In this document: positions 1-64,000 of the stretch, in pieces
How positions within the stretch are numbered: position 1 is the first letter of the stretch
Layout of the letters: each line of letters opens with the position of its first letter
Notes under the pieces: generated by a model
Databases searched by the model: none
What the model saw: the letters and a program-made list of their open reading frames with translations, nothing else
Told to the model about the DNA's origin: nothing
NCBI RefSeq assembly: GCF_029961155.1
Contig: NZ_JASBRH010000008.1
Span: forward strand, 124,001 to 188,000
Source of the DNA: Pontibacterium granulatum
GTDB lineage: Bacteria > Pseudomonadota > Gammaproteobacteria > Pseudomonadales > Balneatricaceae
DNA: 64,000 bases
Direction of reading: 5' to 3'
Made by a program: the position numbers and the translations under genes

Positions 1-303
1 CAGAATAAAAAACGCGAACAGTCCGGGTTCTGCTGCGATCTTTTGCTCCGTCTCCAGCGGTAACAGGGTCGGCGGTGGTGGATTGCTACCGTTGATCTCC
101 ACCAGTTGTGAAAAACTCAGGCCGATCTTGTCGCAAATCTCGAGCAGGCGACTTAGCTTACAGTCCTGCTCCTGAAACAGGCGCTTCACAGTTGGCTCCG
201 ACATGCCAATCATCTCAGCCAGTTCCTTGTACTGGATACCTTGTGTTTTGAGAACTTGCTTCAGCGTGCTAAACAGGCTGGAACGCTCGCGCTGGCTTTC
301 CAT
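1..303 (-). CDS. XRE-type helix-turn-helix transcriptional regulator, C-terminus cut by window edge
   Basis: The minus strand is open from an ATG at 301-303 to base 1 (101 codons, no stop), so the 3' end lies outside the window. The N-terminus begins MESQRERSSLFSTLKQVLK, and residues about 20-60 form a helix-turn-helix: YKELAEMIGMSEPTVKRLF followed by LSRLLEICDKIGLSFSQL, the pattern of XRE/Cro regulators. A proline run (NPPPP) follows at about residue 76. It is divergent from the secreted beta-propeller gene at 417 and may regulate it or itself. Its target is unknown. Confidence 0.75.
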   Translation of the reverse strand, partial: MESQRERSSLFSTLKQVLKTQGIQYKELAEMIGMSEPTVKRLFQEQDCKLSRLLEICDKIGLSFSQLVEINGSNPPPPTLLPLETEQKIAAEPGLFAFFIL

Positions 304-359
304 GATCTGATCCCTGATTTGAAATTTAGTATCGAAATATGATGCTTGATTGGAAAATA

Positions 360-378
360 ATTGATCACAAGAATCAAT
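360..378. promoter_or_regulatory. Inverted repeat in the divergent regulator/propeller promoter region
   Basis: ATTGAT and ATCAAT arms separated by 7 bp lie in the AT-rich 113 bp spacer between the divergent HTH regulator and the gene at 417, about 40 bp upstream of that gene's start. Position and symmetry fit an operator for the adjacent regulator. No binding data exist, and short palindromes are common in AT-rich DNA. Confidence 0.35.
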
Positions 379-416
379 ATAATAACTTTACTCCTGTTGA
401 TTAAAAGGAGTTACTT

Positions 417-1319
417 ATGTTGATCCGAAAAAATGTGTTGCGTTCATTTGTCTCTTTTTCATTGCCAAGCGTTGCTCTGGTGACGGGGCTGCTTGCTGCG
501 ACTGCGCAGGCTGAAGAGACACCCCATCAACGCTGGAGTATCGAGAATCTGGACCAGCCTGAGTCGGTCGCTGTTGATCCGAATAGCGGGCGACTGTTTA
601 TCAGCAACATCAACGGTGCGCCGCTGGAGTTGAATGGCAAAGGATACATCAGTATGGCCAGCAAGGATGGCAAGATGCTGAAGCAGGTGTGGGCCGAAGG
701 GATGGATGCACCCAAAGGTCTGGCAGTTGTGGAAGATCGGCTCTACGTAGCGGATATGCAGCGGGTGCATGTTGTTGATCTGAACAGTGGGAAGATCATT
801 AAGCGGTTCCAAGCGACAGACGCCAAGATGCTGAACGATGTGACCGCTGCGCCGGATGGCTCAGTGTATGTATCCGATATGATGGGTGGCGGCATCTACC
901 GTGTAACGGCCGATTCCATAGAACGCTGGTTTAGTGCCGAGCAGCTGCCACATCCGAACGGGCTGTACTGGGATGAGAACTATCTGCTTATCGCGGGTTG
1001 GGGCAAATCAATGAACAACGATTTTTCTACGGATACCCCGGGAACTCTGTACCGACTTGACCCGTCGAGCAAAGCATTAAGCGCGGTGGCGTCGGGATAT
1101 CAATTGGGTAACCTGGACGGGGTCGAGGTGCGTGGCGATGCACTGTACATCAGTGACTGGATCAGTGGTGAGCTGTTCAAGCTTCAGGGCAAAGAGCGAC
1201 GTAAGGTGATGGCACCCGGCGCGGGCTTGGCCGATATTGCCGTTTCCGGCCGCTACCTGTACGCACCTATGATGATGGATAACCGACTGGTTGCCTGGCA
1301 GCTGGCTGCGGATGAATAA
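417..1319 (+). CDS. Secreted SMP-30/NHL-type beta-propeller protein
   Basis: A 300-residue protein with an N-terminal signal peptide (basic start, hydrophobic stretch to about residue 30, likely cleavage after ATAQA), so periplasmic or exported. The rest is made of repeated propeller blades: SVAVDPNSGRLFISN, GLAVVEDRLYVAD, VTAAPDGSVYVSD, NGLYWDENYLLIAG, VEVRGDALYISD, IAVSGRYLYAP. This is the pattern of SMP-30/gluconolactonase-like and NHL proteins. The family includes lactonases and binding proteins; the substrate here cannot be told. The start is supported by AAGGAG 6 nt upstream of the ATG. It is monocistronic and divergent from an HTH regulator. Confidence 0.75.
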   Translation: MLIRKNVLRSFVSFSLPSVALVTGLLAATAQAEETPHQRWSIENLDQPESVAVDPNSGRLFISNINGAPLELNGKGYISMASKDGKMLKQVWAEGMDAPKGLAVVEDRLYVADMQRVHVVDLNSGKIIKRFQATDAKMLNDVTAAPDGSVYVSDMMGGGIYRVTADSIERWFSAEQLPHPNGLYWDENYLLIAGWGKSMNNDFSTDTPGTLYRLDPSSKALSAVASGYQLGNLDGVEVRGDALYISDWISGELFKLQGKERRKVMAPGAGLADIAVSGRYLYAPMMMDNRLVAWQLAADE

Positions 1320-1325
1320 GTATAC

Positions 1326-1347
1326 CCTGGAGGATTACTCCTCCAGG
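1326..1347. terminator. Convergent hairpin between the propeller gene and hemW
   Basis: A perfect 9 bp inverted repeat (CCTGGAGGA / TCCTCCAGG, 4 nt loop) lies in the 15 bp convergent gap and overlaps the hemW stop codon. There is no U-tract on either strand, so it is a weak candidate for a bidirectional transcript end. Confidence 0.35.
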
Positions 1348-2477
1348 AACATCTCCAACAGGTTGTTGAGAAACAGGCGTCCCTGCTGAGTGGGTGCCAG
1401 TTTCTTTGGATCTGTTTCCAGCAGCCCCATCTTTTGTGCCCTCTCCAGCTGAGGCTGGATAACGTCCAGGTTCAGGCCGGTGCGGTCGGCAAACAAGCGG
1501 TTTTCAACGCCGTCGGTCAGGCGCAGTGCATTTAGCATAAACTCGAACGGTAACGCGTCCACCTCGATCGCTTCACAGGCTCCCAAACGTTTTTCCGGAT
1601 TCATGTAGGCTTTAGGTTGCTTCTGCTTCCAACGGCGCAGGATGGTGCCGTCAGCGCCGGTGATCTTGCCGTGGGCACCGGCACCGATGCCGATATAGTC
1701 GCCGAACTGCCAGTAGTTGAGGTTATGGCGCGCACGTTTACCCGGCTGGGCGTAAGCGGAGATCTCGTATTGTCGGTAACCGGCTTCAGCCAGAAACTGC
1801 TGACCCTGTTCCTGAATATCCCACAATGTTTCATCCACGGGCAGTGACGGCGGGCGTGAGTGGAACTCGGTGTTGGGCTCGATGGTGAGTTGGTACCAGG
1901 AGATGTGGTCCGGCTTTAGATCGGCGGCGATGCGCAGATCTGCCAGTGCCTGTGCTGTGCTCTGACCCGGCAAGCCGTGCATCAGGTCCAGGTTCATATT
2001 GTCAAACAGTTCGCGCGCCAGGCCTGCTGCTTTCACCGCTTCGTCACCGCTATGGATACGTCCAAGCGCGTTAAGTTGTTCGTCGGCAAAGCTTTGAATA
2101 CCGAGTGAGAGGCGGTTTACCCCCGCATCGCGGTAGCCCCGGAACTTCTCCTGTTCAAAGGTGCCGGGGTTGGCTTCCATGGTGATCTCAATATCCGGTG
2201 TAAAGCTTATCCGGCTCTCTACCTCCGCCAGCAAGTGCTTGATCATCGCTGCCGAAAACAGGCTGGGTGTGCCACCACCGATAAAGATGCTCTGCAGCGG
2301 TCGTGCTTCAATGCCAGACAGCTCCTGCTCAAGGTCAGCCAACAGCGCAGCCACGTAGGCTTCTTCCGGGATCTCCTCACGCACGGCATGCGAGTTGAAA
2401 TCGCAGTACGGGCACTTACGAACACACCAGGGGATGTGGATATAGAGGCTCAAAGGGGGCTGCGCGATGGGTGTCAC
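1335..2477 (-). CDS. hemW: Radical SAM family heme chaperone HemW
   Basis: A 380-residue cytoplasmic protein. The N-terminus carries the HemW form of the radical SAM [4Fe-4S] motif: C18, C22, C25 followed by F27 (CVRKCPYCDF). This variant separates HemW from the coproporphyrinogen dehydrogenase HemN. Other family signatures are GGGTPSLF and SLGIQSF in the barrel and a C-terminal HemN-type domain (HNLNYW, GIGAGAHG). HemW binds heme and delivers it to client proteins. The start is GTG, with no strong ribosome site visible. It follows rdgB by 6 bp and is probably co-transcribed with it. Confidence 0.9.
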   Translation of the reverse strand: MTPIAQPPLSLYIHIPWCVRKCPYCDFNSHAVREEIPEEAYVAALLADLEQELSGIEARPLQSIFIGGGTPSLFSAAMIKHLLAEVESRISFTPDIEITMEANPGTFEQEKFRGYRDAGVNRLSLGIQSFADEQLNALGRIHSGDEAVKAAGLARELFDNMNLDLMHGLPGQSTAQALADLRIAADLKPDHISWYQLTIEPNTEFHSRPPSLPVDETLWDIQEQGQQFLAEAGYRQYEISAYAQPGKRARHNLNYWQFGDYIGIGAGAHGKITGADGTILRRWKQKQPKAYMNPEKRLGACEAIEVDALPFEFMLNALRLTDGVENRLFADRTGLNLDVIQPQLERAQKMGLLETDPKKLAPTQQGRLFLNNLLEMFLEE

Positions 2478-2483
2478 TGTGGG

Positions 2484-3089
2484 TTATACCTGCAGGTAGG
2501 GTTTAATGCGTTCGATCAGCTCTGCAACGGCCTGACCGCGGTGGCTAAGCTTGTTTTTCTGCTCGGGCGGTAGCTCGGCAGACGCTTGGTCCAGCTCTGG
2601 CACCAGGAACAGCGGGTCGTAACCAAAGCCGTTGTCACCACGTGCTTCCAGTAGAATGCGGCCTTCCCAGGTACCCTGGCAGATCAGTGGCGTTGGATCT
2701 TCAGCGTGACGCATAAACACCAGCAGGCAGCGGAAGCGTGCGGTGCGCTTCTCTTCCGGCAGGCCCTTGAGCAGGTCCAGCAGTTTGGCGTTGTTGTCAG
2801 CGTCATTCGCGCCGTCGCCGGCAAAGCGGGCGGAGTAGATACCCGGTGCACCCTGCAGCGCATCCACTTCCAGGCCGGAATCATCCGCCAGTGCTGGCAG
2901 ACCGGTGATCTGTGCCGCGTGGCGTGCTTTGATGATGGCGTTCTCGACAAAGCTCAGGCCGGTTTCATCTGCATCGCTGACGTTGAAGTCGGACTGCGGA
3001 ACCACCTCCACATCCATCCGGCCCAATACCTGATTGAATTCGCGAAGTTTGCCTTTGTTACCGCTGGCGAGAACAATTTTGTTGATCAT
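2484..3089 (-). CDS. rdgB: Non-canonical purine NTP pyrophosphatase (RdgB/HAM1)
   Basis: Hydrolyses dITP, XTP and related damaged purine triphosphates to monophosphates, keeping them out of DNA and RNA. The protein shows the family's N-terminal [10 protein letters not shown], the catalytic [10 protein letters not shown] with neighbouring GIYSARFAG, and C-terminal SHRGQA. From the ATG at 3089 it has 201 residues, the usual length. A TTG two codons upstream is possible, but AGGA sits 9 nt before the ATG. It is followed closely by hemW, as in Pseudomonas. Confidence 0.93.
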
Positions 3090-3106
3090 CTGCAAAGGTC
3101 CTACAA

Positions 3107-3142
3107 ATAAAATGCGCGCTTACCACAGTGGCAGGCGCGCAT
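3107..3142 (-). terminator. Rho-independent terminator after the DUF4426 gene
   Basis: Read on the minus strand: arms ATGCGCGC and GCGCGCAT around a 15 nt loop, followed by TTTATTTG. It lies just downstream of the DUF4426 gene and upstream of rdgB, so it should separate those transcripts at least partly. Confidence 0.65.
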
Positions 3143-3164
3143 GGTGTTAAGTGGGGTGAGTCTG

Positions 3165-3626
3165 TTAGTCGGCGTAAAAACGTTGCTCAAACTGCAGGTC
3201 GTAAGAAGGTTTGTTGGGATCGGGCTGCACGCTGACAGAGATACGCATCAGCATGTCATCGCTAAAGCCAAACTGACCGATGTAATACACCGCATTGCCT
3301 TCATCGATCTTCTTAAAGTCCAGGTCCTGAGTTTGCTGCAGCAGGTTGGCGGCAGAACCGGAGATCAGGGCCGAGATCGGCTTTTTGCTGCCGTCTTCCG
3401 CTTTCTTCAGGACAGAGATGTTTACCATGGCGCGGCGCTTACCACGTTGCAGGCCATAGGTCTTGGCAACGTCGGGTTCAACGAAACTGCTGTTGAAGGC
3501 GTTGTAGTGAATTTCGTAATCACCGTAAGAGATGAACTGGGCAGCCTGTGCTGGCAGTGCAAAGAACAGAACGCTGAATACTGCAGTACTCAGTAGGCGA
3601 GTAAAAAGTGTGTAACCTGTTTTCAT
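3165..3626 (-). CDS. Periplasmic DUF4426 family protein
   Basis: A 153-residue protein with a clear signal peptide (positive start, LLSTAVFSVLFFALPAQA, cleavage near residue 28). The mature part resembles DUF4426 proteins: a beta-rich domain starting QFISYGDYEIHYNAFNSSFV and ending in DLQFEQRFYAD. In Pseudomonas a member of this family sits between metW and rdgB; here it keeps its place next to rdgB, but metX and metW are missing. Function is unknown. A terminator follows at 3107-3142. Confidence 0.75.
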   Translation of the reverse strand: MKTGYTLFTRLLSTAVFSVLFFALPAQAAQFISYGDYEIHYNAFNSSFVEPDVAKTYGLQRGKRRAMVNISVLKKAEDGSKKPISALISGSAANLLQQTQDLDFKKIDEGNAVYYIGQFGFSDDMLMRISVSVQPDPNKPSYDLQFEQRFYAD

Positions 3627-3855
3627 AACCTGCTTAGCCTCATATCGGGATATGCGATAGATTGCGGTCCCACCCTTTCCCGACCACCGCTGGAAAATCC
3701 TGCCGTGGTGCGGCTAACTATTCACTACCACACGCTCCATGATATTGACCTTCCATCTCTTACAGCGCTCTTCGGATATCGTGAAAAGTGCACAGTGAAT
3801 GTTGGGCGTTTTACATCAAGTATAGGGCAGGAAGCTGAATGCCGGTGTTACAGGG
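3627..3855. other. 229 bp non-coding gap where metX-metW would be expected
   Basis: The region between the DUF4426 gene and yggU has no recognisable gene or gene remnant on either strand. Only short unsupported ORFs cross it. It presumably holds the promoter of the DUF4426 gene. In the syntenic Pseudomonas locus, metX and metW occupy this position. Confidence 0.5.
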
Positions 3856-4143
3856 TCATTCGGGATCTATCTGCAGAATATCCGGAATCTTTGTTGGTTG
3901 TTTTATTTTGATCCGCTTCTGGCGTCCCAGTTCACCGCTGAGAATGGTTATATCACGCTTGGTGACGCCGAAGGTTTTCGCCAGAAACTTGATCAGATGG
4001 GTGTTGGCCCGCCCGTCGATGGGTGGTGCCGTAATGCGGATCTTCAGGCTGTCACCGTGCAGGCCCACGATTTCGTCTTTCGTTGCCTTGGGTTGCAGGT
4101 GACAGCTTAGGATCAGATCCTTGTTTTGCCATTGGTAGTACAT
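3856..4143 (-). CDS. yggU: YggU/DUF167 family small protein
   Basis: A 95-residue basic protein of the DUF167 family, recognisable by [20 protein letters not shown], then [20 protein letters not shown], and [14 protein letters not shown]. The biochemical role is not established. The ATG overlaps the yggT stop (TGATG on the minus strand), so translation is probably coupled; a GTG one codon earlier is the alternative start. The yggT-yggU pairing is common in gammaproteobacteria. Confidence 0.88.
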
Positions 4144-4685
4144 CACATGGCAAACGGTGCCAGCTGCGCCCGAACGATCTGGATGACCAGAAAGATCAGA
4201 ATCGGAGACAGGTCGAGGCCGCCAATCGGAGGGATCACCTTGCGTGCCAGTTCCATGATCGGCTCAACCAGCTGTTGAATCAGTTGCGGACCCGGATGGT
4301 AACTGCCCGGCGCAATCCAGCTGATTATCACAGAGCCCAATACCGCCCAGAAGTAGATCGCCAGAATGCTGTCCAGCACGGACACGGCTGAGACAATCAG
4401 CATTGTTGGTATCGGTAGATTGCCGCCTTTGAAGTATACGATCAGGGCGATGATCGCCAGTTTGACAATAAAGGCCAGCAGCAACGCAGAGAAATCAAAA
4501 CGACCTGCCCTGGGGATTGCCTTCTGCAGCGGTGCCAGCGGCTTGTTGGTTAGTCTTACAACCGCTTGGGAGATCGGGTTGTAGTAGTCGGCCCGTGCCA
4601 GTTGCAGCATGAAGCGCAGCAGCACGATGAAGAAGTAGAGCCCACCCACGGTGGCGATTATGAGCGTTATCGGATCCTGTCCCAT
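4143..4685 (-). CDS. yggT: YggT family integral membrane protein
   Basis: A 180-residue inner membrane protein with two copies of the YGGT domain: [21 protein letters not shown] with a following [10 protein letters not shown], and a second copy with [20 protein letters not shown] and [15 protein letters not shown]. About four hydrophobic segments are visible. The family has been linked to osmotic and membrane functions, but the molecular role is unclear. It follows proC by 131 bp and overlaps yggU by 1 bp. Confidence 0.88.
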
Positions 4686-4816
4686 CTCTTTTCCTGTTTC
4701 GGCAATAGTGCAGTTACTGCATGGGGTTTAAACGCATAATTGCTGGAAGTATAGAGCCTTACGCGGGTATGTTGAACCGACAAGCTGTTTGCGTAAGGCG
4801 ATACCTAGGTTGTTTT

Positions 4817-5641
4817 TTACTGATCCAGCTCTTTTGCCAGCTCGACGGAGCGGTCGTTACATGCCTGCAGTGCGGTATCGACCAGCTCTGGCAGGCCGCC
4901 TTCGATAAAGCGTTTGATCGCCTGCTCGGTGGTGCCGTTTGGCGAGGTTACGCGACGGCGCAGTTCAGCAGGGTCCACGTCGCTACTGCTGGCCATTTTG
5001 GCTGCGCCCAATGCGGTCTGCAGGGTTAGTTGGGTGGCCACTTCTTCGCTCAGTCCCAGCTTTTTACCCGCTTCAATCATGCTTTCCATCATCAGGAAGT
5101 AATACGCAGGGCCGGAACCGGACACTGCGGTAACCGCATCCAACTGGGTTTCTTCGTCAACCCAGACTGCGATACCGATCGCGGCCAGAATCTCTTCGGC
5201 CTGTTGGCGCTGGTCAGCGTTTACAAAATCGTTGGCAAACAGGCCGCTGGCGCCGGTTTGTACCAGGGCCGGGGTGTTTGGCATGCAGCGCACGATGGCG
5301 TTGTTGGTGCCCAACCAGTGGTCCAGGGTTGGGGACATAATGCCCGCCGCAATCGAGACGATCAGCGGCTGCTGTGTTTGTACTGCATCAACAATGCCTT
5401 CGCATACGGTTTTCAGGATCTGGGGTTTAACGGCCAGGATCACGATATCCGCCTGGCTGACCGCTTCATTGTTATCGCTGGAGGTTTTCAGGCCCTGCAT
5501 CGCCAGATCGGCCAGTGCGGCTTCATTGGGTTCGGTGGCCCAGATCTGCTCAGCCGGGTAACCGTTGTTGATCAAACCGCCGATGATTGCGCGGGCCATG
5601 TTTCCGGCACCGATAAACGCCAGGGTAGGTTGTTTACTCAA
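4817..5641 (-). CDS. proC: Pyrroline-5-carboxylate reductase
   Basis: Last step of proline synthesis: NAD(P)H-dependent reduction of pyrroline-5-carboxylate. The N-terminal Rossmann motif is FIGAGNMARAIIGG. The C-terminal dimerisation domain has AVSGSGPAYYFLMMESMIEAG and RRRVTSPNGTTEQA. I place the start at the TTG (5641) because GAGG lies 8 nt upstream and this gives 274 residues, the normal size. The open frame continues upstream only through the end of yggS. It lies 10 bp after yggS, so the two are one transcription unit. Confidence 0.93.
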   Translation of the reverse strand: MSKQPTLAFIGAGNMARAIIGGLINNGYPAEQIWATEPNEAALADLAMQGLKTSSDNNEAVSQADIVILAVKPQILKTVCEGIVDAVQTQQPLIVSIAAGIMSPTLDHWLGTNNAIVRCMPNTPALVQTGASGLFANDFVNADQRQQAEEILAAIGIAVWVDEETQLDAVTAVSGSGPAYYFLMMESMIEAGKKLGLSEEVATQLTLQTALGAAKMASSSDVDPAELRRRVTSPNGTTEQAIKRFIEGGLPELVDTALQACNDRSVELAKELDQ

Positions 5642-5651
5642 AATTCTGTCC

Positions 5652-6353
5652 TCAATTCTTATTGCTGTAATCGCGCGGGCCGAAAATAGCGGTGCCGATA
5701 CGCACGATGGTGGCGCCTTCGGCAATGGCCATTGCCATGTCGCCGGACATGCCCATCGACAGGGTGTCCAGAGTTGGGTGTTTCTGTTGCAGATCACTGA
5801 ACAGTTGCTGCATGCGGTGGAATGCGTTGCGTTGCTCTTCCGGATCGTCGGTGGCTTTTGGGATCGCCATCAGGCCGCGTAGCTGGATGCGGGGCAGCGC
5901 TGCGATCTCATCTACCAGGGCTGCGGTCTCTTCCGGTAGGCAACCTGCCTTGCTCTCTTCACGGCTGATGTTGACCTGCAGGCAGATGTTCAGCGGTGGT
6001 AGATGCTCCGGGCGCTGCTCTGAAAGGCGCCGGGCAATCTTCAGGCGATCGACACTGTGCACCCAGTGAAAACTCTCTGCGATGGGACGGGTTTTATTGG
6101 ATTGGATCGGTCCGATAAAGTGCCAACAAAGCTCGTCTAATGTCGATAAAGCGTCTATCTTTTCTAGACTCTCCTGCAGATAGTTTTCGCCGAAATGGCG
6201 TTGACCGCAGTCGTAGGCCAGACGCAACTCATCCGCACTGCGGGTCTTGCTGACCGCCAGCAGGGTGATGTCCGATGTTGCACGGCCGGACGATTTTGCA
6301 GCTTCATCTATCTGCTGCTGAACCTTATTCAGGTTATCGTTGATACAGGGCAT
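5652..6353 (-). CDS. yggS: YggS/PLPBP pyridoxal phosphate homeostasis protein
   Basis: A 233-residue PLP-binding protein of the alanine racemase-like barrel fold. It controls vitamin B6 and amino acid balance and has no known enzymatic activity. The PLP lysine is in LLAVSKTRS, followed by HFGENYLQE and HFIGPIQSNK; the phosphate-binding C-terminal segment is LSMGMSGDMAMAIAEGATIVRIGTAIFG. The yggS-proC-yggT order and divergence from pilT are as in Pseudomonas. Confidence 0.94.
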   Translation of the reverse strand: MPCINDNLNKVQQQIDEAAKSSGRATSDITLLAVSKTRSADELRLAYDCGQRHFGENYLQESLEKIDALSTLDELCWHFIGPIQSNKTRPIAESFHWVHSVDRLKIARRLSEQRPEHLPPLNICLQVNISREESKAGCLPEETAALVDEIAALPRIQLRGLMAIPKATDDPEEQRNAFHRMQQLFSDLQQKHPTLDTLSMGMSGDMAMAIAEGATIVRIGTAIFGPRDYSNKN

Positions 6354-6441
6354 GGGGTAACTAACCTATCCGATTGGATTGCAGCGCCTATTCTGCTAGA
6401 ACTAACCACTACGTTGAAGTGGTATTGGAACACAACACACG

Positions 6442-7476
6442 ATGGATATTACTGAACTTTTGGCTTTTGCTGTACAGCAGAATGCATCTGACCTTCATGT
6501 GACGGCTGGGATGCCGCCGCTGATCCGTGTTGACGGCGATGTTCGCCGCATCAAGCTGCCTGCGATGGACCACAAAGCGGTTCACTCGCTCGTTTATGAG
6601 ATTATGAACGACAAGCAGCGAAAAGAGTACGAAGAGAACCTGGAAGTGGATTTTTCCTTCGAGGTGCCGGGGCTGGCGCGTTTCCGTGTCAACGCCTTTA
6701 ACCAGAACCGCGGTGCTGCAGCGGTATTTCGAACCATCCCTAGTAAAGTGCTGAGCATGGAAGAGCTGGGCATGGGAGGAGTGTTCCGTGACCTGTCAGA
6801 AAAGAACCGCGGCTTGGTGCTGGTGACCGGTCCGACCGGTTCCGGTAAGAGTACCACCCTGGCGGCGATGATCGACTACATCAACGAAACCCGCGCCGAT
6901 CATATCCTCACCATCGAGGACCCGATAGAATTCGTACACGAGAGCAAAAAGTCGCTGATCAACCAGCGCGAGGTGCACCGCGATACCCACGGCTTTGCCA
7001 ACGCTCTGCGCTCGGCCCTGCGTGAAGACCCGGATATTATCCTGGTGGGGGAGATGCGTGACCTGGAGACCATCCGGCTGGCGTTGACCGCTGCGGAAAC
7101 CGGTCACCTGGTGTTTGGCACCCTGCACACCACCTCGGCGGCCAAAACCATCGACCGTATTATCGACGTATTCCCGGCGGCAGAGAAAGCGATGGTGCGC
7201 TCCATGCTGTCGGAATCCCTGCAGGGGGTTATTGCGCAGACGCTGCTGAAGAAGAGTGGTGGCGGTCGAGTGGCGGCTCATGAGATCATGATCGGTACGC
7301 CTGCGATACGCAACCTGATCCGGGAAGACAAGGTGGCGCAGATGTACTCCGCGATCCAGACTGGTGCCTCGTTTGGGATGAAAACGCTGGACCAGAGCCT
7401 GGGTGAACTGTTGCAGAAAGGCCTGATCGGCCGCGAAGCTGCTCGAGAGAAAGCGCAGAACCCAACTGCGTTCTAA
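6442..7476 (+). CDS. pilT: Type IV pilus retraction ATPase PilT
   Basis: A 344-residue hexameric cytoplasmic ATPase that depolymerises the pilus and powers twitching. It has an N-terminal PAS-like domain, Walker A GPTGSGKSTTLA (about residue 133), the Asp box EDPIEFVH, Walker B DIILVGEMRD, the His box TGHLVFGTLHTTSAAKT, and a C-terminal AIRNLIREDK matching the PilT AIRNLIRE signature. The length is typical. It is divergent from yggS with an 88 bp spacer and 21 bp upstream of pilU. Confidence 0.97.
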   Translation: MDITELLAFAVQQNASDLHVTAGMPPLIRVDGDVRRIKLPAMDHKAVHSLVYEIMNDKQRKEYEENLEVDFSFEVPGLARFRVNAFNQNRGAAAVFRTIPSKVLSMEELGMGGVFRDLSEKNRGLVLVTGPTGSGKSTTLAAMIDYINETRADHILTIEDPIEFVHESKKSLINQREVHRDTHGFANALRSALREDPDIILVGEMRDLETIRLALTAAETGHLVFGTLHTTSAAKTIDRIIDVFPAAEKAMVRSMLSESLQGVIAQTLLKKSGGGRVAAHEIMIGTPAIRNLIREDKVAQMYSAIQTGASFGMKTLDQSLGELLQKGLIGREAAREKAQNPTAF

Positions 7477-7497
7477 TGATGCTGTAAGGAGCAAGCT

Positions 7498-8676
7498 GTG
7501 GATTTTACTCAGCTACTTAAAGTGATGGTCGACAGGGATGCGTCAGACCTTTTTGTAACCGCCGATGCCCGTCCCACCATCAAGGTGGATGGCACGCTGA
7601 AGCCGCTGACACGTGAACCGATCAGTGGCGAACAGTCGCGTGCGCTGGTGCTTAGCACCATGAACGACAAGCAGCTGTCGGAGTTTGAAGGCACCCGCGA
7701 GTGCAACTTTGCCATCTCTATTCCGACTATGGGACGTTTTCGTGTGTCCGCGTTTTATCAGCGCGATGTGCCGGGTATGGTGTTGCGTCGTATCAACGAC
7801 TATATCCCAAGCTTTGACGAGCTGAACCTGCCTGAAGTGCTGAAAACCCTGTCGATGACCAAACGCGGTTTGATCCTGTTTGTCGGCGGTACCTCCACCG
7901 GTAAATCCACCTCTCTGGCATCGATGATCGACTACCGCAACAGCAACAGCCGCGGCCATATCATCACCATTGAAGACCCGATCGAGTTTATGCATCCGCA
8001 CAAGCAATGCATCGTGACCCAACGCGAAGTGGGGATCGATACCGACTCGTTCGAGGTGGCGCTGAAAAATACCCTGCGTCAGGCGCCGGATGTGATCCTG
8101 ATGGGTGAGATCCGGACCAAGGAAACCATGCAGTACGGCCTGACCTTTGCTGAAACCGGTCACCTCTGTCTGGCGACTCTGCACGCCAACAACGCCAACC
8201 AGGCATTGGACCGCATCATCAGTTTCTTCCCGCCGGAACATCACGACCAGTTGTGGATGGATCTCTCCCTTAACCTAAAAGCGATTGTGGCGCAGCAACT
8301 GCTGCCAACCAAAGATGGTAAGGGGCGCCGTGCGGCGATTGAAGTACTGATCAATACACCGCTGATCCAGGACCTGATCCGCAAGGGCAATGTCCATGAG
8401 ATTAAAGAGGTGATGAAGAAGTCCACCAACCTCGGTATGCAGACCTTCGACCAGGCGCTGTTTACTCTCTACAAGGGGGGCGTGATCGAATATGACGTCG
8501 CGCTGAGCCATGCAGACTCCGCCAACGACCTGCGCCTGATGATCAAGCTGGACGCGAAAACCAATCCGGAACTGGAGAAGATCGACGAGGCGGAGTTCTC
8601 CCTGCAGGGCGAAGACGACTATATCGACGACCTGGGTGGTCATCCGATCATGCCGAATATGGGTAAGAAACCCTAA
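7498..8676 (+). CDS. pilU: Type IV pilus retraction ATPase PilU
   Basis: A PilT paralogue that assists retraction under load. Starts at GTG with AAGGAGC upstream; 392 residues. The Walker A reads GGTSTGKST, which still fits GxxxxGK(S/T) although many relatives have GATGTGKST. Then come EDPIEFMH, DVILMGEIR and the His box TGHLCLATLHANNANQALDR. An acidic C-terminal tail (EKIDEAEFSLQGEDDYIDDL) extends beyond the PilT core, as usual for PilU. A strong terminator follows. Confidence 0.95.
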   Translation: MDFTQLLKVMVDRDASDLFVTADARPTIKVDGTLKPLTREPISGEQSRALVLSTMNDKQLSEFEGTRECNFAISIPTMGRFRVSAFYQRDVPGMVLRRINDYIPSFDELNLPEVLKTLSMTKRGLILFVGGTSTGKSTSLASMIDYRNSNSRGHIITIEDPIEFMHPHKQCIVTQREVGIDTDSFEVALKNTLRQAPDVILMGEIRTKETMQYGLTFAETGHLCLATLHANNANQALDRIISFFPPEHHDQLWMDLSLNLKAIVAQQLLPTKDGKGRRAAIEVLINTPLIQDLIRKGNVHEIKEVMKKSTNLGMQTFDQALFTLYKGGVIEYDVALSHADSANDLRLMIKLDAKTNPELEKIDEAEFSLQGEDDYIDDLGGHPIMPNMGKKP

Positions 8677-8709
8677 CGCCGGTTAGGTTGTAAGCTTTGC
8701 TTGTGGAAT

Positions 8710-8738
8710 AAAAAAGGCCGCTGAATGCGGCCTTTTTT
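8710..8738. terminator. Bidirectional rho-independent terminator, pilU / pyrC-like
   Basis: AAAAAAGGCCGC and GCGGCCTTTTTT arms around a 5 nt loop give U-tracts on both strands. It sits between convergent pilU and the pyrimidine operon. Confidence 0.9.
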
Positions 8739-8756
8739 GTGGCGGTGGATTCAGGC

Positions 8757-10034
8757 TTAGTCGCGGCTGTACACCAGCTTGCCGTTAACCAGCGTGTGGG
8801 TCACCTGGCCCTTCAGCTCAAAGTTCATGAACGGGGTGTTCTTGCCCTTGGAGAAACTGGTCTCTTCGGTCAGTTTCCAGGTGGCGTCCGGATCAAAGAT
8901 ACATACATCCGCCACCGTACCCGGTTGCAGATTGCCGTTGTCCAGACCCAGAATTTTCGCTGGTAGGCTGGTCAGTTTTGCCAGCAGCTGCGGTAGCTCC
9001 AGCAGGCCCTGGTCAACCAGCATCAGGGACAGTGGTAGCAGGGTTTCCAGGCCGGTCATACCCGGCTCGGTAGCTGCAAACGGTGCATCCTTGGCGGCAG
9101 CTTCGTGGGGCTGGTGGTCGGAACACAGTGCCTGGATGCCGTCAGCAATCAGCGCCTGCCGCAGGCCGGCGCGGTCCAGCTGACTGCGTAGAGGCGGAAT
9201 CAGGTGGAAGTCACTGTTGAAGCCGTTTACGTTCTCGTCGGTCAGCAGCAGGTGGTGGATCGCAACGTCGGCGCTCACGTTCAGGCCGCGCTCGCGCGCG
9301 TCCATCACCATGCGCACGGAGCGTTCGCAGGAGAGCTGGCCGAAGTGTGCACGGACACCGGTCTGTTCTATCAGCGTCAGAGCGCGGGCCACCTCGATGG
9401 TTTCTGCTGCTTCCGGGATGCCGTTCAGGCCCAGACGGGTGGAGGTGGTGTCCTCGTGCATGTGACCACCGGCGGTCAGGGATGCGTCCTGTGGCTGGAA
9501 CTGTACCAACAGATCGTGGGTTGCGGCGTATTCCAGGCAGCGCATCAGGATCAGCGAGCTGGCGATAGGCTCGCGCGCATTACTGAAGGCGATACAACCG
9601 GAACTGGCCAGGCCGTGCATCGGCGCCAGCATCTGACCTTCCAAGCCTTGGGTGAGGGCACCCATCGGCAGGACCTTGGCTTTGCCCAGGTCTTCACAAC
9701 GTTCCAGAATCAGCTCAGCCACCGCAGTGGTGTCGATTACCGGTTTGGTGGTCGGTGGCGTGATCATAGTGGTGATACCACCGGCGACTGCCGCCTGGGT
9801 TTCAGAGGCAATGGTGCCTTTGATAGTGTAACCCGGCTCACGTACGTGGGCGCACATGTCGATAAAGCCCGGGCTGACCACTTTGCCGCTGGCATCGATC
9901 ACCTGGTCGGCGCTGAATCCGGTTGGTTTGTCGCCAATCGCGGCGATTTCGCCACCGCTGATGTAGAGGTCGGTGACCTGATCAATCTGCTGGGCCGGAT
10001 CAATAACGCGACCACCCTGAATTTTGATATTCAT
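8757..10034 (-). CDS. Dihydroorotase-like protein PyrC'/PyrX, probably non-catalytic
   Basis: A 425-residue amidohydrolase next to pyrB. Active enzymes of this class carry DxHxHxREPG; here it is D59-M-C61-A-H63-V-REPG, so the first zinc-binding histidine is Cys. Later features are kept: HFGQLS, HHLLLTDENV, and the catalytic Asp region SDHQPHEAAAKDAPF. In Pseudomonas a similar degenerate PyrC' is required for aspartate transcarbamoylase assembly rather than catalysis. By analogy this is a structural subunit, and an active pyrC should lie elsewhere. The start is 6 bp from pyrB. Confidence 0.88.
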   Translation of the reverse strand: MNIKIQGGRVIDPAQQIDQVTDLYISGGEIAAIGDKPTGFSADQVIDASGKVVSPGFIDMCAHVREPGYTIKGTIASETQAAVAGGITTMITPPTTKPVIDTTAVAELILERCEDLGKAKVLPMGALTQGLEGQMLAPMHGLASSGCIAFSNAREPIASSLILMRCLEYAATHDLLVQFQPQDASLTAGGHMHEDTTSTRLGLNGIPEAAETIEVARALTLIEQTGVRAHFGQLSCERSVRMVMDARERGLNVSADVAIHHLLLTDENVNGFNSDFHLIPPLRSQLDRAGLRQALIADGIQALCSDHQPHEAAAKDAPFAATEPGMTGLETLLPLSLMLVDQGLLELPQLLAKLTSLPAKILGLDNGNLQPGTVADVCIFDPDATWKLTEETSFSKGKNTPFMNFELKGQVTHTLVNGKLVYSRD

Positions 10035-10039
10035 CTGCG

Positions 10040-11044
10040 TTACTCTCCGCTCGCTGCCTGCTTCTGTTTCTCGGTAGCCTGTCCGCTCATGGACATCGAC
10101 ATCACCGCCATACGTACGGCGATACCGTTGGTCACCTGATTGAGGATCAGAGAGCGGGGGCCGTCTGCTACCGAGGAAGCGATTTCAACACCACGGTTGA
10201 TCGGACCTGGGTGCATCACCACGGCATCTGGTTTTGCCAGTGCCAGTTTCTCTTCACTCAGACCATAGAGCTTGTAGAACTCTGATTCGCTTGGTAGCAG
10301 AGCGCTGTTCATGCGTTCTTTCTGCAGGCGCAGCATCATCACCACGTCCACGTCTTTCAGGCCCTGTTCCATGTTGGTAAATACACGGACGCCCAGTGCC
10401 TCGATGTGACGTGGCAGCAGGGTTTGTGGTGCGATTACGCGGATCTCAGCTGCACCCAGAGTACGCAGGGCGTGGATCTGGGAGCGGGCCACACGGCTGT
10501 GCAGGATGTCGCCCACAATCGCTACGGTCAGTGGCGCAAAGTCGCCCTTGTGACGGCGGATGGTCAACATATCCAGCATCGCCTGGGTCGGGTGTGCGTG
10601 ACGGCCGTCACCGGCGTTGATCACGGCCACCTTCGGCGTCACGTGCTCGGCGATGAAGTGGGCCGCACCGCTGTCGGAATGACGCACTACGAACATGTCG
10701 GAATGCATCGCTTCCAGGGTCATCAGCGTGTCTTTCAGCGTCTCGCCTTTGGAGGTAGAGGAGGTACTGATGTTCAGATTCAGTACGTCCGCCGACAGGC
10801 GCTTGGCTGCCAACTCGAAGGTAGACAAGGTGCGGGTACTGGACTCGAAGAACAGGTTAACCACGGTCTTACCGCGCAGCAGCGGGACCTTTTTAACTTC
10901 CTGTTCGCTCATATCCACGAAGGAATCCGCGGTATCGAGGATCTCGGTGAGGATCTCACGGGACAGACCTTCAGTGGTCAGGTAGTGCTTCAGCTGTCCT
11001 TCGCAATTGAGTTGGATCTGGTTTGGATCGGTTTGCTCAAACAT
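10040..11044 (-). CDS. pyrB: Aspartate carbamoyltransferase catalytic subunit
   Basis: First committed step of pyrimidine synthesis: carbamoyl phosphate plus aspartate gives carbamoyl aspartate. The carbamoyl phosphate loop FFESSTRT, the motif [12 protein letters not shown], and [11 protein letters not shown] near the C-terminus are all present. At 334 residues it matches the Pseudomonas-type subunit that pairs with PyrC', rather than the enteric PyrB/PyrI pair; no pyrI is present. It is in an operon with pyrR upstream (21 bp gap). Confidence 0.95.
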
Positions 11045-11065
11045 AGCGCTCGCTCAAATACTGTC

Positions 11066-11575
11066 TCAGGGACGTTCGCGGATTTCGAGGGTCAGTGGGT
11101 CCGGGCCGGTCAGCTTGATCAGCTGGTTGTCACCCAGGGTCAGGGTGCCGCCAACTACATCTGCCTGGATCGGCAGCTCGCGGCGCTGCAGATCCAGCAG
11201 GGTGATCAGAGTGATGGAGGCCGGACGGCCGTAGTCAAACAGTTCGTTCATGGCGGCACGGATGGTGCGGCCGGACATGATGACGTCATCAACCAGCAGG
11301 ATATGGCGACCTTCAGTGGAGGTCGGTAGCTGGGACGGTTTCACCTTCGGGTTGAGGCCCATCTTGGTGAAGTCATCACGGTAAAAAGAGATATCCAATA
11401 CGCCCATCGGACCTTCCAGGCCCAGTTGCTTGTGCAGGCGCTCGGCCAGCCACACGCCACCGGTGTGAATGCCGATCATTAACGGATCGTCGATTTTGCG
11501 CTGGCTGATCAGGGCGCTGAGCTCCTGACCCATCTTATCCAGCAGTGCGTCAACACTAGGACTGCCCGACATCAT
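11066..11575 (-). CDS. pyrR: PyrR, pyrimidine operon regulator / uracil phosphoribosyltransferase
   Basis: A 169-residue type I phosphoribosyltransferase fold with the PRPP-binding motif ILLVDDVIMSGRTIRAA and the upstream GIHTGGVWLAERL. In Gram-positives PyrR binds mRNA; in pseudomonads it affects pyr gene expression by a less clear mechanism. I see no attenuator-like leader here. The start overlaps the 3' end of ruvX by 20 bp, which indicates translational coupling. Confidence 0.92.
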   Translation of the reverse strand: MMSGSPSVDALLDKMGQELSALISQRKIDDPLMIGIHTGGVWLAERLHKQLGLEGPMGVLDISFYRDDFTKMGLNPKVKPSQLPTSTEGRHILLVDDVIMSGRTIRAAMNELFDYGRPASITLITLLDLQRRELPIQADVVGGTLTLGDNQLIKLTGPDPLTLEIRERP

Positions 11576-12032
11576 AGAGGTCCTCCAATCGGGTATGGCT
11601 TGGAATACGGGAGCCGCTGTTAAACCAGCTCTCCAGAATCAGCTGTGCCGCGATTCCGTCCACGGATTCCTTGCGAAAGTTACTGCTGCCACCTGCAGCA
11701 AAATGAATTTCTTTGGCTTCCGACGTACTCAGACGTTCGTCCATCAGGAAGACCGGTACCTTGTAACGCTCGTGCAGACGGTTGGCAAACTTACGTGCAC
11801 GGCGCGCCATGTCACTGATGGTGCCATCCATATTCAGCGGGATGCCCACCACGATGGCCTGGGGTTTCCATTCGTCAATTACGGCGGAGAGTTTGTCCCA
11901 ATCGGGAATACCATCGCGGGCTGCCAGTGGGGGCAGTGCAGTTGCTGTGCCGGTTATCGACTGGCCATAGGCGATCCCCATGCGGGATGTACCGAAGTCG
12001 AACCCCAGCACCTGTTGAAAGTCGTCGCTCAT
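11556..12032 (-). CDS. ruvX: RuvX/YqgF family Holliday junction resolvase-like nuclease
   Basis: A 158-residue RNase H-fold protein implicated in pre-16S rRNA 5' processing and recombination. The first catalytic Asp is in LGFDFGTSRMGIAYG. VVGIPLNMDGTISDMARRARKFANRL and FLMDERLSTSEA are the other family blocks, with a late acidic segment (DGIAAQLILESWF). The yqgE-ruvX-pyrR-pyrB order is the conserved gammaproteobacterial arrangement. Confidence 0.94.
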   Translation of the reverse strand: MSDDFQQVLGFDFGTSRMGIAYGQSITGTATALPPLAARDGIPDWDKLSAVIDEWKPQAIVVGIPLNMDGTISDMARRARKFANRLHERYKVPVFLMDERLSTSEAKEIHFAAGGSSNFRKESVDGIAAQLILESWFNSGSRIPSHTRLEDLYDVGQS

Positions 12033-12038
12033 GGCGGC

Positions 12039-12605
12039 TCAGGCGTGTCCGGTGTCTGCTGTCAGGAGATCGAGGTTGATACCCAGCAGCGCGGCGGCTG
12101 CGTTCAGGCGTTCCTCGATCGGAGTGCGGAACATTATATCTGAATTCGCCGGACAGCTTAACCAGGCGTTGTCGCTGATCTCCTGCTCCAGCTGACCGCC
12201 ACCCCATCCGGCATATCCTAGGGCCACGATACATTCGTCCGGGCCTTTGCCCGCGGCAATGTCTTCCAGGATGTCGATGGAGGTGGTCAGGCAGGCGATC
12301 GAGTCGATGTCGCAGGTGGTGTTCCAGTGCCCGGAGAGAGCCGGGTGTAAAATAAAACCGCGTTCGGTTTGCACCGGGCCGCCAAAGAAGACTGGGGCCT
12401 GGCGGACGGTTTCGGTACAGGGCATCTCAAGATGGCTGAACAGCTCCTGCAGGTCCATGGGGATGGCGCGGTTGATAATCAGGCCCATGGAGCCGGATTC
12501 GCTGTGTTCACATAGATAGATGAGTGACTGCGCAAAATAGCGGTCCTGCATGTGGGGCATGGAGATCAGAAAGTGCCCGCGAAGGTTGGCGGTGGTCTGT
12601 GACAT
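12039..12605 (-). CDS. yqgE: YqgE/AlgH family protein
   Basis: A 188-residue DUF179 protein, cytoplasmic. Signatures: GHFLISMPHMQDRYFAQSLIYLCEHSESGSMGLIINR, VFFGGPVQTERGFILH, and ALGYAGWGGGQLEQEI. In Pseudomonas a homologue (AlgH) was linked to alginate gene expression, but the general biochemical role is not known. It is 6 bp upstream of ruvX in the same unit. Confidence 0.93.
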   Translation of the reverse strand: MSQTTANLRGHFLISMPHMQDRYFAQSLIYLCEHSESGSMGLIINRAIPMDLQELFSHLEMPCTETVRQAPVFFGGPVQTERGFILHPALSGHWNTTCDIDSIACLTTSIDILEDIAAGKGPDECIVALGYAGWGGGQLEQEISDNAWLSCPANSDIMFRTPIEERLNAAAALLGINLDLLTADTGHA

Positions 12606-12695
12606 TACTACTCCCGCTAGTCAGATGATTATGCGCCGGGCGTCCATGTGTTTTATGCAACCCGCATGAACTCCAGATCCAACAGGTGCCTTGCT

Positions 12696-13631
<936 letters not shown>

Positions 13632-13642
13632 CCGTCAGGACC

Positions 13643-14596
13643 TTAGTTGCTAGTGAGCTTGCGCTCAATCGCATCCATCAGGCGCATGCCTATATCCAGG
13701 TTGAACTGGGTATCCAGTTCGCGGATGCAGGTTGGGCTGGTGACGTTGATCTCGGTGAGATAGTCGCCGATGACATCCAGGCCAACAAACATCAGGCCAC
13801 GCTCTTTCAATACCGGGGTGATCTGGTCGCAGATCCAGCGGTCACGCTCGGACAGAGGACGGCCTTCGCCGGTGCCGCCCGCAGCCAGGTTGCCGCGGGT
13901 CTCACCTGCCATCGGGATGCGGGCCAGGGCGTAAGGGACCGGCTCACCATCCACAATCAGGATGCGTTTGTCGCCATCCTTGATCTCCGGGATGTATTTC
14001 TGCGCCATGATGGTTTCGGTGCCGTACTTGGTCAGCGTCTCGATGATCACCCCCAGGTTGTTGCCGTCCTCACGGATACGGAAGATCTGGGAACCGCCCA
14101 TGCCATCCAGCGGTTTAAAGATCACGTCGCTATGCTCGGCATGGAACGCACGCAGCAAGTCTTCGCGACGGGACACCAGTACCGGTGGGCAGCACTGAGG
14201 GAATTCGGTGGCAAACAGCTTCTCGTTGTAGTCGCGCAATGCCTGCGGTTTGTTGACGATCAGTGTGCCTTCTTTTTCGGCCATCTCCAGCAGGTGGGTG
14301 CTGTAGATAAATTCGTTGTTGAACGGTGGGTCCTTGCGCATCAGGATCACGTTCAGATCGGATAGGTTGCGTTCCTGGTATTCGCCGCGGTAGAACCAGT
14401 CTTCCGGGTCCATCTTCACGCTAAGTGGCGCCATCATCGCCTTTACCTTGCCGTCGCGGGAAAACAGGTCCTGCTGTTCCATATACCAGAGTTCCCAGCC
14501 TTTCTGCTGTGCCGCCCAGAGCATGGCCAGAGAGCTGTCTTTCTTGAAGGTGATGTCCTCAATCGGGTCCATCACGATGCCGATCTTGATCGTCAT
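13643..14596 (-). CDS. gshB: Glutathione synthetase
   Basis: A 317-residue ATP-grasp ligase joining gamma-glutamylcysteine and glycine. The N-terminus KIGIVMDPIEDITFKKDSS, the ATP-grasp block VIFKPLDGMGGSQIFR, and C-terminal LTEINVTSPTCIRELD are diagnostic. gshA is not in the window. It ends 12 bp before the tonB-like gene; the 138 bp between it and upstream rsmE probably holds its own promoter. Confidence 0.96.
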   Translation of the reverse strand: MTIKIGIVMDPIEDITFKKDSSLAMLWAAQQKGWELWYMEQQDLFSRDGKVKAMMAPLSVKMDPEDWFYRGEYQERNLSDLNVILMRKDPPFNNEFIYSTHLLEMAEKEGTLIVNKPQALRDYNEKLFATEFPQCCPPVLVSRREDLLRAFHAEHSDVIFKPLDGMGGSQIFRIREDGNNLGVIIETLTKYGTETIMAQKYIPEIKDGDKRILIVDGEPVPYALARIPMAGETRGNLAAGGTGEGRPLSERDRWICDQITPVLKERGLMFVGLDVIGDYLTEINVTSPTCIRELDTQFNLDIGMRLMDAIERKLTSN

Positions 14597-14734
14597 AAAA
14601 GCTGTAAACCTCTATCGGTTGCGAGTCAACGCCGCTGCGGGTGCGTCTCTGTCCGTAATTTGGGGTGGCTGCAATCTGCTGTGCCCGTTCTCATTTATGC
14701 GGGCATTGCTGCACAATTCAAGTATTGGCGCAGT

Positions 14735-15463
14735 TTATCGCCAGTCGCCCCACAGGTGCTGCAAAAGGGCGAGGGCTGCTACCGGCGCAGTTTCGGTACG
14801 CATCACGCGTGGGCCGAACGCAACGGGCTGGAAGCCATGATCCCGCGCCAGCTCCACCTCCTCCTCGGTCAGTCCGCCTTCAGGACCGATCAGCAGGGCA
14901 ACGGATTGTGGTGGGGTGAAAGCGCCGAGTGGGGTGGCGGTATGGTGGTGTAATACCAGTTTTAGCTCCGCATCTTCCTGCTGAACCCACTGCTCCAGCG
15001 TTTGTGGTGCATTGATGGTTGGGACCGCGCAGCGACCACTTTGTTCACAGGCGCTGATTGCAACCTGCTGCCAGTGTCGGATGCGCTTGTCCTGGCGCTC
15101 GTTGTTCAGTTTTACTTCGCAGCGCTCAGAGAACAGCGGGAACATCCGCTGCATACCCATCTCGGTTGCCTTTTGTACTGCGTAGTCCATACGCTCCCCG
15201 CGGGAGAGGCTCTGGCCGATACGGATCTGCAGAGGCGATTCGACGGCAGGCTGGGTGACCTTCAGGATGCGCACGCTGGCACGGCGTTTTTCAACGCTTT
15301 CCAGCTGTGCGTGGTACTCGTTACCGTCACCATTAAACAGAACGATCGGGTCACCCACGCGCATGCGCAGGGCACGGCAGACATGCTGGACAACAGCGTC
15401 ACTCAGTTCAACAACTTGCTCGGCAGCCAGGGGCTGGTCATCGTAAAAGCGGGGGATGCGCAT
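14735..15463 (-). CDS. rsmE: 16S rRNA (uracil-1498-N3)-methyltransferase RsmE
   Basis: A 242-residue SPOUT-class methyltransferase. The N-terminal PUA-like domain (HVCRALRMRVGDPIVLFNGDG) is followed by the knot domain with ALLIGPEGGLTEEEVELA and FGPRVMRTETAPVAALALLQ, which form the SAM site. gshB-rsmE adjacency is common in gammaproteobacteria. It starts 43 bp downstream of the GGDEF-EAL gene. Confidence 0.95.
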   Translation of the reverse strand: MRIPRFYDDQPLAAEQVVELSDAVVQHVCRALRMRVGDPIVLFNGDGNEYHAQLESVEKRRASVRILKVTQPAVESPLQIRIGQSLSRGERMDYAVQKATEMGMQRMFPLFSERCEVKLNNERQDKRIRHWQQVAISACEQSGRCAVPTINAPQTLEQWVQQEDAELKLVLHHHTATPLGAFTPPQSVALLIGPEGGLTEEEVELARDHGFQPVAFGPRVMRTETAPVAALALLQHLWGDWR

Positions 15464-15506
15464 GGGATCTCTCGAAGTTCAGCGGAAGCCTTAGTGTTAC
15501 CAGACC

Positions 15507-17630
15507 CTAGTCTACTTCAATCACCAGATCCTGCTCCAGCAACTCTTCAAACGCGTCTACCTTGAGCGGACGGCTGAGGAAGAAGCCCTGTACCGTATCG
15601 CAGCCCTGCTGGCGCAGGATGGTGAGCTGCTCCTGGGTTTCCACACCCTCGGCAATGACACTGAGGTTGAGGCCCTGGGCCATGAGGATGATCGCTTCAA
15701 CGATCTTCAGGTCCTGGGCGCAGTTATCCAGATCGTCGATAAAGGAGCGGTCGATCTTCACGTTGTCGATCGCCAGGTTTTTGATACGGCTCAGTGAGGA
15801 GTATCCGGTACCGAAGTCATCGATGGAGATACTGACACCGGTGGCTCGGATGCTGTTGAGCTGGTCGCTGATACGGTCCAGGTCGTCGATCAGTACGCCT
15901 TCGGTTAACTCCAGTTCCAGATGGTCCAGTGACACATTGTACCTGCCGTAGATGCGGGTCAGGGTGTCGATGAAGTCAGGACGCAGGAAGCTGATGCCTG
16001 ACAGGTTGACTGCAATACGCGGAGGCGTGAGCTGACGGTCCTGCCAGTTGCGGATCTGCTTGGCGACTGCTTCCAGTACCCAGGCGTCCAATCGGGAGAT
16101 CAGGCCGCTCTGCTCAGCCAACGGGATGAACTGGGCCGGGGAGATAAAGCCTTTTTCCGGGTGTTCCCAACGGATCAGGACCTCGGCGGAGATCAGGGTG
16201 TTGTCCTTTAGATCAAACAGCGGCTGGAACACCAGGTAGAACTGATCCTGCTCCAAAGCTTTTTGCATCTCTTGCCACAGTTCAATGCTGTGATCGGTTT
16301 CGTTCAGGGCACGGGGATCGTAGAACATCAGATCGCGCTCCTGGCGCTTAGCCAGGGATGCGGTGGATTCGGCGCGGCCGATCAGTTGGAAATCATAACC
16401 GCCGTCATCTGGGAAGACGCTGATACCGAGGCGGCCAGAGAGCTGAATATGGTGTGACTCCAGTGGGATCGGTTGGGCGATGGTTTCCAGCAGCTGACGG
16501 CAATTGCTTTCCAGGGATTCGCGGCTTTCCACGTTAGGCAGCAGCAGGCCAAAGGTATTTTCCGACAGGCGTGCCAGAATATCATCCGCGTGCAGTTTGT
16601 CGTGGATGCGGGCTGCCAGTGCAATCAGTACCTCGTCACGTGTTTCGCTGCCTTTTTCGATAGTGATCTCGTGTAGCAGATCTAGGCGGATGACAATAAC
16701 GGCGAGTTGTTTGTGATCGCGGTCGTGGCGCGCTATCTCTTTGTTGATCGCTTCGCCGAGCGCCTGGCGGTTGTGCAGGCGTGTGACCGGGTCAAAGGTT
16801 TCCAGAAAGATGACCTGTTCCTGAATCAGTCGCAGGCGGTGATTTTCAATCAGGTGATCGCGGAACACCTGTACCGCGCAGGCGATATCGCCCACTTCGT
16901 CGCGACGGGTGGTGTCGATCAGCTCAACGTCCAGCTCACCCTGCGCAAGGGTATTCATCTGGCGCGCCAGGCGCCCCACCGGTTTTGTGATGTTGCGGGC
17001 TATACAGTAAGTGCCAATCAAAGCCGCCAATAACACGGCCAGCGTGATGCCCAGGTAGGTGTTGGTGCGGGCCTGGAAAATTGCTTCCAGGTCATCCAGA
17101 TAGACGCCTGAACCCAACACCAGCTCAGTCCCCGGGACCTGTTCGGCGTAACCGAGTTTTGATACGGCAGGGCCCCCCTCGGGTTTTGGCCAGCGGAATT
17201 GCCAGAAAACAGAGCCGTTGGCTTTGACTCCTTCGAGCATTTCACGGGTGATATAGGTGCCGTCTTCATCCTGCATATCCATCTGGTTGGTGCCGCGCAG
17301 CTCGGGCATCAGTGGATGAGCGACGTTGATGCCATCCAGATTGAACAGGTAGAGGTATTCACTGCCGGAGAAACGGGTGGCATGGATCAGCTCCAGCAAC
17401 TGGCGATCGTATTGCTGCTGGCTGATAGTGCCTTTGTCGAGATGGGCGCTCAGTGCCTGAATCTGGCTGAGGCCGGCTTGAACAACACTCTGGATACGCG
17501 CTTTGCGACCTTCCAGGATATCGGACTTATTAAAATTCAGGGCAAAGCCGGCTGTGATCAGCGTCCCACAGACCAGTATCAGCACCAGCAGAAAGAGTTT
17601 GCGGTGTATCGTGATGTCGCTAAGGCGCAT
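15507..17630 (-). CDS. Membrane GGDEF-EAL protein with Cache sensor; degenerate GGDEF, intact-looking EAL
   Basis: A 707-residue inner membrane protein. Order: N-terminal TM (LFLLVLILVCGTLITAGFAL), a periplasmic single-Cache domain (SEYLYLFNLDGINVAHPLMPELRG, then GYAEQVPGTELVLGSGVYLDDLE), second TM, HAMP, GGDEF-like domain and EAL domain. The GGDEF signature is replaced by SENTF, so cyclase activity is unlikely. EAL residues are present: EVLIRWEHP, AVNLSG, EGVL, DDFGTGYSSL, KIDRSFI and EGVET. It is predicted to hydrolyse c-di-GMP in response to a periplasmic ligand, which is unknown. Confidence 0.88.
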   Translation of the reverse strand: MRLSDITIHRKLFLLVLILVCGTLITAGFALNFNKSDILEGRKARIQSVVQAGLSQIQALSAHLDKGTISQQQYDRQLLELIHATRFSGSEYLYLFNLDGINVAHPLMPELRGTNQMDMQDEDGTYITREMLEGVKANGSVFWQFRWPKPEGGPAVSKLGYAEQVPGTELVLGSGVYLDDLEAIFQARTNTYLGITLAVLLAALIGTYCIARNITKPVGRLARQMNTLAQGELDVELIDTTRRDEVGDIACAVQVFRDHLIENHRLRLIQEQVIFLETFDPVTRLHNRQALGEAINKEIARHDRDHKQLAVIVIRLDLLHEITIEKGSETRDEVLIALAARIHDKLHADDILARLSENTFGLLLPNVESRESLESNCRQLLETIAQPIPLESHHIQLSGRLGISVFPDDGGYDFQLIGRAESTASLAKRQERDLMFYDPRALNETDHSIELWQEMQKALEQDQFYLVFQPLFDLKDNTLISAEVLIRWEHPEKGFISPAQFIPLAEQSGLISRLDAWVLEAVAKQIRNWQDRQLTPPRIAVNLSGISFLRPDFIDTLTRIYGRYNVSLDHLELELTEGVLIDDLDRISDQLNSIRATGVSISIDDFGTGYSSLSRIKNLAIDNVKIDRSFIDDLDNCAQDLKIVEAIILMAQGLNLSVIAEGVETQEQLTILRQQGCDTVQGFFLSRPLKVDAFEELLEQDLVIEVD

Positions 17631-17710
17631 AGCTAGCCAGAGAAGAATAAGTTTTATTGATTTCTATAGGTTAGCGCTATAAGTGTCAAATTCTGAAGGG
17701 ATTTGACCAA

Positions 17711-17736
17711 AAAAAAAGCACCCGAAGGTGCTTTTT
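17711..17736 (-). terminator. Rho-independent terminator of metK
   Basis: GCACC / GGTGC stem with a 4 nt loop, flanked by long A and T runs on the plus strand, which gives a U-rich tail for minus-strand transcripts leaving metK. It also has a T5 on the other strand. Confidence 0.85.
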
Positions 17737-17750
17737 CCTGTAGGCCTGAA

Positions 17751-18941
17751 TTACAGGCCAGCCGCCGCGCGCAGGGCGTCTGCTTTGTCGGTGCGTTCCC
17801 AGGTGAATGCGGTGAAGGTGTCATCACCCACAGTCATCTCGTACGGGTCGCGACCGAAGTGGCCGTAGGCTGCAGTTGCCTTGTACATCGGGTGCAGCAG
17901 GTCCAGCATCTTGGTGATTGCGTAAGGACGCAGATCGAAGTGCTCGCGCACCAGTTCGATGATCTTGTCATCGGAGATCTTGCCGGTACCGAAGGTGTTG
18001 ATGGATACGGAGGTCGGCTGTGCTACACCAATGGCGTAGGACACCTGAATCTCACAACGATCCGCCAGGCCTGCAGCAACGATGTTCTTCGCAACGTAAC
18101 GACCCGCGTAGGCTGCGGAACGGTCCACCTTGGATGGGTCCTTACCGGAGAATGCACCGCCACCGTGACGGGCCATACCACCGTAGGTATCTACGATGAT
18201 CTTACGGCCGGTCAGACCACAGTCGCCCACAGGACCGCCGATCACGAAGTTACCGGTTGGGTTGATGTGGAACTTGGTGTCTTTGTTGATCCACTCTGCT
18301 GGCAGGGTGTGCTTGATGATCAGCTCCATAACCGCTTCGCGCAGGTCGCTCAGCTTCACATCCGGATCGTGCTGGGTAGACAGTACCACCGCGTCGATAC
18401 CCACTGGCTTGCCGTTTTCGTAACGGAAAGACAGCTGGGACTTTGCATCCGGACGCAGCCATGGCAGCAGGCCGGATTTACGTGCTTCGGCCTGACGTTC
18501 AACCAGACGGTGAGAGTAGGTGATCGGAGCTGGCATCAGAACGTCGGTTTCGTTGGAGGCGTAACCGAACATCAGGCCCTGGTCGCCTGCGCCCTGATCT
18601 TCAGGCTTGGAGCGGTCAACACCCTGAGCGATATCCACAGACTGTTTGCCAATGATGTTGATTACACCACAGGTTTCGCCGTCGTAACCTACATCGGAGG
18701 AGTTGTAACCGATCTCGCAGATCACGTTACGGGTCAGCTCTTCCAGGTCGATCCAGGCAGAGGTGCTGATCTCACCAGAGATGATCGCAACACCGGTTTT
18801 TACCATGGTTTCACAAGCTACGCGTGCGTACTTATCTTCAGCGATAATCGCATCCAGCACAGCATCGGAGATCTGATCCGCAATCTTATCCGGGTGACCT
18901 TCGGACACGGATTCGGAAGTGAACAAGCCGTATTCGCTCAT
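17751..18941 (-). CDS. metK: S-adenosylmethionine synthetase
   Basis: A 396-residue enzyme making SAM from methionine and ATP. The N-terminal [26 protein letters not shown] carries the methionine/ATP contacts. [12 protein letters not shown] and the P-loop-like [27 protein letters not shown] are the family signatures. It is divergent from the transketolase gene across a 300 bp region, as in several Pseudomonas relatives. The codon choice is that of a highly expressed gene. Confidence 0.97.
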
Positions 18942-19241
18942 TTCAGCTAAGTATCCTCATCAGTTAAGGGTAAACCTGAGCCGCAGATTCCCACTTTATG
19001 GCTGGGGGCAGACTCGTTTGAAAGGTGATTTGCGCGATATTCTATCTCTCTGTCGGCAAATTTGCATGATTCGGGTTCGGGTTTTTCATGAAATTTTCAT
19101 ATTTTCATATGAAATTGCCTCATTTTTTCTGAAAACAGTGATTTCCTATTTGAAGCAAAATTCTATCTGCGAGAAAATTGCGGCTTATTTGGGTCCTATC
19201 CTTTCGTAATTTAATGGGTTCAACCCCCAGGAGCAGATTGA
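18942..19241. promoter_or_regulatory. 300 bp divergent metK / tkt control region with clustered palindromes
   Basis: No gene is visible. The middle is strongly AT-rich and has overlapping short palindromes built on GAAA/TTTC: TTTCATGAAA at 19084-19093 and TTTCATATGAAA at 19103-19114. They are spaced about two helical turns apart, like a cooperative operator. They match neither the MetJ box (AGACGTCT) nor the MetR spacing. Promoters for both genes must lie here, and I cannot assign them with confidence. No known SAM riboswitch fold was recognised. Confidence 0.4.
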
Positions 19242-21236
19242 ATGTCCTCTCGCAGAGAACTGGCCAACGCGATTCGCGCGTTGAGCATGGACGCGGTTCA
19301 GAAAGCAAAATCCGGTCACCCGGGTGCACCAATGGGTATGGCGGATATCGCCGAGGTGCTGTGGAACGATTTTCTGAAGCACAACCCGACCAACCCAATG
19401 TGGTTTGATCGCGACCGTTTCGTGCTGTCTAACGGCCACGGTTCTATGCTGATCTACTCTCTGTTGCACCTGAGCGGTTACGACGTTTCTGTTGATGATC
19501 TGAAGAGCTTCCGTCAGCTGCACTCCAAAACAGCGGGTCACCCTGAATACGGCTACTGCCCGGGTGTAGAAACCACCACCGGTCCACTGGGTCAGGGCAT
19601 TACCAACGCCGTGGGTATGGCAGCGGCAGAAAAGATCCTGGCGGCGCAGTTCAACCGCGAAGGCCACGACATCGTTGACCACAACACTTACGTGTTCCTG
19701 GGTGACGGCTGCATGATGGAGGGCATCTCCCACGAAGCATGCTCCCTGGCAGGCACGCTGGGGCTGGGCAAACTGATCGCGTTCTGGGATGACAACGGTA
19801 TCTCCATCGACGGTGAAGTTGAAGGCTGGTACACCGACGACAACGTGAAGCGTTTCGAATCTTACGGCTGGCAGGTAATCCCGGGTGTTGACGGTCACGA
19901 TCCGGATCAGATCCGCGCAGCGATCGAGCAGGCGAAAGAGAACACCGATCAGCCAACCCTGATCTGCTGCAAAACCATCATCGGTTTTGGTTCCCCGAAC
20001 AAAGAAGGTAAAGAGGACTGCCACGGCGCACCACTGGGTGACGACGAGATTGCACTGACCCGTGAGCGTCTGGGTTGGGCACACGGCCCATTCGAAGTAC
20101 CGGAAGAGATCTACGCTGACTGGAATGCCGCAGAAGCTGGCACCCACGCTGAAAACGAGTGGAACGAGCGTCTGTCTGCATACCGTGAAGCATACCCTGA
20201 ACTGGCTGAAGAGCTGCTGCGTCGTATCAGCGGTGAGTTGCCAGCTGACTTCTCCGAGCAGGCGGAAGCGTACATCGCTGAAGTGGCTGAGAAAGGCGAA
20301 ACTATCGCGTCCCGTAAAGCATCCCAGAATGCACTGAACGCATACGGTCCTCTACTGCCTGAACTGCTGGGTGGTTCCGCTGACCTGGCGGGCTCCAACC
20401 TGACTCTGTGGTCCGGTGCTAAAGGTGTGAGCGCTGACGACGCATCCGGCAACTACCTGTTCTACGGTGTACGTGAATTCGGTATGAGCGCGATGATGAA
20501 CGGGATCGCTCTGCACGGTGGTTTCGTACCGTACGGTGCGACCTTCCTGGTATTCATGGAGTACGCACGTAACGCCCTGCGTATGGCTGCACTGATGAAG
20601 CAGCGTGCAATCCACGTTTACACCCACGATTCCATCGGTCTGGGCGAAGACGGTCCGACTCACCAGCCAATTGAGCAGGTAGCCAACATGCGCCACACGC
20701 CGAACCTGAGCTGCTGGCGTCCATGTGACGCGGTTGAATCCGCGGTAGCATGGAAATCTGCACTGGAGCGTAACGACGGCCCGACGGCAATGGTATTCTC
20801 CCGTCAGGGTTTGCCACACCAGGCGCGTACAGCTGAGCAGATTGCCAACATCAAACGTGGTGGTTACATTCTGCGTGACACCGACGGTCAGCCAGATGCG
20901 ATCCTGATCGCAACCGGATCCGAAGTCTCTCTGGCAATGGACGCGGCTGAAATGCTGGCGGCAGAAGGCAAGCAGGTCCGTGTTGTTTCCATGCCGGAAA
21001 CCCGTTTGTTCGACCAGCAGGATGCGGAATACCGTGAAGCGGTACTGCCATCTGCAGTGACTGCGCGTGTAGCGGTTGAAGCCCTGCAGGCTGACTTCTG
21101 GTACAAGTATGTTGGCCTGAATGGCAAGATCGTGGGTATGACCACCTTCGGTGAGTCTGCACCCGCAGGCGACCTGTTCAGGCACTTCGGTTTCACCACC
21201 GAAAACGTAGCAGAGACTGTTAAATCTCTGCTCTGA
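19242..21236 (+). CDS. tkt: Transketolase
   Basis: A 664-residue thiamine diphosphate enzyme of the pentose phosphate pathway. Visible features are the N-terminal [18 protein letters not shown], the ThDP/metal motif [13 protein letters not shown] with the following DDNGISIDG, and the pyrimidine-domain block [14 protein letters not shown]-like sequence (reading [17 protein letters not shown]). CAGGAG is 8 nt before the ATG. It is the first gene of the tkt-epd-pgk-fba block, and a hairpin follows it. Confidence 0.96.
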
Positions 21237-21241
21237 TCCGT

Positions 21242-21279
21242 AAAAAGGGGCAGCTTTATTAACCTGCCCCTGTTGTTTT
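21242..21279 (+). terminator. Hairpin terminator or attenuator between tkt and epd
   Basis: GGGGCAG / CTGCCCC arms with a 10 nt loop, then TGTTGTTTT. The U-tract is interrupted and the epd start lies about 12 bp further on, so it may only reduce readthrough. Confidence 0.6.
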
Positions 21280-21290
21280 GAGCCCTGTTG

Positions 21291-22310
21291 ATGACCTACC
21301 GCGTCGCTATCAATGGTTACGGCCGTATCGGCCAGTGTGTTCTGCGCGCCATCTACGAGAACGGCTATCGCGATATCCTGGAAGTTGTGGCGATCAATGA
21401 ACTCTCTGACATTGATACCGTAACCTATCTGACCCGCTACGATACCACCCACGGACGTTTCCCGGTGGCGGTTGACCATAACGGTACCCACCTGCAGGTT
21501 AACGGTGACCAGATTCTGGTTCTGAACGAATCCGATCCTGCCAAGCTGCCTTGGGATGAACTGGGCATCGATCTGGTACTGGAGTGTTCCGGGTCGTTTA
21601 AGGATCGTGCCACTGCTGAGATCCATCTGCAGGCTGGTGCTAAACGGCTGTTGTTCTCTCAACCCGCCACCGACGAGGTGGATTCCACCATCGTGTATGG
21701 CCTGAATGAGAAGCTGTTGCAGGCACACCATACGGTTGTATCGGCAGCATCCTGTACCACCAACTGTGTGGTGCCGGTGTTGTATCTGCTGGATAAGGCC
21801 TTTGGGATCGAGAACGGTGTGACCACTACCATCCACTCGGCGATGAATGACCAGCCGGTGATCGACAGCTATCACCAGACCGACCTGCGCCTGACGCGCA
21901 GTGCGCTGCACTCCATTATCCCGGTGGATACCGGGCTGAATCGTGGTATCGATCGTTTGCTGCCTCACCTGGCAGAGCGCTTCGAATGTCTGCACCTGCG
22001 GGTGCCCACGATCAATGTCTCTGCGATGGACCTGTCGCTGAACCTGAAGCGGCCGGCTGAGCGCGAGCAGATCAATGCGATCTTCAAGCTGGCGGCGCAT
22101 GGCGAGCTAAACGGACTTTTGGGCTATACCGATGAGCCGCACGCTTCGGTAGACTTTAACCGCGATCCGCGTTCCGGCATCGTCGACGGCACCCAGACCC
22201 GGGTTTCCGGCGGTACGCTGGTGAAAATGCTGTGCTGGTTTGATAACGAATGGGGCTTTGCCAACCGTATGCTGGATGTGGGCCAGCATTGGTTGCAGCT
22301 TAAAAGCTAA
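21291..22310 (+). CDS. epd: Erythrose-4-phosphate dehydrogenase (GAPDH family)
   Basis: A 339-residue NAD-dependent dehydrogenase with AINGYGRIGQCVLRA at the N-terminus and the catalytic cysteine in SAASCTTNC. Homology alone does not separate E4P dehydrogenase from GAPDH, but the position between transketolase and pgk and the divergence from ordinary GAPDH sequence point to Epd, which supplies 4-phosphoerythronate for vitamin B6 synthesis. The ATG is used here; a TTG immediately upstream is possible. The Shine-Dalgarno is weak. Confidence 0.82.
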   Translation: MTYRVAINGYGRIGQCVLRAIYENGYRDILEVVAINELSDIDTVTYLTRYDTTHGRFPVAVDHNGTHLQVNGDQILVLNESDPAKLPWDELGIDLVLECSGSFKDRATAEIHLQAGAKRLLFSQPATDEVDSTIVYGLNEKLLQAHHTVVSAASCTTNCVVPVLYLLDKAFGIENGVTTTIHSAMNDQPVIDSYHQTDLRLTRSALHSIIPVDTGLNRGIDRLLPHLAERFECLHLRVPTINVSAMDLSLNLKRPAEREQINAIFKLAAHGELNGLLGYTDEPHASVDFNRDPRSGIVDGTQTRVSGGTLVKMLCWFDNEWGFANRMLDVGQHWLQLKS

Positions 22311-22348
22311 TTTCAATTACTTTATTTAGAAAGAGTTAGGACACGTCA

Positions 22349-23515
22349 ATGAGCGTACTGAAGATGACTGATCTGGATCTGAGCGGCAAACGCGTTCTGA
22401 TCCGTGAAGATCTCAATGTCCCTGTCAAGGATGGCCAGGTAACCTCTGATGCCCGTATCCGCGCATCTCTGCCAACCATTGAACTGGCACTGAAAGCCGG
22501 CGCAAAAGTGATGGTGATGTCCCACCTGGGCCGCCCTACTGAAGGTGAATACGCGGAGGAATTCTCCCTGGCGCCCGTTGCCGATTACATCTCCAAGTTG
22601 CTGGAGCGTCCGGTACCACTGGTTAAAGACTGGCTGGATGGCGGTTTCGACGTGGCCGAAGGCGAACTGGTCCTGCTGGAGAACGTACGTTTCAACGCGG
22701 GTGAGAAGAAAAACGACGAAGCGCTGTCCAAGCAGATGGCTGCGTTGTGTGATGTTTACGTGATGGACGCGTTTGGTACTGCTCACCGTGCCCAGGCCTC
22801 TACGCACGGTGTTGCGCAGTTCGCCCCGGTTGCGTGTGCAGGTCCGCTGCTGGCAGGCGAACTGGATGCTCTTGCACAGGCGCTGGAAACGCCGGCTAAG
22901 CCACTGACGGCGATCGTAGGTGGCTCCAAGGTATCCACCAAGCTGACTGTGCTGGAAGCGCTGTCCGATAAAGTTGATCAGCTGATCGTGGGTGGCGGTA
23001 TCGCCAACACCTTCCTGGCAGCTGCAGGCAAGCCAGTCGGTAAGTCTCTGTATGAAAAAGACCTGATCCCACAGGCGAAAGCGCTGATGGAAAAGGTAAA
23101 CGTGCCGGTACCAACCGATGTGGTTGTGGCGAAAGAGTTTGCTGAAGACGCAGAAGCAGTGATCAAGTCTGCAGACGACGTGGCTGAAGATGACATGATC
23201 CTGGATATCGGTCCTGAGTCTGCCAAGGTTCTGGCGGAGCTGCTGAAAGATGCGGGCACCATCATCTGGAACGGCCCTGTCGGCGTATTCGAATTTGACC
23301 AGTTCGGTGAAGGTACCAAGGCCTTGTCCATGGCCATCGCTGACAACAAAGGTTTCTCCATTGCGGGTGGCGGTGATACGCTGGCAGCTGTGGATAAATA
23401 CGATATCGCTGAGCAGGTGTCCTACATCTCTACCGGCGGTGGTGCATTCCTCGAATTCGTGGAAGGTAAGAAACTGCCGGCAGTGGCGGTACTGGAAGAG
23501 CGCGCAGCTCAGTAA
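22349..23515 (+). CDS. pgk: Phosphoglycerate kinase
   Basis: A 388-residue glycolytic/gluconeogenic kinase. Signatures: [21 protein letters not shown] (substrate site), [28 protein letters not shown], and the nucleotide-binding [13 protein letters not shown] and [10 protein letters not shown] near the C-terminus. The length is standard for gammaproteobacteria. It follows epd by 38 bp with AGTTAGGA as a ribosome site. Confidence 0.97.
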
Positions 23516-23619
23516 TTTACGTTGCTAACCCGCGTATGCGCCGGCAGTGGTGTGCAGGTCACGCTGCTGTCAAACGCGGGTGATATAACAACAGCTAAAA
23601 AATTTTTGAGGTTCAAAAA

Positions 23620-24684
23620 ATGGCTTTGATCTCTATGCGTCAGCTGCTGGACCACGCAGCCGAATACGGTTACGGCATCCCAGCATTTAACGTAAACAAC
23701 CTGGAACAGATGCGCGCTATCATGGAAGCCGCGGACAAAACCAACTCTCCGGTTATTGTTCAGGCATCTGCAGGTGCACGTAAGTACGCCGGTTCTAACT
23801 TCCTGCGTCACATGATTCTGGCGGCCATCGACGAGTTCCCACACATTCCGATCTGCATGCACCAGGACCACGGTACCTCTCCAGCGGTAAACCAGCGTTC
23901 CATCGCCATGGGCTTCTCCTCCGTAATGATGGACGGTTCCCTGATGGAAGACGGTAAGACGCCATCCACTTACGAGTACAACGTTGACGTGACCCGTCGC
24001 GTGGTAGAGATGGCACATGCGTGTGGTGTATCCGTAGAGGGTGAGCTGGGTGTTCTGGGTTCCCTGGAAACCGGACAGGCGGGCGAAGAAGACGGTATCG
24101 GCGCTGAAGGTACCCTGTCTGAAGATCAGCTGCTGACTGATCCGGAAGAGGCGGCGGACTTCGTATCCAAGACCGGCGTAGACGCCCTGGCGATCGCCTG
24201 CGGTACTTCTCACGGTGCATACAAGTTCACCCGCCCACCAACCGGTGACATTCTGGCGATCAACCGCATCAAAGAGATCCACGAACGCATTCCGAATACC
24301 CACCTGGTAATGCACGGTTCCTCCTCCGTGCCGCAGGAGTGGCTGGCAGTGATCAACGAATTCGGCGGTGAGATCCCAGAAACCTACGGTGTACCGGTTG
24401 AGCAGATCGTGGAAGGCATCAAGCACGGTGTGCGTAAGGTCAACATCGATACCGACCTGCGTCTGGCATCCACCGGTGCGGTGCGTCGTTTCATGGCGGA
24501 GAACCCAGCTGAGTTCGATCCGCGTAAATTCCTGAAGAAGACCATCGACGCGATGAGCGAGATCTGTATCGCGCGTTACGAAGCGTTTGGTACGGCAGGT
24601 CATGCGGATAAGATCAAAGCGATCTCCCTGGAGAACATGGCGACTCAGTACGAGTCCGGTGCGCTGGATCCGAAAGTGAACTAA
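23620..24684 (+). CDS. fba: Class II fructose-bisphosphate aldolase
   Basis: A 354-residue zinc-dependent aldolase of the subgroup found in Pseudomonas and Calvin-cycle bacteria. Zinc and active-site blocks: [74 protein letters not shown] and [15 protein letters not shown] lies upstream of the ATG. The 104 bp gap after pgk may hold a separate promoter. A strong terminator follows. Codon use indicates high expression. Confidence 0.97.
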
Positions 24685-24709
24685 ACCCGGTTTAGTTTCT
24701 TCGAATAAT

Positions 24710-24736
24710 AAAGGCAGCCCATGGGCTGCCTTTTTT
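24710..24736. terminator. Bidirectional rho-independent terminator, fba / EAL gene
   Basis: AAGGCAGCCC / GGGCTGCCTT stem with a run of T on the plus strand and A on the left arm, between convergent genes. Confidence 0.92.
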
Positions 24737-24754
24737 GTGGTTGTTCAGCGGTGT

Positions 24755-26443
24755 TTAAACCGGTTCTGTTTCTGCAGGTTGCCTGCATTTGTGTTCGCAG
24801 TGTACGTTTGCCGCCGGTAGGTGCTCGCTGGGACAGTATTTCAGCTTGCTGCACCACTGAACAAAGTCGTGCCCGTTCATTGGATAGCCGTGTAACCAGC
24901 CCTGCTGCAGGTCGAACCCCATCTCGCTCAGGATGAGCGCCTGCTCCTCTTTCTCTACACCTTCGGCGATTGCAGACATACCCAGTTTGCGTGTCAGATC
25001 GAAGATGGTTCTCAGTACATCGGCATTGATGGAGTCGGTGCCAAGCGCAGCGACAAAGCTGCGGTCGGCCTTCAGAATATCGATCGGCAGGCTGCTCAGG
25101 TAATTTAGCCCGCAATAACCGGTGCCGAAGTCGTCGATGGCGATTTTTATGCCGGCGCTGCGCAGCTGTTGCAGGGCCTGCTGAATCTGTTCGTCCTTGT
25201 GTTCGACCACCTGATGCTCGGTAATCTCCAGCACCATACCGGGGATAAAGGCAGCGCGCTCCAGAATGCCATCAATCGTCCGGTGGTCAGTCAGGTGACT
25301 GGCGCAGATGTTGAAGCTGATCTTGAAGTCAGGGTCGTGTTTCAATACCGGTCCAAGCTCTCGGATCGTCTGGTCGATCTGGCGCAGCGTCATCGCTTTA
25401 ATCAAACCGGATTGCTCGGCCAGTGGGATAAAGGTCATGGGAGGCAGCATGCCTTTAAATGGATGACGCCAGCGCATCAGTACCTCACAGCCCACCGTGC
25501 GACCGCTGCTGGAGCAGACCAACGGCTGGTACAGGTTAAAGAACTCGTTACGTTTCTGGGCCGATTTGATCTGACGGATCGGGTCAACGATATGGCGCTG
25601 CACGCGGAAGCTGATCAAAGCCAGTAGGACAAAAGCGGCGCAGCCGGTGACCAGCCATTCGGTGTTAAAACCGTAAATGCCCAGATAGAGGCTCTCCAAA
25701 TCCTGGCTGACAATCACACTGAGCTGAGGTTGTGTCAGTAGGGGTTGGGCATAGGTGAAATGATTGCGACCGTTGTCGAGCAAACCTTCGTGGCTTTGGG
25801 ATTCGTTGATGGGTAGCTGAATGGCGTTGGACGCGAGAGGTAATGAGTATTTGCCATTGATCACCAACGGCACGCCGCTGTCGCTGTCGATAATAGCCAT
25901 GAAGCCCAACGGATTGAGGAAGAACTTTATTTCGCTCTTCAGCCATGCAGTCCGGATAATCGCCTGCACCTTACCGCCGTCTTTGTGGTGGCGATAGAGC
26001 TGGAAGCCAGGGCCTGGATGTTCGTCGATGAGCAGTGGGCCAACAAAATTAAGGCCTTTATGGCTTCTGGGACTGTCCAGTTTCAGCGGGGGATCAAAGC
26101 TGTGCCAGCTGTTGCAGCGAACGTTGTTGTAGCGGTCAACGTAGCGCAGGTCAGAGATCTGAGGAAGGGTAAGCAGCGTACGCTGGGCGTTGAGAAATTG
26201 GGTCGTGTCGCACTCTATGGGTTGGTTTGCGCTGTCGATCAGTGCGAAGTTCACGTCGGTAAAATTCTGATCGAGGTGTTCGGCGAGTGTGATCGCTTTT
26301 TGCGCCAATGCGGTGCGGCGCAACTCCTTGCGTATCTCCAGCTCGTAGCTGAACAGCGCCGCAGCGACGGCCAGCGTAATGAGCAGGCTGCTGAGTACCG
26401 GTACAATCAGGAGCATCAATGCTCCCTTGCGATCGGCTGCCAT
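24755..26443 (-). CDS. CSS-motif sensor EAL phosphodiesterase
   Basis: A 562-residue membrane protein: TM near residues 9-31, a periplasmic CSS-type domain with conserved C78 and C110, a second TM (LVTGCAAFVLLALISFRV), then an EAL domain. The EAL domain keeps EVLMRWRHP, SFNICASHL, EITEHQVV, DDFGTGYCGL, KADRSFV and EGVEKEE, so c-di-GMP hydrolysis is expected. The usual CSS triplet reads CNS here. Redox control through the cysteine pair is known for enterobacterial relatives. The start at 26443 is chosen because GGAGG precedes it; the open frame extends further but lacks such a site. Confidence 0.87.
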   Translation of the reverse strand: MAADRKGALMLLIVPVLSSLLITLAVAAALFSYELEIRKELRRTALAQKAITLAEHLDQNFTDVNFALIDSANQPIECDTTQFLNAQRTLLTLPQISDLRYVDRYNNVRCNSWHSFDPPLKLDSPRSHKGLNFVGPLLIDEHPGPGFQLYRHHKDGGKVQAIIRTAWLKSEIKFFLNPLGFMAIIDSDSGVPLVINGKYSLPLASNAIQLPINESQSHEGLLDNGRNHFTYAQPLLTQPQLSVIVSQDLESLYLGIYGFNTEWLVTGCAAFVLLALISFRVQRHIVDPIRQIKSAQKRNEFFNLYQPLVCSSSGRTVGCEVLMRWRHPFKGMLPPMTFIPLAEQSGLIKAMTLRQIDQTIRELGPVLKHDPDFKISFNICASHLTDHRTIDGILERAAFIPGMVLEITEHQVVEHKDEQIQQALQQLRSAGIKIAIDDFGTGYCGLNYLSSLPIDILKADRSFVAALGTDSINADVLRTIFDLTRKLGMSAIAEGVEKEEQALILSEMGFDLQQGWLHGYPMNGHDFVQWCSKLKYCPSEHLPAANVHCEHKCRQPAETEPV

Positions 26444-26611
26444 ACATCTCCTCCCTTGTATGCGCATTGCCATTTGCCAACTGGAATAGACTGCCGACAA
26501 AAGCCCCTAGCTAGCGTAGACGAAAAAGCAGGCTGTTGTACAGGGAATAACCAGAATTGGTTGAGGAGCTGTTGGGTAACTTGCCGCTAAGCTGGTTTGA
26601 TTTCTGTGGGT

Positions 26612-27439
26612 TTAGAACAATGCGTTAAGTGTGGGGGCAATGGGCAGGTCCAGCTTCAGGCTCAGCAGGTCGTCAGCGCGGGTTTTGCCTTGGTTGAGGG
26701 CGCAGATAGGGATGTTCCATTCGTCGGCACGGCGGCAGAAGCGAAAGCCGGAATAGACCATCAGGGAGGAGCCGATCACCAGCAGTCCGTCGGATTGACG
26801 GAGTTTATCCAGGGCACTCAGCACCCGCTCCTTTGGGACGTTATCACCAAAAAACACCACATCGGGTTTGAGGATGCCGCCACAGGCTTGGCAGTCCGGG
26901 ACCTGGAACTGGCTAAAGTCGACATCCTCCAGGTCGGCATCACCATCCGGTGCGGCGGTGGCGGTCAATGTGGCGAAGTGGGGGTTTTCCTCAGCCGAGC
27001 GCTGATGGATCTCGTCACGGGGAGAAAGCTGGCCACAGCTCATGCAGCGCACTTGGTCGGAGCGGCCGTGCAGATCGATCACCCGTTGGCTGCCTGCGTT
27101 TTGGTGAAGGCGGTCAACGTTCTGGGTAACCAATTGGTGGATATGTCCGCGCTTTTCCATTTGAACCAGGGCATGGTGTGCGCTGCCCGGTTGAGCATCA
27201 CGAATCACCGGCCAGCCGATCAGGCTGCGTGCCCAGTAACGCTGGCGGACGGCGTGTTCGTCCATAAACGCCTTATGCTGCACCGGTTGCTTGCGCTTCC
27301 AGTTGCCCTCTTTGTCACGGTAGTCCGGGATGCCGGAGTCGGTGCTGATACCGGCACCGGTCAATACAAACAGGCGTGGGTGCTGTTCGATAAACTGGGC
27401 GAGTGAGGCAGAGCGCTTGTTGCTGTTCATGGCGTCCAT
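26612..27439 (-). CDS. Class II (SIRT4-like) sirtuin
   Basis: A 275-residue NAD-dependent Sir2-family enzyme, likely protein deacylase, lipoamidase or ADP-ribosyltransferase. NAD site: LTGAGISTDSGIPDYRD and TQNVDRLHQNAGS; catalytic His in DLHGRSDQVRC. The zinc knuckle uses CMSC and CQAC, separated by a long insert containing PDGDADLEDVDF, typical of class II bacterial/SIRT4-like sirtuins rather than CobB. The start is at MDAMNSNK, or three codons later. An unknown gene lies 16 bp upstream on the same strand. Confidence 0.87.
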   Translation of the reverse strand: MDAMNSNKRSASLAQFIEQHPRLFVLTGAGISTDSGIPDYRDKEGNWKRKQPVQHKAFMDEHAVRQRYWARSLIGWPVIRDAQPGSAHHALVQMEKRGHIHQLVTQNVDRLHQNAGSQRVIDLHGRSDQVRCMSCGQLSPRDEIHQRSAEENPHFATLTATAAPDGDADLEDVDFSQFQVPDCQACGGILKPDVVFFGDNVPKERVLSALDKLRQSDGLLVIGSSLMVYSGFRFCRRADEWNIPICALNQGKTRADDLLSLKLDLPIAPTLNALF

Positions 27440-27455
27440 GATAACCAGCAGGCGA

Positions 27456-27917
27456 TCAGCTGTCAGGTAAAAGGTCCTGGATATCGTACAGCTGCAGATT
27501 CCGCAGAGGCTTGAACAGCAGCATAAACGGCGCTGTTGTTGAGTTATCTGTATTGCAGGTAAGGCCCTGTAGCTGTGCTGGCATCTCCAGGTTGCTGTTG
27601 TTGAGCAGCTCGCACAATTGGTTCAGGGTTTTAGCTGTATTGCTGACGTCGATCGCCAGGTGCTGACACAGATCCTGCCACTGCTGGTTGTTGAGTATCA
27701 GGAGACAAAGGTTCTCGCTGAGTTGGGCGCAGATATCAAAACGGCCCGTTTGTGCCTGAAGTGCTTTGGGGTTTTGGCTCCAGACGCTTGCGGCATTGCT
27801 GTAAACACCGCGGTGGTAGAGAAAAAGAGGGGGCTCCAGTTGCAAGAACTGCTTCTGCGCTGCGGCTTCTTCCATTGCCTGCAGTAGCCAGGCAAGCATG
27901 TCTGATGTGCTAAGCAT
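27456..27917 (-). CDS. Unrecognised 153-residue protein upstream of the sirtuin
   Basis: I do not recognise a family. From MLSTSDMLAWLLQAMEEAAAQ the protein is leucine-, asparagine- and glutamine-rich, with no signal peptide or TM segment: EPPLFLYHRGVYSN, LCLLILNNQQWQDLCQHL, then a C-terminus ending LRNLQLYDIQDLLPDS. The frame stays open to 27989, but that ATG lies in the U-tract of the malate synthase terminator, so I place the start at 27917. Only 16 bp separate it from the sirtuin gene, suggesting co-transcription. Confidence 0.6.
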   Translation of the reverse strand: MLSTSDMLAWLLQAMEEAAAQKQFLQLEPPLFLYHRGVYSNAASVWSQNPKALQAQTGRFDICAQLSENLCLLILNNQQWQDLCQHLAIDVSNTAKTLNQLCELLNNSNLEMPAQLQGLTCNTDNSTTAPFMLLFKPLRNLQLYDIQDLLPDS

Positions 27918-27989
27918 ATTGCCATAAACGTTGTTACGCCTACTCCAAGCATAGTTCAGGGGGCTATTGGGCTGGTTTTTAACGGGCAT

Positions 27990-28014
27990 AAAAAACCGCG
28001 CCGGAGCGCGGTTT
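27990..28014 (-). terminator. Rho-independent terminator of glcB
   Basis: AAACCGCGC / GCGCGGTTT stem with a 4 nt loop and a T6 tail on the minus strand, 34 bp after the glcB stop. Confidence 0.92.
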
Positions 28015-28047
28015 ATAAGAGGGGTTGGCGATTAAACGCCGAACTCT

Positions 28048-30225
28048 TTATGCTCCGAATTTGGCTTTTGCTTCCAAGCGGCGACGGTGCAGCACCGGTT
28101 CGGTGTAGCCGCTTGGCTGAGCACAGCCTTCGAATACCAGCTCGCAAGCAGCCTGGAAGGCCACGCTGCCATCGAAGTCTGCTGCCATTGGGCGGTACAG
28201 TGCATCACCTTCGTTCTGACGGTCTACCACAGCCGCCATACGCTGCATGGTTTCCATCACCTGCTCTTTAGAGCAGATGCCGTGGTGCAACCAGTTGGCG
28301 ATGTGCTGGCTGGAGATGCGCAGGGTCGCACGGTCTTCCATCAGGCCTACATCGTTGATGTCAGGCACTTTGGAGCAACCTACACCCTGGTCTACCCAGC
28401 GTACAACGTATCCCAGGATACCCTGGGCATTGTTGTCCAACTCGTTCTGAATCTCTTCTGCAGTCCAGCTTGGATTTGGCTCAACCGGAATGGTCAGGAT
28501 GTCGTCCAGAGACGCGCGGTCGCGGGACTTGATCTCACCCTGACGGGCAAACACGTCTACCTTGTGGTAGTGCAGAGCGTGCAGAGTAGCGGCAGTCGGA
28601 GACGGAACCCATGCGGTGTTGGCGCCGGACATCGGGTGACCGATCTTAGCTTCCAGCATGTTCGCCATCTGATCCGGGATTGGCCACATACCTTTACCGA
28701 TCTGGGCACGACCGCTCAGGCCACAGGCCAGGCCGTTGTCCACGTTCCAGTTCTCGTAGGCTGCAATCCAGGCAGAGGCTTTCATGTCGCCTTTGCGGAT
28801 CATCGGGCCTGCTTCCATGGAGGTGTGGATCTCGTCGCCGGTACGGTCCAGGAAGCCGGTGTTGATGAATACCACACGCTGTTTAGCCGCGCGGATACAC
28901 TCTTTCAGGTTCACGGTGGTACGGCGTTCTTCGTCCATGATGCCCAGCTTCACGGTGAAGCGCTCCAGACCCAGACCGTCTTCAACGCGACCGAACAGTT
29001 CGTTGGCGAACGCCACTTCTTCCGGACCGTGCATCTTCGGCTTAACGATGTACACAGAACCGGTGGTGGTGTTGCTGAACTTGCCGTTGCCCTTCAGATC
29101 GTGGATCGAGATCAGCGTGGTTACCAGCGCATCCATGATGCCTTCCGGTACTTCGTTGCCGTCTTTGTCCAGGATCGCCGGGTTGGTCATCAGGTGGCCA
29201 ACGTTACGCACGAACATCAGGCTGCGACCTTTCAGTGCCAGATCGGAACCGTCCAGTGCGGTAAATTCGCGGTCACCGTTGATGGTACGGGTGAACGATT
29301 TGCCGCCTTTGGAGACCTCTTCGCTCAGGGTGCCCTTGATCAGGCCCAGCCAGTTGCGGTACGCCAGTACCTTGTCTGGTGCGTCTACCGCTGCCACGGA
29401 GTCTTCGCAGTCCATGATGGTGGTCAGCGCGGATTCCATCTGGATGTCTTTCACGCCCGCAGCATCGTCTTTGCCGATCTGGCTGTCGCGATCGATCTGC
29501 AGTTCAAAATGCAGTCCGTTGTTCTTGAACAGGATGGACGTTGGAGACGCTTCGTTGCCGGTGTAGCCAACCAGCTTGTCGCTGTCTGCCAGGGTGGTTT
29601 CACCACCGTCGCGCATGGCAACAACCAGAGCGCCATCTTTGATACTGTAACCTGCGGAATCCTTGTGGGAACCGTTGGCCAGCGGCGCTGCTTCGTCGAG
29701 GAAGTTGCGCGCGAATTCAATTACCTTGGCACCACGGGCAGGGTTGTAACCGCCGGTTTTCTCTGCGCCACCCTCTTCGGAGACTGCATCGGTGCCGTAC
29801 AGGGCATCATACAGGCTGCCCCAGCGCGCGTTTGCCGCGTTCAGTGCAAAACGTGCGTTCATCACTGGTACTACCAGCTGTGGACCGGCCATGGTAGCCA
29901 TTTCCGGGTCAACGTTGCTGGTTTCTGCAGTGAAGTCCGGACCTTCCGGCAACAGGTAGCCGATCTCGGTCAGGAATGCTTTGTATGCTTGCAGATCAAA
30001 CGCCTGGCCCTTACGTTCTTTGTGCCAGTTGTCGATCTGTGCCTGAATATCGTCACGTTTCGCCAGCAGCTCGCGGTTGCGCGGTGCCAGGTCGTGAACG
30101 ATCGCATCGAATGCTGCCCAGTACTGGTCTGCATCCACGCCGGTTTCAGGCAGTGCTTCGTTGTTGATGAAGTTGTATAGATCCTCTGCGACCTGAAGGC
30201 CACCGGTCTGTACCCTTTGACTCAT
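28048..30225 (-). CDS. glcB: Malate synthase G
   Basis: A 725-residue monomeric enzyme condensing acetyl-CoA and glyoxylate to malate. N-terminal [23 protein letters not shown], the [23 protein letters not shown] block, [20 protein letters not shown] (acidic active site), [15 protein letters not shown] and [22 protein letters not shown] are all characteristic. The size separates it from the shorter isoform A. The start is the ATG with GAGG 9 nt upstream; a TTG five codons earlier is less likely. Isocitrate lyase is not in the window. A strong terminator follows. Confidence 0.96.
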
Positions 30226-30430
30226 AATGTATTGCCTCAATTGTATATGTATCGGTCCCGGAGCGAGGCAGCCGTGAACCGTATTGTGTGGATAATTTGC
30301 TCAGTGAGCATTGTGCATTGCAACAGTAACGGAAAAAAGTCGCGCTGTCGCCCCTTTCCCACCTAAAGTATGAGAAAGATAGAAGTTTAGTCGTACCCGG
30401 CTGTATGCCCGATGTGGCGGGCCTGTCAGC

Positions 30431-30841
30431 CTAATCCAGGTGTTTACGGATATAGTCTGGCAGGGGCACGGAGCGGCCGCTGTTATGGTCCATCCATACC
30501 ACCTTGGAGTAGCCTTCGCTGACCGGAGTTTCCGGATCATGCTCGGAAAACAGCTGATAGTAGGTCATGAAGCTGGAACGGCCCGGATCCGCCACATAGC
30601 AGTCGATGCGCAGGGAATCCGGGTAGGTGACCGGTTTGAGGAAGGTGCAGCCCACATTGATCACCACCGGATCAATGCCGTTACCGTCCATTCGGGCGCC
30701 CAGTTCCGCCAGCAGTTGCACACGGGCTTCCTCCAGATAACGCATATACAGGGCGTTGTTCACATGGCCGTAGGCGTCCATATCGCCCCAGCGTACCGGA
30801 ATCTGACAGCTGTAGATCTTGTTTCCATGAATTTCTGACAT
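30431..30841 (-). CDS. Acyl-CoA thioesterase, 4HBT hotdog family
   Basis: A 136-residue hotdog-fold protein. The catalytic segment VRWGDMDAYGHVNNALYMRYLEEAR has the conserved Asp and the GHVNN seen in the YbgC/FadM group. It should hydrolyse an acyl-CoA, with chain length not predictable. It is monocistronic between glcB and a plus-strand hydrolase. The 205 bp towards glcB contains no recognisable gene. Confidence 0.88.
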   Translation of the reverse strand: MSEIHGNKIYSCQIPVRWGDMDAYGHVNNALYMRYLEEARVQLLAELGARMDGNGIDPVVINVGCTFLKPVTYPDSLRIDCYVADPGRSSFMTYYQLFSEHDPETPVSEGYSKVVWMDHNSGRSVPLPDYIRKHLD

Positions 30842-30968
30842 CGTGGTGCTCCGTGAATCACTGTTAGTTCTATGGACTTCAACATACGTGCTTTTTCAAT
30901 GCGGTGGAATGTGCCAAACGTAGGGTGGACTAGACTTAGGAAGGTGTTGCGTTCAGGGAGGTATCTAA

Positions 30969-31928
30969 ATGTTTAACAGGGAATACTTTATCAGCCGGCT
31001 CCCGCACTGGGAGATGGCGGCAGAAAAGCCGGTGCCTCACGACCTTCTCCTGACCTATCTGCGCCAGTATCAGCAGCAGGATCTACTCGCCCACACGTAT
31101 CACCGTATCGGCCGTGTATTGATGCCCGGCTATGACTTCTGTTTGCAGCACTATCGACCGTTGTCGGGCGCGCTGGCAACCGCCGTTGTGTGTCACGGTT
31201 ATATGGACCACATGGGGTTGTATGGCCATCTGGTCAGGCACCTGGTGGATCAGCACGTAGAGGTGTATATCTTCGATTTGGCCGGCCATGGGCTTTCGGG
31301 CGGTGAACCCTTAGCGGTGGATAACTTTGATGTGTATGCCCATCAACTGGATGCGGTGCTGCAACGGGTGCCGGATAGCGACCTGCCGCTCATTCTGATT
31401 GGCCAGAGTACCGGCGCCGCCGTGATCAGCGCCCATCAGTGGTTGCTTGAAAGCAAGCGCATGGTCGATCAGCGCATTTTCCTGGCACCGCTGGTACGGC
31501 CTGCCCTGTGGCGTGCGATCCGGCGTCAGTTTCATATGCTTAAGCACTTTCTAAATCAGGTGCCCCGACGGTATACCGCCAACTCCCACGATGCCGCGTT
31601 TCTGCGCTTTCTGCGTAAAAGTGATCCGATGCAACATGGCGAGATTCCCCTGAGCTGGATCGCGGCGATGCAAAACTGGGCGGATTACATTGAATCTGCG
31701 CAGCCCCGTTTGGGCGCAGTGACCTGTATTCAGGGGATGAGCGACGGTACGGTGGACTGGCACCACAACCTGCGGGTGCTGATGCAGGCTTATCCACAAC
31801 TGAAAGTGGAGCTGATCGAAGGCGCGCGTCACCATCTGGTGAATGAAAGTCCGGAATACCGGGCTCAGGCGTTTGCGGTGATCAATCAGGTATTGTCGGG
31901 CTTGCTGGAAAGCCCGGCTAACGTATAG
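30969..31928 (+). CDS. Alpha/beta hydrolase (lysophospholipase/monoacylglycerol lipase-like)
   Basis: A 319-residue serine hydrolase without signal peptide. Oxyanion region VVCHGYMDHMGLYGHLVRHLV, then the strand-loop FDLAGHGLSGG, nucleophile elbow GQSTGA with S147, and a catalytic His in EGARHHLVNES near the C-terminus. This order fits the Hydrolase_4 group of lysophospholipase-like enzymes. The substrate is not known. An AGGGAGG ribosome site lies 6 nt upstream of the ATG. It stands alone. Confidence 0.85.
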   Translation: MFNREYFISRLPHWEMAAEKPVPHDLLLTYLRQYQQQDLLAHTYHRIGRVLMPGYDFCLQHYRPLSGALATAVVCHGYMDHMGLYGHLVRHLVDQHVEVYIFDLAGHGLSGGEPLAVDNFDVYAHQLDAVLQRVPDSDLPLILIGQSTGAAVISAHQWLLESKRMVDQRIFLAPLVRPALWRAIRRQFHMLKHFLNQVPRRYTANSHDAAFLRFLRKSDPMQHGEIPLSWIAAMQNWADYIESAQPRLGAVTCIQGMSDGTVDWHHNLRVLMQAYPQLKVELIEGARHHLVNESPEYRAQAFAVINQVLSGLLESPANV

Positions 31929-31979
31929 GGATCACTGTTCTCTGACGCAGGCGAGTTTCTTTTTAATTGCCGTTTCTAT

Positions 31980-32414
31980 TTATAAGTATCGGGGCAGATG
32001 TTGCCTGATTTCGTCAGTGGCCAGACCTGCCAGGTTTTTATCGATCTCTGCAGTTACCAGACGGCGCAGCTGGCTAGGCATTTTCCGACGGAGGGTACCG
32101 AGAAATCCCGGATCACTGACAACATACAGCTTTCTGAGTCCTTGCTGCTGAGCATCGGCGAGTTTATCGCTGATCTCGCGGGCAAAGTGAATTGCCTCCT
32201 GATTGCGCGCTTCGTTTTCTTTAGTCATAGGGTGGCGCCCCATTCCGGCGACACCGGAGCTCTTACCGGGAGAGTCGCTGATCAGTTCGCGTTCACGCAT
32301 CCTGCTTTGCTGATGGATCAGGTCTTCTTCCTCGATCAAAGGACTGGTCGGGCCATCCACGGAAAAGAAGCGAGCATGGCCTTTATCGGCCACGAGTACC
32401 CAAGTGTTGTTCAT
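31980..32414 (-). CDS. Host attachment family protein
   Basis: A 144-residue protein matching the family named host attachment protein, related to the eRF1/pelota first domain: NTWVLVADKGHARFFSV, then RERELISDSPGKSS and HFAREISDKLADAQ, ending LYVVSDPGFLGTLRRKM and DEIRQHLPRYL. The name derives from an Agrobacterium attachment locus; the biochemical role is unknown. The ATG at 32414 follows AGGAGG by 6 nt; the upstream 12 codons of open frame are not needed. Confidence 0.85.
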   Translation of the reverse strand: MNNTWVLVADKGHARFFSVDGPTSPLIEEEDLIHQQSRMRERELISDSPGKSSGVAGMGRHPMTKENEARNQEAIHFAREISDKLADAQQQGLRKLYVVSDPGFLGTLRRKMPSQLRRLVTAEIDKNLAGLATDEIRQHLPRYL

Positions 32415-32590
32415 AACAAACCTCCTGCTATGACGGGGAGGGTTAATCACGGAGTTTCAGTAACGAACCTGTCGGCCCGAACTGAGCGTCCAACTGGGCG
32501 TCGGAGAACAGTGAATGCCTGTGAAAAGTATAGTCGTGCGGGACGGAGGAAGCATGAGCAGCCCGGGCGGACTGCTCATAGGGGAGCGGA

Positions 32591-33823
32591 TCAGAACAGG
32601 CGACGTACGCGGATGGTACCTTCAACCTCACGGATCTTATCGATCGCGATCTGGGAGCGTTCAGCTTCCACGTCGATAACAACATAACCCACCTTGTCGT
32701 TGGTCTGCAGGTACTGACCAGAGATGTTGATGTTGTTCTCGGAGAAGATGGTGTTGATTGCAGTCAGTACACCCGGTACGTTGCGGTGGACGTGCAGCAG
32801 ACGGTGCGCGTTGGCGTGCTCCGGCAGCGCCACTTCCGGGAAGTTCACGGAAGTGATGGAGGTACCGTTGTCGCTGTACTTCGCCAGCTTTTCTGCCACT
32901 TCGTAACCGATGTTTTCCTGAGCTTCCATAGTGGAACCACCCACGTGTGGGGTCAGGATCACGTTGTCGAACTCACGCAGAGGAGAGATGAACTCATCCT
33001 TGTTGGTGCGTGGCTCAACCGGGAATACGTCAACCGCTGCACCCAGCAGGCGACCGGAAGCAAGCGCGCCACACAGGGCGTCGATGTCTACCACGGTACC
33101 GCGAGCGGCGTTCAGGAAGATAGAACCCTCTTTCATCTGAGAGAACTCTTCTGCGCCCATCAGGTCCTTGGTGGATGCTGTTTCCGGGACGTGCAGAGAG
33201 ATCACGTCACACATGTTCAGCAGCTCCTGCATGGACGCTACCTGAGATGCGTTACCCAGAGGCAGTTTGGTAACAACATCGTAGAAGAAAACTTCCATCC
33301 CCAGGGATTCAGCCAGAACACTCAACTGGGAACCGATGCTGCCGTAACCCACGATGCCCAGCTTTTTGCCACGGATTTCGTAGGATTTTACAGCGGATTT
33401 CTGCCACTCACCACGGTGCGCTTTAGCGTTCTTCTCGGCAACGCCACGCAGCAGCAGGATCGCTTCTGCTAGTACCAGCTCAGCTACGGAACGGGTGTTG
33501 GAGTATGGGGCATTAAATACTGCTACACCGCGCTCTGTGGCTGCGGCCAGGTTCACCTGGTTGGTGCCAATGCAGAAACAACCCACAGCAACCAGTTTTT
33601 CGGCTGCGTCGAATACTTTTTCTGTCAGCTGACTGCGGGAACGAATACCGATGAAGTGAACGTCTTTGATCTTTTCGATCAGTTCTTCTTCAGGCAGGGC
33701 GCCTTTCAGGTATTCAATGTTGCTGTAGCCTTGCGCGTTGAGGGTATCAACCGCAGACTGGTGCACACCTTCCAGCAGCAGAATTTTAATCTTGCTCTTT
33801 TCAAGAGAAGTAATTGGGCTCAT
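32591..33823 (-). CDS. serA: D-3-phosphoglycerate dehydrogenase
   Basis: First step of serine synthesis. It is 410 residues, like the enteric enzyme: substrate domain at both ends of the catalytic core, Rossmann segment KLGIVGYGSIGSQLSVLAESLGM, the FLNAARGTVVDIDAL and LTPHVGGSTMEAQ blocks with the catalytic His, and a C-terminal ACT domain (LLHVHRNVPGVLTAINTIFSENNINISGQYLQT). The ACT domain gives feedback inhibition by serine in the enteric homologue. Confidence 0.96.
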   Translation of the reverse strand: MSPITSLEKSKIKILLLEGVHQSAVDTLNAQGYSNIEYLKGALPEEELIEKIKDVHFIGIRSRSQLTEKVFDAAEKLVAVGCFCIGTNQVNLAAATERGVAVFNAPYSNTRSVAELVLAEAILLLRGVAEKNAKAHRGEWQKSAVKSYEIRGKKLGIVGYGSIGSQLSVLAESLGMEVFFYDVVTKLPLGNASQVASMQELLNMCDVISLHVPETASTKDLMGAEEFSQMKEGSIFLNAARGTVVDIDALCGALASGRLLGAAVDVFPVEPRTNKDEFISPLREFDNVILTPHVGGSTMEAQENIGYEVAEKLAKYSDNGTSITSVNFPEVALPEHANAHRLLHVHRNVPGVLTAINTIFSENNINISGQYLQTNDKVGYVVIDVEAERSQIAIDKIREVEGTIRVRRLF

Positions 33824-34042
33824 CTTCTGCTTACTCTCGTATGTGGGCGGAGTGGCTGTAGTGCTTCGTCCGCCGGGGTCAATCGGCCTAAAAATCAGGG
33901 CAGTAATATTAGCACAGCGTTACATGAAAAGGTCGCGGCTAAGTCTGGATTTGCTGGAAAAATATTCAAGATAAGGTGAGATAAGCTACAGGAAATCCTG
34001 AATTGCAGGCGGGAATCTGAGAAGGGATTGGTTCAAATAGTA

Positions 34043-34069
34043 ATCAGGCCAGCAGAGCGCTGGCCTGAT
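34043..34069 (-). terminator. Hairpin downstream of ppnP
   Basis: Perfect 11 bp arms (ATCAGGCCAGC / GCTGGCCTGAT) with a 5 nt loop, 25 bp after the ppnP stop. The minus-strand tail TTACTATTTG is only moderately U-rich. The rest of the 270 bp between serA and ppnP holds nothing I can name apart from the presumed serA promoter. Confidence 0.6.
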
Positions 34070-34093
34070 AGACGGTGATCAGCGAGTGGCCGA

Positions 34094-34372
34094 TCAGCCG
34101 TAGAAGCACAGGTACGCAGTTGCCTGTTCAACCTTCAGCTGGAAGCTCTGGTTAGCCGCGACGTTGAATTCGGTACCGGTAGGGTACGCTTTGAATTCCT
34201 CTTCGCCTGGCAGCTTAACGATCAGCTCGCCGGAGACCACTTTCATCAGTTCGTTTTCGCTGGTGCCGAACTCGTATTCGCCCGGCGCCATGACTCCTGC
34301 AGTGACGCGACCTTCGCTGTTCTCAAAACCGATCGATTTGACGTTGCCGTCGAAGTATTCGTTTACGTTCAT
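34094..34372 (-). CDS. ppnP: Pyrimidine/purine nucleoside phosphorylase PpnP
   Basis: A 92-residue cupin-fold protein of the former DUF1255 group: [73 protein letters not shown]. coli PpnP phosphorolyses a wide range of nucleosides. It is a single gene with GAGGACGGAAG ahead of the start and a hairpin after the stop. Confidence 0.93.
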
Positions 34373-34414
34373 TTCTTCCGTCCTCTAATAATGCTGGCCA
34401 GCATAATAGAGCGG

Positions 34415-35287
34415 CTACCGGCTCTGTTCCAGCAGAAAATCGACGAAGGCCTGGTTGGCGCGGGAGAGGTAACCGTCCCGGCGCCAGGCGATGGAGAGGT
34501 CGAGCCAGACCGGATCGCTGAACGGCAGGCCGACCAGCTCCGGGTCCTCTTCGATCACCATGCCCAGCAGGGTGCTGATGCCAAAGCCCTGCTTTACGAT
34601 CGCCTTGATCAGCGGAATCAGGTTGGTTTCAAAACTGATGTTGGGTTCGCGACCGGCGGTGGCCGCCACTCGGTCCACGATTTTACGGTGGAAGTAGCCC
34701 TCTTTGAACATCACCAGCTCTTCATTGAAAAAGTCACCGAAGCTGACGCTCTCTTGGGTCGCCAAGGGGTGATCGCGGGCGACCGTGACCAACATCTGCT
34801 CGCGCAGGAAGGTGATTGCCTGCAGCTCCTCGGGGAGAAACTCCGCCACGATGATCGCCAGGTCCAGCTCGCCGCGTTCCAGCATCTGTTGCAGCTGCCA
34901 GGTGCCCCCCTCGATGACCACCAGGTCCAGATCCGGGTAACGGTGGCGGAACGCCATCAGGATCGGTGGGAAGTGGTAGGAGCCCAGCATGCTGGGAATC
35001 CCCACACGTACCTCTCCCTTGGTCAGGCCCTTCAGTTCCTCCATCTCCAAGCGGGCATCGTCGATCGCCTGCAGAATTCGGCGGCTGTGCTGCAGCAGCA
35101 CCCGGCCTTCGTCGGTCAGGCTGATCTGGCGTTCGTGGCGGTGGAAGAGCGTGAGATCCAGTTCCGCCTCCAGTTTCTTGATCGCCATGCTGATGGCCGG
35201 TTGCGCCACATGCAGCTTTTCCGCCGCTTTAGTAAAGCTGTTGGCTTCGGCGATGGCCAGAAAGTAACGGAGCGGTTTGATATCCAT
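34415..35287 (-). CDS. LysR family transcriptional regulator (YnfL-like context)
   Basis: A 290-residue LysR protein. The N-terminal winged HTH spans residues 1-60: LRYFLAIAEANSFTKAAEKLHVAQPAISMAIKKLEAEL, followed by the linker helix and an effector-binding domain beginning EVRVGIPSMLGSYHFPP. It is divergent from an MFS transporter gene with a 95 bp spacer, the same arrangement as ynfL-ynfM in E. coli. It probably activates the transporter in response to an unknown ligand. Confidence 0.92.
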   Translation of the reverse strand: MDIKPLRYFLAIAEANSFTKAAEKLHVAQPAISMAIKKLEAELDLTLFHRHERQISLTDEGRVLLQHSRRILQAIDDARLEMEELKGLTKGEVRVGIPSMLGSYHFPPILMAFRHRYPDLDLVVIEGGTWQLQQMLERGELDLAIIVAEFLPEELQAITFLREQMLVTVARDHPLATQESVSFGDFFNEELVMFKEGYFHRKIVDRVAATAGREPNISFETNLIPLIKAIVKQGFGISTLLGMVIEEDPELVGLPFSDPVWLDLSIAWRRDGYLSRANQAFVDFLLEQSR

Positions 35288-35303
35288 GGTTCATCAACAA
35301 AAG

Positions 35304-35318
35304 TTATCAGATTGATAA
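35304..35318. promoter_or_regulatory. Candidate LysR operator (T-N11-A palindrome)
   Basis: TTATCA-GAT-TGATAA is a perfect dyad in the divergent spacer and contains the T-N11-A core typical of LysR recognition sites. It lies 17 bp before the regulator's start and about 65 bp before the transporter's, where a shared operator is expected. Confidence 0.65.
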
Positions 35319-35382
35319 GAAGTATATATTTTTATGATGAAGAGGGTGTTGCTAATCTTTCCGCCAGAACTTGGGAGGATAT

Positions 35383-36603
35383 ATGTCACAGCAAAACGAC
35401 ACTGCGATCAAAAGCGGCAGCGGCCTGTTCTGGCGCGCGACACTGGCCTTGTGCATAGGCTCCTACATTATCTTCGCTAACCTCTACCTGACCCAGCCGC
35501 TGCTACCGATGCTGGCACAGGAATTTGACGTCAGCGCGCTGGAAGCGGGTTGGAGTTTTACCGTCTCTACCCTGATGCTGGGATTATCGCTGCTTGTATA
35601 CGGGCCGTTGTCGGATGCGATCGGCCGACGCGGCTTGATGATCCTCAGCATCGGCGGCACCGCTCTGATCACTCTGCTGCTCTCCCAGAGCCATGATTAC
35701 ACCACGTTGCTCATTTTGCGGGGGTTGCAAGGCTTTCTGATGGGGGGGCTGCCTGCCATTGCGATTGCGTATATGGGTGATGAGTACAGCAAAAAAGCGC
35801 TGATGATTGCAGTGGGCGTTTATATCAGCGGCAATACGCTGGGAGGGATCAGCGGTCGTCTGATAGGTGGGTTTGTAGGGGATTGGCTGGGCTGGTCGGC
35901 GGCGTTTGAAGTGATGACGCTACTGAGCGTGGTGGGCCTGGTGTTGTTTGCGTTGCTGTTACCGCCATCACGCCGCTTTAAAGCCAAGTTGCTGCACCCG
36001 ATAGCGATGGGGCGCGATTTGGCCGGGCACCTGCGCAATCCACTGCTACTGGCGGCGTACCTGATCGGTGGTTTTAATTTCTTTATCTTTATCAACCAGT
36101 ACAGCTATATCACCTTTGTGTTGTCTGATGCCCCCTACAACCTGCCCGCATCCCTTTTGGGAATGCTGTTCCTGACCTACCTGAGTGGCACGTTGGGCTC
36201 TGCGTTTTCAGGCAAAATAGCACAGCATATGCCGCAGCCGATGGTGATTGCGCTAGGAATCTGTGTGCTGATCTGCGGCTCACTGGTGACCTTGCTGCCA
36301 AGTCTGATTGGCATCATTGCCGGTTTCCTGTTGAACAGTTTCGGCTTTTTCCTGGCGCACTCGTCGGCCAGTGGCTGGGTAAGCCGGGCTGCACCTCATG
36401 CGCGAGCCAGTGCCAATTCCCTGTATCTGGTGTTTTATTACCTGGGAGCCAGTAGCGGCGGTTTTTACCTGGATCCGTTCTGGCAATGGGCTGGGTGGTC
36501 TGGTGTAGTGGCCGGGTCGATTATCGTCTTGGGGATAACCTTGAGCTTGTCACTCTGGTTGCTGCTACAGGATAAGCGCCATTTACAGGCACAGCCTGCG
36601 TGA
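35383..36603 (+). CDS. MFS transporter, YnfM-like
   Basis: A 406-residue inner membrane protein with about 12 predicted TM segments. Early motif GPLSDAIGRRGLMILS is the MFS loop 2-3 signature, and LRGLQGFLMGGLPAIAIAYMGDEY matches the Bcr/YnfM-type drug/arabinose efflux group. The true start is the ATG at 35383 (GGGAGG upstream); the frame opens 4 codons earlier at a TTG inside the ribosome site. Its substrate is unknown. It is divergent from a LysR gene and followed by a terminator. Confidence 0.9.
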   Translation: MSQQNDTAIKSGSGLFWRATLALCIGSYIIFANLYLTQPLLPMLAQEFDVSALEAGWSFTVSTLMLGLSLLVYGPLSDAIGRRGLMILSIGGTALITLLLSQSHDYTTLLILRGLQGFLMGGLPAIAIAYMGDEYSKKALMIAVGVYISGNTLGGISGRLIGGFVGDWLGWSAAFEVMTLLSVVGLVLFALLLPPSRRFKAKLLHPIAMGRDLAGHLRNPLLLAAYLIGGFNFFIFINQYSYITFVLSDAPYNLPASLLGMLFLTYLSGTLGSAFSGKIAQHMPQPMVIALGICVLICGSLVTLLPSLIGIIAGFLLNSFGFFLAHSSASGWVSRAAPHARASANSLYLVFYYLGASSGGFYLDPFWQWAGWSGVVAGSIIVLGITLSLSLWLLLQDKRHLQAQPA

Positions 36604-36620
36604 TCCCATCTATTTAATCC

Positions 36621-36655
36621 AGGCCCGTTGCGATTCAGATCGAGCGGGCCTTTTT
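36621..36655 (+). terminator. Rho-independent terminator of the MFS gene
   Basis: AGGCCCG / CGGGCCT arms separated by 17 nt, partly self-pairing, followed by T5. Confidence 0.8.
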
Positions 36656-36727
36656 GCGTTTCCGACTTTTCCACAACCGTGCTGCAAGCTAAGATGGCGC
36701 AGCAGCTGAACAGAGAGCGGAGGTACC

Positions 36728-37390
36728 ATGCAGTACACACACCGATTTAAGGACAACAGCGAAACCAACCTGCCTTTAGGTAAGGTGGTTTGTGTAGGGC
36801 GCAACTATGCCGACCATGCCGCTGAACTCAACAACCCAATTCCCACCGAGCCAATGTTGTTTATCAAACCGGCCAGCAGTGTGGTGCCGATGGAGCAGCC
36901 GTTTGTCGTGCCGCAGGGACTGGGCTCTGTGCACTTTGAAACCGAGATGTCGATCCTGATCGGTGAGCGCCTGCAGCACGCTGATCTGAGTGCCGCCAAG
37001 GCTGCTATCGCAGGTGTTGGACTGGGACTGGACCTGACCCTGCGCGATGTGCAGGACAAGCTGAAAGCAAAAGGCCACCCGTGGGAGAAGGCCAAGGCAT
37101 TTGATGGTGCCTGTCCGCTGTCGGCCTTTGTCAAACCGGACCTGGTGGCCGATCTGCAGGACCAGCAGATCCGTTTACGGGTCAACGGCGAGCTGCGCCA
37201 GGACGGTAACAGCAGCCATATGCTGAATCAGGTGCTGCCGCTGATCAGTTATATCAGTGCCTACTTTACCCTGGAACCGGGTGATGTGGTGCTGACCGGT
37301 ACCCCTGCCGGTGTTGGGCCGGTGGAGCCGGGCGACCAGCTACAGGTGGAGCTGGTGGACCTGCTGACGGTGGAGACCACCGCGAAGTAA
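36728..37390 (+). CDS. Fumarylacetoacetate hydrolase (FAH) family enzyme
   Basis: A 220-residue metal-dependent FAH-fold protein resembling YcgM/FAHD1 acylpyruvase-type enzymes. Signatures: VCVGRNYADHAAEL, PMLFIKPASSVVP, VHFETEMSILIGE (metal-binding acidic residues), GLDLTLRDVQ, AKAFDGACPLSAF and GDVVLTGTPAGVGPVEPGD. The substrate is probably a short acylpyruvate or oxaloacetate-like compound. A GGAGG site precedes the ATG. It may be the first gene of a unit with hemJ and the FliG-domain gene. Confidence 0.9.
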   Translation: MQYTHRFKDNSETNLPLGKVVCVGRNYADHAAELNNPIPTEPMLFIKPASSVVPMEQPFVVPQGLGSVHFETEMSILIGERLQHADLSAAKAAIAGVGLGLDLTLRDVQDKLKAKGHPWEKAKAFDGACPLSAFVKPDLVADLQDQQIRLRVNGELRQDGNSSHMLNQVLPLISYISAYFTLEPGDVVLTGTPAGVGPVEPGDQLQVELVDLLTVETTAK

Positions 37391-37443
37391 TTAACTGTGC
37401 CCAGGAGGGCCGGTGATAGGATGAACGTGAGGAAACGTATTCA

Positions 37444-37857
37444 ATGTTGTGGGTAAAAACCTTTCATATTCTGGCGATGACCAGTTGGATGGCAGGAATC
37501 TTCTATCTGCCACGCATCTTCGTGCATTATGTGGAAGGTCGTGAGGCCGGCCAGGATGTGGCACGTCTGGAGATTATGGCGCGCAAGCTGTTCGGATTTA
37601 TGACCATCATGGCGGTGTTTACCCTGGTATTGGGCCTTTGGTTGTGGCTGGGGTACGGCTTCAGCGGTGCCTGGTTGCACGCCAAACTGACGTTCGTGGG
37701 GTTGCTGATCGGTTACCACTACTGGTGCAAGCTCTACCTGAACAAGATGCAGGCTGGCACACTGGATCGCAGCGGGCGGTACTTCCGCCTCTTTAATGAG
37801 CTGCCGCTGCTGATCTTTATCCCGATCCTGATCTTTGTTGTGGTGAAGCCGTTCTAA
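37444..37857 (+). CDS. hemJ: HemJ-type protoporphyrinogen IX oxidase
   Basis: A 137-residue membrane protein with four hydrophobic segments. WVKTFHILAMTSWMAGIFYLPRIFVHY has the conserved His of the UPF0093/HemJ family, and LHAKLTFVGLLIGYHYWCK has the conserved Lys. HemJ oxidises protoporphyrinogen IX in heme synthesis, in organisms lacking HemG or HemY. It starts 53 bp after the FAH gene and ends 7 bp before the FliG-domain gene. Confidence 0.9.
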   Translation: MLWVKTFHILAMTSWMAGIFYLPRIFVHYVEGREAGQDVARLEIMARKLFGFMTIMAVFTLVLGLWLWLGYGFSGAWLHAKLTFVGLLIGYHYWCKLYLNKMQAGTLDRSGRYFRLFNELPLLIFIPILIFVVVKPF

Positions 37858-37864
37858 GCTGGCC

Positions 37865-38299
37865 ATGACCACGCCATCGACCAAACCCGGCTGGCAGCGC
37901 TTGGCGCTAATGCTGGCCGGGATGACTCCCCGTGCTGCGGAACGCATGATTGAACAGATCCGCGGCGATGATCCGGCGCTGGCCGATTGGCTGATGGCAC
38001 AACGGATCTCCTTCCAACAGATTCTCAAACTGCCACAGGTTCAATTGGCACTGTTGATTGGGCAACTGACCGACCGCGATCTGCTGTTGGCAATGCGTGG
38101 ACTCTCTCATGGAGATAAGCAGACCGTGCTGTCAGGTATTTCCAAGCGTCGGGCGCAGATATTGCTGGATGAGCTGAAAAACATGGCACCGGTACCAAAG
38201 CGGGAGGTCGAGGATGCGCAGGCGCGCATTGTGACTGCAGCCCGTGAGCTGGAGTCAGAGGGGCGGCTCACCTTTAGCGATGAGCCGATGATCAGCTGA
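37865..38299 (+). CDS. Stand-alone FliG C-terminal domain protein
   Basis: A 144-residue cytoplasmic protein whose residues about 20-136 resemble the middle/C-terminal part of the flagellar switch protein FliG: DDPALADWL, a LAMRGLSHGDKQTVLSGISKRRAQILLDELKNMAPV block, then EVEDAQARIVTAARELESEGRL. The acidic torque pair is kept as D102-E103, but P111 replaces the conserved Arg of the GPVR segment and the charged residue spacing in the LRERF region is changed. No flagellar gene is near. It may be a repurposed scaffold. Start support is weak; the gene follows hemJ by 7 bp. Confidence 0.75.
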   Translation: MTTPSTKPGWQRLALMLAGMTPRAAERMIEQIRGDDPALADWLMAQRISFQQILKLPQVQLALLIGQLTDRDLLLAMRGLSHGDKQTVLSGISKRRAQILLDELKNMAPVPKREVEDAQARIVTAARELESEGRLTFSDEPMIS

Positions 38300-38306
38300 G
38301 AATCAC

Positions 38307-38927
38307 TTAAGCGTGCAGCTTATGCTGCAGCTGCTGGATACGGGCTTCGAGTCGGTCCACAGAATCACGTATCTGATCCACGTTGCGTAGGAAGTTATCC
38401 ACTTCCGGACGGGTTGGCAGCATACGCGCTTCCTCGGTGAGGTACTCTTCCAGATTGTGGATAAAGCTGCTGCCGGTGCGTTTGGTGCTGTCTACTTTCC
38501 AGTTGAAGAAGTTTGCTAACTGGTGGGCGGGCAGGTCACCCACGATATCACCCAGGGCGCCTTCCCAGTCGATGCGTGTATCCGCCATGATCTCCTGGAA
38601 ACGGGTCGCCAGACCGCTGTCACCCGTCACCGTGATGCCTTTACCAAACATCGCATCCGCCGCATCTTTGCTGGTCAGCAGCTTGATGAAGTCGGCTGGA
38701 CTGCCATTCAGTACCACATCTGCGTCATCCTCAATATGGGACTGCAGCTGCAAACCGGTGGCGTTGGGCAGAATGTAGATACAGATCGCAGGCAGGCTGA
38801 GTTCGATGGCAATCACCTTGCCGCTGAGGCGCTCCAGATGCCCCAGCGTAACCGGGTCCCGCTGCAGCAGGGTATTCACGGTTTCTTCAGCAACGGTGAA
38901 GGCAGTGGCGTTGAGCAGCTCGATCAT
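38307..38927 (-). CDS. ubiJ: Ubiquinone biosynthesis accessory factor UbiJ
   Basis: A 206-residue SCP2-domain lipid-binding protein that organises the soluble Ubi complex and binds ubiquinone intermediates. The SCP2 domain covers about residues 15-115 (GKVIAIELSLPAICIYILPN, NGSPADFIKLL); the C-terminus is a coiled coil (LRNVDQIRDSVDRLEARIQQLQHKL). It lies 40 bp downstream of ubiE. The usual third gene, ubiB, is not next to it; the neighbour is the convergent FliG-domain gene. Confidence 0.9.
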   Translation of the reverse strand: MIELLNATAFTVAEETVNTLLQRDPVTLGHLERLSGKVIAIELSLPAICIYILPNATGLQLQSHIEDDADVVLNGSPADFIKLLTSKDAADAMFGKGITVTGDSGLATRFQEIMADTRIDWEGALGDIVGDLPAHQLANFFNWKVDSTKRTGSSFIHNLEEYLTEEARMLPTRPEVDNFLRNVDQIRDSVDRLEARIQQLQHKLHA

Positions 38928-38966
38928 CAGCCTGGGTCCTTATAGTGATCTTGAAGGGAGTGATCT

Positions 38967-39725
38967 TTAAGGTTTGATGCCGGTGTGCAGGGCAACGATG
39001 CCGCCGGTCATGTTCTGATACTTACAGTTGGTCAGGCCTGCGTCTTCCATCATGCCTTTCAGGGTGTCCTGATCCGGATGCATACGGATCGACTCTGCCA
39101 GGTATTTGTAGCTCTCGGCATCACCTGCGATCAACTGGCCCATCTGCGGCAGAATGTTGAAGGAGTAGAAGTCGTACAGTTTGGTCAGTACCGGGTTATC
39201 AGTTTTGGAAAACTCCAGCACCATCAGTTTGCCGCCTGGCTTCAGTACGCGTGCCATGGACGCCAGTGCCTGGTCTTTATAAGTCACGTTACGCAGACCA
39301 AAGGCGATGGTGATCACGTCGAAGGTATTGTCCGGGAACGGCAGGGACTGGGCGTTGGCCTGCACAAATTCAACGTTGCCGGTAACACCACGGTCGTACA
39401 GACGATCACGACCCACTTTCAGCATGGAATCGTTGATATCCGCCAGAACCACTTTGCCGGTAGGGCCAACCAGACGGGAGAAACGCATGGTCAGGTCACC
39501 GGTACCGCCTGCGATATCCAGCACGGTGCCACCGGCACGCACGCCGCTCTGCTCGATGGTGAGACGTTTCCAGATGCGGTGAATACCACCGGACATCAGG
39601 TCGTTCATCACATCGTACTTGGACGCCACGCTGTGGAAAACGTCCGCTACTTTCTTCTGCTTGTCGTTTACGTCAACGGTTTCGTAGCCGAAATGGGTGG
39701 TCTGGTCTTTATTCTGATCAGTCAT
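38967..39725 (-). CDS. ubiE: Ubiquinone/menaquinone methyltransferase UbiE
   Basis: A 252-residue class I SAM methyltransferase carrying out the C-methylation step of ubiquinone synthesis. [22 protein letters not shown], the SAM motif [43 protein letters not shown] and [17 protein letters not shown] are diagnostic. The C-terminal [14 protein letters not shown] is the standard ending. Confidence 0.97.
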
Positions 39726-39856
39726 GATTCTGGAGATCGCTTAACGATAAAATTGCACGCATTGTACCGGCCCCTGCGGGGTTTGTCCCGAACCGACGTC
39801 AAGTCGGGTCGGTGAGAATGGGTCTTGTAACTCCAGTGCGCCAACTGAGGCTCCCT

Positions 39857-40231
39857 TTAGCCCCGGGCGAGCAGGCCATTGTTGCGGGTTTCACCCGCTT
39901 CCTGCAGCTTCTGCAGGTAGGTTTGCCAGTACTGGTCGTGGTTCTGGCACAGGTCGCGCAGATAGTCCCAGGTGTACAAACCACTGTCGTGGCCGTCATC
40001 AAAGATGATCTTGATCGCATAGTTGCCTGATGGCTGCACACCCGTGATCCCCACGAACTGCTTGCCGGTCTGCAGTACCGCGTTGCCGATACCGTGGCCG
40101 CGCACTTCCGCTGACGGAGAGTGTACGCGCAGGAATTCGGCGGTCAGTTCAAAAGCGGCATCCGGGTAGACCAGCTCCAGGGTACGGGACTTTTTGTGCA
40201 GGCGGATGTCTGAAGGAAGCGTGTGACTCAT
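39857..40231 (-). CDS. DUF971 / GBBH-like N-terminal domain protein
   Basis: A 124-residue protein homologous to the N-terminal zinc-binding-like domain of gamma-butyrobetaine hydroxylase: DIRLHKKSRTLELVYPDAAFELTAEFLRVHSPSAEVRGHG, GYAIKIIFDD-like segment (NYAIKIIFDDGHDSGLYTWDYL). Function is unknown. The start at MSHTLPS is preferred (AAGG 8 nt upstream) over an 11-codon extension. A member of the family follows hslU in Pseudomonas too. Confidence 0.85.
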   Translation of the reverse strand: MSHTLPSDIRLHKKSRTLELVYPDAAFELTAEFLRVHSPSAEVRGHGIGNAVLQTGKQFVGITGVQPSGNYAIKIIFDDGHDSGLYTWDYLRDLCQNHDQYWQTYLQKLQEAGETRNNGLLARG

Positions 40232-40253
40232 GATCGTTGCCTTGTTATGGGGG

Positions 40254-40317
40254 CTGAAAAACAAACGGGCGTAACTTTGGGTGCTGAGTTATTCCACACC
40301 TAAAGTATACGCCCGTT
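40254..40317 (-). terminator. Strong terminator of hslVU
   Basis: On the minus strand a stem of about 20 bp (AACGGGCGTA / TACGCCCGTT, continued by ACTTTAGGTG / CACCCAAAGT with a G-U pair and one unpaired base) is followed by TGTTTTT. It lies directly after hslU. Confidence 0.9.
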
Positions 40318-40336
40318 GAGTAGTTTGGATCTGCCG

Positions 40337-41683
40337 TTACAGGATATAGTGGCTCAGGTCTTCGTCCTGGCTCAGTTCATCCAGATATTTGTTTACAAAC
40401 GGTTTATCCACAGTGATGGTCTGACCGTTCAGGTCGGCCGCGTTGAAGGAGAGTTCCTCCAGCAGGCGTTCCATCATGGTGTGCAGACGGCGGGCACCGA
40501 TGTTTTCGGTCGACTCGTTCACCTGGAACGCCAGTTCGGCAATACGCTCAATGCCCTCTTCGGTAAACTCCAGGTCCACCCCTTCGGTCTTCAGCAGCGC
40601 CTGGTACTGTTCGGTCAGGGAGGCATTCGGCTCGGTCAGGATGCGACGGAAGTCTTCCGGGGTCAGTGCATTCAGCTCTACACGGATCGGCAGACGGCCC
40701 TGCAGTTCCGGAATCAGGTCGGATGGGCGTGCCAGGTGGAACGCACCAGAGGCGATAAACAGGATGTGGTCGGTTTTCACCATGCCGTACTTGGTGCTGA
40801 CGGTACAGCCTTCGATCAGCGGTAGCAGGTCACGCTGTACCCCTTCGCGGGACACATCGCCGCCGGTGTTCTCGGTGCGCTTGCAGACCTTGTCAATCTC
40901 ATCCAGGAACACGATACCGTTCTGCTCCACCGCTTCCACGGCTTTTTGCTTCAGGTCGTCCTCTTTGATCATGCTGGCCGCTTCTTCGTCGGTCAGCAGC
41001 TTAAAAGCGTCTTTCACCTTCAGACGACGGCTCTGCTTACGCTGGTTGCCCATTCCGGCAAACATGTTCTGCAGCTGGCTGGTCATCTCTTCCATGCCCG
41101 GAGGTGCCATGATCTCGACACCCATCTGCGGCTCAGCCACTTCGATATCGATCTCTTTATCGTCCAGCTGGCCTTCACGCAGTTTCTTGCGGAAGATCTG
41201 GCGAGTCGCGCTGTCGGTGCGGGATGGTTCAGCCGGTTCGTTGCTGAATCCCATGCTGGTTTCACGGGCAGGTGGCAGCAGGGCATCCAGAATACGTTCT
41301 TCTGCGGCTTCCTCAGCGCGGAAGCGGACCTTCTCCATCTCGGTTTCGCGCAGCATCTTGATCGCCATATCGACCAGGTCGCGGATGATGGTTTCCACAT
41401 CGCGGCCCACATAGCCCACCTCGGTGAACTTGGTCGCTTCGACCTTGATGAACGGCGCATTGGCCAGCTTTGCCAGACGGCGGGCGATCTCGGTTTTGCC
41501 GACACCGGTTGGACCGATCATCAGAATGTTTTTTGGCGTAACTTCAACACGCAGCTCTTCGTTCAGCTGCATACGGCGCCAGCGGTTACGCAGGGCGTTG
41601 GCAACGGAGCGTTTAGCGTCATCCTGGCCGACAATGTGGCGATCCAGTTCGTGGACGATTTCGCGAGGGGTCATATCAGACAT
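40337..41683 (-). CDS. hslU: HslU, ATPase subunit of the HslVU protease
   Basis: A 448-residue AAA+ unfoldase. N-terminus [33 protein letters not shown], Walker [16 protein letters not shown], the pore loop [16 protein letters not shown], an intermediate domain about residues 110-240, Walker [12 protein letters not shown], and the C-terminal LGARRLHT-type block ([16 protein letters not shown]). The extreme C-terminus EDLSHYIL is the tail that docks into HslV. It is 18 bp downstream of hslV. Confidence 0.97.
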
Positions 41684-41701
41684 TCAAAACTCCCGTTGGA
41701 A

Positions 41702-42232
41702 TCAGGCTACTGAATCCAGTTCTTCGATGGTCAGGTTGTCGTTGGTGAATACACAGATGCCAGCGGCGATGTGCAGACTTTTCTCTACGATATCGCGGGC
41801 GCTCAGCTCGGTGTTGTCGTTCAGTGCTCGGGCTGCAGCCAGGGCGAAGTTACCGCCGGAACCTATAGCAATGACGCCGTCTTCCGGTTCAATTACATCG
41901 CCGTTACCGGAGATCAGGTAAGTTTTTTCACTGTTAGCCACCAGCATCAGTGCTTCCAGGCGGCGCAGTACGCGGTCGCTACGCCATTCGCGTGCCAGGT
42001 GGATCACGGCATTCACGATGTTGCCCTGATGTTTGTCCAGCTGCTGCTCAAACAGGTCTCGCAGGGTGATGGCGTCGGCAGTAGAACCGGCAAACCCGGT
42101 TACCACATCGTGTTTGGGCAGGCGGTTTACTTTCTTGGCACTGCCTTTCATTACGGTGTTGCCCAGGGATACCTGACCATCACCGCCGACAACAACTTTG
42201 TCACCGCGGCGTACTGAAACAATGGTAGTCAT
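41702..42232 (-). CDS. hslV: HslV, peptidase subunit of the HslVU protease
   Basis: A 176-residue proteasome-like peptidase. The catalytic Thr2 follows the initiator Met ([30 protein letters not shown]); [18 protein letters not shown] and [32 protein letters not shown] are typical. The pair is usually heat-shock controlled, but only 37 bp separate its start from an IS5-like element, so its promoter must lie in or across that element. Confidence 0.97.
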
Positions 42233-42269
42233 TAAGCGCTGAACCTTTTGGTTAATGTTCGAATGATAA

Positions 42270-42533
42270 GGAAGGTGCGATTACGTCCTGTGACTGCTCT
42301 GCAAGTCCTTAAGCCTGTAGATGCTAGGCGCAGTTTGCAGGTAATGGCCGTAGCCCTTAGCAAAAACTGCAACACCGCAGATGCAGGCTTAAGGGCTTGC
42401 CCTTTGGGGCTTTCGGGAAGATACACACTCGGTGTCAGCGCTTTTTGTAAGGTCTAGACATTACTGCAAAACGCTTCCTTGATTGTGAACCTTCCCGAAA
42501 GCCAGAGCCAAACAGGACGTGTTCGCACCTTCC
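42270..42533. mobile_element. IS5-type miniature inverted-repeat element (MITE)
   Basis: A 264 bp segment with terminal inverted repeats of 22 bp (20 of 22 identical), each starting GGAAGGTGCGA and ending CGTCCTGT; this closely resembles the IS5 terminal repeat. Flanking 4-mers are ATAA (42266-42269) and CTAA (42534-42537), a near match to the CTAA-type target duplication of IS5. There is no transposase. Inside are two more dyads: 17 bp arms at 42301-42317 and 42384-42400 (one mismatch) and perfect 13 bp arms at 42408-42420 and 42491-42503. It sits between hslV and the FtsN-like gene. Confidence 0.8.
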
Positions 42534-42570
42534 CTAAGATATGGATGCGCTTGGGACTTTTTCAAGGGGT

Positions 42571-42598
42571 ACCCTGCACGCTTTGTTGCATGCAGGGT
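42571..42598. terminator. Hairpin after the FtsN-like gene
   Basis: ACCCTGCA / TGCAGGGT arms with a 12 nt loop. The T-run (ATTTT) follows on the plus strand, whereas the gene is on the minus strand, so its value as a terminator is doubtful. It lies in the 384 bp hslV/FtsN-like gap, most of which is the IS5-like element. Confidence 0.35.
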
Positions 42599-42616
42599 AT
42601 TTTGTGACTGTTGGGA

Positions 42617-43273
42617 TCAGTTGGCCTTGATCTTGAGCGGGAAAATATTCTGCTTGGCCAGCTTGTTGGTCGCGGCACTCAGTTCGGTGCGGTTCTTAAA
42701 CGGGCCGGTGCGCACACGGTACCAGATACCGTTGCCGCTGGAGGTCTTCTCGCTCCGTACATTGGGCAGACCCAACAGGATCAGTTGCGCGCGCATGCGA
42801 TCGGCATCCTGCGCACTGCGGAAGGAGCCCGCCTGCAACAGGTATTGCTGCTGCGCCACGGCGGTTTTAGGCGTGGACTTATACACCGTCGGGTCGGAGG
42901 TGGTCACCTCGCTCTTGGGCAGCATTTCGTAAAATTCGAAACGTTTCTCGTCTTTGGCGGTTTGCTGTGGTTGCTTCGCAGGTCTGGCTTTTTCCTGTGT
43001 TTGGGCAGCAGGTTTAGCCTCGGCTTTCGGTTTTGGGGTCGGTTTGCTGACCGTGGTCACCGTGCCGCTGCCAGGTTTTACCTGAACCAGGCTATAGAGC
43101 AGGTAGCCGAGTGCACCGGTCATCAGCACGGTCACCAGCAGCAGTTTAATTGGAAACGGTTTCTTCGCCTTTACCGGCGCTTTTTTGCGCGGCGGTGCCG
43201 GTTTCTTTGACGTATTGCGGGTGGCTGTTTTCCCATTGCGTTTTTTGGACGCGTAATCTTTGCGTGCAGCCAT
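42617..43273 (-). CDS. FtsN-like SPOR domain protein
   Basis: A 218-residue bitopic protein: very basic N-terminus (DYASKKRNGKTATRNTSKK), one TM (IKLLLVTVLMTGALGYLLYSLV), a Pro/Lys/Ala-rich linker, a FEFYEMLP segment, and a C-terminal SPOR domain (YLLQAGSFRSAQDADRMRAQLILLGL, WYRVRTGPFKNRTELSAATNKLAKQNI) that binds denuded peptidoglycan at the septum. The place before hslVU is that of ftsN in enterics and of a SPOR protein in Pseudomonas. It is a likely division protein. Confidence 0.87.
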   Translation of the reverse strand: MAARKDYASKKRNGKTATRNTSKKPAPPRKKAPVKAKKPFPIKLLLVTVLMTGALGYLLYSLVQVKPGSGTVTTVSKPTPKPKAEAKPAAQTQEKARPAKQPQQTAKDEKRFEFYEMLPKSEVTTSDPTVYKSTPKTAVAQQQYLLQAGSFRSAQDADRMRAQLILLGLPNVRSEKTSSGNGIWYRVRTGPFKNRTELSAATNKLAKQNIFPLKIKAN

Positions 43274-43481
43274 GGGTTATACCTGCTCCGATGCAGTGTG
43301 GATGAGCAGGTGCTGGGGTGCGGTCGCTGTGTTCATTGAGCGTCAGGATACCGGGTTAATTGTTACAGGAACAACCTGCATACAGCGGAGACAACGGAAA
43401 CTGGCATTGTGTATGCGGGACGTGCAAAGCGGTCTCATTATCCCCGGATCGATGGGAATTGTTAAGCCCTTGGAGAAGGGC

Positions 43482-43507
43482 GGGAGTGGTCATTGCCAAC
43501 CACTCCC
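43482..43507 (-). terminator. Hairpin after the chemoreceptor gene
   Basis: GGGAGTGGT / ACCACTCCC arms with an 8 nt loop, just past the MCP stop codon. No U-tract follows, so termination by this element alone is uncertain. The rest of the 247 bp to the SPOR gene has no visible feature. Confidence 0.4.
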
Positions 43508-43520
43508 GCGGGTGCCTGAT

Positions 43521-45500
43521 TCAGACGGAGAAACGCCCCAGCAGTTGCTGCTGTTGCTGGGCGAAGTTGAGCAGTTCGCTGCTGCCGCTGGCGGCCTTAT
43601 CCGCACCCTGTGCGGTTTCTGCGGCGGCAGTGTTGATCTCGGTGAGTGTCTGGCTCACCTCCTCTACGGCAGAGGTTTGTTGCTGTGCTGCTTCGGCGAT
43701 CTGGGTGTTCAGCTCGCGAATGTAGGAGATGGCGTTGTTCATTGCATCCAGCGCTTCCTGCGAAGTGTTGGCGTGTTCAACGCACTTCTGGGCCTGTGAA
43801 TAACTGTCGTTCATCACATGGACCACACGACCGATGCTGGACTGCATATTATCCACCATGGTCTGGATCTCCTGCACCGAGTTTTGGGTGCGGCTGGCCA
43901 GTTCGCGCACCTCGTCGGCGACCACGGCAAAACCACGGCCATGCTCTCCGGCACGGGCGGCTTCGATCGCCGCGTTCAGTGCCAGCAGATTGGTACGTTC
44001 GGCGATGTTCTCGATGGTGGTCAGGATCGATTCGATCTCATTGCTGAATCCGGCCAATTCATTGCTGGCGCTCTTGGCTTGGTCGATCCCTTTGGCCTGG
44101 GTTTCGATGCTGGTAAGCGTATTGGACACCTGCAGGTTGACGTTGCGGGTCAGGTCTTCACACTGACGCACGGCTTCCAGGGTGGTGTTGCTGTGACCGG
44201 CCACTTCAGAGACGCTGCTTTCCAGCTCGGTTGCCGCTGCTGCAGTCAGATCCAGCTGGGAACTCTGGTTGTTCATCGATGCAGTGGTCTGTTGACTGAT
44301 GGTCGCATTTTGCTGAGCTACATCTGCCAAACGTTTGGAGCCGGTAGATATCTGCTCGAGGATCTCTTTCAGTCCCAGGGTTACCGCGTTGAGCGAGGTG
44401 CCCAGATCACCAAATTCATCCTTGCGCTCCTGATCGAAGCTAACGCGCAGGTCTCCTTGCTGCAGTTGTGCCAGACGGGTGCGGATCTCGTCCAACGGTC
44501 GACGTAGTGTGTTGATGGTAAACAGGGCAACCATAACCGCGACGACAATGGAACCGGCCATCAGACCAAGAATCAGTGTACGGCTGAAGGCGATAGTGTC
44601 CTTGGCATCGCTACGTGCAGTTTCGGCGCGGCTGCGCGCATTCTGGATAAAGCTGTCGACCGCACCACGGGTTTCATTGATCAGGTCTGCGGTGCGGATC
44701 AGATCCTGATCCAGGCGTTTGCCCACCGCAACACGATCACGATAGAAGGCCACCAGGCCGCTGTCGCCGTAGAGGTTTTTATCCAAGTCATCCACCAGAG
44801 TCTGTACCTGGCTGGCTTTCTGTTCCTTGGAGACAAACTTCTCGTGGGATTTCAGCAGATCGCCCTTGGTGCCTTCCAGATCGGTATTGAGGGCCGACAG
44901 GTCGCGGGTACGCTGGTAGTTGATCAACTGGAACTTATGGGCACTCAGTGCGCGGGTCATCATACGTGCCTGAATCATGCCGTCGAAGTTATCGCTTTTG
45001 CTGAGGTAACGCTGGGTCCAGGAGGTCAGTGCGTCGCTCAGGCCCTGGAATTTGATCTGGGCTTCGACGATGCGGCGATCAAGGATGAGGCGTTCTTTCT
45101 GCTCTTTGATTACGCTGCTCGCAACCTGGGCGAATTCCTGGCTCAGCCCTTCAATCTGCTCGAAGGAGCTGCGCAGTTCGGGATCCTGTTCGATCATCGG
45201 ACGCATCTGATGAAGATCTTCGTTGAAACGCGTCATCTGCTCTTCGAATACCTTGCGCTGGTTGTTCAACTGCTTCGCGCTTTGCTGGGCGAGGGCGTTG
45301 TACAGTGCTTGATTGGCTTCCTGCAGGTTGACCATCTGCTCAAAGCTGGCCGACAACGTTGGCAATGCCTCGTCCGTGACGTTGTGTAGACGTTCATAGA
45401 TGTTGTTGTTGCTCAGTAGCCCGCCACTGCCAACAACGGCGATAAACAGCACCATTACGGCGAAACCCAGAGCGATTTTCTGGGTAATACTCAGCCTCAT
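43521..45500 (-). CDS. Methyl-accepting chemotaxis protein
   Basis: A 659-residue chemoreceptor: TM1 ([25 protein letters not shown]), a long helical periplasmic region of about 280 residues without a recognisable Cache domain, TM2 ([22 protein letters not shown]), HAMP, and a signalling domain with the highly conserved tip [20 protein letters not shown] followed by [15 protein letters not shown]. The start at MRLSITQ is chosen for the upstream GAGGAAG; five extra in-frame codons lack such a site. Its ligand is unknown. It stands between priA and the SPOR gene, a position held by argS in Pseudomonas. Confidence 0.93.
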
Positions 45501-45643
45501 AGTCTTCCTCGTCATTTATTATTCTACTTTTGGGTAGAGCCAAGCATAGTTACAGTTCTGCAAAAATGTAAACTAAAGCGTTAAGGATTTACCCCTATCT
45601 ATGGTCTATCGGTCAATCGGCTGAAAGGTTTAGCGCCGGATGA

Positions 45644-47851
45644 TTAAAATGTATCAACCGGATCGACGTCGATGGACCAGCGTACCTGACGGGCTTCCTT
45701 CGATAGTTCCAGATAATAGGTCAGGCTTTCCAGCAGTTGGTGCAGGTGACGGCGATTGTCACCCTGGATCAGCAATTGTGCCCGATGCATGCCTGCCCGT
45801 TTTTCCATGGGTGATGGAAACGGTCCTAGCCAGCGTACGCCAGCGGGCAGGAGGATGTCACTCTCCAGTTGTTCCCGAATAGCGCGTAAAAAGGCTTCGG
45901 CACGGCCGTTGCCGTTCGCCTCGGCCCGTACCAGGGCGTAGTGGGTGAACGGTGGCAGCTGGGCTTGCTGGCGTTGAATCAGCTCCTGCTGGGCAAAGGC
46001 GTAATAGCCGACCTGCACCAGATGTTGCAGGGTCGGATGGTCGGCATGGTGGGTCTGCATGATCACCGTGCCGGGATGATCCGCCCGGCCTGCCCGGCCT
46101 GCTACCTGCAAAATCAACTGCGCGGTGCGCTCCATCCCTCTGAAGTCTGCACTAAAAAGGCCGCTGTCCGCATTCAAAATTGCGACAAGGGTGACTTTGG
46201 GGAAGTGGTGGCCCTTGGCAAGCATTTGGGTGCCGACCAGGATACAGGGCTCGCCGGTGTGGATCTGCTGCATCATCTGCGCCATGGCGTCCTTACGCTG
46301 GGTGGTATCACGGTCGATACGCAGTACCGGCACGTCCGGGAACAGCTTCTGCAAGGTGTCTTCGGTACGCTCGGTACCCGCACCCACTGGCTTGAGTTGG
46401 TCGCTGCCGCAGTGACCACAACGGGCCGGAATCGGTGTCTGCTTGTCGCAGTGGTGGCAGTGTAGATGCGGTGGCGAACGGTGCAGCGTCATATGAGCAT
46501 CGCAGCGGTTACAGTCGGCTATCCAGCCACAATCATGACAGCTTAGCGCTGGGGAAAAACCGCGCCGGTTGATAAATACCAATACCTGGGTGCCCTGGTC
46601 CAGGGTTTGGCGAATACGCTGTACCAGAGGTGTGGATAAACCAGCCTGCACTGGAATGTTGCGGGTGTCGAGCAGTTCGAAGGTTGGTGCCTTGGCGTTG
46701 CCCGCACGTTGGGTGACCCGCATCCATTGATAGCGCCCCTGTTGGGCGTTGTGCAAAGTTTCCAGAGAGGGGGTGGCGCTGCCCAGTACCACTGCGACAT
46801 CCTCTTTCTGGGCACGAAAGACCGCCAGATCGCGCGCCGAATAACGGTAACCGTCCTGTTGCTTGAAGGATGGGTCATGCTCCTCATCCACAATAATGAT
46901 GCCTGGTGCCTTCATCGGGGTGAAAATTGCCGAGCGGGTGCCGATGATGATGCGTGCTTCGCCTTCGCGGGCGTCCAGCCAGGCGTCGAGGCGCTGGCGG
47001 TCGGTCATGTTGGAGTGTAGAGCAACCACGGGCACGTTAAAACGCTGCTTAAAGCGGGTCACTGTCTGTGGGGTCAGGCCGATTTCGGGTACCAGGACCA
47101 GGGCCTGATTGCCCATCCCCAGTTGGCGCTCAATCGCCTGCAGGTAGATCTCGGTTTTGCCTGAACCGGTAATCCCTTCCAGCAGGATCGGCGCAAAGCC
47201 AATGCTGTCGTTGATCTCATCCAGTGCGCCCTGCTGTTGTTCGTTCAGAGTCAGCGGCGCTTCGTGCAACAGGTTTTCCGTGCGCTCTGCATTCGCCCGA
47301 TGGGGATGGTGGGTAAAACGCTCGGCCAAGCCTTTCTCTTCCAGTGGGCGCAAGTACTCCGTCTTATAGCCCTCGGCGCGAATGGCATCGTTGCTGATGC
47401 CGTGGGGGTGCTTGATTAACAGTGCCAGCAAAGCCTGCTGTTTCTTGGCGCGTGAGCCAGCATCTTCGGGAACAACGTTTGCACAGGCTCGCCACAGGTG
47501 TTCGTGCAGATACTCGCAGGCGTTGCCCTTCCGAAGCATCACCGGTAGGGCCTGGGCGAGCGCATCGCCTATTGGGTGTTGATAGTAGTTCGCCGCCCAG
47601 CGCGCCAGATCAAACAGGTGTTGTGGCAAGGGTGGCGTGTGATCCAACAGTTCCAGTGCTACCTTGAGCTTGTGTTCGGGAAACTCGGAGTGATCGCTGA
47701 CCTCGATCAACAGGCCAACCAATTGACGGTTGCCAAACGGTACCCGTAATCGCACGCCGGGCTTTAGTGCGTTGCAGTCGACACCGGCCGGCGGCAGGTA
47801 GTCGAACAGGCGGCGCATAGGGGTAGGCAGGGCAAGTCTGAGAACGACCAT
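45644..47851 (-). CDS. priA: Primosomal protein N' (PriA helicase)
   Basis: A 735-residue 3'-5' DNA helicase that restarts collapsed replication forks. N-terminal DNA-binding domain, Walker A GITGSGKTEIYLQAI, VDEEHDPSFKQQDGYRYSARD, and the zinc region CHDCGWIADCNRCDAHMTLH with further CHHC and CGHC pairs. LAKGHHFPKVTLV and QVAGRAGR are the later helicase motifs. It is divergent from rpmE. Confidence 0.97.
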   Translation of the reverse strand: MVVLRLALPTPMRRLFDYLPPAGVDCNALKPGVRLRVPFGNRQLVGLLIEVSDHSEFPEHKLKVALELLDHTPPLPQHLFDLARWAANYYQHPIGDALAQALPVMLRKGNACEYLHEHLWRACANVVPEDAGSRAKKQQALLALLIKHPHGISNDAIRAEGYKTEYLRPLEEKGLAERFTHHPHRANAERTENLLHEAPLTLNEQQQGALDEINDSIGFAPILLEGITGSGKTEIYLQAIERQLGMGNQALVLVPEIGLTPQTVTRFKQRFNVPVVALHSNMTDRQRLDAWLDAREGEARIIIGTRSAIFTPMKAPGIIIVDEEHDPSFKQQDGYRYSARDLAVFRAQKEDVAVVLGSATPSLETLHNAQQGRYQWMRVTQRAGNAKAPTFELLDTRNIPVQAGLSTPLVQRIRQTLDQGTQVLVFINRRGFSPALSCHDCGWIADCNRCDAHMTLHRSPPHLHCHHCDKQTPIPARCGHCGSDQLKPVGAGTERTEDTLQKLFPDVPVLRIDRDTTQRKDAMAQMMQQIHTGEPCILVGTQMLAKGHHFPKVTLVAILNADSGLFSADFRGMERTAQLILQVAGRAGRADHPGTVIMQTHHADHPTLQHLVQVGYYAFAQQELIQRQQAQLPPFTHYALVRAEANGNGRAEAFLRAIREQLESDILLPAGVRWLGPFPSPMEKRAGMHRAQLLIQGDNRRHLHQLLESLTYYLELSKEARQVRWSIDVDPVDTF

Positions 47852-47936
47852 TGGATCAGTTTTCCCGGTAATGGAGGCGCTGGAATAGACGGCTTAGTCT
47901 AGGGGCTTTTGGGGTAAGAATAAATGGTGCGGATGA

Positions 47937-47965
47937 TTGCGGAGGGTCTTGAGTGTGCGTATAAT
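47937..47965 (+). promoter_or_regulatory. Sigma-70 type promoter for rpmE
   Basis: TTGCGG, 17 bp spacer, perfect TATAAT, about 105 bp upstream of the rpmE start, in the 219 bp priA/rpmE divergent region. GC-rich sequence follows the -10. Confidence 0.7.
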
Positions 47966-48070
47966 GCGCGGCCTACTCTCGGCGTAGGCTGTACGTTTGC
48001 GCTAAAATAACCGGTGCGGTGCTTGGCAAATGTTGACCAAGTGGCGGCACGCCAATTGAGGTTTTTGACA

Positions 48071-48286
48071 ATGAAAGCTGGTATCCACCCAGAATACAAA
48101 GATATTTCTGCAACTTGCTCTTGCGGTAACGTAGTGAAAACGCGTTCTACCCTGGGTCAGGACATGCACCTGGACGTATGCTCCGCTTGCCACCCGTTCT
48201 ACACTGGTAAGCAGAAAGAAGCGACTACTGGTGGTCGTGTTGACCGCTTCAACAAGCGCTTCGGTGCTCGCTCTCTCAAGAAGTAA
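48071..48286 (+). CDS. rpmE: Ribosomal protein L31, zinc-binding form
   Basis: A 71-residue 50S protein: [28 protein letters not shown] with the CxC pair and [13 protein letters not shown] with CxxC, giving the four-cysteine (C+) zinc-containing form. The ATG at 48071 follows GAGG by 9 nt; upstream open frame is not used. Its terminator overlaps the next gene's start. Confidence 0.97.
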
Positions 48287-48289
48287 TCG

Positions 48290-49090
48290 ATGCTTCGAGC
48301 AAGTTCAAAAAAGGCACTCCTCTGGGGTGCCTTTTTGTTTTTGGGCGCGTTGCCGGTACTGGCAGCATGCCCGCCACCAACCAAGGTAAAGACGGTACGG
48401 GTGGAAAAAGTCTTCGACGGGGACACCGTCCGCCTTTATAGCGGCACGTCGGTGCGGCTAATCGGTGTAAATACACCCGAGATGCGCTACGACATCGGCA
48501 AGCCTGAACCGGGAGCAGAAGAGGCGACAGCTTTTCTTGTTCAACATGCCAGTGAAATCACACAACTGCAGCTGGGTAGGGATCCACGTGATCGCTACGG
48601 TCGCACGCTGGCTCACCTCTATTTCTCCAGCGGCAAGAGTGTTGAAGAGGCATTGCTGGAACGCGGCTTTGGCTTCTTTATTTCCATTCCACCCAATACC
48701 CAACTGAGCGACTGCTTGCGCCAGGCTGAAAATCGAGCTCGTAACGCACAACGCGGGATCTGGTTCGGGCAGCGCGGGCCCGTTGCCGTATCGGCCCTAC
48801 CGTCGGGACACACCGGCTTTTCGTTGCTGCATGGTGAAATCACCAAGGTCAGTAAAGGACGCCGTGCCTGGTATGTCGAACTGGACGACCGTGTGGTGCT
48901 GCGTATCGATACCAAGGTGCTGGCACGATTTGATGATGCTGCGCGTATCCGATTACGACCTAAGGACAGGGTCGAAGTGCGCGGTTGGCTGGTGGATCGG
49001 GGTGCCAGTAAAAGTGTGCTTAAAAAGGGCTACAAGCCTTTGATTCTCAATATATCCCACCCGGATCACCTGCGGTTTTTGGCCGACTAA
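48290..49090 (+). CDS. Thermonuclease (SNase-like) family protein, probable lipoprotein
   Basis: A 266-residue protein. The leader KKALLWGAFLFLGALPVLAAC has a lipobox-like LAAC, so it may be lipid-anchored or exported. The SNase domain covers about residues 35-165: KVFDGDTVRLYSG, RLIGVNTPEMRY and DPRDRYGRTLAHLYF keep the Asp, Arg, Glu and second Arg of staphylococcal nuclease. A further domain of about 95 residues follows. The same gene follows rpmE in Pseudomonas. The first codons contain the rpmE terminator. Confidence 0.87.
   Translation: MLRASSKKALLWGAFLFLGALPVLAACPPPTKVKTVRVEKVFDGDTVRLYSGTSVRLIGVNTPEMRYDIGKPEPGAEEATAFLVQHASEITQLQLGRDPRDRYGRTLAHLYFSSGKSVEEALLERGFGFFISIPPNTQLSDCLRQAENRARNAQRGIWFGQRGPVAVSALPSGHTGFSLLHGEITKVSKGRRAWYVELDDRVVLRIDTKVLARFDDAARIRLRPKDRVEVRGWLVDRGASKSVLKKGYKPLILNISHPDHLRFLAD
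48308..48343 (+). terminator. rpmE terminator lying inside the nuclease signal-peptide codons
   Basis: A6-GGCACTCC, 3-nt loop, GGGGTGCC-T5GT5: a classic rho-independent terminator 22 bp after the rpmE stop. It is also codons 7-18 of the nuclease ORF, encoding the start of its signal peptide. Confidence 0.85.
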
Positions 49091-49126
49091 TCAAAAAGTC
49101 CAATTGTTTATTTATTGACGACAGGT

Positions 49127-49160
49127 GTAGGCCCACTAGTTGTGGGGCTGTGGCCTTTTC
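49127..49160 (+). terminator. Weak terminator candidate after the nuclease gene
   Basis: AGGCCCAC and GTGGCCTTTT form an imperfect stem in the 117 bp before maeB, with a short T-run. Confidence 0.35.
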
Positions 49161-49207
49161 TATATGATTCTTGGTTCGTCTTTTGTTAACTATTTGGAAC
49201 AGCAGCC

Positions 49208-50473
49208 ATGTCTCAAGATATGAAACAAGCCGCACTTGATTATCACGAGTTCCCGCGTCCGGGAAAGATCAGCGTGGAGTTGTCCACTTCCGCTGAATCT
49301 GCACGTGATTTGGCGCTGGCATACAGCCCTGGTGTGGCTGAGCCGGTGCGTGAAATCGCTAAGGACCCTGAAAATGCCTACCGTTACACCGCTAAGGGTA
49401 ACCTGGTAGCCGTCATTTCCAACGGTTCCGCGATTCTGGGTCTGGGTGACCTGGGCCCTCTGGCTTCCAAGCCAGTTATGGAAGGTAAGTCTTTGCTGTT
49501 CAAGAAGTTTGCCGGTCTGGATTCCATCGATATCGAAGTTGACGCAGAAAGCCCACAGGCTTTCATCGATACGGTTGCACGTATCGCTGAAACTTTCGGT
49601 GGTATCAACCTGGAAGACATCAAAGCACCTGAGTGTTTTGAAATTGAGCGCGCTCTGATCGAGCGTTGCAACATCCCTGTATTCCACGACGACCAGCACG
49701 GTACTGCTATTGTAACCGCAGCTGGCATGATCAACGCGCTGGAAATCGCAGGTAAAGAACTGTCTGAAGCAAACATTGTTTGCCTGGGCGCTGGTGCTGC
49801 GGCTAACGCATGCATGAAGCTGCTGGTAAACATGGGTGCGAAAGTAGAAAACATCTACATGCTGGACCGTAAGGGTGTGATCCACTCTGGTCGTGACGAT
49901 CTGACACCAGAAAAAGCAGCATTTGCTACTGAAACTGAGAAGCGTACTCTGGATGATGCAATCGACGGTGCTGACGTATTCGTTGGTCTGTCTGGCCCTA
50001 ACCTGCTGTCTGCTGAACAGCTGGCTAAGATGGCTGCAAACCCGGTTGTATTCGCGTGTGCGAACCCGGATCCAGAGATCCGTCCTGAGCTGGCTCACGA
50101 GACCCGTGATGATGTCATCATGGCGACCGGCCGTTCTGACTTCCCGAACCAGGTAAACAACGTACTGGGCTTCCCATTCATCTTCCGTGGCGCGATGGAC
50201 GTTCGTGCGTCTGCGATCAACGAAGAGATGAAAGCGGCAGCAGTACGTGCGATTGCCGAACTGGCTAAACAACCTGTTCCTCAGGAAGTGCTGGATGCGT
50301 ACGAGCTGGATTCCCTGGAATTCGGTCGTGAGTACATTATTCCTAAGCCAACCGATTCTCGCCTGCTGGGCGCAGTTTCCGGTGCGGTTGCTCAGGCTGC
50401 AATCGACAGCGGTGTAGCACGTCTGCCTCTGCCAGACCACTACCCACTGGGTACTGCAGCTGACCTGAAATAA
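49208..50473 (+). CDS. maeB: Malic enzyme, short form
   Basis: A 421-residue oxidative decarboxylase of malate to pyruvate. N-terminal ALAYSPGVAEPVREI, GNLVAVISNGSAILGLGDLGPLASKPVMEGK, the divalent-metal and NAD(P) blocks IPVFHDDQHGTAIVTAAGMINAL and IVCLGAGAAANACMKLL, and FPNQVNNVLGFPFIFRGA. It lacks the C-terminal phosphotransacetylase-like domain of enteric MaeB. Cofactor preference cannot be read with certainty. The codon bias suggests high expression. Confidence 0.93.
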   Translation: MSQDMKQAALDYHEFPRPGKISVELSTSAESARDLALAYSPGVAEPVREIAKDPENAYRYTAKGNLVAVISNGSAILGLGDLGPLASKPVMEGKSLLFKKFAGLDSIDIEVDAESPQAFIDTVARIAETFGGINLEDIKAPECFEIERALIERCNIPVFHDDQHGTAIVTAAGMINALEIAGKELSEANIVCLGAGAAANACMKLLVNMGAKVENIYMLDRKGVIHSGRDDLTPEKAAFATETEKRTLDDAIDGADVFVGLSGPNLLSAEQLAKMAANPVVFACANPDPEIRPELAHETRDDVIMATGRSDFPNQVNNVLGFPFIFRGAMDVRASAINEEMKAAAVRAIAELAKQPVPQEVLDAYELDSLEFGREYIIPKPTDSRLLGAVSGAVAQAAIDSGVARLPLPDHYPLGTAADLK

Positions 50474-50491
50474 TTCAGGATCGGATAAGAG

Positions 50492-50518
50492 AAAGCCCGG
50501 CCTAGGCCGGGCTTTTTT
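50492..50518 (+). terminator. Rho-independent terminator of maeB
   Basis: AAAGCCCGGCC / GGCCGGGCTTT stem with a 2 nt centre and T6. Confidence 0.93.
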
Positions 50519-50537
50519 GTGCCTGAAAAACGGATAT

Positions 50538-50564
50538 AAAAAAGCCAGCGCAGCGCTGGCCTTT
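50538..50564 (-). terminator. Rho-independent terminator of mrcA
   Basis: GCCAGCG / CGCTGGC stem, with A6 on the plus strand giving a U6 tail for minus-strand transcripts. It lies 24 bp after the mrcA stop. Confidence 0.88.
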
Positions 50565-50587
50565 CTGTATTTGTGTTGGCCTGAATA

Positions 50588-53047
50588 TCAGAAGATATCT
50601 TCAGTAGCGCCGCCGTTGCCGCTTTGTGAGCTGCCGGCTTGTGCAGCCATCTCGGTTGGCGCATCGTCTTCGCGGAAGTACTCAAACAACGCGCCCTTCT
50701 GGCCAGGATTGGCCAGCAAGCCGGTTTTCGGATCGATCTTCACGCTGACGATTCCTTCCGGTGGCAGAGGGGCGCTCTCCGGTTGGTCTTTCAGCGCGAC
50801 GCGCATGTAGTCGATCCAGATCGGTAGCGCAGCAGTGCCGCCAAATTCCCGGCGTCCGAGGGTTTCCGGTTGGTCGAAACCCACCCATACCGTGGTCGTC
50901 AGGTTGCGGTTGAAGCCGGAGAACCACGCGTCCTTCTGGTCGTTCGTTGTCCCTGTCTTACCTGCCAAATCGTTACGCTGGAGCACCAGTGCGCGGCGGC
51001 CGGTACCGCGTTTAATCACATCCTGCATCATGTTGTAGATCAGGTAGGCGGATTGCTCATCCACCTTGCGCTCAGCCAGAGGTAAGTTAGTCACCTGCAG
51101 GCCCTGTGGAATCACCGCAGGTGGCTGCTCCGGATCGACGTACTGACAGTTTTTACAGATAGTAGCCGGTTTGGCTTCGAAGATTACATTACCTTCGCTG
51201 TCTTCAATGCGCTGGATAAAGTAAGGTTCGATGCCATAACCGCCGTTTGCGAGGGTGGCATAGCCCCGTACAACCTGTAGAGGGGTCATGTCTGCACTGC
51301 CCAGTGACAGAGACAGGTTGTGTGGCAGTTTGTCTTTAGCGAAGCCGAAGTTTTCCAGGTACTGTACTGTGTTACTTACGCCGATCTGGCGCAGTATTCG
51401 AATCGATACCAGGTTACGGGACTTATACAGGGCTTCGCGCAGGCGGGTTGGGCCATAGAACTTTTTGCTGTAGTTTTCCGGCCGCCAGTTGGCTTCCAGC
51501 TGGTCATCATGGAAGACCACCGGGGCGTCGTTGATCAGTGTGGCCGGTGTAAAGCCGTTGGCAAGCGCGGCGGTGTAGATAAACGGTTTGATGTTGGAGC
51601 CCGGCTGGCGGATCGCCTGGGTCACACGGTTGAACTTGTTGTGGTGGAAGTTAAACCCACCCACCAGTGACACAATGGCGCCATCGTTTGGATTTACCGA
51701 GATCAGGCCACCCTGTACTTCTGGGATCTGGGTCAGGTGCCACACCTGTTGCGGCTGTTCCGTGTCGGTGGGTTTTTTCTTGTCCTTTTCGGCTTCGGCG
51801 GTGCGAAGCTGAATGCGTACCACATCACCCACATTAAATGCGTCGGCAGCTTTTTTTAGTGTGCTGCCCATGCGGTTGGCCGACTTGTATTCGCGCGCCC
51901 AGTTGATCTGGTCCCAGTTTAAGGTTGCGCGTTCGCCGCTCTTGCGCAGCACTTCGATGCTTTTCTCCTGCAGAGCAACGACAACGGCCGGTTCGATGTC
52001 ACTGACATTGCCGATCTTGACCAGGGTTTTCAGCAGTTGTTCTTCGTCCTGAAGCTCAGCGTCGGTGAACTGTTTTTCCGGGCCACGGTAGCCGTGACGT
52101 TCAGTGTAGGACAGCAGTCCCGTCTGCAATGCCGCGTTGGCGGTAGCCTGTAGGTCGGACTTGACCGTGGTGAAAACGCGATAGCCTTCGGTATACAGGT
52201 CGTCGCCGTATTTCTCATACAGGTCGCTGCGCACCATCTCGGCGATGTACTGCGCATCCACTTCAATATCCGCGCCGTGACGCTTTGCAGTCAGCTCTTC
52301 GGCACGTGCTTCCTCATATTCCTGGTCGTTAATCAGGCTCAGGCTGTGCATACGACCGAGGATCCAGTTGCGACGGGTGAGGGCTCGATCCGGGTTGGAG
52401 ATCGGGTTGTTGGCAGATGGAGCTTTGGGCAAACCTGCAATCATTGCCAGCTGGGCAATGGACAGTTGGTCCAGATTCTCACCGTAATAAGTGTTGGCTG
52501 CCGCCTGAATGCCGTAGGAGCGGTGCCCCAGGTAAATCTTGTTGACGTAAAGCTCGAAAATATCTTCTTTGCTCAATTCCTGCTCGATGCGCAGGGCCAA
52601 CAGAATTTCGCGGAATTTACGGGTAAAGGTACGTTCACGGGTCAGAAAGAAGTTCTTAGCCAGCTGCATGGTGATGGTAGAGCCACCACTTTTGATGCTG
52701 CCGGTTGTTGCCAGTTGTACAGCGGCGCGAGCGAGACCCTTGATATCAATCCCCATATGCTCGAAAAAGCGGCTGTCTTCGGCTGCCAGTAGGGCGTTTA
52801 CAAACTGAGGCGGAATCTGGTCGTAGGTGACGGGTGTGCGCTTCTTCTCGCCGTATTCGGCGATCAGCTTTTCATCAGCACTGTAAATACGCAAGGGAGT
52901 CTGAAATTTAACATCGCGCAGAGTGCTAACCTCTGGCAGGTCGGCAGAGAAATGCTTATAGGCAAGAAAGCCCGCTGCAGCGCCGATGATGACGCCTACA
53001 AAGCCGAGGATTGCCAGGTACTTAAACAGTTTTTTTATCACGCGCAT
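50588..53047 (-). CDS. mrcA: Penicillin-binding protein 1A
   Basis: An 819-residue bifunctional peptidoglycan synthase. One TM (LFKYLAILGFVGVIIGAAAGFLAY), a GT51 glycosyltransferase domain (LLAAEDSRFFEHMGID, GGSTITMQLAKNFFLTRERT, KEDIFELYVNKIYLGHRSYGI), an OB-like insert, and a transpeptidase domain with SNIK as the SxxK serine motif, SRN, and KTGTTND. Divergent from pilM, as in Pseudomonas. It ends in an acidic, glycine-rich tail. Confidence 0.96.
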   Translation of the reverse strand: MRVIKKLFKYLAILGFVGVIIGAAAGFLAYKHFSADLPEVSTLRDVKFQTPLRIYSADEKLIAEYGEKKRTPVTYDQIPPQFVNALLAAEDSRFFEHMGIDIKGLARAAVQLATTGSIKSGGSTITMQLAKNFFLTRERTFTRKFREILLALRIEQELSKEDIFELYVNKIYLGHRSYGIQAAANTYYGENLDQLSIAQLAMIAGLPKAPSANNPISNPDRALTRRNWILGRMHSLSLINDQEYEEARAEELTAKRHGADIEVDAQYIAEMVRSDLYEKYGDDLYTEGYRVFTTVKSDLQATANAALQTGLLSYTERHGYRGPEKQFTDAELQDEEQLLKTLVKIGNVSDIEPAVVVALQEKSIEVLRKSGERATLNWDQINWAREYKSANRMGSTLKKAADAFNVGDVVRIQLRTAEAEKDKKKPTDTEQPQQVWHLTQIPEVQGGLISVNPNDGAIVSLVGGFNFHHNKFNRVTQAIRQPGSNIKPFIYTAALANGFTPATLINDAPVVFHDDQLEANWRPENYSKKFYGPTRLREALYKSRNLVSIRILRQIGVSNTVQYLENFGFAKDKLPHNLSLSLGSADMTPLQVVRGYATLANGGYGIEPYFIQRIEDSEGNVIFEAKPATICKNCQYVDPEQPPAVIPQGLQVTNLPLAERKVDEQSAYLIYNMMQDVIKRGTGRRALVLQRNDLAGKTGTTNDQKDAWFSGFNRNLTTTVWVGFDQPETLGRREFGGTAALPIWIDYMRVALKDQPESAPLPPEGIVSVKIDPKTGLLANPGQKGALFEYFREDDAPTEMAAQAGSSQSGNGGATEDIF

Positions 53048-53320
53048 GCTACTGTGGTTTCAAGAAATTGCGTTGTCTGCCGCTTATTATACTGGTACAG
53101 GTTGATCACTCTACCGACATTTTGATTTATTTCAGTCAAATTGCATTTAACTGCGATTGAAATGGAAGGTTCGCTGATCTTTCGTATTTCAGAAGTTATG
53201 CTACGCTTTCATACGCTTGTTTGCCTGCGGCGGCGCCACAGGCAGTAACTGTTGGCATCATTGTGATCCGAAACGAATCGTTCAGTTCAATAAATTCTGG
53301 CAAGGATAAGGATTGACCTA
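53048..53320. promoter_or_regulatory. 273 bp divergent mrcA / pilM control region
   Basis: No gene visible. A loose dyad ATTTCAGTC ... GATTGAAAT spans roughly 53130-53163, and a TGCCTG / CAGGCA hairpin lies near 53223-53245. Promoters for both operons must be here, but I cannot place them confidently. Confidence 0.35.
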
Positions 53321-54388
53321 GTGTTTGCTCTTTTTGGAAAAAAAGATTCCGGTCTGATCGGGGTGGATATCGGGTCCTCCTCCGTCAAGCTGGTCGCCCT
53401 TACAAATCATTCCGGTCAGTTTACACTGGACGGTTATGCCATAGTACCGGTCCCACCGGCGGCGGTCATTGACGGGAACGTGCAGGACGTGGGGCAGGTC
53501 TCCGATGCAGTAGAGCGTGCTGCCAAGGTGGCAGGTACATCATTGAAAAGCGTGGTTGTAGCGGTTCCTTCTTCCGCCGTTATTACCAAAAACCTCGCCA
53601 TTAGCGACTCCTTTTCGGAGATCGAACTTGAAGAGCAGGTTAAGCTCGAAGCCGATCAGTTTATCCCTTACCCGCTGGATGAAGTGGCGATTGACTTCGA
53701 GGTAAAAGGTGCCTCTCAACACAACCCCGACTTTAACGATATTCTGGTGGTCGCCTGTCGGCGCAGTGATGTGGAGCTGCGCGAAGATGCGGTCACCGGT
53801 GCCGGCTTGACGTGTGAAGTGGTGGATGTGGATACCTACGCGGTGGAGCGTGCGTTTGCCCAACTGGAAGCCGGTGCAGAACCGCCCGAAAGCGACGAGT
53901 TGGTTGGGATCGTTGATATCGGTGCGGCAACCCTGACGTTGAATGTGTTCCGAAACGGCCAGATCGTTTACAACCGCGAGCAGGCGTTTGGCGGTAACGA
54001 ACTCACCAACGGTATTCACCAGCACTTCGGTATCCCGTTGGGTGAGGTGGAGCAGAAACTGCGTCAGGGCGAGTTGAACGCTGAAATCCAGCAGCTGTTT
54101 GTACTGCCGTTTCGCGGCACCATCGCGCTGCAGGTATCCCGCGCGCTGCAGTTCTTCTACTCCTCCGGTGTACACAGCGAATTGAGCCGTCTATACCTGA
54201 CCGGAGGCACTGCGGCCATCAAGGAATTGGCGCAGCAGATTGAGCAGGAGATTGGAGTCACGACGCTGACGGCCGATCCATTTCAACAGATGAAGATTAA
54301 CAGCAAGATCAGTCGCGAGCGTTTGTCCGCAGATGCTTCATCGCTGGTCAAAGCCTGCGGTCTGGCAATGCGACCGGTTGAGGGTTAA
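53321..54388 (+). CDS. pilM: Type IV pilus assembly protein PilM
   Basis: A 355-residue actin-like cytoplasmic protein. LIGVDIGSSSVKLVAL is phosphate-1, VGIVDIGAATLTLNVF phosphate-2, and LYLTGGTAAIKELAQQIE the adenosine motif. It binds the PilN N-terminus and links the inner membrane platform to the ATPases. Starts at GTG, usual for pilM (VFALFGKKDSGLIG). It is the first gene of pilMNOPQ. Confidence 0.97.
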   Translation: MFALFGKKDSGLIGVDIGSSSVKLVALTNHSGQFTLDGYAIVPVPPAAVIDGNVQDVGQVSDAVERAAKVAGTSLKSVVVAVPSSAVITKNLAISDSFSEIELEEQVKLEADQFIPYPLDEVAIDFEVKGASQHNPDFNDILVVACRRSDVELREDAVTGAGLTCEVVDVDTYAVERAFAQLEAGAEPPESDELVGIVDIGAATLTLNVFRNGQIVYNREQAFGGNELTNGIHQHFGIPLGEVEQKLRQGELNAEIQQLFVLPFRGTIALQVSRALQFFYSSGVHSELSRLYLTGGTAAIKELAQQIEQEIGVTTLTADPFQQMKINSKISRERLSADASSLVKACGLAMRPVEG

Positions 54389-54391
54389 GTA

Positions 54392-54943
54392 ATGGCACTG
54401 ATTAACCTTAGGCCCTGGCGTGAAGCGCGCAAAGCGGCGCAACAGAAACAGTTTGTAACCAACGTCGCGGGCGCGGCAATTTTTGCGGCCGTGGTGGTTT
54501 TGGGTATCGGATATTACGTGGATATGCAGACTGAACGCCAGAATGTGCGTAATAAGTATCTGCAGTCCGAGATTGCCAAGCTGGATATTCTGCGCAAGGA
54601 GATCCAGGAGCTGGACACCAAACGAGCCCGCCTGCTAGACCGACTGCAGGCGATCCATGAATTGCAGGGCAATCGCCCGGTAATCGTGCGCAACTTTGAT
54701 GAACTGGTCAGGGTCCTGCCGGACGGTATCCACTACACCTCGCTGACGCGTCGAGAGAGCATGGTGAGCGTAACCGGGCTGGCGGAGGACAACACCGAAG
54801 TATCTACTCTGATGCGTAAACTGGATCAGTCCGACTGGTTTGGTGAGCCGAACCTGAGCCAGGTAGACAGTCAGGATGGCATGAAAAACTTTCGTCTTAC
54901 CGTACATCTTGAGAAGCCAGGGGCTGAGGAGGCTGAACAGTGA
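54392..54943 (+). CDS. pilN: Type IV pilus assembly protein PilN
   Basis: A 183-residue inner membrane protein. The cytoplasmic N-terminus INLRPWREARKAAQQKQF is the conserved PilM-binding motif (INLLPWR type). One TM (AGAAIFAAVVVLGIGYYV), a coiled coil, then a ferredoxin-like periplasmic domain. It starts 3 bp after pilM and overlaps pilO by 4 bp. Confidence 0.96.
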   Translation: MALINLRPWREARKAAQQKQFVTNVAGAAIFAAVVVLGIGYYVDMQTERQNVRNKYLQSEIAKLDILRKEIQELDTKRARLLDRLQAIHELQGNRPVIVRNFDELVRVLPDGIHYTSLTRRESMVSVTGLAEDNTEVSTLMRKLDQSDWFGEPNLSQVDSQDGMKNFRLTVHLEKPGAEEAEQ

Positions 54944-55545
54944 ATCGGGACAGCCTGAAAAACGCCTTTAAAGGCTTTGATCCAAACAATCTGGACCTGG
55001 CAACCGCGGGCAGTTGGCCGATCGGTGTCAAAATCATTACCTACCTGATTGTGTTTGCAGCGATCACCGCTGCTGGGTTCCACTTTTATGTAACCGACAA
55101 AAACAACCAGCTTGAGCGTGCTCAGCGCAAAGAGTCGGAACTGAAACAGATGTACGCCATGAAGGCGCGTGACGTTGCGAACCTTGATGCGCTGCGTAAG
55201 CAGATGGCGGACGTGGAAGAACGCTTTGCTGAAATGTTGCGTCAGTTGCCGACTCAGAACGAGGTGCCGGGGTTGCTGGATGATATTACCCGGATAGGTC
55301 GTGAAAGCGGGTTGGATATCGATCTGATCGAATTGCAGCCTGAGAAAAAGAATAAGTTCTATATCGAACTGCCGATCAAGATTACGGTGGGGGGAACCTA
55401 CCACCAGATGGGGCAGTTTGTGAGTGGGGTGGCCGCGATTCCTCGTATCGTAACCCTGCACGACTATAAGATTGTCCCAGCGGAGAACGGGCGGCTGACG
55501 ATGAACATCAGCGCACGCACCTACCGCTACGATGATACTCAATAG
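54940..55545 (+). CDS. pilO: Type IV pilus assembly protein PilO
   Basis: A 201-residue partner of PilN: one TM (IITYLIVFAAITAAGFHFYV), a coiled coil through about residue 95 and a periplasmic ferredoxin-like domain with LLDDITRIGRESGLDIDLIELQPEKK. The start is GTG, overlapping the pilN stop. PilN-PilO heterodimers align the motor with the secretin. Confidence 0.96.
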   Translation: MNRDSLKNAFKGFDPNNLDLATAGSWPIGVKIITYLIVFAAITAAGFHFYVTDKNNQLERAQRKESELKQMYAMKARDVANLDALRKQMADVEERFAEMLRQLPTQNEVPGLLDDITRIGRESGLDIDLIELQPEKKNKFYIELPIKITVGGTYHQMGQFVSGVAAIPRIVTLHDYKIVPAENGRLTMNISARTYRYDDTQ

Positions 55546-55556
55546 GTGGATGCAGT

Positions 55557-56126
55557 ATGTTGATTAGGATATTCACTGTCGCGATTTTGAGTATGCTGGC
55601 CTCCGGCTGTATGGTCTGGGTGGAAGATAAGAGCGATCTGGAGCGCTTTGTTAATAAAGAGCGCGCCCGTCCGGCGGGTCGCATAGAGCCGCTACCGGAA
55701 TATAAACCCTACGAAAGCTTCGTTTATGAAGGGGCCAGCCTGCGAGAGCCATTTGTAGCCCTGCAGCCTATGCAGGCGGTGGGCACATTGACGGAAGAGA
55801 AAACAGAAGAGAAAAATTCCTTGAAACCGGACAGTGACCGTGTGAAGGGGTATCTCGAAGAGTTTTCTCTGGATGATCTGGTCATGGTGGGTACGATCAG
55901 TCGCCGCGGTAAAACTACGCTCTGGGCACTGGTAAGAGATACCGAGAGGGCGGTGCACCGAGTGAGCGTAGGGGACTACATGGGCTTGGATCACGGTCAA
56001 ATTGTATCGATAGATGAACGAAAAATTGAGTTAGTGGAGATTGTCTCCAACGGGCGTGGCGGATGGATGAAACGCCCTCGCGTAGTTGCTTTGGATGAGC
56101 GTGGATCAGTAGCGAAGAAGAGATAA
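55557..56126 (+). CDS. pilP: Type IV pilus lipoprotein PilP
   Basis: A 189-residue lipoprotein with lipobox LASGC near residue 18. An unstructured linker carries PLPEYKPYESFVYEGASLREPF, followed by a beta-sandwich HR domain (LEEFSLDDLVMVGTISRRGKTTLWALV, HRVSVGDYMGLDHGQIVSID) that contacts the PilQ N0 domain. Confidence 0.96.
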   Translation: MLIRIFTVAILSMLASGCMVWVEDKSDLERFVNKERARPAGRIEPLPEYKPYESFVYEGASLREPFVALQPMQAVGTLTEEKTEEKNSLKPDSDRVKGYLEEFSLDDLVMVGTISRRGKTTLWALVRDTERAVHRVSVGDYMGLDHGQIVSIDERKIELVEIVSNGRGGWMKRPRVVALDERGSVAKKR

Positions 56127-56137
56127 AGGATCAGGTT

Positions 56138-58249
56138 GTGGCTAGGTTAATTGTTGAAAATCGGATGCTGAAAAGCGGTTACAGCCTGCTGGCTGGGTTC
56201 TTGCTGTCGCTGCTGATGCTCTGCATCGCACCGCTCGCTTCGGCGGAGATGCTGCTGAAAGACGCCAAGTTTGTTGCATTACCGGGAAAAAAGGTGGAGT
56301 TGCGCTTCGATTTTGATGCCCCGCCACCGCTGCCGAAAAGTTACCAGATCGATCAACCGGCACGTATCGTGATGGACCTGTTTGGTGTGACCAGCGATCT
56401 GGAAAACAAGAATCTGACGGTTGCTACCGGTGTTTTAGACAGTGTCAGCTTCGCTCAGGTTGAAGGCCGCCTGCGTATCGTGGCCAGTCTTTACGAGTCG
56501 ACGGGCTACCGTGCTTTTACCGACCAGAACAGCCTGTTTGTTGTGATTGGTGAAGGGGATGCGACGGTCACCGAAAAGCGCAAACCAAGCAAGCTGGAGC
56601 AGGCGAAACTGGCCGCAAAGCCGAATCAGCCGCTGGAGCCTGAATCCACCCGTATTACCGGTATAGACTTCAAGCGTGTTGAAGAGGGGATGGGGCGTGT
56701 GGTAATCAGCCTGTCCGATGATAAGGCCGGTGTGGATATCCAGGAAGAGGGCAACAACGTTGTGGTGAACCTCTTGGGTGCCAGCCTGTCCCGTGCCCTG
56801 GAGCAGCGCGTGGACGTGCAGGACTTTGCCACGCCGGTGATGTTTATAGACTCCATGGGGGCCGGTGAAAACACTACGGTGCTGGTGAAGCCAGGGGCAG
56901 AACCCTACAACTACCTGGCGTATCAGACCGGGACTCAATTGGTACTGGATTTCAAACCGGAGACCAGTGAGGAGGCGGAAGAGCGTAAGAAAGAACTGTT
57001 TCCATACAGTGGAGAGCCGATAGACCTGAACTTCCAGGATGTTGAACTGCGCTCAGTGTTACAGATCATAGCTGAAGTGGCTGAGCTGAACCTGGTGGTC
57101 AGCGACGAGGTGGATGGCAATATCACTTTGCGCCTGAAGAATGTTCCATGGGATCAGGCACTGGACATTGTGCTGCGCACCGAAGGTCTGGATAAGCGTA
57201 TCCTCGGTAATGTGCTGCTGGTTGCCAAGGCGGAAGAAATCGCCAAACGTGAAGAGCAGGAGCTTGAAAACAGCAAGAAAATCGAAGAGCTGGCGCCACT
57301 GCAGACCCAGTACATTCAGGTGGATTTCCGAAAAGCATCGGACATGAAAACCCACTTGGAAGATGCCAAGTTGATCACGCCTGAGCGTGGCTTTGTAATG
57401 GCGGACGATGAGACCAACGTCCTGATGGTGCGTGATACCGAGAAGGCTTTGCAGGAGATTCGTAAGACCCTGCGTAAGTTTGACGTCGAAGTGGAGCAGG
57501 TGTTGATCGAGGCGCGTCTGGTGACCGCTCGCTCTTCCGTCACTAAGGACTTAGGGGTGAAATGGGGCTTCGGTTACGACAACAACGATGACAACGGCTT
57601 TAAGTTGAGTAGTGATATCGGCAACGTGGTGAGTGGCGGCGCGGTAGGGCCCACAGCAGGTAACCTGATGGTTGACCTGGGGGCTACCGTGACCAATCCG
57701 TCTTCTATCGCAATTGGTATTAAGCCCGGCAGTAGCTCGCTGCTGGCTCTGGAGCTGTCGGCGCTGCAGAGTGACGGTCAGGCAGAGATCATCTCCCAGC
57801 CGAAGATTGTGACCATGAACGGTAAAACGGCAAGCATCGAATCCGGTCGCGAGATTGCTTATCAGACCGTAGAAGATGGGGAGGTCAAAATTGAATTCAA
57901 GGATGTCGTGCTGCGTTTGGAAGTGACTCCGCGCATCAATCCTGGTGACCGAATCGCCATGGATTTGTTGATCAAGCAGGACTCTCTGGGTGAGACCACC
58001 TTCAATGGCCAGATCACTATTGATAACAACGAACTGGAGACGGCCGTGGTGGTCCCGGACGGTCAAACTATTGTCTTGGGAGGCGTGTTCCAGAACACCA
58101 CCTCCGAGGTTGTAAATAAAACTCCGTTGTTGGGTGACCTGCCGGTACTTGGCAATCTTTTCAAGAACAAAGAGAATACAGGGGTAAAAACGGAACTCCT
58201 GATCTTTATTACGCCAAAATTGATTCGGGAGTCCCTGACCATCAACTAA
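56138..58249 (+). CDS. pilQ: Type IV pilus secretin PilQ
   Basis: A 703-residue outer membrane channel. It starts at GTG with AGGATCAGG upstream; the signal peptide follows an unusually long n-region ([20 protein letters not shown]). Two AMIN domains in the N-terminal half bind peptidoglycan; then an STN/N0 domain ([25 protein letters not shown]), N1 domain, and the secretin core with [13 protein letters not shown] and [16 protein letters not shown], ending in the [11 protein letters not shown] signature. Confidence 0.97.
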
Positions 58250-58262
58250 CGGGCTGACCGAA

Positions 58263-58772
58263 TTGAATATCTTTCTAGTGGGGCCTATGGGTGCAGGTAA
58301 AAGCACCATAGGCCGTTTGCTTTCCCAGGAACTGAAAATGACCTATATCGATTCCGATCGCGAGATTGAGGAGCGCGCAGGCGCTGATATCCCGTGGATC
58401 TTCGATGTTGAGGGTGAAGACGGTTTCCGGGATCGTGAAGAAGCCGTGATCGGCGAACTGTGTCAGCGCGATAATATCGTGTTGGCCACTGGTGGTGGTG
58501 CCGTGCAGCGTGATGCAAACCGTGCCCACCTGCAGGGCGGGGGGTATGTGGTTTATCTTTATACCTCGGTTGAGCAGCAGCTGGAGCGCACCGCGCGGGA
58601 CAAAAACCGTCCGCTGCTGCAAACAGAGAACCCTAAGCAGGTGCTCACCGATCTGCTGGCGCGACGCGATCCGTTGTATCGCGACGTATGTGACCTGCTG
58701 GTGCGTACCGACAAGCGCCATCCCCGTTCCGTTGTGACCGAAATTATCCGAAATTACCAGCAGCGCGTATAA
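58263..58772 (+). CDS. aroK: Shikimate kinase
   Basis: A 169-residue enzyme phosphorylating shikimate in the aromatic pathway. P-loop [48 protein letters not shown] (shikimate-binding), and VLATGGGAV. The start is TTG, 13 bp after the pilQ stop, and agrees with the family's [14 protein letters not shown] beginning. Confidence 0.96.
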
Positions 58773-58800
58773 GCGCTGCCCTATCGAGCCAATCCCACCT

Positions 58801-59913
58801 ATGAGCGAAGCTATGAAAACACTGAACGTTGATCTTGGTGATCGAAGCTACCCGATCTTTATCGGCGAAGGCTTGCTGGACCAGGGCCTGATGCGCGAGC
58901 ATATCCGCGGCAAGCAGGTGATGATCGTCTCCAACGAAACGGTGGCTCCGCTTTATCTGGAACGTCTGCAGGCGAGCCTGGGCGACGGATATCAGGTGGA
59001 TACGGTTATTCTGCCCGACGGTGAACAGTACAAAAATCTGGATCAGATCAATACCATCTTTGATCAACTGTTAACCTGCCGCCATAACCGCACAACAACT
59101 CTGATTGCGCTGGGCGGCGGTGTAATTGGCGACATGACCGGTTTTGCGGCGGCGTGTTACCAGCGTGGCGTGGATTTTGTGCAGGTGCCGACAACGCTGC
59201 TGTCCCAGGTGGACTCCTCCGTGGGCGGTAAGACCGGTGTGAACCATCCGCAGGGCAAAAACATGATTGGCGCTTTTCATCAGCCGCGCTGTGTGGTGAT
59301 TGATACCACGGTGCTGAATACCCTGCCTGAACGTGAGCTGGCAGCGGGCCTGGCTGAGGTGATCAAGTATGGCCTGATCTATGACGCGGAATTCCTGAGC
59401 TGGCTGGAAGCCAACATGGATGCGCTGAATAGCCGTGCACCGCAGGAGTTGATCCAGGCGATCTTCCGTTCATGTGAGGTGAAGGCAGAAGTGGTGGCAC
59501 AGGATGAGAAAGAGTCTGGTATCCGTGCGCTTCTTAATCTGGGACACACCTTTGGGCACGCGATTGAAGCACACCAAGGCTACGGCCAGTGGTTACACGG
59601 CGAAGCGGTGGGGGCCGGTACTATGATGGCGACCGACCTGTCACACCGCCTGGGGTGGATCCCTCAAGCGGATGTCGACCGCGTGCGTATGATTTTGGAA
59701 GCGGCCAAGTTGCCGGTGATTGCTCCGGACAACATGAGCGAAGACGACTTCAAAAACCTGATGGCTGTGGATAAAAAGGTGATTGATGGCCAGTTGCGCC
59801 TGGTGTTGCTCAAGCAACTGGGCGAAGCAGTGGTTACGGCTGACTTCCCGGCGGCGCTGTTGGAAGAAACGCTGGCCGCTGGTGAACAGTTGGGTCGCTC
59901 TGACAACGCCTGA
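58801..59913 (+). CDS. aroB: 3-dehydroquinate synthase
   Basis: A 370-residue NAD- and metal-dependent enzyme that closes DAHP to 3-dehydroquinate. Signatures: [76 protein letters not shown], and [17 protein letters not shown] second ATG at 58816 ([15 protein letters not shown]) is an equally plausible start, since neither has a strong ribosome site. aroK-aroB coupling is standard. Confidence 0.96.
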
Positions 59914-59924
59914 GGATCAATTTA

Positions 59925-61778
59925 GTGAGTGACGGACAATCCGTAATGACCACGCTAAGCAACACCGCGTATTATGAGCCGGAGTCGCGCCTGCAACTGG
60001 TCGATAAAGTCCGTCACCTGATCCGCTTTTCCGATTTCCTTCTGCTGCTGACTGGCGAAAACGGTGTGGGTAAAACCACCCTGCTGAAGCAGATCTCTCC
60101 CTCAACCGCTGATAACAGTGTTCATGCCTGTCTGATATCGGTGCTGGATGGCCTGTCATTGGGCACCTTGTTGTCTGGCTTGTTGGCCCAGTTGCCGAGC
60201 CACGGTAATTTTATCGACAACGATCAGGGTAAGCTTGAAGCGCTGAACGAACAGATCAAGGTGACCCGTGATCATGGCCAACGCCTGCTGATCATGGTGG
60301 ACGATGCGGATCGCTTGTCCGACGAAGCCTTGGACCTGCTGATCAACCTGCAGCTGGCGCATGATAACAACGATGGCACCGCCCCTCAGTTGTTGCTGGT
60401 GGGGCAGCCGGAGCTGGCTGAACGTCTGGAAAACAGCCGCTGGCTGGACGCACTGGCGGGGCGTTACCATCAGTTGCCGCTGGAACCTTTTGCCGATGAA
60501 GAGATGAAGGAGTTTGTCCTGCAGGCGGTGCCGGGTGCGCGCATGATGTCCGAAAAAGATATCAATGCGATGGTTAAGCGTTCCGGGGGCTTTCCGGGGC
60601 ATTTGAGCGGCGGTGCTCCCGCGAAGGCTAAACCGACAAAGAAACCAAAAGCGCAAAAAACCGACAAGGCTCCAAAGACGTTGCCGCCCGCGGCACAGGA
60701 GGCGCCTGGCGGACGTCGGGCGTTTCCACTCCCGCCATTGCATATGGGCGGCATAGCGCTTCTGTTGATTATGATCACCATTGCTGCAGCCTGGACCTTC
60801 GCCCCGGATGAGGCGCCAATCGTAACAGTTGATGCGGGCAGCAAACGGGTTAAAGTACCGCTTCATCTCTCTGTTCCCGGGCAGTCTAAAACGCTTGAGG
60901 TGTCTGAGCTGGATAAGCGTCTGGCTGAGCAGGAGGTGCGTCTGACGCAGGAGCCCGTCGCACCGGTTGCGGTTGCGCCGACACTGAATCCGGAGCCGGT
61001 GCTCACCGTTCAGGAAGCGGAGCCTCAGGCCGAGGTGCGGGCGGAAAGCAAGGTTGCAACGCCACCACAACAGCCTGAACCAGAGTTTGTATCAGTTATG
61101 GCTCAGTCGGAAATAGACACGCCAGCGTCTCTCAACGTGAAGGGCGGAGTGGTTGCTGACACTCCGGTTGAACCCGCCAGCGCGAAGGCGGAACGACCAA
61201 GAGAGCCAAAACCTGGTAAGCCGATTGTCGTAACACCGAAGGGTGTTACCCAGGAGAAACCAGCAGCGCAGACAGTGATAGTGTCAGCCGCTATAGAAGA
61301 GAAGACACCTGGACCGGAATCGGTTGCGATTACCGCCCCAAAACCGGCTGCGGCAACAATGCCGAAGGTTGTGGATCGCTCCGAGCCAGTACAAAAGCCG
61401 CTAGAGAAAGCGCCGGTAAAGCCTGAAAAACAGGCCGACGTTGCGTTGTCCGAAGGTCAGGTGCCGCGCAGTGCCCGAATTCTTGCCGATGAGAAGTTGC
61501 TGCTGGCCGAACCGGCGGGCAATTATACTCTGCAGTTACTGGGTGCGCGTGAGAAATCCAGCACTGAGCGTTTTGTGAGAACATACGCAGATCAGGACGG
61601 TTTGCGGGTCTTTGCCACCCTTTTTAAAGGTAAGCCGTGGTACGTAGTTGTGTACGGCTCTTATGCTGATCGAAAACAGGCGACAAATGCGGTTTCAGGT
61701 CTCCCTCAGGGTCTTAAAAAGCTGCGTCCATGGGCACGAAGCATGAAAGGTATCCATAGCGACATCCGCAAACGTTAG
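59925..61778 (+). CDS. damX: DamX-like protein: AAA ATPase plus SPOR domain
   Basis: A 617-residue protein. N-terminal ExeA/GspA-like AAA domain (TGENGVGKTTLLKQI, LLIMVDDADRLSDEALDLL, QLLLVGQPELAERL), one TM (MGGIALLLIMITIAAAWTF) at about residue 275, a long Pro/Glu/Ala/Lys-rich linker, and a C-terminal SPOR domain (YTLQLLGAREKSSTERFVRTYADQDGLRVF, WYVVVYGSYADRKQATNAVSGLP). Starts at GTG with GAGG 9 nt upstream, overlapping the end of aroB's ribosome-free tail by position only. Located between aroB and gltB as in many relatives; DamX acts at the septum. Confidence 0.92.
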   Translation: MSDGQSVMTTLSNTAYYEPESRLQLVDKVRHLIRFSDFLLLLTGENGVGKTTLLKQISPSTADNSVHACLISVLDGLSLGTLLSGLLAQLPSHGNFIDNDQGKLEALNEQIKVTRDHGQRLLIMVDDADRLSDEALDLLINLQLAHDNNDGTAPQLLLVGQPELAERLENSRWLDALAGRYHQLPLEPFADEEMKEFVLQAVPGARMMSEKDINAMVKRSGGFPGHLSGGAPAKAKPTKKPKAQKTDKAPKTLPPAAQEAPGGRRAFPLPPLHMGGIALLLIMITIAAAWTFAPDEAPIVTVDAGSKRVKVPLHLSVPGQSKTLEVSELDKRLAEQEVRLTQEPVAPVAVAPTLNPEPVLTVQEAEPQAEVRAESKVATPPQQPEPEFVSVMAQSEIDTPASLNVKGGVVADTPVEPASAKAERPREPKPGKPIVVTPKGVTQEKPAAQTVIVSAAIEEKTPGPESVAITAPKPAAATMPKVVDRSEPVQKPLEKAPVKPEKQADVALSEGQVPRSARILADEKLLLAEPAGNYTLQLLGAREKSSTERFVRTYADQDGLRVFATLFKGKPWYVVVYGSYADRKQATNAVSGLPQGLKKLRPWARSMKGIHSDIRKR

Positions 61779-61855
61779 TCCTTTATAAACAATCACTTGC
61801 CTCTTTTTCGGGATGGTTTTCAGGGCCATTTCGAGCCCTCCTGCTTGTCTAAAAT

Positions 61856-61884
61856 TTGTTCTTCTAGAGCTTCGTGTGTAAAAT
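61856..61884 (+). promoter_or_regulatory. Candidate promoter of gltB
   Basis: TTGTTC, 17 bp spacer, TAAAAT, about 90 bp upstream of the gltB start in the 194 bp gap after damX. The elements are only partial consensus. Confidence 0.4.
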
Positions 61885-61972
61885 GGCTTCCCCTTTTTGT
61901 CTGCACTGCGCAACTGCAGCATAAGGGGCATTACGTAAGATATTGATTATAAAGAATTTTGAGTGAGGGCTT

Positions 61973-64000
61973 ATGAGCAAGGGTCTTTATCGCCCCGGCG
62001 AGTTTAAGGATAACTGTGGCTTTGGCCTTATGGCACATATGCAGGGCCAGCCTAGCCACGATCTGCTGGAAAAAGCGATTGAAGCACTGGCCTGCATGAC
62101 TCACCGAGGCGGTATCGCTGCTGACGGTAAGACAGGTGACGGTTGTGGCCTGTTGATGCAGAAACCTGACGGTTTCCTGCGCACCGTAGCAAAAGAAGAG
62201 CTGAATACCGAACTGGGTGAGCAGTACGCTGTAGGCATGGTTTTCCTGCCACGAGACGCCGCGTCCGCTCAGGCAGCTCGCGATGCTGTAAATGCAGCGC
62301 TGGAAGCTGAAGGTCTGGGAGTAACAGGTTGGCGTGTGGTTCCAACTGATGATAGTTGTCTGGGGCCTATCGCCAAAGACACCTTGCCTCAGATTGAGCA
62401 GGTATTTATCGCAGACGGTGGCAAAACCGAGCGCGAATTTGGTATTAGCCTGTATGTCGCTCGTCGTAAGGCCGAGATCGCAATGTCTGCCGACGAAGAT
62501 TTCTACATTGCCAGTCTTTCCGACAAGGTCATCTCCTACAAAGGCCTGACCATGCCGGTTGACCTGCCAGTGTTCTTCAAAGATCTGGCAGACCCACGCC
62601 TGGAAACCGCGGTGTGTACGTATCACCAGCGTTTCTCTACCAACACGGCACCGCGCTGGCCGCTGGCTCAGCCGTTCCGCTTCCTGGCGCACAACGGTGA
62701 GATCAACACGGTTGAAGGTAACCGTAACTGGGCGAAAGCGCGTGCGAGCAAGTTCAAGACCGAGCTGCTGCCAAATCTGGATGAACTGCAGCCGATCGTA
62801 AACACCACCGGTTCCGACTCCTCCTCCATGGACAACATGCTGGAGTTCCTGCTGGTCGGTGGCGTGGATATCTACCGTGCGGTACGTATGATCGTGCCAC
62901 CGGCATGGCAGAACGTAGATACCATGGATTCCGAACTGCGTGCATTCTACGACTACAACTCCATGCACATGGAGCCGTGGGACGGCCCTGCCGGTATGGT
63001 AATGACCGACGGTCGATACGCCGTATGTATGCTTGACCGCAACGGGCTGCGTCCATCCCGCTGGGTGATGACCAAGCAGGGTTACATCTGTACCGCATCT
63101 GAGATCGGTGTGTTCGATTACCAGCCAGAAGATATTGTGGCACAGGGCCGTGTAGGTCCAGGCCAGATCCTGGCAATCGATACGTCCAGCGGTGAAGTAC
63201 TGCACACCGAAGATGTGGACAACCGCCTGAAGAAGGCACAGCCATACAAGAAATGGCTGAAAGAAAATGCCATGCGTCTGGAACAGACCATGAACCTGAC
63301 TGAGGAGTCCCGCTCCTTCCGTGATATGTCTCCGGAAGAAGTGAAGACCCACATGAAGATGTTCCAGGTGACTTTCGAAGAGCGCGACCAGGTCCTGCGT
63401 CCACTGGGTGAAACCGGTATGGAAGCGGTAGGTTCCATGGGTGACGACAAGCCGATGGCGGTTCTGTCCAGCCGTGTGCGTTCCGTTTACGACTACTTCC
63501 GTCAGCAGTTCGCGCAGGTAACCAACCCGCCGATCGACCCGCTGCGTGAAGCGATCGTAATGTCTCTGGAAACCTGTATCGGTGCCGAGCAGAACGTCTT
63601 CGAAGAGACGCCGCAGCATGCTCGTCGTGTGATTCTGACCACGCCAGTGCTGTCTGCAAGCAAGTTCCGTCGTCTGCGTGACAACGATGTTGAAGGGTTC
63701 GACGTTGAGATCATCGATCTGAACTACAATCCGAACGACACTACTCTGGAAGACGCGATCGTTGCGATCGCGGATAAAGCCGAGCAGGCTGTCCGCAACG
63801 GCAAAGTTATCCTGGTGCTGTCCGACTCCGCAATCGCCCGTGACTGCCTACCAGTACACGCTGCGATGGCAACCGGTGCGGTACACCACCGTCTGGTAGA
63901 GAAAGGTCTGCGTTGTGATTCCAACATCGTTGTTGAGTCCGGCACTGTGCGTGACCCTCACCACTTCGCTGTCCTGTTCGGTTTCGGTGCGACCGCGGTG
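61973..64000 (+). CDS. gltB: Glutamate synthase large subunit, 3' end outside the window
   Basis: 676 codons are present up to the right edge; the full protein is near 1500 residues. After a 14-residue propeptide, C15 ([13 protein letters not shown]) becomes the N-terminal nucleophile of the glutamine amidotransferase domain. [53 protein letters not shown] and [17 protein letters not shown] are typical, and the central domain begins near [26 protein letters not shown]. With GltD it makes two glutamates from glutamine and 2-oxoglutarate. Confidence 0.97.

Follow-up and report, generated by a model that had tools for sequence, protein, structure and literature searches.

A probable IS5-mobilised MITE between ftsN and hslV of Pontibacterium granulatum, with a two-hairpin core found across Pseudomonadota

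The 264-bp segment lying between an ftsN-like gene and hslV in Pontibacterium granulatum, within the stretch of 64,000 nucleotides analysed here (the window), is probably a non-autonomous transposable element (MITE), which belongs to a family with a fixed plan, is tolerated at hslV and is moved in trans by IS5-family transposases. The plan of the family consists, in this order, of a terminal inverted repeat, a hairpin, a tiny hairpin, a second copy of the larger hairpin on the opposite strand and another terminal inverted repeat (Table 1). The element is a MITE in that it is short and non-coding, has inverted ends and the target duplication of the family, occurs in several copies and has empty counterpart sites. 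Its ends match those of the Escherichia coli MG1655 IS5A and of the IS5 copies of relatives, as expected of an element mobilised by the IS5 family. Support for mobility comes from the copies, from the empty sites in relatives and from the identical flanking repeats; that the movement takes place in trans is what we infer.

Table 1. Features of the element and its surroundings, in window coordinates
Feature	Position	Strand	Basis
Whole putative mobile element, 264 bp	42270..42533	- (the hslVU mRNA strand)	R1 full-length match 1-264, 276.3 bits (L001 1505-1768, minus strand)
Left terminal inverted repeat, IS5-like	42270..42291	+	Sequence; E. coli IS5A end
Right terminal inverted repeat, IS5-like	42512..42533	-	Sequence
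Left target repeat, ATAA (4 bp, imperfect)	42266..42269		Sequence; 1 mismatch to CTAA
CTAA, right copy of the target repeat	42534..42537		Sequence
Hairpin arm A	42408..42503	- (mRNA strand)	R2 match 42408-42502, minus, 73.6 bits
Hairpin arm B	42301..42400	+	R2 match 42301-42399, plus, 83.5 bits
Mini hairpin CCC-TTT-GGG between the arms	42400..42408		Sequence; 2 modelled pairs unchanged in 26/26 A1 sequences
hslV (176 aa), downstream gene	41702..42232	-	Translated; 87-96% match to relatives
ftsN-like gene (218 aa), upstream gene	42617..43273	-	Translated; matched to relatives
Sigma32-type promoter of hslVU, intact	42539..42566	-	-35 CTTGAAA 42566-42560, 15 nt, -10 CCATAT 42544-42539

The original prediction had described inverted ends of 22 bp, identical at 20 of 22 positions and flanked by ATAA and CTAA, together with two internal dyads and a distance of 37 bp from the hslV start codon (ATG at 42232), and we confirmed all these features from the sequence. 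In particular, the extended arms (42267-42291/42512-42536) measure 25 nt and are 88% complementary, and the inner dyads occupy positions 42301-42324/42377-42400 and 42408-42430/42481-42503. The near identity of the ends with those of IS5 was borne out on the E. coli MG1655 IS5A, the end of which is GGAAGGTGCGAATAAG. The element was also correctly said to encode no transposase, for which 264 bp is too small: no ORF of at least 30 codons lies fully within it, and the five ORFs that overlap it count 34 to 137 codons.

A BLAST search of the element against its own genome gave 13 matches, one of which is the palindrome of the element itself, and 8 of the 13 are near full length, with 85 to 100% identity (self included). 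At E <= 0.1, the single-hairpin model R2 recognized 41 arms in the same genome, corresponding to 16 two-arm places and 9 lone arms. Reading of the lone arms revealed that L233 and L239 do carry a second, changed arm, that L010, L234, L237 and L238 are one-arm forms with both ends and that the other three are truncated or degenerate. Since the junctions of the one-arm forms fall, by eye, at CAGAG direct repeats, such copies do not prove the mobility of a one-arm element. Among the six own copies with a score from the full-length model R1, the window copy ranks third. We could also observe two tiny forms with both ends and almost no interior, one on contig C3 (L018 1500-1555, about 53 bp, with TTAG at both flanks) and one on contig C2 (L012 1501-1575, about 70 bp).

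At the ftsN-hslV site, the element is absent from all 11 relative loci compared, which represent 7 distinct intergenic sequences and include that of Pontibacterium sinense (L044); L052 to L056 and L088 were dropped from the comparison, as these loci gave no hslV. The intergenic region measures 119 to 188 bp in these 11 loci versus 387 bp in the window. The nearest empty sites read ...CCATATCTAAGTCATTCG, and the filled site reads ...CCATATCTTAG-element-TTATCATTCG. The comparison with this genome and relatives suggested in the original prediction returned both further copies and empty sites, rather than a single-copy segment conserved in all relatives. The multiple copies, the 4-bp repeats and the element-free relatives uphold its proposal of a non-autonomous IS5-type element inserted between ftsN and hslV.

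The original prediction had not recognized that the element is part of a very widespread family, the two-hairpin core of which is conserved and covaries. A BLAST search with the window copy as query gave matches in 12 of 57 relatives, own genome included. With R1, a covariance model built from an alignment of 26 full elements (A1), matches at E <= 0.001 were found in 81 of 293 genomes and 48 of 119 genera of the order, in 100 of 369 genomes and 80 of 272 genera of the class and in 68 of 398 genomes and 39 of 213 genera of the phylum; these sets overlap, and five to six candidates were scored per genome, so that the counts are not copy numbers. Five of the six named genomes matched R1, namely those of P. 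sinense, an uncultured Marinobacterium, Neptuniibacter caesariensis MED92, Neptuniibacter sp. PT1 and Neptuniibacter sp. CAU 1671, the sixth, Neptuniibacter N1Y108, giving no R1 match. The listed R1 matches mostly span the model in about 255 to 270 nt, and the phylum-level family f246 presents a series of matches of about 160 nt, which is the size of the one-arm form. Two genomes of the same genus (G004 and G003) carry elements (L057 and L068) in which the loop of arm A contains a common, CCCCAAGGGG-like insert of some 20 nt, an extended-loop subfamily in sister species. In the R1 listing, contig C1 of G108 (1609761-1610291) holds two tandem elements 3 nt apart, as would be expected if one element had inserted beside the other.

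No Rfam match at E <= 1 was obtained for positions 42000 to 42800 of the window, and none of the 12 matches listed for 12 other loci falls on an element (they are tRNAs in the vicinity of L059 and weak matches beside L070 and L009), which rules out a known Rfam RNA on the elements of the 13 stretches tested. A blastn search of plasmids with four family members and a phage search with the window copy alone gave no match. No description of the family occurs among the matches listed in the open-licence literature, to which most subscription journals and ISfinder do not belong. It is, apparently, a very widespread type of MITE not described before.

Arm A and arm B, the latter taken as its reverse complement, represent the same hairpin, and the core consists of two inverted copies of this hairpin of about 97 nt. 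It follows that either strand, read 5' to 3', meets the arm in hairpin sense first. The hairpin presents a lower stem of about 20 pairs, an inner loop around AGGC / AAC, a middle stem and an apical stem-loop, with nearly invariant places in 64 arms at A25 G26 G27 C28, A68 A69 C70 and G74. In 68 non-redundant elements, the two arms measure 96 to 97 and 96 to 101 nt, and their stems occupy about 23 columns of the alignment. This set derives from the R1 alignment of 150 of 200 matches (both strands), which, counted with one strand per place and without L141 (203 nt), covers 99 places, 98 of them distinct; 31 of the 99 places were then removed as at least 90% alike.

Covariation in A1 is strong, with 57 of 86 pairs changed on both sides compared to 36.8 after shuffling. 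Paired cells amount to 95.2%, versus 78.9% in shuffled alignments and 31 to 46% in slid structures, a measure on which the structure, derived from A1 itself, is favoured. None of 500 shuffles reached any of the five measures. Furthermore, a gap-aware test of strand polarity, in which both G.T and A.C were scored as mismatches, detected a bias in the inner stem only. There, the ratio of G.T to A.C across the 68 elements is 67:2 for arm A on its own strand and 81:2 for arm B on the opposite strand; in the outer stem it is 17:5 for arm A and 17:22 for arm B, with no consistent strand bias. Counted by host family, G.T exceeds A.C in 20 of 20 families for arm A and in 26 of 27 for arm B, the remaining one being a tie. 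Simple end-in pairing gave a mixed outcome for arm B owing to slipped register, and the earlier strand test and the fold-energy test partly reflect common conserved loops and model fitting. The polarity of the inner stem fits selection on a single-stranded fold, which could be RNA or single-stranded DNA alike. In its behaviour, the outer stem resembles a DNA palindrome and, since it has no consistent strand bias, selection on the whole hairpin as RNA is not supported. The conserved part of the element is the core and not the ends, and the core is kept by structure.

Regarding the ends, the copies in the own genome are of two types, GGAAGGTGCGAA and GGGAACCTGCGAA, and some copies of the second subfamily (L233, L234 and L245, GGGAACCTGCGAA type) have 18 nt in common with the resident IS5 at its right end. 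Many other elements have unlike ends (GGGCACCTCTAA, CAGGCTG, TACTCTTTCAAGG, TGTCCTGTCCGG, TGTGGTGTAACG, TACATCATTTCAA and others), each pair matching at 13 to 16 of 16 positions. Similar cores may be bordered by rather different ends: the core and end identities are 86 and 56% for L148 versus L134, 86 and 56% for L169 versus L139 of the same genome, 82 and 38% for L169 versus L175 and 91 and 62% for L175 versus L134. All five elements fall within one well-supported clade of seven; the end-class labels of the tree merge CAGGCTG with the IS5-like ends, and the end changes were taken from the identity comparisons instead. Ends of the L148 and L175 type (CAGGCTG...GAAAAACCCC and CAGGCTG..GAAA-ACC) recur on IS5-family elements of two plasmids, from Methylomonas koyamae and Pandoraea oxalativorans, with CTAG on both flanks; L148 has CTAG and CTAA at its own flanks, and L175 has CCAG at both. 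The Methylomonas transposase is 23% identical to that of L082, and both contain the Pfam domains DUF772 and DDE_Tnp_1. Some ends of the family resemble those of a distant IS5 subgroup. If a gap is allowed, an alignment between CAGGCTG and GGAGCCT ends is possible. A search of plasmids with another two classes of ends yielded nothing beyond weak matches (E 1 to 4).

The search for an IS5 with matching ends, also suggested in the original prediction, gave different outcomes for the two subfamilies. For the GGGAACCTGCGAA subfamily, an IS with the 18 shared nucleotides is present in the own genome: it is the only two-ended IS5-group element found there (L082 1022-2190, contig C66), it has GGGAAC ends, and its transposase contains an early in-frame stop, given which the resident mobiliser may be inactive. 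For the GGAAGG subfamily of the window copy, no resident IS with GGAAGGTGCGAA ends was found in the 75-contig draft. The PF01609 matches of the own genome are one clear and one weak match with stops, the weak one without a matching pair of ends, and a short broken match to IS5 transposase occurs in addition. Relatives of the IS5 transposase are present in 23 of the 57 relatives (own genome included), and many of these IS5 copies have CTA/TTA-flanked ends of the form GGGAANNTGYGAANAAGTCC. IS5 also occurs in relatives where BLAST detected no element, and G036 and G035 contain elements and no match to the tested transposase. The only matches of a pattern search of G260, G280 and G097 for an autonomous IS with TGTCCTGTCCGG ends were four ends in G260, which belong to two elements. 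Moreover, R2 found no arm in 19 IS5 loci (E <= 1), which rules out that the element is an internal deletion of the IS5 copies tested.

At 98 distinct places, the 4-bp flanking repeats are identical in 43 cases and differ by one mismatch in 25, compared to 0 of 98 identical in the control. Direct repeats of 4 nt or more flank 62 of all 122 distinct elements; they contain CTAG in 31 cases and are of the YTAR type in 48. The other 60 elements have none; places listed twice were counted once (L124 = L077, L252 = L184, L254 = L199). The gene context was defined by ORFs of at least 100 codons, and 8 of the 98 places were set aside because their flanks were short or one side lacked a gene. The neighbours of the 90 usable places are co-oriented in 40 cases, divergent in 26 and convergent in 24, versus 44, 18 and 10 in other gaps of the same loci. 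Convergent gaps are thus somewhat commoner than in the control, to which we attach little weight. An ORF overlaps the element at 9 of the 90 places, the other 81 being without one. We also observed that at 12 of 88 gene 3' ends facing an element, the element starts exactly at the end of the ORF; an insertion at a stop codon can restore the stop, since the YTAR target repeats contain TAG or TAA.

At the hslVU locus, the suggestion that the element may carry or disrupt the heat-shock promoter did not hold and can be ruled out: the promoter is intact upstream of the element and is conserved in element-free relatives. By eye, a like sequence occurs at the same place in all 11 relative loci without the element, with variants (CTTGAAT once, a -10 CCATCT in five Neptuniibacter loci and a spacer of 16 once). 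The printed sigma32/RpoH consensus has CTTGAA at -35 (PMC10216364), and TTGAA and ccATcT are printed for RpoH in a paper that places hslV and hslU in the RpoH set of Pseudomonas aeruginosa (PMC9866376). The element starts 5 nt past the -10, directly downstream of the promoter, and thus transcription should begin at about its first bases. Counting from the -10 in this way, the element should make up the 5' leader of the hslVU transcript, with arm A first and in hairpin sense and arm B antisense.

As RNA on the hslVU strand, the element folds with z = -9.9, and none of 200 shuffles was equally stable. The predicted leader fold has 101 pairs inside the element and 0 to the outside, and the predicted openness around the start codon (mean of -20 to +12) is 0.43 with the element versus 0.43 without. 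A point against harmlessness is a terminator-like stem and T run inside the element, on the mRNA strand (42380-42367), which is at chance level (1 versus 0.8 in shuffles, sd 1.0). No sigma70-like promoter was found inside the window copy, the one copy examined. On these predictions, the hslV copy is most likely a tolerated passenger, the promoter remaining intact and the mRNA gaining a self-contained folded leader; at hslV, we are dealing with an ordinary insertion at an interesting place. Two further features of the region can be mentioned. A 64-codon frame (42232-42426, minus strand) starts with GTG in arm A, and its stop overlaps the start codon of hslV as TAATG; translational coupling is conceivable. 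A 12-bp inverted repeat, TACCCTGCACGC/GCATGCAGGGTA (92%, 42570-42599), in the interval from the ftsN stop to the hslVU -35 is a possible ftsN terminator or processing site.

Other explanations deserve to be weighed. It is possible to hypothesize a structured-RNA module, in which the first arm of any transcript would be the hairpin strand and a host RNA-binding factor would protect, process or insulate the mRNA, making insertions in untranslated regions, hslVU included, harmless or useful. The strong covariation of the stems, the near-exclusive G.T over A.C of the inner stems in hairpin polarity, the mostly intergenic placement and the hairpin sense of arm A in the hslVU leader all agree with this idea, and other bacterial MITE-like repeats are reported to be transcribed in untranslated regions in the available text of PMC3446304. 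However, the outer stems have no consistent strand bias, there is no clear preference for gene orientation, no sigma70-like promoter lies in the copy examined, the access to the start codon is predicted not to change, and no Rfam family matches the elements tested; on balance, we regard the RNA module as rather unlikely.

The lack of a consistent strand bias in the near-perfectly paired outer stems would instead be expected of neutral palindromes, where template switching at quasi-palindromes copies one arm of a stem onto the other and keeps the stems complementary without selection, and the one-arm junctions at CAGAG repeats are, by eye, as in hairpin slippage. Such copying does not protect the loop and internal-loop columns, yet these are among the most conserved across families, and the strand-specific wobble of the inner stems and the similar length over much of the class also speak against it, so that we consider this explanation improbable. 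Even less credit is due to the idea that the element is now a functional part of hslVU regulation in the host species, which we judge very improbable: its position at the expected +1, the good preservation of the copy in the R1 ranking and the 64-codon frame with its TAATG overlap are in its favour, but the element is absent from all the relative loci compared, further copies lie elsewhere in the genome, and no effect on start-codon access is predicted. As to the arms, a role of RNA in tolerance or the correction of palindromes are possible alternatives.

Some points stand against the preferred reading of a MITE moved in trans as well, namely that no resident IS with GGAAGGTGCGAA ends was found and the one two-ended IS5 has GGGAAC ends and an in-frame stop, that 60 of the 122 elements lack a direct repeat of at least 4 nt, that elements occur in G036 and G035 where the tested transposase was not found and in G260 without a same-ended IS found, and that IS5 occurs in relatives where BLAST detected no element. 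According to this reading, DDE transposases of several IS5-family subgroups would move the element in trans via its ends. At hslVU, the element lies directly behind the -10 of the sigma32-type promoter, between imperfect YTAR-type repeats. More speculatively, the arms might be retained because folding out of the duplex, as a cruciform or as single-stranded DNA, would bring the ends of the stiff 264-bp element together, and because a ligand might read the conserved inner loop of the hairpins; having one hairpin per strand would make the function of the arms independent of orientation. We propose this mechanism of the arms tentatively, as clearly less than an even chance. We give somewhat less than an even chance to the idea that the core is the evolving unit, a coding-free structured parasite across Pseudomonadota that would outlive any single transposase by exchanging or re-tuning its ends to suit different IS5-family subgroups, and whose strand-specific hairpins would be recognized by a factor, in the form of RNA or of single-stranded DNA.

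The usual view of MITEs is that of short-lived leftovers from a single insertion sequence. In a family whose core is kept by structure throughout the phylum while the ends change, the inside would be under selection. The 122 distinct elements provide a natural set of variants for asking what the non-coding interior of a transposon does, and hslVU provides a clear-cut example of a heat-shock transcript that starts with a long folded leader.

Regarding known systems, we know of no likeness, by eye, of the element to attC R/L boxes or self-cleaving ribozymes. With IS5A and the IS5-family element of the own genome, it shares the end (GGAAGGTGCGAATAAG), the YTAR-type flanks seen in the IS5 of relatives and, in some copies, 18 nt; different from IS5, the window element has no transposase, and the 19 IS loci contain no hairpin arm. 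REP dimers likewise consist of two inverted hairpin units and occur in many genomes, but, as described in the available text, their stems are of 5 to 13 bp, they carry GTAG or CGTC tags, and the GTAG ones are linked to tyrosine transposases (PMC3733652). The arms of 96 to 101 nt, the terminal repeats and the YTAR repeats rule out an identity with REP/REPIN. The repeats bcr1-bcr3 and bcr10/18 of Bacillus cereus are also intergenic repeats of untranslated regions, bcr1-3 being MITE-like and bcr10 and 18 having a conserved structure; however, they belong to another bacterial group, and the two-arm inverted design is not among the features described in the available text (PMC3446304). Further nearest literature, as far as its accessible text goes, comprises the stem-loop families of 40 genomes (PMC2267715), a review of MITEs (PMC10969869) and the MITEs of Thiomargarita (PMC4853749). 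As described in the available text of PMC3189936, MITEPsy1 of Pseudomonas syringae is likewise non-autonomous, has an IS5-like end (GGAAGGTCTGAAAAAGCC) and 4-nt repeats (CTAG or YTAA), and differs in its length of 100 nt, too short for two hairpins of about 97 nt, a comparison by description alone. MITEPsy1 was trapped transposing (PMC3189936).
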